41,914 nucleotides of DNA from a virus. The stretch spans positions 1 to 41,914 of the IMG/VR virus record IMGVR_UViG_3300030329_003902; one strand, 5' to 3'. Of the stretch, positions 1-41,914 are shown piece after piece (the stretch's first letter is position 1; every line of letters starts with the position of its first letter). A model generated the notes under the pieces. That model was given only the letters and a program-made list of their open reading frames with translations. It had not been told where the DNA came from and ran no database searches. The position numbers and the translations under genes were made by a program.

Positions 1-100
1 AGTAGAATTGCTCTAATTCTTTTTCTGAATAATGCTCTTCATCTAGAACTGGATATTCCTCTAATCTTTCTACAATCTTATCTCCAGTTTGTAATAATAT
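1..100. repeat. Terminal overlap repeat (contig is circular)
   Basis: Bases 3-100 are identical to 41817-41914, the last 98 bases of the window. Base 2 (g) differs from 41816 (a), and base 1 matches 41815. The leftward gene on both sides stays in frame when the ends are joined, so this is most simply the redundant overlap of a circular or circularly permuted assembly rather than a biological terminal repeat. Confidence 0.9.
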
Positions 101-409
101 TGTGTAATCCTCATGGATTAATATTTGTTCTACCCAACCTACAGCCCAATGACCCATTCTATTAATTTTTAATGGAGCATTATCTGGTTCATAATCAGAA
201 TCCTCATAATAATTATCTACAATATCTTGTAATTCTTTATGAGTACATTCAAAATTAGATTTCTCTAATATTTCTGAATCCCTATGTTGAACTCCTACAA
301 CATAATAAGTAGGATGTCTTTCGCCTAGATAATTTTCCGCATTATCAAAAGCTGTAACACCATCGGTAGACCATCGGCTTAATTTTGTTGGCTTATATTT
401 ATTTGACAT
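1..409 (-). CDS. Conserved phage hypothetical, N-terminal part (continues at 41914)
   Basis: This is the first 136 codons of a gene that crosses the contig join. Once the overlap is removed it runs to the stop at 41300, giving 307 residues. The start is the ATG at 409, with AGGGA about 8 bases upstream. The segment GHWAVGWVEQILIH followed by LEEYPVLDEEHYS resembles a conserved phage family of unknown role (from memory). The whole protein is acidic and soluble, with no signal or membrane segment. It follows leader module 1 (410-596), which probably sets its expression. No function is assigned. Confidence 0.8.
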   Translation of the reverse strand, partial: MSNKYKPTKLSRWSTDGVTAFDNAENYLGERHPTYYVVGVQHRDSEILEKSNFECTHKELQDIVDNYYEDSDYEPDNAPLKINRMGHWAVGWVEQILIHEDYTILLQTGDKIVERLEEYPVLDEEHYSEKELEQFY

Positions 410-596
410 TTTATTTTCCCTAGATTTATAAAAATCTCCTAGATAGTTTAAGTTTTTTCCTAGAAATAAAGTTTCCCTAGATTCAGAATTTTAAAAATTT
501 TAAAAAATTGAAAAATTCAAAATTGAGAAGTAGGAAATTCCTATTTTGAATTATAGAAACTTCCTACTTGACAAATTGCCTGGAGTTCAGAAAAAT
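410..596 (-). promoter_or_regulatory. Leader module 1
   Basis: This 187-base non-coding stretch lies between two leftward genes. Read leftward it begins directly after the stop codon at 597 with a 30-base element (596-567: ATTTTT, six variable bases, TCCAG, six bases, TGTCAAG). A hairpin follows (AAGTAGGAA/TTCCTACTT, 561-569 with 528-536), then a T-rich run, then four copies of TCTAGG before the ATG at 409. Elements of the same length and layout occur at 1433-1404 and 1872-1843. Function unknown; promoter, terminator or processing site are all possible. Confidence 0.5.
528..569 (-). terminator. Hairpin with T-rich tail
   Basis: AAGTAGGAA (528-536) pairs with TTCCTACTT (561-569). On the leftward strand it is followed by a strongly T-rich stretch, which suits an intrinsic terminator for the gene ending at 597. 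The loop is about 24 bases, which is long for a terminator. Confidence 0.5.
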
Positions 597-833
597 TTAA
601 TTTTCACTACCAAACATCATCATGGCTTTGCATAATGCATTTAAATCATCTTCTATGCTTTCTAAGTTATTAAGTTCATCTTGTAATTCACTTAGATTAG
701 ATTCCATTTGGTTTTTTAATTCCAATGCATTGTCTCTTGCATCACTAATACTAGATTTTGCTTTAGTAATTTTATTAACAATGTTAATAAACATTGGAGC
801 AACACTTTTCATTTCTATTTCAGCGTTTGACAT
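597..833 (-). CDS. Small coiled-coil protein
   Basis: The product has 78 residues and is almost wholly helical. Heptad-like spacing of L, I and M (MESNLSELQDELNNLESIED) suggests a coiled coil. The ATG at 833 is chosen because AAGGAG lies 7 bases upstream. The frame remains open to 857 but has no such site there. It overlaps the preceding gene (820-999) by 14 bases, implying translational coupling. No function recognised; it could be a small adaptor or inhibitor. Confidence 0.7.
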   Translation of the reverse strand: MSNAEIEMKSVAPMFINIVNKITKAKSSISDARDNALELKNQMESNLSELQDELNNLESIEDDLNALCKAMMMFGSEN

Positions 834-999
834 TTTCAATCTCCTTAAATAAATCATCTATGGTTTTATATTTCTGATTAGTATTAACTCTGAAAGTAAA
901 GTTACCTGCAAGAATTTCCATTAGTTCTTTAAATCTTTCTTCATTTTTTACTTCAACAGAAATAATATATTTTGGATCAGTTTCTTCAAAAATACTCAT
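820..999 (-). CDS. Small acidic hypothetical protein
   Basis: A 59-residue protein starting MSIFEETDPKYIISVEVKNE. The start at 999 has AGGTGA 5 bases upstream. It sits between, and tightly coupled to, the genes at 1000-1161 and 597-833. A beta-helix-beta pattern (YIISVEV, then ERFKELMEIL, then FTFRVN) is the only structure suggested. No family recognised. Confidence 0.6.
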   Translation of the reverse strand: MSIFEETDPKYIISVEVKNEERFKELMEILAGNFTFRVNTNQKYKTIDDLFKEIENVKR

Positions 1000-1161
1000 T
1001 TATTCACCTGTATACCTAAAACATATGGAAGTTTTTTTCATACAATATAAACAAAATTCTTTTTGTGAATCTAGAACAGGTGTATTTTTATGACCATTAA
1101 AATTCTCGTCATACCATTTTTCTAAATCCTGATGAGAAGTTTTATAAACTTGTGTAGTCAT
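1000..1161 (-). CDS. Small protein with CxxC knuckle
   Basis: A 53-residue protein. Near its C-terminus EFCLYCMKKTSICF has a C-x2-C pair and a third cysteine, the look of a degenerate zinc knuckle. Its stop directly abuts the start codon at 999. It is one of several tiny cysteine-pair proteins in this phage. Function unknown. Confidence 0.5.
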   Translation of the reverse strand: MTTQVYKTSHQDLEKWYDENFNGHKNTPVLDSQKEFCLYCMKKTSICFRYTGE

Positions 1162-1162
1162 T

Positions 1163-1258
1163 TTAATAATTCCAGCAAGATACTGTTAAACGATTACATG
1201 TTTTACAAAATCTCTTTTTAGATTTCTTAGCAATTAATCTCACATCTACTTTACTCAT
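1163..1258 (-). CDS. Tiny basic protein with CxxC
   Basis: A 31-residue ORF rich in Lys and Arg, with C-x2-C (FCKTC) and a further Cys near the end. AAAGGA lies about 9 bases before the ATG. It is the first ORF after leader module 2 and is followed after one base by the gene at 1000-1161. Its short length leaves doubt, but spacing, ribosome site and the CxxC theme support it. Confidence 0.4.
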   Translation of the reverse strand: MSKVDVRLIAKKSKKRFCKTCNRLTVSCWNY

Positions 1259-1433
1259 GACATTTTTCCTTTAACTAAGGTTTTTCTATTAATATTAAGT
1301 TGCCTAGATTTACCCTTCCTTTAATAAACTTAATAACTAAAATAAATAATCAATGGATTAGACAAGATTAATTCTTATCTAATCCGTTGAGTGTTTATTG
1401 CTACTTGACAAAACAACTGGTATGCCCAAAAAT
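1259..1433 (-). promoter_or_regulatory. Leader module 2
   Basis: This non-coding stretch follows the stop at 1434 directly. Leftward it begins with the 30-base element (1433-1404: ATTTTT, GGGCAT, ACCAG, six bases, TGTCAAG). A stable hairpin follows at 1355-1385, then one AATCTAGG copy, then the ribosome site for the ORF at 1258. Organisation and the roughly 150-base distance to the next ATG match modules 1 and 3. Confidence 0.5.
1355..1385 (-). terminator. Hairpin in leader module 2
   Basis: GGATTAGA-c-AAGA (1355-1367) pairs with TCTT-a-TCTAATCC (1373-1385), twelve base pairs with one mismatch and a 5-base loop. The leftward downstream side is T-rich but not a pure T run, so it may be a terminator or attenuator for the gene ending at 1434. 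Confidence 0.5.
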
Positions 1434-1694
1434 CTAAAAATTCAACCTTTTTTTCATCTCTAACCTAACTTGATTAATATGCTCACATAGTTTTGGAATC
1501 TCTACACAAACTTTCTTCCCGTTAAATGCAAACTTATTTGTACAATCTGATTGATTAACAAATAAATCCCACAATTCATTATGTAATGCAAAATGTTCAT
1601 CTAGATCCGTTTCAGCATTTTTATAAGTTGCGTTAAGTTTTTCAACTCTTTCTAAAACTGTCTGATGATTAATGTAATCCTTAACATCTTTCAT
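1434..1694 (-). CDS. Hypothetical helical protein
   Basis: An 86-residue protein of mixed charge, mainly helical by composition. AGGAGG lies 6 bases before the ATG at 1694, one of the best ribosome sites in this arm, so strong expression is likely. It follows leader module 3 and is itself followed by module 2. No family recognised. Confidence 0.65.
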   Translation of the reverse strand: MKDVKDYINHQTVLERVEKLNATYKNAETDLDEHFALHNELWDLFVNQSDCTNKFAFNGKKVCVEIPKLCEHINQVRLEMKKRLNF

Positions 1695-2008
1695 TATTTC
1701 CTCCTAGATTTAGTTCCCCTAGATTCAGTTTTTTTTAAAACTCATTTTTTTAAATTTTTATTTTTTCTAAAAAATTTTTATCCTGGATAAAAAAAGTTTT
1801 ATTTTTGTAAAAACTCCTCATGTGTCATTGGGTTAATACCCTCTTGACGTTTTAACTGGCATGCGAAAAAATTCTATTTCGCCACACCTTAATCACTATT
1901 TCATTAGCACTCCTATTGTTACTGTTAATTTCAATTGTCAATTAAAACCCATTAATCAATAATGAATTTTAAATGGCAATTCAAACAAAAAAATTTGGAC
2001 GTGCAAAT
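1695..2008 (-). promoter_or_regulatory. Leader module 3 and upstream non-coding region
   Basis: No convincing gene. Leftward it holds a TTGACA -35-like box (1941-1936) with a poor -10; AGGAG followed by the two-codon ORF ATG-AAA-TAG (1904-1896); the third 30-base element (1872-1843: ATTTTT, TCGCAT, GCCAG, six bases, CGTCAAG); a GGGT/ACCC mini-hairpin directly after it; a perfect inverted repeat TTTTTATCC/GGATAAAAA (1775-1783 and 1785-1793); and two AATCTAGG copies before the ATG at 1694. Confidence 0.45.
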
Positions 2009-2033
2009 AGGGAAGATTTTTTACGTCTTCCCT
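2009..2033 (-). terminator. Terminator after the first leftward gene
   Basis: AGGGAAGA (2009-2016) and TCTTCCCT (2026-2033) form an 8-bp stem with a 9-base loop just past the stop at 2055. The downstream leftward bases are not a clean T run, so it may be inefficient or mainly an mRNA 3-prime stabiliser. Confidence 0.55.
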
Positions 2034-2054
2034 AAATGCTATGGGTTAAGATTT

Positions 2055-2666
2055 TTATTTTTTAATCTTGTTACCAATGGATTCATAAATTTCTTTAACC
2101 ACGGAATCAACATTCAAATTAAATCGACCCCATGGACGAGATTCAAACTCATCACAAAGTTTTAAATCATTGTTATGATCCGTTTGGATTTGTAAATATC
2201 CTACACGATTGTCTACACGATCACCTTTAATCATTGGTGATTTATCATTGAGGAATTCATTACCACTTTTATCAGTAGGAATTTTGAATACTCCTGTAAG
2301 ATTATCGAGTGCTTGTTTTACTTCAGGATTATTTTTAATAGCCATAACAAATTGATCATAGAGAACATTTCCAACATGTGGATTATAAAACTTCTGATAT
2401 GGTCCGTGTTCGGCTAAAACTTCAGCATCATAAATAGCTTTAAAGTATTTAAGTGCTTGTTTTTCGTGTCCCTTGCTTGGAATAGCGTCTTTAACGTGAC
2501 CATCTGAACCAAGGTGAACAGTAGCTAAAATTTCTTTCGCAACCACTTCCTTGGTGACTGCATCATATTTATCAAACAATTCTCCAGCAATTGTATTGCC
2601 ACTAAACAAGTGATGCACAACTTCAGTTTTAACTTCTGTTTTAATTTCTTTAATTTCTTTAGACAT
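2055..2666 (-). CDS. First leftward gene, unknown function
   Basis: A 203-residue, highly charged protein. The N-terminus (KEIKEIKTEVKTEVVHH) is an amphipathic helix; the rest is mixed helix with no cysteine cluster or membrane segment. The start at 2666 has CTGGAG 8 bases upstream. It is the promoter-proximal gene of the leftward arm with its own hairpin behind it, so it is probably a separately expressed early protein. I do not recognise the family; host takeover is only a guess from position. Confidence 0.75.
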   Translation of the reverse strand: MSKEIKEIKTEVKTEVVHHLFSGNTIAGELFDKYDAVTKEVVAKEILATVHLGSDGHVKDAIPSKGHEKQALKYFKAIYDAEVLAEHGPYQKFYNPHVGNVLYDQFVMAIKNNPEVKQALDNLTGVFKIPTDKSGNEFLNDKSPMIKGDRVDNRVGYLQIQTDHNNDLKLCDEFESRPWGRFNLNVDSVVKEIYESIGNKIKK

Positions 2667-2895
2667 TTTAAATTCTCCAGTTTTTAAATATTTTTTTTTA
2701 GAATATTTAGATTTTCTAAAACTTTACATAATCCTCCCTTGCTATCCATTATAGATTCTATGGCGATGTATGTACTGGTATGATGGTTTACATCTAAAAA
2801 ATACACAATATATAACGAACCCTCCTATAATAGATATATAACGTGAGGAAGTATATAGAGAGTATAAAAGGAATGTAGCGAAAGTGTGATAATAT
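2667..2895. promoter_or_regulatory. Divergent control region between the arms
   Basis: 229 bases without a gene separate the divergent arms. Leftward: TATAAT at 2753-2748 with a poor -35 (AGTACA). Rightward: TTTACA (2787-2792), 16 bases, TATATA (2809-2814), plus a second TATAAT at 2826-2831. TATATAACG is repeated directly at 2809-2817 and 2835-2843, which could be a regulator site. A GGGAGG site followed by ATG-TAA lies on the leftward strand (2738-2724). Confidence 0.6.
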
Positions 2896-2916
2896 GTGAC
2901 TGAGAGTGAGGGTTTT

Positions 2917-3258
2917 ATGACGCAAGATAATAGAGAAAGGATTGTTAAATTAGAAGAGGAGTTACTGCAAGCTAGAAGTAGGGTTGTCGATTTAGAAGCT
3001 AAAACCAAAACAACATTAACTGGTGGTCAGTTTCTTACGATAGTTTTAATTGGTCCGCTTTTTCTTGCCTTCGTAACTTTAGGTGTATTGATTGTATGGA
3101 AGACTACAAGTAAGCCGAGTGAGATTGCTCCACATCTAGATATAATATTAGTGGCATTTGCTATATTCGCAAATCCAGTTACCGCAGCAGCGAGTGTTAT
3201 TGTCAGCTTAATGAGTGATGAGATTAAGTCAAAGATAAAAGATGGAGGTAATGAATAA
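2917..3258 (+). CDS. Two-span membrane protein with N-terminal coiled coil
   Basis: 113 residues. Residues 1-35 form a charged coiled coil (ERIVKLEEELLQARSRVVDL). Hydrophobic spans lie at about 39-61 and 74-98, followed by a Lys-rich tail. The ATG at 2917 is chosen for GAGGG 5 bases upstream; an in-frame GTG at 2896 is possible. It is the first rightward gene and overlaps the next by one base (TAATG). Spans and coiled coil resemble accessory lysis or envelope proteins, but at this position the role is open. Confidence 0.7.
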   Translation: MTQDNRERIVKLEEELLQARSRVVDLEAKTKTTLTGGQFLTIVLIGPLFLAFVTLGVLIVWKTTSKPSEIAPHLDIILVAFAIFANPVTAAASVIVSLMSDEIKSKIKDGGNE

Positions 3259-4136
3259 TGAAAGATCGAAAGTTTTCTATTCCTAGTTTGAAGTTTAGTT
3301 TAGGGGCATTTGGAAGATTCAAATTACCTTCAGCGTCTAAATTAAAATTGCCTTTTCCTACAGGAATTTATCTTGGTGGAGGCAAACTTATAGTTGTTAG
3401 CCTGAGTTTCGTTGCCCTTGGATTTCTCGCATCCATGTTTCTGCTCTTGAATACAGGAGAGCAAGAGATAACCTTTCCGATGTTAGGTGCTAGTTACGAA
3501 GCTCCTTCTATGGTGGGAAGCAATATAACGGATGCTGAGTTTCCTATGGATAGGAGCCAGACGTTGCAGATTAATATGCCAGCTAGTTTAAGGTTGGATG
3601 TGGTTTCCTTTAAGAATATCAATCTAGGAAAGAGTGGATTAACGGATGCTTTTCAGATTGCAGGAACAAGTACAAGTGATGTTATTACTATTGAGACTGT
3701 GACTATCAAAAACTCTTCCTTCCCTACTATGGATTGGGCAAACGGTGACATATTTAAAATTAATGCTACAAGTTCTGTTATTGCTGCTGGTCACACATTT
3801 AGTCCTACAATGGCAAGTTCAACCAATGACGTTGTAATAGGTAGCGGTCGTGGAGCAACAAGCTATATAGCAGAGGATATGACCGTTGACAGGATTTTAC
3901 TTCTGCAAAGTACAACAGGTGGAGATGTCGTTATCGAGAATCTTATCCTTGATAATGTAAACGCGTGGACAGGAGCGTTTAACGCAGATTATTTTGAAAT
4001 AGGTACTCTCACTCTTGAGAATGTCAGGATAGGTGATGATGGTGATATTAATAGTGCTGATCTTGTAATTAACTCTAGCGTGAAAGTTAATACCGTTAAC
4101 GATGGAGTCCAAGAAGAGCCAATCTTTATAAGGTAA
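3258..4136 (+). CDS. Signal-anchored beta-rich protein
   Basis: 292 residues. A very basic amphipathic N-terminus (1-40, repeated K-L-P and F-S-L patterns) precedes one membrane span (about 43-65). A Ser/Thr/Asn/Val-rich ectodomain of about 225 residues follows, with short beta-strand repeats such as VITIETVTI, VVIENLILDNV and IGTLTLENVRI, suggesting a beta-helix or beta-sandwich. The positive-inside rule would place the beta domain outside the cell membrane. It is coupled to 2917-3258. It could alter the host surface or be a virion component; no family is recognised. Confidence 0.7.
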   Translation: MKDRKFSIPSLKFSLGAFGRFKLPSASKLKLPFPTGIYLGGGKLIVVSLSFVALGFLASMFLLLNTGEQEITFPMLGASYEAPSMVGSNITDAEFPMDRSQTLQINMPASLRLDVVSFKNINLGKSGLTDAFQIAGTSTSDVITIETVTIKNSSFPTMDWANGDIFKINATSSVIAAGHTFSPTMASSTNDVVIGSGRGATSYIAEDMTVDRILLLQSTTGGDVVIENLILDNVNAWTGAFNADYFEIGTLTLENVRIGDDGDINSADLVINSSVKVNTVNDGVQEEPIFIR

Positions 4137-4138
4137 CT

Positions 4139-4792
4139 ATGAACGAAACAACTATAGCTGAACTAGAAGAACATTATGGTCAACCTCAAATCTCTGAGGA
4201 TGGAGTAGCTATCTGTGGCAGAGGTAAGAAGTTAAATGGTATCTGTAGATTTGATGCAGGTTGGGGAACAGATCACGTTGGATATGGTCCATGCAAGCAT
4301 CACGATACAGAAGGTAAGATGGAGTTAACCTCTGTCGATAGAGGAAGAGTTGTTTATTCTAACATAGCCACAAACTCTCGCCTTAAAGAACATTTACATC
4401 AAGAGGAAAAGAGAACTGAGTTAGATAACCTTGACGGAGAGATTGTTCTCCTTAGAGCAATGCTGAAGATTCTTGTTGAGAAGTATGGTGAGAAGGTTCT
4501 TGATGATGAGACTTTAGACTTACTGGAGTTTGGTACTGACTTTGAAACTATTGACCTTCAAACAAAGTCTCTCGTTAATCTGGTAGATAAGATTAGTACG
4601 AGCATTAAACGAAAGTACGAAGTTCTGCAAATAGCAGGAAGTACGATAACCAGAGAGAAAGTCCGTAACTATATGAACCAGATACAGTTGGCGTTAGGTC
4701 AAACCCTGAGAAACGAATGTCAGCATTGCCATAAATTGCATAACCAAAGAGATAATGCGATAGAAGCAATTAGAAGAGTTGGAGATATCTAG
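4139..4792 (+). CDS. Zinc-knuckle protein, candidate terminase small subunit
   Basis: 217 residues. Residues about 26-54 carry CGRGKKLNGICRF...GWGTDHVGYGPCKHH, a C-x8-C-x16-C-x2-H pattern seen in many phage proteins encoded just ahead of the large terminase. A long helical region (85-200) follows, then a second pair ECQHCHKLH near the C-terminus. Position before the nuclease and TerL, plus a DNA-binding-like knuckle and helical oligomerisation region, fit a small terminase. The assignment rests on motif and context only. Confidence 0.55.
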   Translation: MNETTIAELEEHYGQPQISEDGVAICGRGKKLNGICRFDAGWGTDHVGYGPCKHHDTEGKMELTSVDRGRVVYSNIATNSRLKEHLHQEEKRTELDNLDGEIVLLRAMLKILVEKYGEKVLDDETLDLLEFGTDFETIDLQTKSLVNLVDKISTSIKRKYEVLQIAGSTITREKVRNYMNQIQLALGQTLRNECQHCHKLHNQRDNAIEAIRRVGDI

Positions 4793-4797
4793 AAGGA

Positions 4798-4977
4798 TTG
4801 CATTGGCTGAAAGGATATAGACAATCTAAGAAACAAGGAAGATGTCGTATCTGTGGATCAGTAACTTATATGAAAATGAATGATGGAAAATACCTTTGTT
4901 CAGGTTTTGGGCTTGGAGGACTCAATCCATCCTCTGATGCGTTTTGCTTCAACCTGTACAGGAAAAGGAAGGCTTAG
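4798..4977 (+). CDS. Small zinc-ribbon protein
   Basis: Up to 59 residues, with CRIC early and two later Cys (YLCSG and FCFNL), an arrangement suiting a single zinc ribbon; the rest is basic. No ATG opens the frame: TTG at 4798 has AGAAGG too close, CTG at 4807 has the same site 10 bases upstream, and the first ATG (4870) would lose the CxxC. The start is therefore uncertain. The stop abuts the nuclease start at 4978, and the frame fills a gap in a tightly packed operon. Confidence 0.5.
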   Translation: MHWLKGYRQSKKQGRCRICGSVTYMKMNDGKYLCSGFGLGGLNPSSDAFCFNLYRKRKA

Positions 4978-5460
4978 ATGTTTGAATATAAAGTAAAGGT
5001 TACTAGGGTTGTGGATGGAGATACAGTTGATGTAGATATTGATCTTGGTTTTAAGATATGGCTTAGAGGGGAAAGAGTCAGGTTGATGGGTATAGATACT
5101 CCTGAGAGTAGAACGAGTAATAAGTGGGAGAAGATTCTTGGAAAGAAGAGTAAGGAGAGGTTGAAGGAACTTGTTACCCAGAATAAGGGCAAGGTTACCC
5201 TTCAGACTACAAAAGAAGGTAAAGGTAAGTTCGGAAGGATACTTGGATACCTTAACTCAGAAAGCGATGATCGCTCCTTTAACCAGATACTTGTAGACGA
5301 AGGTCACGCAAGACCTTACTTTGGTGGAAGTAAAGGCGAGATGGGTGAATGGGCAAAAGAAGAAGGGGAATGTAACTGTAAGGGAAAGAAGGCTTTTAGC
5401 AAATGTACTGGTAACTGGTTTCGTTGGACAAACAATGGATATGAGGTTCTTGAATCCTAA
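4978..5460 (+). CDS. Staphylococcal-nuclease-like (TNase) endonuclease
   Basis: 160 residues of the SNase OB-fold family. VVDGDTVDVDIDLGF (11-25) is the first strand region. RVRLMGIDTPES (33-44) holds the R and E of the active site, and GKFGRILGYL (83-92) the second Arg. By count these fall at R35, E43 and R87, the numbers used for mature S. aureus nuclease. FNQILVDEGHARPY is the usual C-terminal helix. No signal peptide, so it acts inside the cell, perhaps in packaging-linked processing or host DNA breakdown. It overlaps TerL-N by one base. Confidence 0.9.
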   Translation: MFEYKVKVTRVVDGDTVDVDIDLGFKIWLRGERVRLMGIDTPESRTSNKWEKILGKKSKERLKELVTQNKGKVTLQTTKEGKGKFGRILGYLNSESDDRSFNQILVDEGHARPYFGGSKGEMGEWAKEEGECNCKGKKAFSKCTGNWFRWTNNGYEVLES

Positions 5461-6251
5461 TGCCTAGAAAAGTAGCTGACGTAACATCAATCGGTATTCT
5501 TTCTGGAATGAGAGAAAGATCTATTTCAGAAGAACGTGCATATGATCACCCTGCTTACTTCCATGAATATGTGTTTAATCAGAAGTTACCTCCATTTCAA
5601 TGGGAGATCATGGAAACACTAATGGAAGGAGATAGCAATCCTGATAATAGTGACGTAAACCCACTTCTTATCCTTGCTCCACGTAATCATGGTAAAACTG
5701 CTCTGGCAGGAGAAAGTTTTCCTCTATGGAAAGTTGGAAGGAATAGGTTAGAGTTAGTTCAGATTATTAGTTCTGTTATATCACTAGCTGTTGAACGTAT
5801 GGGGAAGATTGAAAGTTGTATCCGATTCAACGAAAGGTACAGGCAAATGTTCGGAAACCTTTATCCAGACAGTCCAGACTTTACTTGGAAAACGGACAGG
5901 TTCGAAGTAGTGAGGGATCGGACTCAAGCGTGGGAGAGTGGAGATATTCAACGAGACGCAACATTCGCTGCTTTTGGCATTACCACAAGCGTAGAAGGTG
6001 GACGAGCAACCCTTCAAGTATATGATGACGTTGTTAGCTTTGAGAATAGTCAGAGCGATACTAATAGAAGTAACATCAGCAGTAAGTTCTGGATGAGTTT
6101 TGATCCAATGCTTATGCCTAAAGGTCAACAGATATTCCTTGGAACAAGATTCCATTACGATGATCTCTACGCTGAACTCATACCTATATTTGATACAGAG
6201 AGACTTTATACCGATTTATATCCAACAGTTCTAGAGAGTTCACATGTTTAA
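5460..6251 (+). CDS. Large terminase, N-terminal ATPase part (split gene)
   Basis: 263 residues, the ATPase half of TerL. LILAPRNHGKTALAG (70-84) is the adenine/Walker A region with the R/K-G-K-T pattern of phage terminases. LQVYDDVV (185-192) is the Walker B region. GTRFHYDDLY (228-237) matches the end of the ATPase domain (motif III region). It stops after LESSHV, where uninterrupted TerL proteins run on into the nuclease domain. The nuclease half is at 7150-8097 in another frame. The two polypeptides probably assemble on the portal as one motor. See the finding on the split. Confidence 0.9.
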   Translation: MPRKVADVTSIGILSGMRERSISEERAYDHPAYFHEYVFNQKLPPFQWEIMETLMEGDSNPDNSDVNPLLILAPRNHGKTALAGESFPLWKVGRNRLELVQIISSVISLAVERMGKIESCIRFNERYRQMFGNLYPDSPDFTWKTDRFEVVRDRTQAWESGDIQRDATFAAFGITTSVEGGRATLQVYDDVVSFENSQSDTNRSNISSKFWMSFDPMLMPKGQQIFLGTRFHYDDLYAELIPIFDTERLYTDLYPTVLESSHV

Positions 6252-6363
6252 GAAATCATTACTTGGCATACTGGTAGCAAGCGTTACAGCGTTTGTAGTT
6301 TATAAATATACTGACAAAGTGTATTGGGATGAGGAACTGGAAAGTATCCCTTGGGAGAAGTGA
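6244..6363 (+). CDS. Tiny single-span membrane ORF
   Basis: 39 residues: MFKKSLLGILVASVTAFVVY, then a charged tail ending ELESIPWEK. The hydrophobic stretch of about 16 residues after two lysines could be a signal anchor. The ATG overlaps the TerL-N stop by 8 bases, with GAGAG upstream. It lies in the DNA that separates the two terminase halves. It may be a real small membrane protein or a chance frame. Confidence 0.4.
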   Translation: MFKKSLLGILVASVTAFVVYKYTDKVYWDEELESIPWEK

Positions 6364-6373
6364 ATAACTGGAT

Positions 6374-7150
6374 ATGAAACATATAGTTAGTTTATCTGGT
6401 GGCACTTCTTCAGCTGTAGCAGCTAATCGTGTAATTAATCGTTACGGTAAAGAGAATGTCATACTTTGGTTTGCTGATACTCTCTGGGAAGATGAGGATT
6501 TATACAGATTTCTTGAAGACCTTGAATTATTATGGGATATTCCAATTGTTAGATCATCAGATGGAAGAACTCCTTTGGAAGTTGCTTACGATGATGAAAT
6601 CATTCCTAATAGTAGAGTTGCTACCTGCTCTAAGGCTTTAAAGATTATTCCCTTTAGATATTTCCTTGAAACTGTTGATAGACCTGTAACCGTACATCTT
6701 GGTTTAGATTGGACAGAGGAGCATAGAACGGTTTCACCTAAACGAGAGTATGAGAAAATAGAGGGAGTAACTGTAGACTTTCCATTGCTTTGGAAACCAT
6801 ACGCTAATCCTCCTCATAGGATGGAAACGGAGTCATGGGGAATTAAGACTCCACGACTTTATGATATGGGATTCAGTCATAATAATTGTGGTGGTAGATG
6901 TGTAAGGCAAGGTCAATCTACTTGGGAAAGACTTAAAACTTTCTTTCCTGAGAGATTCAATGAAGTTCGTGATTGGGAAGAAGATCAAATAGAACGATTA
7001 CCACATTTGAAAGGTAGAGGGATAATCAAAAGCGGAGATAAGGGTAAGACGTTAAAAGAGTATGAGAATCAATATATGAAAGGACAACAAGGTGTATTAG
7101 AGATGTTTCCAAGTATGGAGGATACATACGCTTGTGTGTGTGATTACTAA
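6374..7150 (+). CDS. PAPS-reductase-like PP-loop protein
   Basis: 258 residues of the phosphoadenosine-phosphosulphate reductase / N-type ATP-pyrophosphatase fold. SGGTSSA (8-14) is the PP-loop that binds ATP or an adenylyl substrate. Cysteines at 85 (ATCSKALK), 172 and 176 (NNCGGRC), and 254 and 256 (ACVCDY) are spaced as if for an iron-sulphur cluster or sulphur relay. Phage relatives are common but their substrate is generally unknown. Sulphation, thiolation of tRNA, and DNA modification are all possible. It lies between the terminase halves and its stop overlaps the next ATG (TAATG), so TerL-C translation depends on it. Confidence 0.8.
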   Translation: MKHIVSLSGGTSSAVAANRVINRYGKENVILWFADTLWEDEDLYRFLEDLELLWDIPIVRSSDGRTPLEVAYDDEIIPNSRVATCSKALKIIPFRYFLETVDRPVTVHLGLDWTEEHRTVSPKREYEKIEGVTVDFPLLWKPYANPPHRMETESWGIKTPRLYDMGFSHNNCGGRCVRQGQSTWERLKTFFPERFNEVRDWEEDQIERLPHLKGRGIIKSGDKGKTLKEYENQYMKGQQGVLEMFPSMEDTYACVCDY

Positions 7151-8097
7151 TGGGAGTTAGGTTATATCAGGCGATTCAACCAGATGGAAGCGTTCTATGG
7201 GAAGCAGAACGTCCATTAGAGTGGTTGGAGAAGAAACGCAGAGCAATGCCACCTTCTCTATTTAATGCTCAATATCAAAATGATCCTAGCGGAATGAAGG
7301 GAGTGAAGTTTGATGTAGAGTGGCTACACTTCTATGATGATGCTACTGTACCACCTATAAGAAAATTAATCGGAATACAGGGCGGTGATCCTGCTACTTC
7401 TGAAGGAGAAAGTGCGAATTACTTCGGGCATTGCACAGCAGGTAAAGATCCTGATACTGGAATAGTATATGTTCTAGATTTTGCGTTTGGAAAGATAACA
7501 GCACCAAGACACCTCGAGTTCCTTCATGCTCAATACACTACTTGGAAAAGTAGGGGGTTAAATATCTCTAAGGTTATTCTAGAGACAAATGGTCCTCAAC
7601 AAGCTACAACTCAACATCTCATTAATCAAACTAGAAATGATTCTAGAGGTGCTATGCCAATAGAAACAATAATTCCTAGAGGTTCTAAAGAACAGAGATA
7701 CGATGCAATTATTCCTTTTATTGCTAATGGTAGTGTCAGGTTTAAAGGTGAAAGAAGAGGGGACGAGTTGTTTATGAGTCCAGAGAATGGATTCAAAGAG
7801 TTTCAACAGGAATATTCGTCTTTCCCAAGAGGTGGCAGAGATGATATCCTTGACGCACTATGGATAGCTGTTCACCAGTTAACTTCATCTGTAGAAGCTG
7901 TAGCTATTAGTGAGATTGAAGCTACATTGTCAATGGCTGAGATTGAGGCTAACGAAGAAGGTTATGAGGGGGAGCAACGTAAACGCTATCTAGTCAATAG
8001 GTTAAGTGAGTTAAATAAAGAAGAGGAAGAGACTGCTAGGGATAGAGTGTTGAGTGGAACAGGTAGAAGTAGTTTATTCCACAGAGGATTGAGGTAA
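7150..8097 (+). CDS. Large terminase, C-terminal nuclease part (split gene)
   Basis: 315 residues. The first 50 (RLYQAIQPDGSVLWEAERP, then FNAQYQNDPS) match the linker between ATPase and nuclease domains of ordinary TerL proteins. The RNase-H-like nuclease follows: GGDPA with D80, VILETNG with E145, and GGRDDILDAL with D231/D232 are the three acidic metal-binding positions. It lacks its own Shine-Dalgarno and starts in a TAATG overlap, so it is translationally coupled to the PP-loop gene. It is not in frame with TerL-N, which excludes simple read-through. Confidence 0.88.
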   Translation: MGVRLYQAIQPDGSVLWEAERPLEWLEKKRRAMPPSLFNAQYQNDPSGMKGVKFDVEWLHFYDDATVPPIRKLIGIQGGDPATSEGESANYFGHCTAGKDPDTGIVYVLDFAFGKITAPRHLEFLHAQYTTWKSRGLNISKVILETNGPQQATTQHLINQTRNDSRGAMPIETIIPRGSKEQRYDAIIPFIANGSVRFKGERRGDELFMSPENGFKEFQQEYSSFPRGGRDDILDALWIAVHQLTSSVEAVAISEIEATLSMAEIEANEEGYEGEQRKRYLVNRLSELNKEEEETARDRVLSGTGRSSLFHRGLR

Positions 8098-8101
8098 AGA
8101 T

Positions 8102-9655
8102 ATGAGTGCTATAAGTAGAGTGAAAGAATCTTGGCAAGCATTACGAGGTAATACGAGTCAAGAAGCTATTAGCTATATTGGATCACCCGAACCTGATGAA
8201 CACTTGTGGAAGCCTATGGGAGCGAATAGGAAAGAGAAGAATCTTCCCTCAATAACTCAACAACATGCAATTGACTATGCTCACTACTTCTATAAGAGTA
8301 ATCCTATCGCAAAGCGTATTATTGATTTGACTGCTGAGTATGTGGTTGGAGATGGAATTACTTATGTAGCAGAAGATCGTAATGTTCAAGATATTTTAGA
8401 TTCACATTGGACTGACCCTACTAATAACTGGACAATCAATCAGTTTTCCAGAGTTAGAGACTTAGGACTCACAGGTGAACTATGTATTCCTGTTTACGTT
8501 AATGAACAGAATGGACATGTAACTCTAGGTAACATAGATACAGCTATGATTGAGTCTGTTGTTGAAAATCCTGAGAATACGATGAAACAACAGTTAATTA
8601 TATTAAGGAAGTTCCCTAAAGAAGATTACAGAAGGGCTTATCGGATTATTGATGTAAGTTCTGCTCCAGTAGGAACTAAAGAATACGGAAGATATGTAGG
8701 TCTTAATACGAGTGCGGTTTCTGGTGCTGATTTTACAAAAGATGACATTATCGAGCCTACAGGATCAGGCTTGAAGTATAAGTGTAAAGTAGTTGGTGCT
8801 TGTTTCTTCTTCACTATAAATAATCCTATGACAGCAAACAGAGGTTGGAGTGATCTCTTACCAGACATGGATTGGATTGATGCTCATGATCAATTCCTAT
8901 TTAGTTCAGTTGAGAAAGCAATCGAAAGTTCTAAGTACGTTCTAGATGTCACTCTTACTGGAAAAAACGAACAACAGATAAGAGAGTGGTTGAGGAATCA
9001 AAGGAGTTTAAAACCTGGAGAGCGTTTTGCTCATAACGAGAATGTTAGTCAAGAGTTCAAGACTCCAGACTTAAAATTAGAAGATAGTGCTAGTTTAGCT
9101 TCTGTTTTAAAGAACCACGTTCTTGCAGGTGCAGGACTTCCACCGATTTGGTTTGCTGAATCCTTAACTTCAAGAGCATCTGCTCCAGAGATGACAGAAC
9201 CTGCTTACAGGCATCTCAAGATGAGGCAGAAGTTTATTGCGTATATCATGACTAGAATCTTTAGATTTGTTCTTGATCAAGCAATAATACATGGAAGGTT
9301 AAGGCAAGATAGTAGGTTTAGTGATACTTCATTAGCTACTATTGAATCTGCTTCATTCTACTTGCGTATGCCAGAAGTTTCCTTTAGAGATCAGAGGGCT
9401 AACGCAATAGCGGTGAGAAGTATAAGTACAGCGTTGAAGGATGCTGTAGGTAATGGCTTTATTGAAACAGACGAAGCCTCACGAATATTTACACGCTATC
9501 TCGGTTTAAGTGGAATTGACGCAGGTAAGAATGAACCGCACGAAAAACGTGGCATGTATGATGTTGATTCAACATTAAAAGATTTGTTCCAAGTAACAAC
9601 CGAAAAGCATGATAATGGGTATACATATTATCCAAGTCGTGATAGTTTTAAATAA
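8102..9655 (+). CDS. Portal protein
   Basis: 517 residues, normal length for an HK97/lambda-type portal. HYFYKSNPIAKRIIDLTAEYVVGDGI (about 61-86) is the typical N-terminal portal signature. The mid-region has GWSDLLPDMDWIDAHDQFL, and the C-terminal half ASVLKNHVLAGAGLPPIWFAE, where the helix-rich core ends. It forms the dodecameric DNA channel at one capsid vertex. It lies just after TerL and before the capsid gene, the standard order. Confidence 0.9.
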   Translation: MSAISRVKESWQALRGNTSQEAISYIGSPEPDEHLWKPMGANRKEKNLPSITQQHAIDYAHYFYKSNPIAKRIIDLTAEYVVGDGITYVAEDRNVQDILDSHWTDPTNNWTINQFSRVRDLGLTGELCIPVYVNEQNGHVTLGNIDTAMIESVVENPENTMKQQLIILRKFPKEDYRRAYRIIDVSSAPVGTKEYGRYVGLNTSAVSGADFTKDDIIEPTGSGLKYKCKVVGACFFFTINNPMTANRGWSDLLPDMDWIDAHDQFLFSSVEKAIESSKYVLDVTLTGKNEQQIREWLRNQRSLKPGERFAHNENVSQEFKTPDLKLEDSASLASVLKNHVLAGAGLPPIWFAESLTSRASAPEMTEPAYRHLKMRQKFIAYIMTRIFRFVLDQAIIHGRLRQDSRFSDTSLATIESASFYLRMPEVSFRDQRANAIAVRSISTALKDAVGNGFIETDEASRIFTRYLGLSGIDAGKNEPHEKRGMYDVDSTLKDLFQVTTEKHDNGYTYYPSRDSFK

Positions 9656-9658
9656 AAG

Positions 9659-9688
9659 TTGACAGGGTTAATAGTTTCGTCTTAGAAT
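9659..9688 (+). promoter_or_regulatory. Sigma70-like promoter before the capsid gene
   Basis: TTGACA at 9659-9664, an 18-base spacer, and TAGAAT at 9683-9688. The expected transcript start is about 10-15 bases before the capsid ATG at 9707. A dedicated promoter, paired with the terminator at 12461, would make a high-copy transcript for the capsid and decoration genes. Confidence 0.6.
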
Positions 9689-9706
9689 CGCTTGTAGGTA
9701 TTTATA

Positions 9707-11953
9707 ATGCCAGAAAAATTAGAACAATGTGTTATACGATTAATGGATGACCCAGATTTCAAACCGAAAGATGGGGAAGATAGGAAGTCTGCTGCTTATG
9801 CAGTATGTACGGCACAAATAGAGAAGTCCAACGATGTACAAAAAGAAGAAAAAGAAATGCTAGAAAGCAACCAAGTTATTAAACGAATGTTTAGCTTTGA
9901 AGCTAGTCCACTACAGGAAAACGGTAGCGATTGGCGAGTTCGCATTATTAACTCAGGTACATCGAAAAATAATAGAACTTATCCGAAAGATATATTACAT
10001 AGAGATAAGAATGTCTTTGAAGGCGTTCCAGTTCATGCAGGAAGCGGTCAAGATCATTCCCCAAATGAACGTGGAGTTAAAAGCATTGTTGGTTTCATCA
10101 AGAATGTTGATGCTGTTCCAGAAGGTTTAGATGCAACCTTTCATGTATCTGATCCTATACTAAGAGATACCCTTTTAGACTTACATCAAGAAGGTGTACT
10201 TTCTAATGTAGTTGGGTTTAGTATAGTAGCTGAAGGAAGATGGCAAAGAGATTTAGGTTCAAATACAGAAACAGCTTTACAGTTAGTTAGGGCTGATTCT
10301 GTTGATTTAGTTAGAGAGCCAGCAGCAGGGGGAAAGTTTCTCGCTGTAGCCGAATCGGAAGAAGTAATCGAAGCAATCCCCATACAGGAGGAAAATGTAA
10401 TGGATATGACGGAAGAAAAGTTGCAGGAACTTCTTGCAAGTGCCTCTTCTAAAGCTGTCAAAGAGTATATTGACTCTCAAGACACGAAAGAAGTAGAGGT
10501 CACAGCAGAGGCAACTGCTGAAGTAGCAGAGGTAAAAGACGAGACTTCTGATAAAGTCTCTGAGGCACTTACTCAATTAAATGCCACTCTTCTCACATCA
10601 GCACTTACCAACGCTTCCTTGCCAGAAATAGCAGAGCAGAGAATTCGCACTCAATTTGAGGGTAAGAATTTCGATGGCGATGCTGTTCAGAAGGCAATAG
10701 CAGGGGAGAAAGATTATCTTGCTTCTCTTGCTAAAGTCGCTGTTGAGAACGTAACTAAAGAAAGTGGTAAAGTCACTACCGATGAAGGTGACAAGAAGTT
10801 AGCACGAATAGATGCTAGTTTCACCGCATCTAGAGTAATGACCACAGAAAGCGGAGAAAAGGTAAAGGGCTACCGAACCTTTACTGAAGCCTACTGTGAT
10901 TGGACAGGAAAGAACCCTCTAGAGATTGGAAGGGAAGAAGTTTGGGAGTCTTGGGTAAATGGTTCTAAAGGATACGCGTCTTGGAGAGAAGAGTCTGTTG
11001 GCAGACTTTACACAGAAGCTCTTACCACCTCTAACTGGGGTGAAGTAAGTGCAGACAGGATGCACAAAGCACTTATCAGGAACTATGCTGATCTTCCTCA
11101 ATATAACGATTGGAGAAAGGTTGCTAAAGTTATAAGCGTCAATGATTACCAAGCACACAGAGATATAAAGATCGGTGGGTTCGGTGATTTGGCTGTAGTT
11201 GCAGAGCGAGGTACTTATCCAGACCTGACAATGCCAGCAGACGAGGAAACAACAGTCACCATGCAGAAGCGTGGTGGAATAGCATCGCAAATTACACGTG
11301 AGATGATACTCAACGATAATATTGGTGCTATCTCTGAAATTCCTAGAGAGTTAGCCAGAGCAGCTGCTAGAACTCTTTATAAAGCTGTAATGGATCAACT
11401 TGCTGAAGGTGACACTAATACATATGGTCCTGATTCAACTGCTATCTTCGCAGGTGGTCATAACAACAATGGATCAACAGCGTTGTCACTTTCTGGATTA
11501 GATATTGCTAATAAGGGTATGAGAGATCAGACCAAATATGGCAGTACAAATGATATTCTTGGAGCAGCTAACAAACCTCGTTACCTCGTAGTTCCAAACG
11601 ATCTTGAGGGTCTAGCCAATAGGTTAGTAAGTCCTTCTGCTCAAGTTATTACACAGTTAACTGCTGATACTGATACCGATCAGGATGTCAGGAGATTTGC
11701 AGGAGCAATGGAAGTAATAGTATGTGACTACTGGTCAGATACAAATGAATACTTCTTGGTTGCAGACCCAGCCCAGAGTGCAGGTATAGTAGTTGCCTTC
11801 TTAAACGGTAACGAAGAGCCAGAACTCTTTATACAACAAGATGATACGGTCGGAGAAACTTTCACGATGGATGTGCAGAACATTAAAGTTCGACAAGAGT
11901 TTGCTACTACAGTTGCAGACTACCGAGCAATGTACCGCCAGAACCCATCCTAA
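9707..11953 (+). CDS. Fused prohead protease, scaffold and major capsid protein
   Basis: 748 residues. Residues 1-40 carry LEQCVIRLMDDPDF and SAAYAVCTAQ, a module common at the start of phage head proteins. Residues 60-215 look like a gp21/U9-type prohead protease (SKNNRTYP; H117 in QDHS; S172 in VVGFSI; SVDLVREPA). Residues 232-350 are an acidic coiled coil, probably scaffold. Residues about 360-748 resemble the Mu gpT-like HK97-fold capsid family (RGTYPDLTMP, KRGGIASQITREM, QNIKVRQEF). The protease would release and degrade the scaffold during assembly. A strong internal start at 10400 suggests a second product. Confidence 0.85.
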   Translation: MPEKLEQCVIRLMDDPDFKPKDGEDRKSAAYAVCTAQIEKSNDVQKEEKEMLESNQVIKRMFSFEASPLQENGSDWRVRIINSGTSKNNRTYPKDILHRDKNVFEGVPVHAGSGQDHSPNERGVKSIVGFIKNVDAVPEGLDATFHVSDPILRDTLLDLHQEGVLSNVVGFSIVAEGRWQRDLGSNTETALQLVRADSVDLVREPAAGGKFLAVAESEEVIEAIPIQEENVMDMTEEKLQELLASASSKAVKEYIDSQDTKEVEVTAEATAEVAEVKDETSDKVSEALTQLNATLLTSALTNASLPEIAEQRIRTQFEGKNFDGDAVQKAIAGEKDYLASLAKVAVENVTKESGKVTTDEGDKKLARIDASFTASRVMTTESGEKVKGYRTFTEAYCDWTGKNPLEIGREEVWESWVNGSKGYASWREESVGRLYTEALTTSNWGEVSADRMHKALIRNYADLPQYNDWRKVAKVISVNDYQAHRDIKIGGFGDLAVVAERGTYPDLTMPADEETTVTMQKRGGIASQITREMILNDNIGAISEIPRELARAAARTLYKAVMDQLAEGDTNTYGPDSTAIFAGGHNNNGSTALSLSGLDIANKGMRDQTKYGSTNDILGAANKPRYLVVPNDLEGLANRLVSPSAQVITQLTADTDTDQDVRRFAGAMEVIVCDYWSDTNEYFLVADPAQSAGIVVAFLNGNEEPELFIQQDDTVGETFTMDVQNIKVRQEFATTVADYRAMYRQNPS
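10386..10402 (+). promoter_or_regulatory. Internal ribosome binding site inside the capsid fusion
   Basis: AGGAGG (10386-10391) lies 8 bases before the in-frame ATG at 10400 (Met232), exactly at the border between the protease domain and the coiled coil. It is better than the site at the gene's own start, where only TAGG is visible. Confidence 0.7.
10400..11953 (+). CDS. Nested scaffold-capsid product (internal start)
   Basis: Predicted 517-residue product from Met232, same frame as the 748-residue fusion. It begins MDMTEEKLQELLASASSKAV and holds the coiled coil and the capsid domain but no protease. An internal start would give much more capsid than protease, solving the dosage problem of a 1:1 fusion in the way lambda C/Nu3 does for scaffold. 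It is inferred from the ribosome site and the domain border. Confidence 0.6.
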   Translation: MDMTEEKLQELLASASSKAVKEYIDSQDTKEVEVTAEATAEVAEVKDETSDKVSEALTQLNATLLTSALTNASLPEIAEQRIRTQFEGKNFDGDAVQKAIAGEKDYLASLAKVAVENVTKESGKVTTDEGDKKLARIDASFTASRVMTTESGEKVKGYRTFTEAYCDWTGKNPLEIGREEVWESWVNGSKGYASWREESVGRLYTEALTTSNWGEVSADRMHKALIRNYADLPQYNDWRKVAKVISVNDYQAHRDIKIGGFGDLAVVAERGTYPDLTMPADEETTVTMQKRGGIASQITREMILNDNIGAISEIPRELARAAARTLYKAVMDQLAEGDTNTYGPDSTAIFAGGHNNNGSTALSLSGLDIANKGMRDQTKYGSTNDILGAANKPRYLVVPNDLEGLANRLVSPSAQVITQLTADTDTDQDVRRFAGAMEVIVCDYWSDTNEYFLVADPAQSAGIVVAFLNGNEEPELFIQQDDTVGETFTMDVQNIKVRQEFATTVADYRAMYRQNPS

Positions 11954-11983
11954 TTAGATAAGGATTAACGGAGGATTTAAGTT

Positions 11984-12433
11984 ATGGCAACTGTTACGCA
12001 AGAATCAAGTGGGCGTAGAGGTCAGTACGGATGGCATGTTCATCAAACTACTTATGCACAAGTAGTTGATAATGAAGCAACAGTCAGACGACCTATCTTT
12101 GTGGCTCCCTTTAACTGCGAACTTGGTGAAGTTGCACTCATAAACTCTACTGCTGTTACAGGAGCGAACACTAATACTGTTCACTTTAACCTAATAAACG
12201 GTGGGGCTGAAGGTGCAGGTACTACTGAACTCGCAACAAGAGACTTAGTGTCAGGGACAAACCTTGCAGTAGGTAAAACTCTTTTGCTAGATGCAACATC
12301 TAGTGGGGAAGTATTTCTTACAGCAGGGGATATCTTAGAACTAGAGACTGAAGAAATAGGAAATGGCATAGGTGCTGATATAAATGAATTAGTAATTTAT
12401 ATCGCTTTCCGACCTGCTAACCTAGCCAGTTAA
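11984..12433 (+). CDS. Probable head decoration protein
   Basis: 149 residues, beta-rich, with no cysteine cluster. GGAGG stands about 9 bases before the ATG. It lies directly after the capsid gene and ahead of a strong terminator, so it shares the high-level transcript. Position, size and the sequence (IFVAPFNCELGEVALINS, VHFNLINGGA) fit a decoration or head-stabilising protein; no catalytic motif. Confidence 0.55.
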   Translation: MATVTQESSGRRGQYGWHVHQTTYAQVVDNEATVRRPIFVAPFNCELGEVALINSTAVTGANTNTVHFNLINGGAEGAGTTELATRDLVSGTNLAVGKTLLLDATSSGEVFLTAGDILELETEEIGNGIGADINELVIYIAFRPANLAS

Positions 12434-12460
12434 TAGATTCTAAATATCAACCCCAAAGTA

Positions 12461-12498
12461 AAAGGGGAGAGGGGGAACTATCTCTCCCTCTTCCCTTT
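12461..12498 (+). terminator. Strong terminator after the capsid transcript
   Basis: AAAGGGGAGAGGG (12461-12473) pairs with CCCTCTTCCCTTT (12486-12498), 13 bp with one G-T wobble, followed by ATTTGTTTG. With the promoter at 9659 it bounds a capsid and decoration unit. Tail genes may depend on read-through. Confidence 0.8.
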
Positions 12499-12523
12499 AT
12501 TTGTTTGTGAGGAGTAATAACTT

Positions 12524-12667
12524 ATGGTTACTGAAAAAAAGCCTAAAGCTAAACCTAAAGCAAAAGCTAAAAAGACTAAACTTTGTACCTGTGGTGTATG
12601 TACCAAAGCACGATCTAAATCAGGTAAAATGGTAGAGAAAGCCAAAGCTAAATGTAAAAACAGGTAG
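12524..12667 (+). CDS. Lys/Ala-rich basic peptide with CTCGVC
   Basis: 47 residues. The N-terminal half is a histone-H1-like tail (PKAKPKAKAKKTK). LCTCGVCTKARSK follows, with Cys spaced C-x-C-x2-C, and a last Cys lies near the C-terminus. GAGGAG is 10 bases upstream of the ATG. The charge implies nucleic-acid binding, and the cysteines could hold a metal. It lies among head genes just behind the capsid terminator, so it could be a packaged DNA-binding peptide, but no homologue comes to mind. Confidence 0.65.
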   Translation: MVTEKKPKAKPKAKAKKTKLCTCGVCTKARSKSGKMVEKAKAKCKNR

Positions 12668-12675
12668 AGGATACT

Positions 12676-12975
12676 ATGTCGATTAATTCAGTTGTAAAAA
12701 ATGTAACAACAGCAGGTACAGCAGAACGTATCTCTTCCACAGACCTATATGTCACATCTGTAACCTTTCGTGCTAAGAAAGGTAATAGTAATGATATCTA
12801 TATAGGTGATAGTGATGTTGCAAATACTTACCCTGACTTGGATGCCAATCAAACAGTTACATTTGAAGCACCGATAGTAAATGGTCATCATTCTGCTATA
12901 AATCTAAAAGAGATTTGGATTGATGTTGATACTAATGGTGAAGGTGTAGATGTTTGGTATGTGAGGGCTAGTTAA
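12676..12975 (+). CDS. Small beta-rich structural protein
   Basis: 99 residues of alternating beta strands (LYVTSVTFRAKKG, NDIYIGDSDVANTYP, QTVTFEAP, VDVWYVRAS). Small proteins of this type, describing a value at a lattice point, are frequent between capsid and connector genes. Likely a minor head or decoration protein. It overlaps the next gene by one base. Confidence 0.55.
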   Translation: MSINSVVKNVTTAGTAERISSTDLYVTSVTFRAKKGNSNDIYIGDSDVANTYPDLDANQTVTFEAPIVNGHHSAINLKEIWIDVDTNGEGVDVWYVRAS

Positions 12976-13331
12976 TGTCAGTACAAGATGTAACTAGAAC
13001 TTTATATTCGGCTCAAGTTATATCTGCCTCAAATACAGCGTCATCGTCTGTTGAGTGTGGCAGATTTGAAGAAGCAACAATATATATTAAAGTAACTGCG
13101 AAAGCAGGGACAAGTCCTACAATAGATTTTGATGTTCAGACTTCTCATGATAATAGTGAGTGGCATAAGGATTCTGATGTAACTCAGATTAATGACCCAA
13201 CAGTTGCGTATTATGCCCCTGCTGTTAAACTCTCAAATTCTATAGGGAAGTATATTAGGCTCAATCCAACTGTGGGTGGGTCAAGTAGTCCTTCAATGAC
13301 AGTTACCGCTAAAATTGTTCTTAAAGGATAA
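12975..13331 (+). CDS. Small beta-sandwich structural protein
   Basis: 118 residues, beta-rich: EEATIYIKVTAKAG, PTIDFDVQTSHDNSEWH and YIRLNPTVGG are strands in a pattern common to minor virion proteins. It has the same composition and context as the preceding gene and may act with it on the capsid surface. No specific function recognised. Confidence 0.55.
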   Translation: MSVQDVTRTLYSAQVISASNTASSSVECGRFEEATIYIKVTAKAGTSPTIDFDVQTSHDNSEWHKDSDVTQINDPTVAYYAPAVKLSNSIGKYIRLNPTVGGSSSPSMTVTAKIVLKG

Positions 13332-13333
13332 TA

Positions 13334-14056
13334 ATGGCAACTACGTTAGAAACTATTAGATCAGAGTTACGTAATGTAACTGGTACATTTCCTTTTTTTA
13401 CTGGTGAAAATGAAGTAGGGGATAATGTTGTCGATCAAGCTATAGCCCAAGCAGTAGGCTCATACAGTCGAGATGTTCCCCGAATAGTGGTGGAGAGCGA
13501 AGTCGGAGATAGTGGTAAGTATTACCCTCTTTCAAACTTATCTTTATGGGAGGATGATTTTTCAGAAATCCGTCAGATTGACTATGATGCAGGAAGTCGG
13601 ATAGGAAGTGATGAATCACCCCAGTTCCTTTCAGAAGATAACGGAGATTGGAAGTATTATAGAGATGCCTCAACTAGATACTTCTACTTGCCAAACCATA
13701 GTCCTACTTCTGGAACGACTTTAATTATTACTTATACTGCTAGGCACACACTTGACTCTACAACGTCAACCATCTCTGCACAGCACGAAAAAGCAATAGT
13801 GTATTTAACTGTTTCCGAAATCGCCTCTACCCTATCCTTCCACGCAGAGAAGGGTATTGATCCACCTGCTGGGGCAAGCTACATCTCCATGAGAAATAAA
13901 AGTAGCGGATTCCGTTCTGTAGGAGATCATTTTAAAGCTAAGTATTTAGATGAAATAGGTGGACAAGATATTGTTGGTGCGAGTCATTGGAGAGAGTTCG
14001 ATCAAACATATATAACTGGTGATAATTACTTTTTCCATTCGTATGCAGGTTCATAG
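13334..14056 (+). CDS. Probable head-tail connector (adaptor)
   Basis: 240 residues. The N-terminal helical region (LETIRSELRNVTGTF, DQAIAQAVGSYSRDVP) resembles adaptor proteins that bind the portal. A beta section with WEDDFSEIRQIDY and LIITYTARHTL follows, then a helical C-terminus (KAIVYLTVSEIASTLSFHAE). Position between capsid and tail genes supports a gp6-like adaptor role; inferred from fold pattern and order. Confidence 0.6.
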   Translation: MATTLETIRSELRNVTGTFPFFTGENEVGDNVVDQAIAQAVGSYSRDVPRIVVESEVGDSGKYYPLSNLSLWEDDFSEIRQIDYDAGSRIGSDESPQFLSEDNGDWKYYRDASTRYFYLPNHSPTSGTTLIITYTARHTLDSTTSTISAQHEKAIVYLTVSEIASTLSFHAEKGIDPPAGASYISMRNKSSGFRSVGDHFKAKYLDEIGGQDIVGASHWREFDQTYITGDNYFFHSYAGS

Positions 14057-14058
14057 TT

Positions 14059-14592
14059 ATGGTTACAGGTAATCTGGAAGTAACATCAAATGATGTACAT
14101 ATAAGACCTATTGTTGAAGATGCACTTTCAAAGATTTTAAACGGTATTGGGTGTCAGAATGTATATACAGCAGAAATGCCACCTATTGTTACAGAGTTAG
14201 AGTTTTCTGAGAGATTGCAGATACACAAAGATTTACCTCAACCAGAATATGAAGGGTGGTTTATAAATAGGACTTCAGTTCGTGTAGATAACACTATTGT
14301 TAGCAATCAATTTCAGTACAATCAAGTTCATGGTATTATGATAACTGGTATAGCTTATCATGGAACATTCCATGATTCTTATCGTTATATTCAAGACAAA
14401 AGCGATGAGTTGATGTGGACGTTAGAGAAAAATAAAGATATGTTAGGTGGAGAAACAATTCAATTCCTAAGTGGTTTATCAAGTGGTTTTACATTTGATC
14501 AAGTAGGTGAAATGTATTTCTATCAAACAAATATTAATTTTGAAATTAATAGAGTGGTAACAGAAACATCTGGACGCTCATTTAGTAGTTAA
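14059..14592 (+). CDS. Probable neck or tail-completion protein
   Basis: 177 residues, mixed alpha/beta, with no catalytic motif. It sits two bases after the adaptor and directly before the tail tube gene, the usual place of a tail terminator or stopper. VHGIMITGIAYHG and FYQTNINFEINR are the main strands. Role assigned from order only. Confidence 0.5.
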   Translation: MVTGNLEVTSNDVHIRPIVEDALSKILNGIGCQNVYTAEMPPIVTELEFSERLQIHKDLPQPEYEGWFINRTSVRVDNTIVSNQFQYNQVHGIMITGIAYHGTFHDSYRYIQDKSDELMWTLEKNKDMLGGETIQFLSGLSSGFTFDQVGEMYFYQTNINFEINRVVTETSGRSFSS

Positions 14593-14607
14593 AGGGAGTT
14601 AAGGAAT

Positions 14608-15777
14608 ATGGCTTTAGTTAGTGCAAGAGAACATATTGGAATAGCGAGTCAAGGTACTAGCAGGTCTGCTGCTACAGCTTTTAACTTAGTTCCTGCTGAT
14701 GCAGGTTCTTTTTCTGCTACTGAAACTTTTGAACAAATTCTTGATAATGGTAGACGAGGTTCAGAAGCAATGGATTATCGCTCCTTTAAAGGAGTTGGGT
14801 CTACTGAATTAAGTTTTGATTTTCCTATGATGTGGGGAACTTCAACTAGTGCAACAACTGGATGTACCCTAGGTACTCTTTTAAGAAATATATTAGGTAC
14901 AGGGGCTCCTTCTATATCAGGTACAGCGACTCTTGCTACTAGAGCGGTAAGAGTTGCTTCTACTGATAACCATCAAACATTTTTTAGGCTTGGAACTACT
15001 CATGAGTATTTAACTGTTACGCGTGAACTGCTTAACAATATTGATGGCAATATGTACGAGCGATGGAAAGATTGTAGAGTTTCATCTTTAACTATTTCTG
15101 CAAATGCAGGGGAAGGTGCTGTAACATGCTCTGCATCTTTAACAGGACATACAACGGCTTACTCAAGTGATAATCCTGCTATTGGAACAAAGAGTATTAG
15201 CGATAATATAGCATTAGGATTTGAAAATGCTTATATAGGTACATCTAGATTTCAACCGTTCTTATTTGGTAATTCAGTTTATAGTAGTGATCAGAACAAT
15301 GCTGCTAATAGAATCATATCGTTTGAAGTAACTCTTAATAGAGATATATCCCCTGTATACACAATGGCTAATAATCTTAATTTTAACGATGTGTATTTAG
15401 GTCCTCTAGAAGTTACGTTTAACGTAGTAGCAGAAATAGCTAAAGCTGATATAGATGATGTTAGGGCTAATACTATTGGTAAAACAGTAGTAGGGTTTTC
15501 TACAGCTGCTGTATCAGGTGCAGCTTATAATGAAGCAGGTGCAAGATCACTAATTATAGGTATGCAAGCTACTTCTCCATTAGAAGCTCCTTTAGAAATA
15601 GATACGAGTGCTACATATGCTACTGTTTCTTATTCTGGAAGAGCATTAGCCACATCGGATGCTTTGGCAATAAGTGGAGATGCTTATACAGGTAGTGACG
15701 ATACACGCAGAACTCCAATTGAAATTGAGATTCAAGAGCATGGTGCAAGCGGAACTGCTTCACCAACATACGCATAA
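14608..15777 (+). CDS. Major tail (tube) protein
   Basis: 389 residues, long for a tube protein, suggesting an extra surface domain. The N-terminal ALVSAREHIGIASQGT and the repeated beta strands (TELSFDFPMMWG, VSSLTISANAGEGAVTCSAS, FEVTLNRDISPVY, LEVTFNVVAEI) match the tube fold of long-tailed phages. AGGGAG is before the ATG. A terminator follows at 15794, fitting high expression. Confidence 0.75.
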   Translation: MALVSAREHIGIASQGTSRSAATAFNLVPADAGSFSATETFEQILDNGRRGSEAMDYRSFKGVGSTELSFDFPMMWGTSTSATTGCTLGTLLRNILGTGAPSISGTATLATRAVRVASTDNHQTFFRLGTTHEYLTVTRELLNNIDGNMYERWKDCRVSSLTISANAGEGAVTCSASLTGHTTAYSSDNPAIGTKSISDNIALGFENAYIGTSRFQPFLFGNSVYSSDQNNAANRIISFEVTLNRDISPVYTMANNLNFNDVYLGPLEVTFNVVAEIAKADIDDVRANTIGKTVVGFSTAAVSGAAYNEAGARSLIIGMQATSPLEAPLEIDTSATYATVSYSGRALATSDALAISGDAYTGSDDTRRTPIEIEIQEHGASGTASPTYA

Positions 15778-15793
15778 GTCTCCTCTCTCTCCT

Positions 15794-15823
15794 GCAAGGT
15801 AATACTGACGAGTATTATCTTGC
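15794..15823 (+). terminator. Terminator after the tail tube gene
   Basis: GCAAGGTAATACT (15794-15806) pairs with AGTATTATCTTGC (15811-15823), 13 bp with one G-T wobble and a GACG tetraloop, then TTTAG. The T run is short, so partial read-through to the tail chaperone genes is likely. Confidence 0.65.
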
Positions 15824-15855
15824 TTTAGCGAAAGGTTACAGTAATAGTGTAAGGA

Positions 15856-16206
15856 ATGGTTACTCAAGAAGAAGTTCTTATTAAGCTAGAGAGAGAGGGG
15901 TACACCCTTAGTAAAAGAACTTTAGGATATTGGAGAGGAGAGAGTTTATTACCGCCCCTTGAACGTGAAGGGCAACAGTATTATTGGAAGGAGGATGTAT
16001 TAGATAAGATTAGAAATCTATGTACGAAAAGAAAAGAGAGAGAGATACTAAATACCTTTGAACTAGAAGGGAGAAAGTTTGAAGTTGAGAGAATCGAAAT
16101 TAAACGAATCAATAATCGTCCTACTGTAATAATCTATTTATCAGATGGGACTTTTATGGTTACAAGAACGAGAGAGGAGAAAGTTAATGCCCTTACCAAA
16201 ATCTAA
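15856..16206 (+). CDS. MerR-like winged-helix protein in the tail operon
   Basis: 116 residues. TLSKRTLGYWRGESLLPP (17-34) is a MerR-type recognition helix and first turn, followed by QYYWKEDVLDKIRNL, the typical wing and next helix. The C-terminal part (FEVERIEIKRINNRPTVIIYL) is beta-rich. It starts 33 bases after the tube terminator and overlaps the tail chaperone by 20 bases. A DNA-binding fold here is unexpected; it may autoregulate the tail genes or be a repurposed structural domain. Confidence 0.65.
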   Translation: MVTQEEVLIKLEREGYTLSKRTLGYWRGESLLPPLEREGQQYYWKEDVLDKIRNLCTKRKEREILNTFELEGRKFEVERIEIKRINNRPTVIIYLSDGTFMVTRTREEKVNALTKI

Positions 16207-16537
16207 ATATAGAATAACTTTAGAGGAAATAGGTGCTTCAGAATACTGGGTTGAATATCATTCAATGTCAGGTATGAAGTATAAAGATGTACAGAAATTG
16301 TTCGGAGATGAAGTTGACGATAGCAAACCAAGTGTTGAATATGTTATTGATATGTTGGAAAAGTTAGTTATCGCGTGGAATATACCAGAAGAAGATGGTG
16401 GAGAACCTTTACCTATACCTGCTGTAGATAGAGAATCTGTTGGAAAATTACACAACATTGTAGTTACTCATTTGATTGAAAAGATGACTAACACAGGAGT
16501 AGATGTAGATACAATAAATTTAGACGAGAACTCTTAG
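16187..16537 (+). CDS. Tail assembly chaperone, short form (gpG-like)
   Basis: 116 residues from the ATG at 16187, chosen for the GAGGAG 7 bases upstream; the frame is open further but lacks a site. Acidic and helical (KDVQKLFGDEV, VEYVIDMLEKLVIAW, LHNIVVTHLIEKM), it lies between tube and tape-measure genes where lambda G/GT lies. Near its end, AAATTTA (16516-16522) stands in the frame needed for -1 slippage. The chaperone binds the tape measure during tail assembly. Confidence 0.75.
   Translation: MPLPKSKYRITLEEIGASEYWVEYHSMSGMKYKDVQKLFGDEVDDSKPSVEYVIDMLEKLVIAWNIPEEDGGEPLPIPAVDRESVGKLHNIVVTHLIEKMTNTGVDVDTINLDENS
16516..16522 (+). promoter_or_regulatory. -1 ribosomal frameshift site AAATTTA
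   Basis: The zero-frame codons are ATA AAT TTA, so the heptamer reads A-AAT-TTA, a classical X-XXY-YYZ slippery sequence. It lies 15 bases before the zero-frame stop. Slippage joins the 116-residue chaperone to the downstream ATG-less frame. A 6-bp hairpin (ACAGGA/TCCTGT, 16554-16571) is further away than usual, so the stimulator is unclear. Confidence 0.75.
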
Positions 16538-16776
16538 TTGTATTTACTTCCACACAGGATAGTGTTCCTGTTCCACCAGAATTTTGGGATATAACACTTG
16601 CGGAAGGATTAGGAACTACTCCTTGGGATGTTAGAGAAAACGCTACATTTTGGGATGTTATCAGGCTAAGAGAATGGTTTCACGCAAAGAACGCAGGGCA
16701 AAAAGTGCAAGCTCAAAGAGATAGGGCTAAAATGAAATCTAAAACTAGTAGCAGTCCTAGAGGAAGAAGAAGGTAA
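16522..16776 (+). CDS. Tail assembly chaperone extension (gpT-like, made by frameshift)
   Basis: 84 codons in the -1 frame, without a start codon: RRELLVVFTS, then PEFWDITLAEGLG, TPWDVRENATFWDVIRLREW and a basic tail ending RGRRR. The repeated W-D-V/I elements and basic end suit the tape-measure-binding T part. The fused product would be about 196 residues. The stop overlaps the next ATG (TAATG). It fills what would otherwise be a 238-base gap. Confidence 0.75.
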   Translation, partial: RRELLVVFTSTQDSVPVPPEFWDITLAEGLGTTPWDVRENATFWDVIRLREWFHAKNAGQKVQAQRDRAKMKSKTSSSPRGRRR

Positions 16777-17849
16777 TGGCTAGAGTTGTTTATGGGTTTC
16801 CCAAAAACCAAGTTATGAAAGCAGGTCAAGTTTTCTTTAAAGATTACTTAGACAATGTAGATGATGGATTATTACGTGATGTTGCACAATCAGTTATAAA
16901 GAAATTTCAAAAATATTTATATACTCGATATACTGCTGGCAGTTCAAAAGATTCTGGAAAATCTATTCAAACTTCAGGTAAATTAGGTAAAAGTATTCAA
17001 AATGCTAATAACTGGAAAGTTGATATAAGAGACAAAACCGCTTCTGTTATGTGGAGTCCTACAAATGATCCTGATTCAGAACTTAAATTAAGAACATTAT
17101 CTTTTGGCTCTCGACCTATGGCACAAAGTAGTCAAGATATTGGCTATACACGACATGATGAAGGGGGTACAGGAGTTAAGTATAGAGAAATGACAAAAGA
17201 TGAAGTGAAGGCGAGAGGTGGTTTTACAGGACGAATTGCAGATAAAAGTTTAAAGGGGAAAATAGAACCGAGCGATTGGTTTGCTGCAAGAGAAGATGAA
17301 GGTTCAGTAGGAGGAGTAAAAGAAGAGTTTGGTTTCACAACTACTGGAGATACGAGGATGCAAGTAGCAGGGCTGTCTGGCGAATTTAGGAGAAATATTA
17401 GACAGTGGGTTGATGAAAAAGGGATAGATATACCTTGGTATATGGTAGTTAAAGCAATAGCAGAGAAGGGAATTCAACCTGCTAATCCATCTTTAGGTTT
17501 TGCAGGTAACTCAGCCCAAGATTTATTTTATGGTAATCAATTTGAAAAAATGCCTTTTGTAAGATTATCTGCTAAAGGGGAAAGTTTAGTTCGAGAAGCT
17601 ATTAAAGAAGTAACAGCAGAGCGAGCTAAGATAGTAAAACTTCATGATCCTAAAACATATAAAGGTGCTAAAGGTAGGGCAGATCTAAGTTTAAGCGATA
17701 TAATCAGTATGAATGGGGAAGTGATCAGACAAGTGAGAAGTAAGGGTGGAAAACAATATACGTTCTTAATGGCAATTATACGAAATGAGAAAGGACAAAT
17801 TTCTTCCGTACTTGCCACACAAGCATTTAGTGGAGTTGTTCAAGCATGA
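16776..17849 (+). CDS. Tail protein of unknown role
   Basis: 357 residues. The N-terminal 100 (GFPKNQVMKAGQVFFKDYLDN, AQSVIKKFQKYLYTRYT) look like a helical tail-completion-type region, with later Gly/Ser-rich and beta parts. No peptidase or lysin motif. It lies between the tail chaperone and the tape measure and overlaps the latter by 4 bases (ATGA). A minor tail or tail-tip protein is likely, but no family is recognised. Confidence 0.55.
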   Translation: MARVVYGFPKNQVMKAGQVFFKDYLDNVDDGLLRDVAQSVIKKFQKYLYTRYTAGSSKDSGKSIQTSGKLGKSIQNANNWKVDIRDKTASVMWSPTNDPDSELKLRTLSFGSRPMAQSSQDIGYTRHDEGGTGVKYREMTKDEVKARGGFTGRIADKSLKGKIEPSDWFAAREDEGSVGGVKEEFGFTTTGDTRMQVAGLSGEFRRNIRQWVDEKGIDIPWYMVVKAIAEKGIQPANPSLGFAGNSAQDLFYGNQFEKMPFVRLSAKGESLVREAIKEVTAERAKIVKLHDPKTYKGAKGRADLSLSDIISMNGEVIRQVRSKGGKQYTFLMAIIRNEKGQISSVLATQAFSGVVQA

Positions 17850-19789
17850 CTACGCCAAGAGGTTTTAAGCTAGACTTTGATGCTCAAGATGCTATCAAAG
17901 AAATAAAAATATTAGAAAAAACATATATCAAAGCCCTTAACGCTATGCACCAAGCGGGTTTAAAGGGGAGGTATGCTGAAAAAAGGGCGAGGAGTGCAGT
18001 TCAAGACAGAATACGAGAAGAAGGTGGAATTGGAACTGGATATAAATTAGATAAAAGAGGTCAACCTTATGATCCTAAAACTGGACATAAAGTAAAGGTT
18101 GGTGGGGGACAAACTCTTATTGGGCAAGGTGCAGTTGATGCAGAATTAACAGCTGCTCAAAAACGTGTAAGAGAGGGGCAGTTAGCTGATCCAAATCTAT
18201 CTGCTAAAAAGCAGGTAAATGCTAATAATATAATCAGAAACTCTGTATCTGACTTAACAAAAGAAACTAAACTTCTTACGCAAACCCATAAAGAGTTAGG
18301 TGTTAATTCTGGTATTAACGTACAAAAAATTCGTCAATTACGCCTATCTTTTGAAAAATATCGTAGTCAAATTCATGGTACTGATAAGGCATCTAGAATG
18401 TTAAAGACTACAATTGATCAGCAAATTGCATCACTAGCTAGATTAAATACTGTAGTAGCTGCTAGTTCTACTCGTATGACATTTATGGCAGGAGCAAGTT
18501 TGGCAATGCAAAGTAGCATAAGAAACCTTGGTGCAGCTGCTCAAGGTGGAATGATTGCTATGTCTGCTTTGAATGGAGATGTTCTTGGTCTTGCGTTCTC
18601 ATTAATATTCTTACAATTTACAGCTAACCATGTAGTTACTTTAGGTTTTGCTGCTATGGCTATTGCTGCTGGATTTGCTTGGAAAGGAATTAAAAAAGTA
18701 AGAGAAGAGAATGAAAAAACAAGACGCTTATCTGATACGTGGCAAGAGATAACAGGTAGTTTACACGCTCAAGTTGCTGCTGAAGAAAGAGCAGAATCAA
18801 TAGCAGCATCACTTAATTTAAGAGAAGAAGAACAAGAAAAACTTGTTAAATCATTAACGCAAACTCAAATGCAATTATTAGATAGGGGTTTAAATCCTAC
18901 AAATGAAGCATTAATGGCTTCCGCAGCTTTATGGTTAATGTCAATAAATAGAACAGGTGATTATACAAAGGCTATAGAAGATGCTGCTCAAGGAACAATT
19001 AGCTTTGTTGAGGATGGCGAGGCTAGTTTTGGAAATCTTGGACTTTCATTAGACCAATTAATTGAAAGAGCAGAAACTTTACTTGGTATGAGATATATGA
19101 AAGGAACAGAGGGGGTTCCGCTTTTTGTACAAGATATTATAGACGGTTATAGAGCAGCAGGTGAAGAAATACCAAAAGTATTAGAAGGTCTTGGGGGGAA
19201 AACTATTGATGAGTTATTTGGAATTCCAGAGATGGAGAACGCAGCAGCTTTATTCCCAGAGTTTGGTCGTATGTTAGCAGAAGGGCTAATGAACGCAGAA
19301 TTAGAAAGGTTAGCGGAAGTTAGTGAGAGATTACATGCTTCAACTGGTCCTAGACGCTTTTATCAAGATTTTAAGACAGAGTTTAAAGATGCAACTAAAA
19401 CACTTTTAGAAGGCACTCCAACTTGGACAGAACACTTGAATACATTAATTAATAAGTTTCAAGATTTAGCTTACGAACAGAAAGTTGCATTTGATCCAGA
19501 ATCAGCTGCTAGGGGAATGAGGCTTAGACCTTATAAGGGTGGAGAAGAATGGGATCCTTTTGGTGTTGAGAATAAAAATGTTGGTATCGCTAATACAAGA
19601 TATAACAATACAAGGTATGGAGATACCCGTTCACCTCTTGCACCTGTGTATACGCCTAATGGGGCAGGGTCAAAAAATGATTTAACTATAAATATTGAAT
19701 TTCATGACAATGTTGTTAATAGCGATAGTGAATTAGCTAGTTTAACATTAGATGCTGTTACTACTGGCATAACTGACGTTTTTGCTTAA
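17846..19789 (+). CDS. Tape measure protein
   Basis: 647 residues. The N-terminal part is basic and helical. The middle (about 205-285) is hydrophobic and Ala/Gly/Met-rich (SIRNLGAAAQGGMIAMSAL, VVTLGFAAMAIAAGF), the membrane-active segment of tape measures. A helical C-terminal half and a beta end follow. Position directly after the tail chaperones supports it. At about 0.15 nm per residue the tail would be near 100 nm. Confidence 0.8.
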   Translation: MTTPRGFKLDFDAQDAIKEIKILEKTYIKALNAMHQAGLKGRYAEKRARSAVQDRIREEGGIGTGYKLDKRGQPYDPKTGHKVKVGGGQTLIGQGAVDAELTAAQKRVREGQLADPNLSAKKQVNANNIIRNSVSDLTKETKLLTQTHKELGVNSGINVQKIRQLRLSFEKYRSQIHGTDKASRMLKTTIDQQIASLARLNTVVAASSTRMTFMAGASLAMQSSIRNLGAAAQGGMIAMSALNGDVLGLAFSLIFLQFTANHVVTLGFAAMAIAAGFAWKGIKKVREENEKTRRLSDTWQEITGSLHAQVAAEERAESIAASLNLREEEQEKLVKSLTQTQMQLLDRGLNPTNEALMASAALWLMSINRTGDYTKAIEDAAQGTISFVEDGEASFGNLGLSLDQLIERAETLLGMRYMKGTEGVPLFVQDIIDGYRAAGEEIPKVLEGLGGKTIDELFGIPEMENAAALFPEFGRMLAEGLMNAELERLAEVSERLHASTGPRRFYQDFKTEFKDATKTLLEGTPTWTEHLNTLINKFQDLAYEQKVAFDPESAARGMRLRPYKGGEEWDPFGVENKNVGIANTRYNNTRYGDTRSPLAPVYTPNGAGSKNDLTINIEFHDNVVNSDSELASLTLDAVTTGITDVFA

Positions 19790-19800
19790 AGGATTAATTT

Positions 19801-21261
19801 GTGGCAATAACTGTTACTTTACAAGGTGTTGATATTACATCTAGTGTTGACTTTCGTTCTGTCAGTATACAGGACACTATGGAAGCAACAGGTGATTCCA
19901 TGCGGTTTAATGTTTATTCTGACAACGGTTCTGTTTCACCTGCTGTTGGGAATGAAGTTATATTAACTGATGGCAGTACAAAAGAATTTGCTGGTGTTCT
20001 TACAGATATGCGTAGAGAAATGTTGCAAGGCAATAAAGTTATTCTTTTTGCGTGTACAGCAACAGATTATACATACCTCCTAGACAGAAGGTATGTTAAT
20101 GGAGTTTATTCTTCTGACAATGTTTCTACAGGAGACAAGAGTAATCATGGAGTGTTAGAGCAAATATTATTTGATTTAAAGGTAATGGCTGACGCTGATT
20201 CAGATGATGGTGATCAATTTTATAATGCTTTTTACAACAATATCTCTACTACGTATATAAAAACAGGATCGGTTATTAATCAAAAAACCTTTCAACGTGT
20301 AGCTCCTTCATCAGTATTTTCAACATTAGCACAAGCAACTGCGATGTTATGGTGGATTGATTTTGACAAGAGAGTTAACTTTGTAAACCTTGCAGAAAAT
20401 ACAGCCACCCATTTACCTCTTGATGATGGAAGTAGAACATTAATAGTTGATACAGATGTGATTAATTATCGAGATTTTACTTTAGAAGATTCTATAAAAG
20501 GGTTGGGTACTAAGGCAATTATAAAAGACGCTATTGTTAAATCTACTGAAAATGTAACACATCCTAGTTTATCAATTACTACTGCTAATATTGACAATCT
20601 TATTATTCCTTTAGAAAGACGTCCATATGATCAGTATTCTATTGTTAGTGTAATTAGAAATAGGGGTGGTGTTTACCAAACAATGACTCAGCAATTAGAT
20701 GGAATACACAGAACAGAAGACGATTACTCGGCTGTTGATAATACATATTTCCTTTATGTTGGAAGACAAGGCACTAATTCTTCTTATATAAGAATCCCAA
20801 AGTTAGGTTTGACTGATAATGCTGGAAATCCTAATCTTGCTGTTAATGACTATATTAATATTACATATAAAGCGTCATTTCAAGATGAACATGAGAATAT
20901 AAATCAGACAAGAATTGCTGATGCTGCTACTGCAACTGGGGGGGATGGTGTTCATGAATTTGTTTTCTCTAAAAACTCAGAGATTCAAGTTGCTAATATT
21001 GATGATTTAGACGAAATTGGTTCTATAATCCTGGACAGAAAATCTAAGATTATGAAGCGTGGTAGTTTTACATCTTTAACAAAAGGGTGGAGAGCAGGGC
21101 AATACTTTTATATTAAATGGAATCAACAAGCAGTTAATGAAGCAGTATGGGCTATAAGTGTTACTAAAAGAATTCTTACGCCTCAAGATGCTAATGCTGG
21201 TGATAATATAATTGAATCAACAATTAATTTTGCTAATATGCCAAGAGGGATTAGACTGTAA
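19801..21261 (+). CDS. Distal tail / baseplate hub-like protein
   Basis: 486 residues from a GTG start. The N-terminus (VTLQGVDITSSVDFRSVSIQDT, GNEVILTDGSTKEFAGVLTD) matches the opening beta domain of tail-hub and distal tail proteins that follow the tape measure. The later DYTYLLDRRYVNGVY fits the same group. It probably closes the tube tip and joins the fibre. It overlaps the next gene by one base. Confidence 0.65.
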   Translation: MAITVTLQGVDITSSVDFRSVSIQDTMEATGDSMRFNVYSDNGSVSPAVGNEVILTDGSTKEFAGVLTDMRREMLQGNKVILFACTATDYTYLLDRRYVNGVYSSDNVSTGDKSNHGVLEQILFDLKVMADADSDDGDQFYNAFYNNISTTYIKTGSVINQKTFQRVAPSSVFSTLAQATAMLWWIDFDKRVNFVNLAENTATHLPLDDGSRTLIVDTDVINYRDFTLEDSIKGLGTKAIIKDAIVKSTENVTHPSLSITTANIDNLIIPLERRPYDQYSIVSVIRNRGGVYQTMTQQLDGIHRTEDDYSAVDNTYFLYVGRQGTNSSYIRIPKLGLTDNAGNPNLAVNDYINITYKASFQDEHENINQTRIADAATATGGDGVHEFVFSKNSEIQVANIDDLDEIGSIILDRKSKIMKRGSFTSLTKGWRAGQYFYIKWNQQAVNEAVWAISVTKRILTPQDANAGDNIIESTINFANMPRGIRL

Positions 21262-21533
21262 TGGCAAGACAAGGGATAGATCAAGTAGGTGAATTTGCAA
21301 AAGTAATGGGTGAGGTTTTTACGGAAGTTTTTCAAAAACGTCCTCAAAATCCTAATACACCTATTAACGTAACAAGGCACAACTATGATGATGCGGTAAT
21401 AGGAGATGATGGTAGAGCGAAACTATTAACACTCTCTGCTATTACTTATGTTTGGGGAGCAGCTGGGTATAGTGATGAAAGCGGTGGGACGCCTCAGTCT
21501 GTTAGATATGATATGTTTGGTAAATGGGCATAG
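21261..21533 (+). CDS. Small tail-tip protein
   Basis: 90 residues with a helical N-terminal half (QVGEFAKVMGEVFTEVFQKR) and a Gly/Asp-rich second half. It sits in the distal tail cluster, coupled to the previous gene. Unknown function; probably a minor tail-tip component. Confidence 0.5.
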   Translation: MARQGIDQVGEFAKVMGEVFTEVFQKRPQNPNTPINVTRHNYDDAVIGDDGRAKLLTLSAITYVWGAAGYSDESGGTPQSVRYDMFGKWA

Positions 21534-21542
21534 GATATATAT

Positions 21543-22439
21543 ATGAATAGAAACCTTACTCCAAGAATGAATATCATAGACCCTTTTGATGTTAAGGGAT
21601 ACGTGCATTGGGAACTTCTTGATGAGGATGGGAAAGTTGTAGAACGTGGTGAAGGATTAGGTTCTCAATGGTACGTTAAATGGTTACCATCTTTTATCCG
21701 TAAGTTTATTCCTTGGGGTAAGCGTAATGCTGTTGTAAATACAGCTAGATCGCAATTAGCACAATTCTTATTAGGCACAACGATTACACCTCCAACTTAT
21801 ATAGGTGTAGGTTCTGGAACTAATTTAGTAGCAGCAGCTGATACAGCTTTACAAACAGCTATTCCGTATACAGGGAGTTCCGCTACAGCAAAGCAAGTGC
21901 GATTACGTTCTGTAATGGATTCATATACAATACGTTATATAGCTGAATTTGCTGCAAACGAAATAACAACAAGTTCATCAAATGTATCGGTAAGGGAAAT
22001 AGGGTTATTTTCTTCAGCTTCAGTAACGAGTAATATGTGGGCTAGGATTAATATTAATCTTACGAAACAACCCACACAATCGCTTAAAATATACTGGTAC
22101 ATTGTTTTTGAAAGGAGGACTGGATTGGCTATCAAATCAGGAGAAAGTATTGCTACTACAGGAAATGTAACAGCTGTTACTGACTCAACACTCACTTTCG
22201 CATCCCCAGTTACCATTTTATTTATACATAATGATACAGGTCAAAAAATGTATGTGAAATTTAATGGAGCGTTTACAGGAGAGAATAACTCAACTGCCCC
22301 TAATAATTACGATATAGTTTTAGAAGACGGTCAAAGTTATTACCAATCTGACGAAGAGATTGATATCTCAACAGTTCATGTTTATGTAAACGCAAATATC
22401 ACAATGCCACACAATACGTTTGTAGTTAGGGGGTGGTAA
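21543..22439 (+). CDS. Tail appendage protein upstream of fibre
   Basis: 298 residues. The N-terminal half carries PPTYIGVGSGTNLVAAADTA and SVREIGLFSSASVTSNMWAR, a pattern common in phage tail proteins that anchor fibres. The C-terminal part is beta-rich. Its stop abuts the fibre ATG. It may be the fibre-to-tail adaptor; inferred from order and pattern. Confidence 0.6.
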   Translation: MNRNLTPRMNIIDPFDVKGYVHWELLDEDGKVVERGEGLGSQWYVKWLPSFIRKFIPWGKRNAVVNTARSQLAQFLLGTTITPPTYIGVGSGTNLVAAADTALQTAIPYTGSSATAKQVRLRSVMDSYTIRYIAEFAANEITTSSSNVSVREIGLFSSASVTSNMWARININLTKQPTQSLKIYWYIVFERRTGLAIKSGESIATTGNVTAVTDSTLTFASPVTILFIHNDTGQKMYVKFNGAFTGENNSTAPNNYDIVLEDGQSYYQSDEEIDISTVHVYVNANITMPHNTFVVRGW

Positions 22440-25238
22440 ATGGCTATACGACTTGCAAGTAGCGTTGTATCAAATCCAGTTATAGCTACTGGAACTTTAT
22501 CAGTAACTGGTACTGGTCAATTACATCTTGATCCTAGCACTTCTGGTCAAGATGCTAAAACAACTTACTCGCTACAAGATAGCGATAAGTTTGTTATGGG
22601 AATTGATGAGAGTACATCGAATGATGATTTTGTTTTAAGTAGAGGTGGGTCACTTGGAACTAATAATGCTATAAGCGTAGATGGTTCTGATGGAGCAATT
22701 ACTGTTGGCTCCCTTACTATAGATAACATAATAGTTAACGGCACAACTATTGGACATACTTCAGATACAGATTTAATTACTCTAGCTTCTGGAGGAGTTA
22801 CTGTTACTGGAGCCTTAACAGTTGGGGTTGACGATACAGGTCATGATGTTAAATTCTTTGGTGCTACATCTGGTAGGTATATGTTGTGGGATGAAGATCA
22901 GGATTATCTGTTTTTTCCTGATAATGTAAAAGCTGTATTTGGTACTGGTGGTGACCTATCTATATATCACGATAGTAACCATTCATATATATCAGACCAA
23001 GGAACAGGCAATATAGCAATACTTGCAAATGATTTTCAAGTTAATAATGCTGCTAATAACGCAAACATGATAAGTGCTACGCAAGGTGGTGCTGTTGCAC
23101 TTAATCATGACGGTTCTACTAAATTATCAACTCACGCATCAGGCGTAGAGATTACTGGCTCTCTTGAGGTAGCAACCATTGACTATTCTGATGGTGACCT
23201 AGCCATGACGATTGCAGATGGTGGTGGGGTTACGTTTGCTCAAGCCACTACATTTAGCGACGATATCACTCTGTCATCTGGTGGAGCAGGGGCAATACAG
23301 TTTGGGGCAGCAGCAACAATTCAGATACCTGACAACGAATCTAACGCATTAACCATAGAAGAAAGCACTAATGACTATATGTACTTTCAAACAACTAATG
23401 GTAGTGAAAGAGTCCGTTTCAAGCAGGATGTGTATGTTGAAGGAACGACACCAAGAATAGTTATTGGTGACGCAGGAGCAGAGGACTCTTCTCTAGTCTT
23501 TGATGGCAATGCTCAAGACTATTATATCGGCATAGATGACACCAATGACAGGTTCAGCATTGGGACGGGGACTACAGTAGGGAGCGGTCTTGGAATTGCC
23601 ATGAATACTGGTGGTAATGTTTATATTGGAAATGGTGGCAGTTCACCTAATAACTCAACCACGCTAAGAGTTGACGGTGACCAGACAAGCCAGTATCCAA
23701 GAGGATTAGCTGTAGGGCTTGCCACTAATGTTCTGACTATGAATACCGACTCTGGCAACATAAATCATTTACAGGTTTATCCGGGCGAATCTGTTATTAA
23801 TGCCAATCTAACGGCAAGCTCTGTTTATTCAGCATATTTTGCAGAACCAGATATAAACGTATCTGCAACAGGAGCCTCCGTAACGCATGCCGCTACTGTT
23901 TATATTGCTAATGCTCCACATGAAGCTACTAGCAATAATTGGGCTTTCTGGGTAGATTCTGGGGCATCTAGACTTGATGGAAGTCTCACAATAGATGCTA
24001 ATGGTGGATGGGTTTACATGAAAGGTGGGGCTAGTAGCACCAATGCCACAGGAATTGCGTGGACATTCAACACCGCAGACACTCGATATTCTGAAATCCA
24101 GATGGACTACGATACGAGGGCTTCTGTTGGGTTGCTAATTCATTCAGGTTATCCCATAACAATTGACGCAACCACCCAGATTAATTACGACATTTCTGGC
24201 ACGACTTATGCTGAACAAAAAGCAACAATGTTCAGAACTTATACCGATATTTATATTGCTGGAACCACTCCGAGAATCGTTATTGGTGACGCAGGGGCTG
24301 AGGATACCGCTGTGGTCTTTGATGGTAACGTCAAAGATTGGTACATGGCATTGGATGACTCTGCGGATACTCTGGTAATTGGAGAAGGCTATACAGTAGG
24401 TACAACTCCTCGACTCACGATACAACCCTCTGGCTACCACTATTTTGGTATGTCAACATCTGGAGCATGGACTAGTAGTGGTGGTAGTTCGGTAGCCATT
24501 GGGTTTGCTTTAGAAACCGCCATAACAGCCGTAGATGGGGATACGTCTTATCAGGCTCATTTTCTTGCAGGGCATAACGGTGCAGGGTCTATTACCACGC
24601 AGGATAACTCCGAAACTATTGGCGTAGTATCAACGATGTACCTATCTGAACCTGACATTACAAAAGGTTCCGACACGATTACCGCTGCTGCAACGGTATA
24701 CATATCAGGTTATCCAACTGAGGGAGAGGATAATTATTCGCTGTATGTTGGTGCAGGAACTGCAAGATTCAATTCAGGGTTTAATCTTGGAAATTCAAAC
24801 TCTACGAACAATAAAATGGATGATTCCTCTGTAGGTTCTGGCTCGACCACTATGTATATTGGTAACCAAAGTATAACTACCTCCTCCGATATGAGACTAA
24901 AGACAGATATAGTACCTACGAATACTAAGGCTCTTGAATTAGTTGATAAGTTCAATGTTGTTGACTTCGGATGGGACGACCCTACAGATGAGGCAGAGTA
25001 CGATAAAAACTACAGAGGTAAGTACATGGGTATGCTTGCACAGGATACTGTAAAGGTAGCCCCTTGGGTAATCAATGACCAAGGTGGAGGTAGAGACTGT
25101 ACAGAATGTATGGCAGGCTTAGAGTGTGATAGTCATGGGATGTTTACAGTAGAATATCAACACTTAGTTCCCACTTTAATAAAAGCAGTACAGGAATTAA
25201 AACAAGAATTACAGGAGCTTAGAAATGGCAACAGGTGA
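22440..25238 (+). CDS. Tail fibre with C-terminal self-cleaving chaperone (peptidase S74)
   Basis: 932 residues. Repetitive beta-rich shaft: two copies of TTPRIVIGDAGAED (near residues 335 and 608), each followed by a similar block ending in EPDI..., TVYI and a Y/W-V-xx-G-x-R motif, show an internal duplication. The C-terminus (about 812-932) has TSSDMRLKTDI, YRGKYMGMLAQDTVKVAPWV, VEYQHLVPTLIKAVQELKQE, the intramolecular chaperone of endosialidase type. Its Ser before DMRLK is the self-cleavage site. It also has CTECMAGLEC. Likely the receptor-binding fibre. Confidence 0.88.
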   Translation: MAIRLASSVVSNPVIATGTLSVTGTGQLHLDPSTSGQDAKTTYSLQDSDKFVMGIDESTSNDDFVLSRGGSLGTNNAISVDGSDGAITVGSLTIDNIIVNGTTIGHTSDTDLITLASGGVTVTGALTVGVDDTGHDVKFFGATSGRYMLWDEDQDYLFFPDNVKAVFGTGGDLSIYHDSNHSYISDQGTGNIAILANDFQVNNAANNANMISATQGGAVALNHDGSTKLSTHASGVEITGSLEVATIDYSDGDLAMTIADGGGVTFAQATTFSDDITLSSGGAGAIQFGAAATIQIPDNESNALTIEESTNDYMYFQTTNGSERVRFKQDVYVEGTTPRIVIGDAGAEDSSLVFDGNAQDYYIGIDDTNDRFSIGTGTTVGSGLGIAMNTGGNVYIGNGGSSPNNSTTLRVDGDQTSQYPRGLAVGLATNVLTMNTDSGNINHLQVYPGESVINANLTASSVYSAYFAEPDINVSATGASVTHAATVYIANAPHEATSNNWAFWVDSGASRLDGSLTIDANGGWVYMKGGASSTNATGIAWTFNTADTRYSEIQMDYDTRASVGLLIHSGYPITIDATTQINYDISGTTYAEQKATMFRTYTDIYIAGTTPRIVIGDAGAEDTAVVFDGNVKDWYMALDDSADTLVIGEGYTVGTTPRLTIQPSGYHYFGMSTSGAWTSSGGSSVAIGFALETAITAVDGDTSYQAHFLAGHNGAGSITTQDNSETIGVVSTMYLSEPDITKGSDTITAAATVYISGYPTEGEDNYSLYVGAGTARFNSGFNLGNSNSTNNKMDDSSVGSGSTTMYIGNQSITTSSDMRLKTDIVPTNTKALELVDKFNVVDFGWDDPTDEAEYDKNYRGKYMGMLAQDTVKVAPWVINDQGGGRDCTECMAGLECDSHGMFTVEYQHLVPTLIKAVQELKQELQELRNGNR

Positions 25239-25488
25239 CATTTTAATAGAGATAACTGTCGAGGGTGGCACAAAAAAGTCCGCAACGATTCCGAGTGCAA
25301 CAAGGGTCAACGCCCTTGCTTGGATGAACAGGGAAAGAGGCGGAGATGATGGTGAGCCGAATTTAACTGATGCAACCTATTCGGTACATATTGCAAACAA
25401 TACTGCTAAAAGCATTATCCATGCAGCAGAAAAATCTCTGACACTTGCAGCAAAACCCGACACGCCGACATTTACAGCAGCAACATAA
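25225..25488 (+). CDS. Small protein overlapping the fibre gene end
   Basis: 87 residues. It overlaps the fibre by 14 bases, with CAGGAG before the ATG inside the fibre's end. Beta N-terminus (DILIEITVEGG) and a helical middle. Small proteins of this sort after S74 fibres may help fibre folding or trimming; that is a guess. It overlaps the next ORF by one base. Confidence 0.55.
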   Translation: MATGDILIEITVEGGTKKSATIPSATRVNALAWMNRERGGDDGEPNLTDATYSVHIANNTAKSIIHAAEKSLTLAAKPDTPTFTAAT

Positions 25489-25655
25489 TGAATTGGGGAA
25501 AGATAAGACCTCAAGTATTACTCGCTATTATTGCGTTAGCTATGGTTAGTATTATTGCATTACTTAAAGACGGTAATGGAGACATGATCGCTGTAGCTAC
25601 TGGATGTACTGGTGGGATAATAGCACTAGGGATGAAACTGTTAGAAGGGGAATAA
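25488..25655 (+). CDS. Small two-span membrane protein, holin candidate
   Basis: 55 residues: a basic N-terminus (NWGKIRPQ), a hydrophobic span at 10-26 (VLLAIIALAMVSIIALL), a polar turn (KDGNGD) and a second span at 32-50. Two spans and size fit a small class II-type holin. The TAATG overlap couples it to the previous gene, and it is followed by an XhlA-like gene. No endolysin is adjacent. Confidence 0.6.
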   Translation: MNWGKIRPQVLLAIIALAMVSIIALLKDGNGDMIAVATGCTGGIIALGMKLLEGE

Positions 25656-25669
25656 ACCCCTAGATCAGT

Positions 25670-25897
25670 ATGTCTGACGATATCAATCCTAGTTATATAA
25701 GAGAGACTATTAACCACAGGTTGGACAAGATTGAATCGTCTATTAGGTTAATAAAAGATAATGACTTTCACCACCTAAATATACGCTTAACAAAGCTAGA
25801 AGAAGGTCAAAATTGGATGAAAGGTTTATTATTTAGTATTATAGGTGTGATAATTGCATCATCAGTTGGTGTAATACTTACAGTAATTATGGTGTAA
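25670..25897 (+). CDS. XhlA-like membrane protein
   Basis: 75 residues. A coiled coil (TINHRLDKIESSIRLIKD, LNIRLTKLEEG, residues 13-46) and a C-terminal single span (GLLFSIIGVIIASSVGVIL) match the haemolysin XhlA / holin-associated layout. It probably works with the two-span protein upstream in membrane permeabilisation for lysis. Confidence 0.65.
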   Translation: MSDDINPSYIRETINHRLDKIESSIRLIKDNDFHHLNIRLTKLEEGQNWMKGLLFSIIGVIIASSVGVILTVIMV

Positions 25898-25904
25898 GGA
25901 GAGA

Positions 25905-26054
25905 ATGATGAGTCCACGAATTCTTATGGCACTTTGGCGGTTAATAAGAAGTTGTCGTGGCACTAAAGATAAAAGACGCATGTCTAGAGAGGAGCAGCGT
26001 CAAATCATGTTAGATGCTTGGCATTTAATAAAAGTTATAAGGAGAGAGAAGTAG
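25905..26054 (+). CDS. Small basic protein
   Basis: 49 residues, strongly Arg/Lys-rich (LIRSCRGTKDKRRMSREEQR), with AAGGAGAG before tandem ATGs (25905 and 25908). It fills the space between two genes. No motif; possibly nucleic-acid binding. Confidence 0.5.
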   Translation: MMSPRILMALWRLIRSCRGTKDKRRMSREEQRQIMLDAWHLIKVIRREK

Positions 26055-26056
26055 AT

Positions 26057-26230
26057 ATGACCCAACAGCAAGAAGTAATGATTACTATGGAAGATTTAGA
26101 AAGACTGTTTACTATAAATCCAATGGCAAGAGAACAGTTTAATGGAATCCTTAAAGATAAAAGGATTAAGGAGTTGGAAGAGCAGATTGCTGAGTCCAAT
26201 GAAGAGATTGTTACAATTGAAGAAGACTAA
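26057..26230 (+). CDS. Small acidic coiled-coil protein
   Basis: 57 residues from the ATG at 26057, chosen for AAGGAGAGAG upstream; the open frame extends back to 26018 without a site. The C-terminal half (DKRIKELEEQIAESNEEIV) is a coiled coil. Unknown role; it overlaps the next frame. Confidence 0.5.
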   Translation: MTQQQEVMITMEDLERLFTINPMAREQFNGILKDKRIKELEEQIAESNEEIVTIEED

Positions 26231-26495
26231 CATCGCACCTTATCGTCAGAAAGAAATAGCAGAGAAGATTGAGAATGGAGATAAAGTAGAAGTCTATTTC
26301 TGTACTGGCGTTGGGCTAGATTTAGAAGTTGATGGAGATGAGGTGTTAACTGCCAAAGAGTTTCACCTCACCCTTGCTGAAGATGACGGTTCTGCAATTA
26401 TTAGATGCAATGAAATCATTGGAGAAACAAGTGTTTGGCATGATATTCATATTTCTAACTTCAGCTTATACAGCGTTTTTTCAAGGAGTAAGTAA
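26199..26495 (+). CDS. Hypothetical protein, start uncertain
   Basis: About 98 residues. The conserved-looking part begins at KEIAEKIENGDKVEVYF and is alpha then beta. The only nearby ATG (26199) overlaps the previous gene by 32 bases and lacks a good ribosome site, so TTG starts near 26205-26214 are also possible. The stop overlaps the next ATG. Function unknown. Confidence 0.5.
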   Translation: MKRLLQLKKTNIAPYRQKEIAEKIENGDKVEVYFCTGVGLDLEVDGDEVLTAKEFHLTLAEDDGSAIIRCNEIIGETSVWHDIHISNFSLYSVFSRSK

Positions 26496-27061
26496 TGCCG
26501 AATAGTTCAGATGTAAGTGCAGGACAAACAGTTTTAGCATCTCAATATAATAACGTTAGAAAAGATCAAGTTCTTGGTGGAGTTACAGTCCAACGTAGTT
26601 CTTCTTTAACTGTAGGTAATACAGCACACGTTGCTATTCCTTGGGAATCAAAATCAGATACAGGTAGCACATATTTATTTGGTATGGATCGTTATACATC
26701 TGAAGGTACTACGTTTTGGGATTCTGGAAACGCAACTAGATTAACTCTTCCAGTTGCAGGATTGTATTTATGTGGACTGCAAATTCCTGCTATTGATGTA
26801 ACAACAGACACAGCTACAGTAGAAGTTTATGCTAAAAGAGGTAGTACAGCAGTTAGGTATTACCAACCTTCTTACATGCAAGTAGGTACTCCACCTGCAA
26901 CTGATACTGGTTTAATGGTTGTATTTCCTATGGTATTTGCAGCAAGTGATTGGTTTGAATGGTATATAACTCAAACTCAATCAAGTGGAACTGCTAACCA
27001 AACCTTTGGGGGATCAGGAACAGACGCAATTCATGCTTGGGTAGTGAGATTATCTTATTAA
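26495..27061 (+). CDS. Beta-rich appendage protein (C1q/TNF-like pattern)
   Basis: 188 residues. After a short N-terminus (GQTVLASQYNNVRKDQ) come alternating strands. FWDSGNATRLTLPVAGLYLCGLQI and the end DAIHAWVVRLSY follow the pattern of C1q-like jelly-roll domains in phage fibre and capsid-decorating proteins (LxxPxxGxYxxxxxV). Last gene of the rightward arm; likely a small receptor-binding or decoration protein. Confidence 0.55.
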   Translation: MPNSSDVSAGQTVLASQYNNVRKDQVLGGVTVQRSSSLTVGNTAHVAIPWESKSDTGSTYLFGMDRYTSEGTTFWDSGNATRLTLPVAGLYLCGLQIPAIDVTTDTATVEVYAKRGSTAVRYYQPSYMQVGTPPATDTGLMVVFPMVFAASDWFEWYITQTQSSGTANQTFGGSGTDAIHAWVVRLSY

Positions 27062-27069
27062 GGTAAAAG

Positions 27070-27399
27070 TCACTCTATACTTTTTAATCTAAACCTATGA
27101 GGGTTTATTCGTTTCTTGGTAACAGGATCATAGTCTGAGTTATAGTGTATTTTAACGTGAAAACAAATCTTACATACACCCTGTGACTCTGTGCCGTTAG
27201 GTTGCTCTACAAGATAGTAATGAGCATGTTCTTCTGGTTTAAAATACTCTACCTCTTGATCTCTATACCTTTTCACCCAAGTCTGACATGTCCTTTTGGG
27301 AATTCCTGATATCTCAGATATTTGATTAATACTAAATCCATTACGATAACCTGATATAACTATTGATGCTGTATTACCTCTTCTAAGATTCATTCGCAT
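27070..27399 (-). CDS. HTH protein with zinc pair
   Basis: 109 residues. SINQISEISGIPKRTCQTWVKRY is a Hin/Tc1-type helix-turn-helix. The second half has CKICFHVKIHYN, a possible CxxC-x-H metal site. Last leftward gene, ending 8 bases from the end of the rightward arm. Perhaps a transcription regulator; it has no resolvase or transposase catalytic motif. Confidence 0.6.
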   Translation of the reverse strand: MRMNLRRGNTASIVISGYRNGFSINQISEISGIPKRTCQTWVKRYRDQEVEYFKPEEHAHYYLVEQPNGTESQGVCKICFHVKIHYNSDYDPVTKKRINPHRFRLKSIE

Positions 27400-27721
27400 G
27401 TTTACTTGTTACCTTAACGTAAGAGTATCCTTTACCTTCTGAATAAACTTTTTCTAGCTGTAGTGGACTTAACATACGAACTAACTCATTCTTATTCCAC
27501 CTACCAGAGCCTTTGCTACTCACTATAGCAAGAGTGTGGTTACCTGATTTAATTTTATCTAACTCATTCTCATTACAAAATTCTGACAGCTGAGTATCAA
27601 CATCTTTTCTTCTTTCTTCTAATTCAGCCTTAAACCGATTAATCTTAACTCTCTCTTCTATTAATTCTTTTATCTTTAAAGCATCAGGATGCTCTTCTTC
27701 TATTAACTGTTCTATATCCAT
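27383..27721 (-). CDS. Helical phage protein of unknown role
   Basis: 112 residues. A long helix/coiled coil (IKELIEERVKINRFKAELEER), then a small alpha/beta part (SGRWNKNELVRMLSPLQLEKVY, GYSYVKVTSK). The combination is common in small phage early proteins. It overlaps both neighbours, so it is cotranslated. Function not recognised. Confidence 0.6.
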   Translation of the reverse strand: MDIEQLIEEEHPDALKIKELIEERVKINRFKAELEERRKDVDTQLSEFCNENELDKIKSGNHTLAIVSSKGSGRWNKNELVRMLSPLQLEKVYSEGKGYSYVKVTSKHANES

Positions 27722-28134
27722 AAAAATTCCTCATCTCCTGTGTGCATAGATATCCTATGCTTATTTTTACATGTGTAAGGATAAAACCCTTTATTGCCTA
27801 GAACTATATTCGCTGAGTAAAATCCTTTGTTCATTCTCTCCTTCATATCTTCTTTGCAGAACGGACATTCTGGAGTAAATATTGGTCTAGGGCTAGTTTG
27901 AAACATTCTGTTTCTACCAACCGTAACCATTATTGTTTTATCTGCCCACCCTTCTATATTTCCTGCGTATCTAACAAAATGAACATTCCCCTTAAATGTA
28001 GGGTTGCGATTAACTCTATTGTCTGGTCTTTCTATTGAGTACGCTATATACCCACAAGACACGCATGTTAAATAATCTTGTAAACTCATTAACCCATCGC
28101 ATTTGGGGCAAAGTTTATGCACTCTTTCCTCCAT
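27712..28134 (-). CDS. Double zinc-ribbon protein
   Basis: 140 residues. CPKC...CVSC (9-27) is a complete N-terminal zinc ribbon. A second site is CPFC...CKNKH in the C-terminal half. Between them are beta strands. It overlaps the MazG gene. Probable nucleic-acid- or protein-binding role, unknown. Confidence 0.6.
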   Translation of the reverse strand: MEERVHKLCPKCDGLMSLQDYLTCVSCGYIAYSIERPDNRVNRNPTFKGNVHFVRYAGNIEGWADKTIMVTVGRNRMFQTSPRPIFTPECPFCKEDMKERMNKGFYSANIVLGNKGFYPYTCKNKHRISMHTGDEEFLWI

Positions 28135-28549
28135 GCCTATGCTCTCGACTAGCGTTATATTTTGTTTTATCTTTAATTGCTCCCTCTAAATCAAGTCTAT
28201 ATCTTCCTGCTAAATCTGCCACGCGAATCATAATATCTGCAAGTTCAAATACGAATCCATGATTTTCAGAACTTCTTCCACCAAATTCAAATATATTATC
28301 TCCATGATCCCTGTATTCTTCTAACGCCTCAGACACCTCTGAGTGGATCAGAGAGAGGATATGAGGGATATCCCTGTCTTCATCCCACCAACCTTTTTCC
28401 TGTGCGATTTCATAAGAATTCTTAACGAGATTTTTTATAGTTACTCCACCGTCCCATCTAAGGTATTCATATGTTTCTACTAAAGGTGTAGGTTTATTTT
28501 TTTCTTTATTTAAAAAACCTTTTAAATGTTCTGGAATTTTCTTACTCAA
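28115..28549 (-). CDS. MazG-like nucleotide pyrophosphohydrolase
   Basis: 144 residues. LSLIHSEVSEALEEYR (65-80) and FELADIMIRVADLAGRY (101-117) are the two helices carrying the metal-binding acids (E71, E74, E102, D105). HRHGGK follows at the end. The family hydrolyses (d)NTPs to monophosphates; phage versions may adjust nucleotide pools or alarmones. Size and motifs are typical. Confidence 0.85.
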   Translation of the reverse strand: MSKKIPEHLKGFLNKEKNKPTPLVETYEYLRWDGGVTIKNLVKNSYEIAQEKGWWDEDRDIPHILSLIHSEVSEALEEYRDHGDNIFEFGGRSSENHGFVFELADIMIRVADLAGRYRLDLEGAIKDKTKYNASREHRHGGKSA

Positions 28550-28862
28550 TATATTCTCCTTCAGAATCGGTGTTACATATTAATACATTTCCATATATAT
28601 CAGAGAACGAACAGCTTGTAGCGAACTCGTTTATTTCATCTTCTCCATGTACTAATCCTTCTTCATCGCAAAGCATTACAGTAAATGGGTGAGTCGCATT
28701 AAACTCATATGAGTTTCTCTGTAATGGAACATGTTGAAAATACGCAGGTTTATTATTCGTACTAACAAGCCATTGTATTTCATCTAATGTAAAAAACTTT
28801 CCATTAGCAGGTTTAACATTAATCCTTAATCCGTCCTCTCTACACGTTACTATCTGTGCCAT
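28542..28862 (-). CDS. DUF3846-like protein
   Basis: 106 residues. LDEIQWLVS, then VMLCDEEGLVHGEDEINEFA, then IYGNVLICNTDSEGEYIE follow the layout of DUF3846 (lead helix with IQ, N-E-G turn, then G-x-V-L-I strand). Small phage and plasmid proteins of this domain have no firm function. Overlaps MazG by 8 bases. Confidence 0.55.
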   Translation of the reverse strand: MAQIVTCREDGLRINVKPANGKFFTLDEIQWLVSTNNKPAYFQHVPLQRNSYEFNATHPFTVMLCDEEGLVHGEDEINEFATSCSFSDIYGNVLICNTDSEGEYIE

Positions 28863-29145
28863 TATTAATCTCCTCTAAATACTTTTTATACTCTCTATCC
28901 ATTTCATCCATAGCTATTTTAGTTTTCTCTCCATTTTTAGGTTTAAATGGACTATCGTCATAGTTCAATTCATCCCAAGGTTCAGCGTAGGAGTTCTCCC
29001 AATCAACCTTATAACAATCAATATCTTTATAATCTCTATGGATTACGAGTACCCAATCGTTAAAAGTTCTAATATCATTTGGCAATACAGCAACCCCTCG
29101 ATCTCCAAGCCAATGTAATGCTTCTTGCTTGCTAATATTATTCAT
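28840..29145 (-). CDS. Hypothetical acidic protein
   Basis: 101 residues from the ATG at 29145, chosen for AAGGAGAGAG directly upstream. LGDRGVAVLPNDIRTFNDWVLVIHRDY is an alpha/beta segment. No motif is recognised. It lies between the ERCC4-like nuclease and the DUF3846-like gene and overlaps the latter. Confidence 0.55.
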   Translation of the reverse strand: MNNISKQEALHWLGDRGVAVLPNDIRTFNDWVLVIHRDYKDIDCYKVDWENSYAEPWDELNYDDSPFKPKNGEKTKIAMDEMDREYKKYLEEINNGTDSNV

Positions 29146-29155
29146 ATCTCTCTCC

Positions 29156-29860
29156 TTATCTAATAAAATCCATAACCTTATCAACAGTACGTTTACCAAA
29201 TCCTTCTATAGACATGAGTTCTTTAGGACTAGCTACAACAAGTTTTTCTAATGTTGGATATCTTTCTGCAAGTAAACCTGCTCTTTTAATACCTATTCCC
29301 ATTCTCTCGTACATCTCCATAAGTGGATTATCCAGTAACTTCCAATCAATAAACTTATGACGTTTTCTATAGAACACTTCCTCTGTGTGTTCTTCCTTTT
29401 TCCAGAATCTCATAATCGACATAATTAATGCGACCAAATGTTCTGTGTTTCTAACGTGTCGAACCCTACCACCACTTGCCTCAAATCTAGTCATGATAGA
29501 GTTTAGGTAATGGTATGAGAAACTTGACTCTCCCCACTTTCCACCCTTAACTCTCTCTTCTATTTTTCCACTTGTTAAATTAATTTTTTCGCTATCACCT
29601 ATAGTTACCAGATATGCCATATCAAACTCTTCAGTCATTCTTGGTAACTGTGTGATTAATCTTCCATCACGTAAAGAAGCCATGAGGTCACTAGGGGCTT
29701 TCTTTAATTCAAATCCCACACTAACTTTCTCAGCTTTCATTTTTCCCATAAACATTAAGTCAGCAGTATCGAGAGGAGTAACAACTACATCTGTTTGCTC
29801 CTCAAGATAATACTTTAGTGTTTGATCCATAGTTGCTTGGTTTGAGTCTAGAAGTATCAT
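29156..29860 (-). CDS. ERCC4/XPF-like nuclease
   Basis: 234 residues. SVGFELKKAPSDLMASLRDGRLITQ (47-71) is a variant of the ERCC4 nuclease motif (V-x-F-E-x-K-x3-D with S-x-x-D-G-R-L). The C-terminal end (TLEKLVVASPKELMSIEG, then FGKRTVDKVMDF) is a helix-hairpin-helix DNA-binding region. Such enzymes cut branched or 3-prime-flap DNA. The start at 29860 shares ATGA with the previous stop, with GAGGT upstream. It belongs to the recombination block. Confidence 0.8.
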   Translation of the reverse strand: MILLDSNQATMDQTLKYYLEEQTDVVVTPLDTADLMFMGKMKAEKVSVGFELKKAPSDLMASLRDGRLITQLPRMTEEFDMAYLVTIGDSEKINLTSGKIEERVKGGKWGESSFSYHYLNSIMTRFEASGGRVRHVRNTEHLVALIMSIMRFWKKEEHTEEVFYRKRHKFIDWKLLDNPLMEMYERMGIGIKRAGLLAERYPTLEKLVVASPKELMSIEGFGKRTVDKVMDFIR

Positions 29861-30339
29861 GGTGACCTCTTCTTTCCCCATACCGTATAAGCAAATCCGT
29901 AATTATTACCTATAAATGCTCCAGAGCATTTCTTGCTACAGAATATATTTTCTGGATGTTTAATAGTTCCAAAGTTTATATTCGCTCTTCTAACACTTGC
30001 TTGTCTGCCGATTAACTTAAACTCATTTTTACAAGTACCGCATACAGCTGTTATAGAGTTATCTTCTACTAAACAAGATGCACACTTATTTGTTTTTCTC
30101 TTACCCTGCAATTGTTTATTACAACCTTCACAGTAATATCTTTTAGCTAAAGGTCTATGCCTAACTATAGGATTAATTCCTAACTTATTATTTCTTTCAA
30201 TAACCTGATGTACTCTTTGTCTACTTATACCTAATTGCTTTGCTATATCAGCTAAAGTTATATAAGGACTCTCTGCACATATTGCTCGTATTTTATCTGC
30301 TTGTACCCATGAATTAGGTTGAAGATTTCTGTTATCCAT
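29857..30339 (-). CDS. HTH protein with multiple zinc pairs
   Basis: 160 residues. ITLADIAKQLGISRQRVHQVI (27-47) is a clear helix-turn-helix. It is followed by CEGC...CASC, CGTC and CSKKC, three further cysteine pairs likely to bind two zincs. It overlaps the nuclease gene and may regulate this operon or target the nuclease to DNA. Confidence 0.7.
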   Translation of the reverse strand: MDNRNLQPNSWVQADKIRAICAESPYITLADIAKQLGISRQRVHQVIERNNKLGINPIVRHRPLAKRYYCEGCNKQLQGKRKTNKCASCLVEDNSITAVCGTCKNEFKLIGRQASVRRANINFGTIKHPENIFCSKKCSGAFIGNNYGFAYTVWGKKRSP

Positions 30340-30341
30340 AA

Positions 30342-31100
30342 TTATCCGCCTATAACTTCTATTACTTTGTCAAAGGTAGGGTCATCTATTTCTTCTCCGA
30401 TCTTATTTACATCAATACGGCACTTTTCAACAATTGCATATCTCTCTTTAGATTCAGAGGAATATCTAAGTTGTATTTGTACGTCAACCCATTGAGGCAA
30501 CTGATTATTACCTGATATCTCAGTTCTAGTAGTTTTCTCACCTTTAGCGTTATAAACACTAGAACCATGATGAGTGATAATACAATTTAAGTTAGAATTC
30601 CTTATTGCATCTATAGAACTCTTCATAGCTTTATTTGCATAACGATAATCAAATGGGAATAAATCTCTACCCTGACTCTTACGCTTTCTATTAATTTCTT
30701 CCATTTCTACTTCTTGCATCATTTGATTCCAAGTAGTTCCTGTATCTATAACAAGAGTTCCATTGTCATCACCTTCAGCAATAACATCTTCTATAACCTG
30801 TTTCATATATCGATATATCTTTGTTTCTTCTACTAAAGTTCTTACCAAAGGAATATCATCTGTTGCTAATGCACTTCTAATAACTTCATCTATCTTTACA
30901 TCTTCATTCGAGATAGTCTTATTATCTAATGCAGTTTGTAAACTCCAGTATGGACCTTCTGGTTCTAAACTAAGGAAGTAAATTGGTTTAGGTGCGGTTA
31001 ATCCAAAGTAGCTTTTTCCTACTCCAGTAGATGCCCAAACACTCATAATGATTCTGCGTCTATTTTCTAAATATTGTTCTAACGATTCAAAATTGTTCAT
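30342..31100 (-). CDS. Sak4-like RecA-fold ATPase
   Basis: 252 residues. STGVGKSYFG (24-33) is Walker A; NGTLVIDTGT (113-122) is Walker B; NCIITHHG is the sensor-like strand. Length and fold match the AAA_24/Sak4 group of single-strand annealing or strand-exchange recombinases of phages. It stands next to a Cas4-like nuclease and an SSB-like candidate, the usual Sak4 company. Confidence 0.75.
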   Translation of the reverse strand: MNNFESLEQYLENRRRIIMSVWASTGVGKSYFGLTAPKPIYFLSLEPEGPYWSLQTALDNKTISNEDVKIDEVIRSALATDDIPLVRTLVEETKIYRYMKQVIEDVIAEGDDNGTLVIDTGTTWNQMMQEVEMEEINRKRKSQGRDLFPFDYRYANKAMKSSIDAIRNSNLNCIITHHGSSVYNAKGEKTTRTEISGNNQLPQWVDVQIQLRYSSESKERYAIVEKCRIDVNKIGEEIDDPTFDKVIEVIGG

Positions 31101-31287
31101 TACTCTCTCCGTAAGATTCTGGATGGATAGGAACAGGAAACTGTCCCATCGATTTCCTCATTGGATTTATTCTTCTTTCTATACAGTCTTTACATATAGG
31201 AATACCTTTTTCGTGATAGGTTAACCAAGGGTTATACACAACATTCTTTTTACAACGTCCACAATTCTTTTCTTTAAACTGCGTCAT
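31087..31287 (-). CDS. Small zinc-ribbon protein
   Basis: 66 residues from the ATG at 31287 (AAGGAAG 7 bases upstream). CGRCKKN and CKDC are spaced as a zinc ribbon. It overlaps the Cas4-like end and the ATPase start. May bind DNA or one of these enzymes; unknown. Confidence 0.6.
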   Translation of the reverse strand: MTQFKEKNCGRCKKNVVYNPWLTYHEKGIPICKDCIERRINPMRKSMGQFPVPIHPESYGESNEQF

Positions 31288-31909
31288 CGCACACTTCCTT
31301 ATATGCACATCCTCTACATAACCATGTAAAAGGAGTTTTCATTGGTAATTCTTCTTTCATATTTTTTACTGCTAAGTATTCTTTATTCTCTTGCAACCTA
31401 GACCATAACTCTTCTAATTCATACTCATCCCATTCAAGGTGATAGCACATAAGTTTAGGAATAGGGTTTAAGAAACAAACTACAAAGTTCATCTCAGTTC
31501 TATTACGCATATAGGTGTAAGCACCTGCTTGTTCTACCCACCAGAATTTATCTTCAAATAACTTTTCAGTATTTGTTGGTGGTCTACTCCAAGTTAGCTT
31601 ACATTCATAGTCGATAGGGTCAGCACCAAAGTCTATATGACCAACGATACCGTCTAATTCAACTTCTAATTCTTGTGTAGCTACAGGCATGAGATCACTA
31701 AAGAAAACTTTTTCTAGTGACCTTCCCATAGTAAAACGATACAGAGTTTGTGAGTCCCACTTAGGTTTAAATTGTTTTGACAATGCTGTTTGTCTTAAAC
31801 AAAGTAATAAGTCAGATACATGTACTCCTGTTCGTTCGTTGCTTTCGTAAGATAATTTTAATTTGTTATCCCACAACAGTTCTTGTTGTTCCACTCTCTC
31901 AGCTTTCAT
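31274..31909 (-). CDS. Cas4/RecB-like nuclease with iron-sulphur cysteines
   Basis: 211 residues. H30 (GVHVSD), GHIDF (90-94), YECKL (101-105) and WVEQAGAY (124-131) form the PD-(D/E)XK RecB motifs. C37 with C198, C201 and C207 (CRGCAYKEVC) is the four-cysteine arrangement holding a 4Fe-4S cluster in Cas4/AddB. Family members are exonucleases producing single-strand ends. No CRISPR genes are nearby, so the role is in phage recombination. It begins directly after the structured element. Confidence 0.8.
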   Translation of the reverse strand: MKAERVEQQELLWDNKLKLSYESNERTGVHVSDLLLCLRQTALSKQFKPKWDSQTLYRFTMGRSLEKVFFSDLMPVATQELEVELDGIVGHIDFGADPIDYECKLTWSRPPTNTEKLFEDKFWWVEQAGAYTYMRNRTEMNFVVCFLNPIPKLMCYHLEWDEYELEELWSRLQENKEYLAVKNMKEELPMKTPFTWLCRGCAYKEVCDDAV

Positions 31910-32178
31910 AATTCTCTCTCTTAACAGGGAGTGAGGAACGGATGGGGAAGGAACCCAAAATGACTAAGGTAAAAACCACCCTTTTTAGTTAGAGATACCA
32001 CCATTTGAAACTCTAACTACCTCACTCCCAATTATTTCTTTAAGGAACAGAGAACGGTGCTAGTTCACCTGTGTACGGAGTTATGCACCTTTTTAGATAA
32101 GTAGTAACGGACAAGTCAACGTCACATCGGAGTGTTTGAATCCAAGAATTTTTTCTTATCTACTCTGCTCCTATTTTA
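31910..32178 (-). ncRNA. Non-coding gap with putative structured RNA leader
   Basis: 269 bases without a supported gene in an operon otherwise gap-free. At 31927-32029 the outer arms GGGAGTGAGG (31927-31936) and CCTCACTCCC (32020-32029) pair perfectly. The inner arms TAGTTAGAG (31986-31994) and CTCTAACTA (32011-32019) also pair, adjacent to the outer arm, with 49 bases able to form one or two small hairpins. The fold ends 17 bases before the Cas4-like ATG. GGTGC/GCACC (32056-32089) may be another stem. It is like a riboswitch or RNA-regulated leader, class unknown. Confidence 0.55.
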
Positions 32179-32892
32179 TTAAATACGTCCTATGGTTCTT
32201 TCGTCTACTCTCTCTACAATCTCTGCTCTGATTGCTGATTCAACTACTTTGGGGTCAGCTACCAGTTTTACAACGTCTGAACCAAATTCTTCTTCATGCT
32301 CTAAAGCCAATTGTGGAATCTGTCTTATTCTAACAGTTTCGTTATCTCCCATAATTAATGCTAATAAAGCGTGTGCCTCTTCTACTTTTCCTGCGTCTAA
32401 AGTAGAGCCTTTTGCTCCTACAGGTGGTGATACAGGATAGTAATGAGTTGTATCTTTATTTACTTGTCCTGTTTCTGGATTCCTACCACCGTCAGGAGTA
32501 TTCTTCCAATGTACCAAAGCACCCTCTAGTGGCTGTATATTTCCACCTTTAAGGTTCTTATTAGAGTGTTGAATAATACCCTTTATAAGTCTGACTGCTC
32601 TAGTTCTCTGATTAGGTTGAGGACCAATTACGGAATAACCATCTTCAGAAACCTGATAAGTATTAGTGTCTCCACCCATTCCGTACCAGTTCTGTACTAT
32701 TGAAGGAGAGTCAGGATCATAAGTCATTCCTCTGGCTTCATACTCGTATTCTTCTGGTTGAATAACGATATGAATTTGCATACCAAAATTTCCCTGCTCA
32801 TATTCAATTGTATCTATCACTCCGTCAAAGTTATCCCAACCACCAGTTGGAAAATTTTCTATGGGTTCTCCCCAGTTAATTTCTGAAACCAT
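32179..32892 (-). CDS. Possible single-strand-DNA-binding protein
   Basis: 237 residues. The N-terminus EINWGEPIENFPT is shared with the gene at 34489. WDNFDGVIDTIEYEQGNFG and MQIHIVIQP suggest an OB-like beta barrel, with an acidic and helical C-terminal third. The neighbourhood (Sak4-like ATPase, Cas4-like nuclease, helicase) makes a ssDNA-binding accessory likely. No SSB acidic tip is visible. Assignment is by context and fold pattern. Confidence 0.4.
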   Translation of the reverse strand: MVSEINWGEPIENFPTGGWDNFDGVIDTIEYEQGNFGMQIHIVIQPEEYEYEARGMTYDPDSPSIVQNWYGMGGDTNTYQVSEDGYSVIGPQPNQRTRAVRLIKGIIQHSNKNLKGGNIQPLEGALVHWKNTPDGGRNPETGQVNKDTTHYYPVSPPVGAKGSTLDAGKVEEAHALLALIMGDNETVRIRQIPQLALEHEEEFGSDVVKLVADPKVVESAIRAEIVERVDERTIGRI

Positions 32893-32894
32893 TT

Positions 32895-34499
32895 CTATAA
32901 ACCTACTATTGCTTTCTCAATACCTTCTGGTATTAAGCCTTGTGTCCTACATCTTTTTAAAAACGTAGAAGCACCAGAATCGAGAATGATTGTAGGACAT
33001 ATATCAGTCTCGCTCCTAACGCCTCTCCCTGCCATTTGGATCAGGGTAGCCAATGTTTCATGATCGTAATACCTCCTGCTTTCTTTTAATCTTTTTTGCA
33101 TAACTTTAGATCCGAGATATGGATAAGGTAGCTTTGCCACAATCACTAACTCACATTCTTTGTCAGGCAGATCAACTGCTTTATCAAAGGATGGAGAAAC
33201 TAATATGGCAGGTGCAGTAGCCTGTTTAAAGCGTTCTAATACCCATATCCTGTTTCTACTATTGTGTGTAAATAAATACTCTTTATACTTACTCCTTTTT
33301 TCTAGATACTGTGCAATCTTGTAATTAACAGTATGTATTAATATCTTCTTATCTAAGTTCTGTTCTATTAGTTGATCAATCGCGTTAACAATAACTGGTA
33401 AGTTTAAATCAATATTCTTAGCGTTCATTGAAGCAACAGGTTTTAAAATAATAGGTCTGTTCTCTACAGGAAACGTATAAGGTAATCTGTGAAATTTAAA
33501 CTCCCTGTGAGAGATGCCTACCTTCTTTGCAAGTTCTGTTCCTGATGGAATAGTTCCACTCATAACAATATGTCTAGGAGAGTGATTAAATAATACTTCC
33601 TTACTTTTACTTGTTACCCAAACAGGCTTAAACTCAACAGCACTCTTATCCTGTTCAACAACCCAATCGGATTCCATATTCTTAATAATGTCAAAAGAAT
33701 CTTTTACAGTTTCTGCTCTCTTAGCTAAAGTAATTTCATCTTTAGTCATTTCATTTGGTGGAATGTCATGAGTAGATTTATATAAAGAATCTATTGCATA
33801 ACGTCTATCTTCACACCACCTTTGCCATTGAGGAACAGTATCGTATCTAGGTAGATTCATTCCATATAATCTATCCATTTGTCTTTCCCATAGTTTGACT
33901 TGGATAAACTGTTCTAGCATTTCATCTAGAACATGTCCTTCATCAGAAACTATTAAATCAAACCTTCCAAATCTATCAGGATTAAAGTTCAACATATTTA
34001 AAGCGTAGGCATAGTTTGTAACTACAACTCTTGCACTTTTAATACCATCAAGTTGTTGGAAGTATGCACATTCATTTCGTATAGGGCATTGAAACTTCTT
34101 ACCCTTTTCTGTTTTAACAGTACACTTAGCTTGATCAACATGAACTTCAAAGCAAGCACTATCAGAACATTCTTTATCTGCATTAGGGTTATCTAAATGG
34201 CAATGATAGTTATTTCTACCCTTAACAGATATAAAACCCTTGTACTCACTTGTTACATTATTCTCGTACTGTTCCTGTTCCAATTTTGTTGCACATAAAA
34301 CTAAAACTCTTGCATGTGGATTCTTTGCAGAAAGAGATAGAACAAGTCCAGTCTTACCAGTTCCAGTTGGAGCCTCAATAACTTTTACTTTATTCTCTTC
34401 TCTTTTTGATAACCACTCTTCATTCTCTATCCATTCTAGTGCCTTAATCTGACCATCCCTTAACTCTTCATAAGGCAATCCATAGTCTTTAGGATTCAT
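32895..34499 (-). CDS. XPD/DinG-like iron-sulphur helicase
   Basis: 534 residues from the ATG at 34499 (a GTG at 34517 is also open). APTGTGKT (43-50) is motif I; SDEGH (185-189) motif II; MSGTIP motif III-like; QMAGRGVRS motif VI. Cysteines at 100, 111, 116, 126, 138 and 144 lie between motifs Ia and II as in the Fe-S domain of XPD/DinG. A 5-prime to 3-prime superfamily 2 helicase that may supply unwinding for phage DNA. Overlaps 34489-35097 by 11 bases. Confidence 0.85.
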   Translation of the reverse strand: MNPKDYGLPYEELRDGQIKALEWIENEEWLSKREENKVKVIEAPTGTGKTGLVLSLSAKNPHARVLVLCATKLEQEQYENNVTSEYKGFISVKGRNNYHCHLDNPNADKECSDSACFEVHVDQAKCTVKTEKGKKFQCPIRNECAYFQQLDGIKSARVVVTNYAYALNMLNFNPDRFGRFDLIVSDEGHVLDEMLEQFIQVKLWERQMDRLYGMNLPRYDTVPQWQRWCEDRRYAIDSLYKSTHDIPPNEMTKDEITLAKRAETVKDSFDIIKNMESDWVVEQDKSAVEFKPVWVTSKSKEVLFNHSPRHIVMSGTIPSGTELAKKVGISHREFKFHRLPYTFPVENRPIILKPVASMNAKNIDLNLPVIVNAIDQLIEQNLDKKILIHTVNYKIAQYLEKRSKYKEYLFTHNSRNRIWVLERFKQATAPAILVSPSFDKAVDLPDKECELVIVAKLPYPYLGSKVMQKRLKESRRYYDHETLATLIQMAGRGVRSETDICPTIILDSGASTFLKRCRTQGLIPEGIEKAIVGL

Positions 34500-35097
34500 A
34501 AAATTTCTCTGCCTCACTTATAACTCTACTGATGCTTTTGTTTTCTTTTAACTTTTCTAATATGTCTTTAAATCTGCTATACTCAAACAATTCAGTAACA
34601 TATAACTTAGATAGGAATGGATCAGAAACCCTCATATCCATAACAGGTTTTAAGAACGCAGTAATTCTTTTATTGATCTCAGTCCAATCTTTTCTATGAT
34701 CAGCTGATAAAACTATCAAACCTTTCGTTAAACTCTGTACAGAAGTTAATACTCTCTCTAACATGGCTGATTTCTGTGCTTCAGCCATTGCTTGTTTTTC
34801 CAATAGTAAGTAATGAGTAATGCTCTCATTCTGACTACTAAGATATCTTTGCAATTGACCTGCACATCTAAATACAGCTAATCGAACAAAGTCTGCTCTA
34901 GTTTTTAGAGGTAATCCACTTCCTTTTGATTCTTGTATTAATTCATCTATAACTCTTCCAAGGGAAGGATCAACTCGACCTTGAATAATATCGCTTTCAC
35001 CTTTGTCATTAGCAGGTCTTAAATTAAATTCCCACTCATTGACATCTTCTGTAGGCATATCCTCTATATTAATATCCCAGTTAATTTCATCAGCCAT
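34489..35097 (-). CDS. Helical EINW-motif protein beside the helicase
   Basis: 202 residues. It starts MADEINWDINIEDMPTED, matching residues 4-7, 11-12 and 15-16 of the protein at 32179. The rest is mainly helical: LGRVIDELIQESKGSG (about 45-60) and TRADFVRLAVFRCAGQLQRYL resemble a ribbon-helix-helix or oligomer region. No enzyme motif. Likely a partner of the helicase or the SSB-like protein. Confidence 0.6.
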   Translation of the reverse strand: MADEINWDINIEDMPTEDVNEWEFNLRPANDKGESDIIQGRVDPSLGRVIDELIQESKGSGLPLKTRADFVRLAVFRCAGQLQRYLSSQNESITHYLLLEKQAMAEAQKSAMLERVLTSVQSLTKGLIVLSADHRKDWTEINKRITAFLKPVMDMRVSDPFLSKLYVTELFEYSRFKDILEKLKENKSISRVISEAEKFYES

Positions 35098-35408
35098 TAA
35101 ATACCCCTTTCTAATCTTCTTTTTATTTCTGCTTCATCTGTAACTTCTGACCTCTTGATATACCATCGTCCACCATAATTAACACCTGTATATCTCTTAG
35201 CGTTAATTCCTCGTAATAAAGTTTGTGGACTTTTATCTAATCTATCTGATGCCTCTGATAAGCTGTAAAAATCTGTAAGCAATCCTAAGATTTCTGAATC
35301 TATTTCTCTTATTCTTGCAGTTATTCGACTCTTCTCATCTTCTAAATTAAAAATTTCGTCTGATAAATCTCTGATTAACAAGACGTTACTATCGTACCCA
35401 CTTGACAT
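35097..35408 (-). CDS. Excisionase/MerR-like HTH protein
   Basis: 103 residues. A coiled-coil N-terminus (ISDEIFNLEDEKSRITARIR-type pattern, residues 10-45) is followed by FYSLSEASDRLDKSPQTLLR and YGGRWYIKRSEV, a winged HTH as in excisionase/MerR families. It overlaps the next gene by one base. Possible regulator or architectural DNA-binding protein. Confidence 0.6.
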   Translation of the reverse strand: MSSGYDSNVLLIRDLSDEIFNLEDEKSRITARIREIDSEILGLLTDFYSLSEASDRLDKSPQTLLRGINAKRYTGVNYGGRWYIKRSEVTDEAEIKRRLERGI

Positions 35409-35453
35409 ATAAGCGTTGACCCCCTAGATATGGTTTCTTGTATGTTGTATACA

Positions 35454-35481
35454 GGATGGCAGGAAAAGAAGGTCTGCCACC
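35454..35481 (-). promoter_or_regulatory. Hairpin in the gap between two HTH genes
   Basis: GGATGGCAG (35454-35462) pairs with CTGCCACC (35474-35481) with one bulged base. Close by, TGTAT-n5-ATACA (35439-35453) is an inverted repeat. In a 101-base gap flanked by two HTH genes, an operator or internal attenuator is plausible. No T run follows on the leftward strand. Confidence 0.35.
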
Positions 35482-35509
35482 TTTCATATATATTAGTAAG
35501 ATAGGAGCG

Positions 35510-35950
35510 TTATTCTATCTTTGACATATTAAGAGAGAACCAATGTTTTCTATTTAGTTCATCTCTAACAACAGCTATTACTTGATTGTTTTTACTTGTT
35601 ATACCTGTGACCTTGTGAGATATCAGATCTTCGTATTTCTTATCACACTCACTACATCTTGATACAACGGCTATCTCTATTAATTCTTTTCCACTCTCTG
35701 TTTCAATGTGTAAGTCTCTAGGTGTTGGGGGAAGTCCATTCTTTTTACGAATAGTCGAAACCTTTTTATCCAAACCTAATTGTTGTATCCATCTGGAGAA
35801 CGATGCTTCTGAAATATCTAGAGTGGAACTTGCTTCTTTCTGTTCCCCACGTGATTCAACTAATGCATTTATAAGAATATCTTCAATAGCATTATCAAAC
35901 TTGTATTCCATCATTAGCATCTTATTTGTTTTTCTTACGGTAGTTTGCAT
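35510..35950 (-). CDS. FIS-like HTH protein with zinc pair
   Basis: 146 residues. SRGEQKEASSTLDISEASFS and RWIQQLGLDK form a FIS/terminase-small-like helix-turn-helix. CSECDKKYEDL is a CxxC site, followed by beta strands. It overlaps the RuvB-like end by 29 bases if the ATG at 35950 is used; later ATGs (MLMMEY) are also possible, and none has a strong ribosome site. Probable regulator. Confidence 0.55.
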   Translation of the reverse strand: MQTTVRKTNKMLMMEYKFDNAIEDILINALVESRGEQKEASSTLDISEASFSRWIQQLGLDKKVSTIRKKNGLPPTPRDLHIETESGKELIEIAVVSRCSECDKKYEDLISHKVTGITSKNNQVIAVVRDELNRKHWFSLNMSKIE

Positions 35951-36860
35951 AAGCTATTATTCCTTCTTGAGTTATAACCCTTCCTCTTGGAGTTCTCTCT
36001 ATGAGATTGTGTTCCACTAAGAAAGGCTCATACATATTAGTTAAATCTTTTTCATCTATGTTTGCAGTTAAAGCAAGATTGCTTAAACCTGTTGGCATCA
36101 TTCTAAATCTTTCTTGTAACATTCTAAGAATTACAAAATCATAGTAAGTTAATCCACTTGTATCGATCTGTAAATAATCTAATGTTTCAAGCACAATAGA
36201 TTCGTTTATTGATTTACTTTTTGAAACTACAGCAGTATCTGCACAACGATCTATAATTCTTGTTGCAGTTCTGGGATTGAGCCTAGATGCTCCTGCAATT
36301 ATTTTTATAGCTTCTTTAGTATGTTTAAATTTTAATTTGTCTGTATACATAGAAACTATTGTTTGCATTTCTGAATCAGTATATTTATCTAATCCAATAA
36401 TGAATCCAAATCTCTCACGAAACGGTGGTGTTAAAGAACCTATCTCTGTAGTAGCTGACATACATGTGAAATCATTAATGTTATGAGTATATCTATAACC
36501 ATTAATAGTAGTTTCAATTTTCTTATCAGTCATTGCTGTATAAAGAGTTTCTTGTAATTTTTTAGGTAAGGCATGAACCTCATCTATAAATAAGAAATCA
36601 TTACGTTGCATTGATTTTAATGCTGTATAAACAGGTTCGTGAGATTCTAATACGGATGCTAAAAATGTTGAGCAATAAGACTTACATTCATTAGCAATAA
36701 TGTTAGCTAAAGTTGTTTTTCCTAAACCACTTCCTCCATAAATTAATATATGTGGAAATGCTTGTTTCCTTTTCTTACTTGCTTGTATAGAGACAGAGAC
36801 AGCTTTTTTAATTCTGTCTTGTCCAATAAAATTATCTAATTTTGTAGGTTGCAAATTCAC
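35922..36860 (-). CDS. ruvB: RuvB-like Holliday junction helicase
   Basis: 312 residues from a GTG start (ACGGAG upstream). GGSGLGKTTLA (42-52) is Walker A; FLFIDEVHAL (89-98) is Walker B; SATTEIGSLTPPFRERFG is the sensor I to arginine-finger region typical of RuvB. The C-terminal winged helix TGLSNLALTANIDEKDL then RTPRGRVIT matches RuvB. The usual length is about 330-350. No RuvA or RuvC is seen here, so host RuvA or a phage partner must load it, or it has a different job such as replication initiation. Confidence 0.85.
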   Translation of the reverse strand: MNLQPTKLDNFIGQDRIKKAVSVSIQASKKRKQAFPHILIYGGSGLGKTTLANIIANECKSYCSTFLASVLESHEPVYTALKSMQRNDFLFIDEVHALPKKLQETLYTAMTDKKIETTINGYRYTHNINDFTCMSATTEIGSLTPPFRERFGFIIGLDKYTDSEMQTIVSMYTDKLKFKHTKEAIKIIAGASRLNPRTATRIIDRCADTAVVSKSKSINESIVLETLDYLQIDTSGLTYYDFVILRMLQERFRMMPTGLSNLALTANIDEKDLTNMYEPFLVEHNLIERTPRGRVITQEGIIAYANYRKKNK

Positions 36861-37023
36861 TTAATTTCTCCGTAGGACTTTAATTGTATCATGTAGCGAT
36901 TTCACTAAGCAATCACTATGCGACCCATTTGAGTGCCAATCTATTCATGAATAGCATTTCATAGGTTAAAGTATTAAACCAGAGGAACAAAAATTAATTC
37001 ATTCCTCTGGTGAGAGTACGGAG
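36861..37023 (-). promoter_or_regulatory. Control region before the RuvB-like gene
   Basis: It holds the terminator of the previous gene, a perfect 14-base palindrome CTATTCATGAATAG (36941-36954), two TAGTGA direct repeats about 11 bases apart on the leftward strand (near 36905-36920), and a possible promoter (TTGCTT 36912-36907, 18 bases, TACAAT 36888-36883). A regulator site or origin-like element is possible. Confidence 0.5.
36979..37010 (-). terminator. Terminator after the gene at 37024
   Basis: CCAGAGGAA (36979-36987) pairs perfectly with TTCCTCTGG (37002-37010), 14-base loop. Leftward it is followed by TTTAATACTTT. Good intrinsic terminator candidate separating two leftward units. Confidence 0.7.
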
Positions 37024-37344
37024 TTACTCTTCTTTTGTAGCTTTCCGTAGATACTTCTTGACTACAATTTTCTTAGCGTTGTCCACAGCTGTGACTTCAA
37101 ATCCATCACCGTTCTTAACTAAGACAAACGCTTCAACGATAGAGTCGTCACTAAGACCTTCTATCTGATCAACATGAGATTTAAGACTTGCTGTATAGCC
37201 GTCTACTTTCTCTTGCTGTTTTGCTTCAGCCTCTTTAGTCATCATGTTAACAATGACTCTATGTAACGAACTTCCTGCGGTAGCAGTTAATCCATTGTCC
37301 ATCGTAATATCTACGTTTTCGTACTGTTCTTTTATACTTGCCAT
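37024..37344 (-). CDS. Charged helical protein, possibly abundant
   Basis: 106 residues, Lys/Glu-rich with a helix 30-60 and a beta end (AFVLVKNGDGFEVTAV, KIVVKKYLRK). CTGGAGAG lies before the ATG, and a strong terminator follows at 36979, so it is a unit of its own or the end of one. Unknown function. Confidence 0.65.
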   Translation of the reverse strand: MASIKEQYENVDITMDNGLTATAGSSLHRVIVNMMTKEAEAKQQEKVDGYTASLKSHVDQIEGLSDDSIVEAFVLVKNGDGFEVTAVDNAKKIVVKKYLRKATKEE

Positions 37345-37449
37345 CTCACTATCTCTCCAGTAGTTATGATGTTTATATCGACCTTATTTAATATAAGTAG
37401 TGATTCTTTTTTCTCTCTTAACTACTTACTTTATGTAAGTTATATTCAT

Positions 37450-37647
37450 TTACTCATCTACACCGTCCTCAATGTTTACTGATGTAATCATTCTGGTTAA
37501 ACCTATTAACTTTTTAAAATCTGTTGTTGGCACTCCGAATTCAATTTCATATCCACACCAACCACAAATATTTCTTCCACGATAATAGGTCATGCGTACA
37601 GAATAATTACCTTTACATATACTGCAATCAAATGTTGGAGTATTCAT
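37450..37647 (-). CDS. Small zinc-ribbon protein
   Basis: 65 residues. CSICKGN and CGWCGYE make a four-cysteine ribbon with aromatic turns (MTYYRGRNI). It overlaps the neighbouring gene's stop by one base. No further hint of function. Confidence 0.6.
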   Translation of the reverse strand: MNTPTFDCSICKGNYSVRMTYYRGRNICGWCGYEIEFGVPTTDFKKLIGLTRMITSVNIEDGVDE

Positions 37648-37883
37648 TATGTTAAGTAAGGATCATTCCAAACTCTTGGCATATCAGGATTAATATGTAA
37701 AGGGTCAGGACAAATATCTTTAGTGTTATGAAGTCTTTTTCCATACTCAAGCAAAGTAATAACAAAGTCTTTACTTTGATCTTCTTCTAAATACATATCA
37801 ACTATTGCTATTGCCCTAGCAAATAAAGTTGTATACTCTGGAGTCAGGTCTATTGTTATTGTTTCTTTTGATTTGATTTCCAT
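37647..37883 (-). CDS. Hypothetical helical protein
   Basis: 78 residues. A beta N-terminus (KETITIDLTPEY), then helices (LFARAIAIVDMYLEE, DFVITLLEYGKRLHN). The stop overlaps the start codon of the gene at 37647 by one base, so the two are probably cotranslated. Family not recognised. Confidence 0.55.
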   Translation of the reverse strand: MEIKSKETITIDLTPEYTTLFARAIAIVDMYLEEDQSKDFVITLLEYGKRLHNTKDICPDPLHINPDMPRVWNDPYLT

Positions 37884-38183
37884 TTAAATTCCTCCTAAGA
37901 ATCCTGCTCTGGATATTCCTCCAGAACTTCTAACTATTGCTTGTTTAAACTCTTCATAATATTTCTGTCTTGCTCTCTCTTTTATACATTCACCAAGATC
38001 GTGACCCATACAATCACAACAGAATTGTGGACTATTCATTGGAGACTTCCTTACTTTATTTGTGTAGTGAGGAAACATTTCCATGTTTTCAATTTCTTCA
38101 TGTACGTACACTAGATGATATAAATCAGACTGCTTAATAGTCTTATCGCAGTCAAAACATCTTGGCATTTTTTCTGGTGGCAT
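37884..38183 (-). CDS. Cysteine-pair protein
   Basis: 99 residues. RCFDCDKTI and FCCDCMGHDLGEC provide a likely zinc site in two halves with a His/aromatic middle. Abuts the next gene's start. Function unknown. Confidence 0.6.
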   Translation of the reverse strand: MPPEKMPRCFDCDKTIKQSDLYHLVYVHEEIENMEMFPHYTNKVRKSPMNSPQFCCDCMGHDLGECIKERARQKYYEEFKQAIVRSSGGISRAGFLGGI

Positions 38184-38197
38184 TATTTAAAACCTCT

Positions 38198-38392
38198 TTA
38201 ATTTATTTGATCGTATTGACCCTGCTCCACAGCTATAATTAAAACGTCTCTTGGTATAGACATTAATGGTTGTGGATCATTTTCCATATAAAAATCTGCT
38301 ATCGCTAACCCTTCCTCATCTCTTCGGAATAATATAGAGATGGGATTTTCAGTAGTCTGGCAATAGAAATGTAGTGATGGGTTTTCATTCAT
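38198..38392 (-). CDS. Small beta protein
   Basis: 64 residues: NPSLHFYCQTTENPISILFRR, AIADFYMENDPQPLMSIP and VLIIAVEQG look like beta strands in a compact barrel. No motif or family recognised. Confidence 0.5.
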   Translation of the reverse strand: MNENPSLHFYCQTTENPISILFRRDEEGLAIADFYMENDPQPLMSIPRDVLIIAVEQGQYDQIN

Positions 38393-38407
38393 TGTTACAC
38401 CTTTAAT

Positions 38408-38659
38408 TTATGTAGGAAAACCTACTAGACTTGCACTACTTTTTTTCTCTTTATCAAAATATGGTACGTGTCTAAATATTGGATCAGAGATATCCGTTCT
38501 CCATAAAATAAAAGAACCTTCATGTTGTCCACACTCAGGACAAAAGATTGAATTAATATTATGTTTCTCTGGATGCCAAGTGTAGATATTAAAATGTAAT
38601 CCACACTTAATACACTTAACGCTATAAATTGTAGTAAGTATCTCTTCTTCATTTACCAT
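38408..38659 (-). CDS. Zinc-ribbon protein
   Basis: 83 residues. KCIKCGLHFNIYTWH and FCPECGQHEG form a clear zinc ribbon of the two-knuckle kind. An ATG-opened frame in another phase (38425-38652) lacks these cysteines and is not used. It overlaps the previous gene by 11 bases. Confidence 0.65.
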   Translation of the reverse strand: MVNEEEILTTIYSVKCIKCGLHFNIYTWHPEKHNINSIFCPECGQHEGSFILWRTDISDPIFRHVPYFDKEKKSSASLVGFPT

Positions 38660-39014
38660 TTAAATCTCCCCCTTCCGTAAATTCCTTTTGATCACCAAAC
38701 TCTTCATATAATTTAAGATAAATTAAATCTAACTTAGCTAATGCTTTTTTAAAGTTTTCATATGCTCTAGGCAATATGTCATCACATGCTTCTATCTCTA
38801 CTATTAACCTAAGAAACTCTTGTTTGTTAAGAGTAATAGAATCATTGATAAAATCTGGTGTCTCTTTATGCTTTTGGTACAGTCTTTTACCTTCTTCATT
38901 TGCATGGGACACAGCTTTAATTCTGAACTCTAATTCGTTCATGAAATCCTCGTTCTGATAAAGCTGACTCCATTGTTTTCTATTCTTTAAAGCTCTTTTG
39001 TATTCCTCATTCAT
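38649..39014 (-). CDS. Long-helix hypothetical protein
   Basis: 121 residues, nearly all helical and charged (NRKQWSQLYQNEDFMNELEF, LRLIVEIEACDDILPRAYEN), ending LYEEFGDQKEFTEGG. Overlaps both neighbours. Could be an adaptor or inhibitor; unknown. Confidence 0.6.
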   Translation of the reverse strand: MNEEYKRALKNRKQWSQLYQNEDFMNELEFRIKAVSHANEEGKRLYQKHKETPDFINDSITLNKQEFLRLIVEIEACDDILPRAYENFKKALAKLDLIYLKLYEEFGDQKEFTEGGDLNGK

Positions 39015-39222
39015 CTGACATTTCCTTTTTTGATTTATCGTTTAAAAATATTTCCCATAATGTTGTAAGTAAATATTTATTTTCTTTCCATTCTTTAAGT
39101 AACGACTCTCTAACTCGTTCTACAAATTCTTTTGATTCCATACGATCAATAACATAGTCAAGTAATAAATCCGTTTGACCTTCACTTAACATTAAAGTTG
39201 AGTTTTTATATTTATTTTCCAT
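39007..39222 (-). CDS. Small helical protein
   Basis: 71 residues of predicted helices (QTDLLLDYVIDRMESKEFVE, LLKEWKENKYLLTTLWEIFL). Overlaps the following gene by 8 bases. No motif or family recognised. Confidence 0.55.
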   Translation of the reverse strand: MENKYKNSTLMLSEGQTDLLLDYVIDRMESKEFVERVRESLLKEWKENKYLLTTLWEIFLNDKSKKEMSDE

Positions 39223-39228
39223 ATCTAT

Positions 39229-39669
39229 TTACCATTCCTTAACTAAAGCGTTTCCTAATACATCTATTGGCTTTTTCTCCCACTCTGAAATATCTTTTCT
39301 GTTCTCAACAATGGCATAATGGCTTTCCACAATTGAACTGTTTTTAATGTAAACAACAAATAAAATATCCATACGATCTTCATCTGCCATCTCAAAAACA
39401 TTCCCTAATTCTCTAGCCTTATCTGCAAACTTTGTTGCACTAGCATTGCTAATAAATACATACTCAATGCTTTTGTTATCCCAAAGTAAGTCCCTTAATT
39501 TATCGCTTAATTCTTTTTCGTTCTCTGCCTTAATAATAGAAATTTTTACATCACCTTCTGAATCAAGAGTTAAAACAATTGGTGGTAAATCTTTATCTAT
39601 TTTTAGAAAGTTTGATTCAGCACCTTCTTTTGCTATTGCGATTAATCTATCTTTATCCAAGGGGTTCAC
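39229..39669 (-). CDS. Alpha/beta hypothetical protein
   Basis: 146 residues. Strands (PIVLTLDSEGDVKISII, IEYVFISN, MDILFVVYI) alternate with helices (ELSDKLRDLLWDNK, ATKFADKARELGNVF), suggesting a compact alpha/beta fold. It overlaps the next gene by 17 bases. No family recognised. Confidence 0.6.
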   Translation of the reverse strand: MNPLDKDRLIAIAKEGAESNFLKIDKDLPPIVLTLDSEGDVKISIIKAENEKELSDKLRDLLWDNKSIEYVFISNASATKFADKARELGNVFEMADEDRMDILFVVYIKNSSIVESHYAIVENRKDISEWEKKPIDVLGNALVKEW

Positions 39670-40048
39670 CTAGATATGGATAAGAGTTAAATAATTTTTC
39701 TACATAATGCCTAGATATATCAAAATCTTTATTATCATTAAAACTAATAATTTTAGTTGCGTAGAAACTTATTGTGTCTAGATGTTCATCATTATTTGGA
39801 ACATCAAATATATTTGTTATCACATTTGTTAATTCGTTTACATTAGGAAATGCAATATCATCAAAGTAAAGAAAATATAAATCTTCATTCCTTTCTTTAA
39901 GGAATTCTAAATTGTGTATTGCTAAAATTCCTCCAACGCAATAACAATGATCTTTTTCATTGCGACACATTTCTTTATCATCTCCATCGCACCTAGAATG
40001 AATTGTGCATGGATTATCATACTTGTCCCATAAATTCTGTAAATTCAT
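39653..40048 (-). CDS. Protein with Cys-rich N-terminus
   Basis: 131 residues. CTIHSRCDGDDKEMC and EKDHCYC (about 14-37) give five cysteines and a His, a likely metal site. The rest is acidic alpha/beta. AAAAGGAA lies before the ATG. Unknown function. Confidence 0.6.
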   Translation of the reverse strand: MNLQNLWDKYDNPCTIHSRCDGDDKEMCRNEKDHCYCVGGILAIHNLEFLKERNEDLYFLYFDDIAFPNVNELTNVITNIFDVPNNDEHLDTISFYATKIISFNDNKDFDISRHYVEKLFNSYPYLGEPLG

Positions 40049-40200
40049 AATAAATATTCCTTTTAATTAAATAAGAATAGGAATCTGGCTTTCACGTTTA
40101 TCCAGATGGCTGACCTTGCGACAATCAACAGGAAACCAAAGGAGGAAATGTCAAGAACCCCCATAAAAACCTGCTAATATGTATTCAGTCCAATGGAAAA
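40049..40200 (-). promoter_or_regulatory. Intergenic stretch with hairpin and -35-like box
   Basis: 152 bases. Leftward it has TTGACA (about 40153-40148) without a good -10, a 6-bp inverted repeat ATCTGG/CCAGAT (40083-40088 and 40102-40107), and AAAGGA before the ATG at 40048. A short hydrophobic frame lies within it. A weak promoter is possible. Confidence 0.3.
40063..40164 (-). CDS. Possible 33-residue hydrophobic ORF
   Basis: MGVLDISSFGFLLIVARSAI, then a hydrophobic end (ARFLFLFN). CAGG lies 6 bases upstream. It could be a small membrane peptide, but length and weak ribosome site make chance likely. Confidence 0.2.
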   Translation of the reverse strand: MGVLDISSFGFLLIVARSAIWINVKARFLFLFN

Positions 40201-40521
40201 CTACTGAACAAATTCAGATAATTTCCATGTAGTTTCCTCGCCTGTAAGTAGATTAAATTCTTCTAGAGAATGTAGTTTGACATTTTTTCCATCCAATGTT
40301 CCTCTAGCTAATTCTATTTCTATCCCTTGACCAGTTTGAGGATGTTTAATTAGTTCTACTTTAAACATGTTGACATTATTTTTAGTAGTCCAAACTCTAG
40401 TTCTAATTGATCCTTGCCAAGACCAAATCTCCTGAGTCATCCCATAAGTTTTGTGTCCTGTTCTAGTAACAGTAGAATTTTTCGCATTATAATCTTTCAT
40501 CAACCCATAAAATTGTGACAT
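40201..40521 (-). CDS. Conserved small phage protein
   Basis: 106 residues. TVTRTGHKTYGMTQEIWSWQ, then GSIRTRVWTT and MFKVELIKHPQTGQGIEIEL follow a pattern I recall from many small phage proteins: R-x-G-H/K, S-W-x-G, then beta strands. Beta-barrel-like; function unknown. Confidence 0.6.
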   Translation of the reverse strand: MSQFYGLMKDYNAKNSTVTRTGHKTYGMTQEIWSWQGSIRTRVWTTKNNVNMFKVELIKHPQTGQGIEIELARGTLDGKNVKLHSLEEFNLLTGEETTWKLSEFVQ

Positions 40522-40522
40522 T

Positions 40523-40912
40523 TTAATTACCTACCTTAGATTCTTCATGCTCTTTAATAAATTTTTGTATTTGCTCAAGACATTCTCTAGCTTGAAATCC
40601 TCTTCCCATTTTTTGCTCATACGATACTCCTAATTGATCGCATAACCACCAACCAATATATTCACTTTTAACTACTGCACATCCTGTAAAATCATTATCA
40701 AAAGAATGTAGATCGTATTTAGATTCTGGAAGGTGAGTCATTCCTTTAGTATGATCATAAGGAATTTGCTCAATAGAAATTCTCTTAGCACCTTTTAATT
40801 CTAAGAATCTATTTAAGAAAATACATATATCTTCTACGAGTCCTAATCTTCGGAGAGCATGACCGTCTCCAATATATTCATAACAATCTTCTAGCGAATT
40901 TATTTCTGACAT
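40523..40912 (-). CDS. Hypothetical protein
   Basis: 129 residues from the ATG at 40912 (AGGAG 9 bases upstream). A helical N-terminus (LRRLGLVEDICIFLNRFLEL), a central alpha/beta part with GCAVVKSEYIGWWLCDQLGV, and a helical end. No catalytic pattern. It starts 2 bases after the stop at 40915. Confidence 0.55.
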   Translation of the reverse strand: MSEINSLEDCYEYIGDGHALRRLGLVEDICIFLNRFLELKGAKRISIEQIPYDHTKGMTHLPESKYDLHSFDNDFTGCAVVKSEYIGWWLCDQLGVSYEQKMGRGFQARECLEQIQKFIKEHEESKVGN

Positions 40913-40914
40913 TT

Positions 40915-41277
40915 TTAATATCTCCTGTTTAAAAAGAATGTACCATCTACCCAAGCATCTACATTTTCTTTACTTCCGTAACATACTGGTGGCAAATGGT
41001 TATACATAAATACATATAATTGGTTAAATATTTGTGAGTTATCACTATCTGCTTTAGATATTGCTGAACCTAAATCATTTGAGAAAAATGCATCAAGAAA
41101 TCCACCCATGCGAGTTCTTGTTTCAATATATCTCTTAATTCCAGCTGTTGTATTTGGTTGTGTTGGACATAAAGACCAATCAATATTTATTGAGTTAAAG
41201 TTAATTAAATATTTCTCATGACTGTCTTTAATTATCTCTACATCTAAAACATCTAACGGTTCTTCTATTCTAGACAT
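40915..41277 (-). CDS. Conserved phage hypothetical (helical)
   Basis: 120 residues. GIKRYIETRTRMGGFLDAFF, SNDLGSAISKADSDN and VFMYNHLPPVCYGSKENVDA follow a layout I recall from small phage proteins of unknown function (aspartate-rich helix pair, P-x-x-C-x-G-S end). It abuts the next gene. Confidence 0.55.
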   Translation of the reverse strand: MSRIEEPLDVLDVEIIKDSHEKYLINFNSINIDWSLCPTQPNTTAGIKRYIETRTRMGGFLDAFFSNDLGSAISKADSDNSQIFNQLYVFMYNHLPPVCYGSKENVDAWVDGTFFLNRRY

Positions 41278-41299
41278 TTTTATTTACCTCTCTCTATTT

Positions 41300-41914
41300 T
41301 TATAATTTACAATTCTCTGCTAATAGACTTCCTCCAAGGTCTATTTCATTTGGTAATGGTTTTGGCGTAATCCTAACTTCTAGACCACAAGTAATACATT
41401 TCGCGTCTAGATATTTAATTGGTTCACCTTCATAGAAATCTTTATTTTCTTGATGTACTTCAAATAATTGTGGTTGATTTTTTCTCAACCAATAATCTGT
41501 TCTAATTATTTCCCAATGAGATAAATGATGATTACGTTCTAATGCTGTATCTTCAGCTGTAATTTTTAATGTTGATAAAGTATGAGCGATTTGTAATTCT
41601 CTAAATGCTTCATCAATAGATTCATGATCTGGATAATTCTCTGAAAAGTATCCTGTTGATTTACCTACCGTCTCTAAATATTCATTAACTTTCTCATAAA
41701 GTTTTTCTTGTGGTTCACCTGCATTATTAAAATACTTTTTCTCATAGGCTAGATTTTCATCTAGAGTATTTTGATTGGTAGATAAATATTCCTCAACAGC
41801 AAATTTAATATTAGAATAGAATTGCTCTAATTCTTTTTCTGAATAATGCTCTTCATCTAGAACTGGATATTCCTCTAATCTTTCTACAATCTTATCTCCA
41901 GTTTGTAATAATAT
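41300..41914 (-). CDS. Conserved phage hypothetical, C-terminal part (continues at base 1-409)
   Basis: This is the end of the 307-residue gene whose start is at 409 across the contig join. The part here is helical and acidic, ending with AKCITCGLEVRITPKPLP and a last Cys in AENCKL, a possible zinc knuckle. An ATG at 41488 opens only the last 62 codons and is not the true start, because the frame stays open to the contig edge. It is the same protein as the feature at 1-409. Confidence 0.8.
   Translation of the reverse strand: MLLQTGDKIVERLEEYPVLDEEHYSEKELEQFYSNIKFAVEEYLSTNQNTLDENLAYEKKYFNNAGEPQEKLYEKVNEYLETVGKSTGYFSENYPDHESIDEAFRELQIAHTLSTLKITAEDTALERNHHLSHWEIIRTDYWLRKNQPQLFEVHQENKDFYEGEPIKYLDAKCITCGLEVRITPKPLPNEIDLGGSLLAENCKL

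What the first reader, a model, noticed from the sequence alone, without database searches (positions are those of the whole stretch)
6244..8097. Large terminase split by a PP-loop (PAPS-reductase-like) gene
The ATPase half (5460-6251) and nuclease half (7150-8097) of one TerL are separate genes in different frames, with about 900 bases between carrying a PAPS-reductase-like gene and a tiny membrane ORF. Seen directly: Walker A/B and GTRFHYDDLY in the first, linker and the D/E/D nuclease residues in the second, and a TAATG overlap that makes nuclease translation depend on the inserted gene. TerL ATPase and nuclease are nearly always one chain. Inference: the motor works as a two-chain enzyme, and the cargo gene is fixed because removing it would uncouple the nuclease. 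A thiol- or nucleotide-modifying enzyme tied to packaging would be new.
Basis: partly seen in the sequence, partly recalled or inferred. Interest (0 to 1): 0.75.

Follow-up and report, generated by a model that had tools for sequence, protein, structure and literature searches.

The report
Naturally split viral DNA-packaging motor
In a small group of uncultured phages of about 42 kb, the DNA-packaging motor protein is made as two separate chains cut at its hinge, a cut that in phage T4 abolishes DNA pumping; the sulfur-enzyme-like gene between the halves is an optional passenger.

Summary
One TerL is encoded as an ATPase gene (5460-6251) and a nuclease gene (7150-8097), which match consecutive parts of a single PHROG terminase profile. 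Eleven further IMG/VR contigs carry the same split at the same place, while 98 of 98 assessable distant relatives are single-chain. Both halves keep every catalytic residue, are under strong purifying selection (dN/dS mostly 0.02-0.13), model as the expected folds, and are the only TerL in the genome. The split therefore looks old, fixed and functional, not an assembly error or a pseudogene.

The slot between the halves holds a tiny membrane gene alone (6 contigs), that gene plus a coiled-coil membrane gene (3), that gene plus the PAPS-reductase-like gene (2, the window included), or nothing (1). In the empty case, which is the window's closest relative, the ATPase stop codon itself forms the TAATG overlap with the nuclease start. 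No intron or intein is detected.

Most likely the motor is a two-chain enzyme held together by non-covalent domain contacts, perhaps aided by a clade-specific ATPase tail (LY[T/S]DLYP). This matters because T4 gp17 cut at the linker loses DNA translocation.

The parts
5460..6251 (+). TerL chain 1: packaging ATPase (Walker A 73-80, Walker B 189-190, GTR motif 228-230), with a clade-specific C-terminal tail ending in LYTDLYP + 8 variable residues
   Evidence: phrog_38 positions 256-463, E 4e-36; NF033889 termin_lrg_T7 N-part; model pLDDT 80 matches PhiV-1 and T4 gp17 ATPase
6244..6363 (+). 39-aa single-TM peptide at the start of the slot; counterparts in 11 of 12 clade members, missing in L001
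   Evidence: the PHROG match is negligible
6374..7150 (+). PP-loop (PAPS-reductase/SspD-like) accessory gene, optional cargo
   Evidence: phrog_424 E 6e-37; PADLOC SspD E 2e-16; Pfam PAPS_reduct below cut-off; in 2 of 12 clade members
7148..7152 (+). TAATG stop/start overlap between slot gene and nuclease
   Evidence: sequence; the same overlap lies directly between ATPase and nuclease in L001
7150..8097 (+). TerL chain 2: linker strand plus RNase H-fold nuclease (D80, E145, D232, D235)
   Evidence: phrog_38 positions 482-731, E 2e-41; model matches pUL15, SPP1 G2P and P22 TerL nuclease domains
4978..5460 (+). SNase-like nuclease gene directly upstream of the ATPase, with TAATG overlap; found in all four related genomes compared
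   Evidence: Pfam SNase E 5e-14; synteny
8102..9655 (+). portal protein, directly downstream of the nuclease
   Evidence: phrog_10963 E 2e-33

Best explanation
This phage lineage encodes its large terminase permanently as two polypeptides, cut in the linker between the ATPase ('engine') and the nuclease/translocation domain. Shown: the genes are separate, the split is common to the whole clade, both are selectively constrained, catalytically complete and the only TerL. Inferred: the chains assemble non-covalently at the portal through the domain interface that single-chain TerLs also use, possibly helped by the extra conserved ATPase tail (LY[T/S]DLYP). ATP-driven movement then passes across that interface without a peptide hinge, and the nuclease chain cuts the DNA. 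The nuclease start always abuts or overlaps the stop of whichever gene lies upstream, so co-translation is kept whatever occupies the slot. The slot is a tolerated landing site for small accessory (moron) genes, and the PAPS-reductase/SspD-like gene is one of these.
For: All 12 members are split at the same point, and they form one clade with 100/100 support. 98 of 98 assessable distant relatives are single-chain. dN/dS is about 0.02-0.13 for both halves. All catalytic residues are invariant. The AlphaFold models match TerL ATPase and TerL nuclease structures. There is no second TerL, including in G008, which has a 77-nt terminal repeat, and in G010, which is circularly permuted against the window. 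Four slot states exist, including an empty one. The split members carry about 15 more junction residues than single-chain TerLs (26+37 against a median of 48); within them LYxDLYP is invariant while its codons vary. No intron is detected.
Against: No experiment or proteome shows that the two chains associate or package DNA. T4 gp17 split at the linker kept ATPase and nuclease activity but lost translocation (PMC3012670), so function needs a compensating feature that is not yet shown. The tail is of low confidence in the isolated model. No close single-chain sister was found, so the origin of the split is not resolved.
Confidence: 0.8

Rival explanations
1. The 898-nt interval is a self-splicing intron (group I or II) whose removal restores a single TerL, as in Bastillevirinae and Jug phages.
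For: TerL genes are known targets of group I introns (PMC11878797, PMC12363816). About 900 nt is a typical intron-plus-ORF size.
Against: No Rfam intron match at gathering threshold, and none among the matches up to E 5. The cargo is not a homing endonuclease. The split persists in L001 with no insert between the genes, and with a 123-nt spacer in L005/7/8/9. The ATPase gene has its own conserved end, and the nuclease its own ATG, in every member.
Confidence: 0.04
2. Assembly chimera or a decayed TerL (pseudogene).
For: The window is a metagenome-derived contig, and no reads were available.
Against: The same split is present in contigs from 9 metagenomes. Both halves have dN/dS mostly well below 0.15. 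The catalytic residues are intact. No other TerL is present.
Confidence: 0.02
3. The chains are joined after synthesis (split intein or trans-splicing), or by frameshift/readthrough, to give one protein.
For: Inteins occur in phage TerL (Mic1, PMC7156551).
Against: Neither half has room for intein sequence: after the ATPase domain only about 18-20 residues remain, and the nuclease starts at its linker strand. The frames are separated by whole genes in most members and by several stops where they share a frame.
Confidence: 0.03
4. The cargo matters: the PAPS-reductase/SspD-like enzyme or the small membrane protein acts in packaging or DNA modification, and sits between the halves for that reason.
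For: The tiny TM ORF is in the slot in 11 of 12 members. The PP-loop protein is similar to SspD.
Against: The PAPS-like gene is in only 2 of 12, and its relatives lie in replication or early regions elsewhere. Another slot gene (coiled-coil) also occurs upstream of the ATPase in L001 and about 2.5 kb upstream in L005/7/9. L001 lacks all slot genes.
Confidence: 0.08

Closest known systems
Single-chain TerL of tailed phages (T4 gp17, T7-type, P22, SPP1 G2P; also herpesvirus pUL15)
   Same: ATPase and RNase H nuclease modules, motifs, folds and gene order (next to portal)
   Different: Here the two modules are separate polypeptides with about 15 extra junction residues
T4 gp17 cut experimentally at its linker (Kanamaru et al. 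2004, as reviewed in PMC3012670)
   Same: Cut at the same place between the same two domains
   Different: The artificial cut lost translocation; the natural split is maintained by selection as the only TerL
terL genes split by group I introns (Bastillevirinae PMC11878797; Jug phages PMC12363816)
   Same: terL coding sequence in fragments with ORFs between
   Different: Those are spliced to one mRNA and one protein; here no intron is found and the split exists without any insert
TerL with inteins (Microcystis phage Mic1, PMC7156551)
   Same: TerL interrupted by extra coding sequence
   Different: Inteins are in frame and excised; here the genes are separate
Other split phage core enzymes (MEP401/402 DNA polymerase in two ORFs around a small ORF, PMC10580990; jumbo-phage RNA polymerase and Pol III-alpha fragments, PMC7824862)
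   Same: A core enzyme encoded as separate chains with a small ORF in the gap
   Different: Different enzymes; for MEP401 an intron was not excluded
Phage PAPS-reductase-like (phrog_424) and SspD/DndC PP-loop proteins
   Same: Sequence family of the cargo gene
   Different: Usual sites in phages are replication/early regions; here it sits between TerL halves

Membership tests
Large terminase (TerL) | Walker A/B ATPase with GTR coupling motif | tested here: met
   Invariant R75, K79, D189, D190, T229, R230 with 13 single-chain relatives; PHROG/NCBIfam matches; fold match
Large terminase (TerL) | RNase H-fold nuclease with acidic catalytic residues | tested here: met
   Invariant D80, E145, D232, D235; fold match
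Large terminase (TerL) | Both domains in one polypeptide | tested here: not met
   Separate ORFs in all 12 members
Large terminase (TerL) | Packages DNA into proheads | not testable with these tools
   Needs biochemistry
Group I/II intron-split terL | Ribozyme core in the intervening sequence | tested here: not met
   No Rfam hit at gathering threshold, none relevant at E up to 5
Group I/II intron-split terL | Splicing restores one open frame | tested here: inconclusive
   No RNA data; L001 has no insert yet is still two genes
Intein-containing TerL | In-frame intein with splicing blocks | tested here: not met
   The halves hold only TerL sequence plus a short tail
Canonical PAPS reductase (CysH) | PP-loop SGGxxS | tested here: met
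   SGGTSS at residues 8-13 of the ORF 6374-7150
Canonical PAPS reductase (CysH) | C-terminal catalytic ECG(I/L)H motif; Pfam gathering score | tested here: not met
   No ECG in the sequence; PF01507 16.2 bits against a 22.5 cut-off
SspD (DNA phosphorothioation) | Sequence match to SspD | tested here: met
   PADLOC SspD E 2e-16
SspD (DNA phosphorothioation) | Encoded with SspA/B/C partners | not tested
   Only this protein was scanned with PADLOC

The most novel reading that the evidence does not exclude
A naturally two-chain viral packaging motor in which the covalent ATPase-nuclease hinge is dispensable because a clade-specific ATPase C-terminal tail (LY[T/S]DLYP) clasps the nuclease chain, so force is passed across a purely non-covalent interface.
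Probability: 0.45. Interest if true: 0.75.

Novelty: new variant of a known kind. Interest (0 to 1): 0.55.

Why it matters
Models of the T4 motor assign force transmission to a flexible hinge joining the ATPase and the nuclease/translocation domain, and an artificial cut there abolishes DNA translocation (PMC3012670). A lineage that lives with this cut would show that the covalent link is not essential. It would also give a ready-made pair of chains for measuring what each ring does, and would show how an essential one-chain machine can become two genes. It is also a practical warning: TerL-based surveys will read these genomes as having truncated terminases. The cargo gene, by contrast, is an ordinary phage moron.

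Tried and rejected
Intron search with Rfam at gathering threshold over the whole window and at E up to 5 over 6000-7400: nothing relevant. Sequence search of both halves against PDB chains: no hits; fold search was needed. Genome-contig scan for prophages: only distant relatives, so no host clue. Promoter/terminator scan of 4000-9700: no more sites than shuffles, so no sign of a separate transcript for the nuclease. Literature searches for a natural two-gene TerL found only intron, intein or unrelated cases. Prochlorococcus phage P-RSP2, listed with 'two hypothetical proteins' under the ATPase match, turned out to have a single TerL. The idea that the split arose from insertion of the PAPS gene was rejected because the split exists in members without it. 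A possible duplication of the linker strand (RLYTDLYP against RLYQAIQP) was noticed but is too short to test.

Full report
What is there. The window is a near-complete tailed-phage genome of 41.9 kb. The packaging region reads: unknown gene 4139-4792, small ORF, SNase-like gene 4978-5460, TerL ATPase 5460-6251, tiny TM ORF 6244-6363, PP-loop (PAPS-reductase-like) gene 6374-7150, TerL nuclease 7150-8097, portal 8102-9655, protease-capsid fusion 9707-11953. The ATPase and nuclease genes match consecutive stretches of one terminase profile, phrog_38 positions 256-463 and 482-731. All catalytic residues are present and invariant in alignments with single-chain relatives. AlphaFold models made from alignments of window and locus sequences give mean pLDDT 80 and 76. 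Foldseek matches the first to PhiV-1 TerL and T4 gp17 ATPase, and the second to herpesvirus pUL15, SPP1 G2P, P22 and cytomegalovirus nuclease domains.

The split belongs to a lineage. A scan of 2.9 million viral contigs found 11 close relatives (73-85% identity in the nuclease, 81-87% in the ATPase). Every one has the two halves as separate genes at the same point. Some are near copies: L004/L011 and L008/L009 have identical TerL, so there are 10 distinct cases counting the window. In a maximum-likelihood tree with 14 single-chain relatives the 12 form one group with 100/100 support. Among distant relatives, 98 of 98 whose contig allowed a decision are single-chain (2 ran off a contig end; some of these contigs may overlap). 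No single-chain sister closer than about 33% identity was found, so how the split arose is open.

The halves are functional genes by selection. Pairwise dN/dS is about 0.02-0.13 for both halves wherever synonymous sites are not saturated. The genomes have no other TerL: a phrog_38 search of nine records found only the two halves. Two of these genomes look complete or nearly so. G008 (42,362 bp) has a 77-nt direct terminal repeat. G010 (41,675 bp) is circularly permuted against the window with the same gene content, and the two ends of the window map next to each other in it.

The cargo is optional. Four states of the slot exist. The window and L002 have the TM ORF plus the PAPS-like gene. L003, L004 and L011 have the TM ORF plus a coiled-coil membrane gene of about 110 aa. 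L005-L010 have the TM ORF only. L001 has nothing, and there the ATPase gene's own TAA overlaps the nuclease ATG (GCTTAATGG). L001 is the window's nearest relative in the TerL tree (96/96) and L002 is next (95/92), so the PAPS-like gene was either lost from L001's line or gained twice. In both cases the nuclease stays coupled to whichever gene lies in front of it. The coiled-coil gene lies directly upstream of the ATPase in L001 and about 2.5 kb upstream in L005/L007/L009, so these small genes move around the terminase region. The PAPS-like gene was not found in the other clade records searched (some are fragments). In other phages its relatives lie in replication or early regions. TAATG overlaps occur at 6 of 25 plus-strand junctions of the window, so this one needs no special explanation.

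Not an intron, intein, frameshift or artefact. Rfam finds no ribozyme. The split is present without any insert (L001). After the ATPase domain only a short tail remains, which leaves no room for an intein. The frames are separated by whole genes or by several stops. The split recurs in nine metagenomes.

How it probably works (inference). In T4, gp17's domains are joined by a flexible hinge and share a large charged and hydrophobic interface; splitting gp17 at the linker kept ATPase and nuclease activity but abolished translocation (PMC3012670). The natural two-chain form must therefore hold together non-covalently. A candidate compensating feature is the junction. Between the GTR motif and the FNAQYQN motif, single-chain relatives have a median of 48 residues, while the split version has 26 (ATPase tail) plus 37 (nuclease start), about 15 more. 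The tail contains LY[T/S]DLYP, whose amino acids are invariant apart from T/S while the codons vary, followed by a variable end. This pattern fits a docking peptide, but the isolated model gives the tail low confidence, and two-chain modelling was not available here.

Novelty. Fragmented terL genes are known through group I introns (Bastillevirinae PMC11878797; Jug phages PMC12363816) and inteins (Mic1 PMC7156551), and other phage enzymes are split (PMC10580990, PMC7824862). The open-access literature searched here gave no stable two-gene TerL; that library lacks most subscription papers. Two PHROG families (4758, 5573) of about 245 aa match only one half each; their members could not be inspected, so earlier examples in reference phages are not excluded. 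It is scored as a new variant of a known kind, of moderate to good interest because it makes the hinge question testable.

Noticed in passing
window 9707-11953: Prohead protease and major capsid protein appear fused in one 748-aa ORF (C-terminal Phage_capsid_4 E 8e-39; NF045541 protease/MCP fusion E 3e-50, below its cut-off).
   Followed up: partly
window 4978-5460: A staphylococcal-nuclease-like gene overlaps the ATPase start (TAATG) and keeps this place in the four related genomes compared, though in L001 a coiled-coil gene lies between them; it may be part of the packaging module.
   Followed up: partly
L001:4788-5198, L003:2882-3214, L005:656-1234: A coiled-coil membrane protein gene occupies three different places around the terminase genes in related genomes.
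   Followed up: partly
window 3258-4136: A 292-aa protein of unknown function has a 70% homologue in G001 and a 60% homologue in another phage contig (L036) that also carries a PAPS-like gene, but none in G004, G008 or G010.
   Followed up: no
window 22440-25238: Probable tail fibre: only about the first 10% is shared with relatives and the rest differs, consistent with receptor-binding variation.
   Followed up: no
window 1-41914: Genome organisation is circularly permuted between contigs (G010 against the window) and G008 has a 77-nt terminal repeat, so complete genomes are about 42 kb.
   Followed up: partly
window 5460-6251 and 7150-8097: PHROG families 4758 (243 positions) and 5573 (250 positions) are 'terminase large subunit' profiles that cover only the ATPase or only the nuclease half; other split or intron-broken TerLs may be hidden there.
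   Followed up: no
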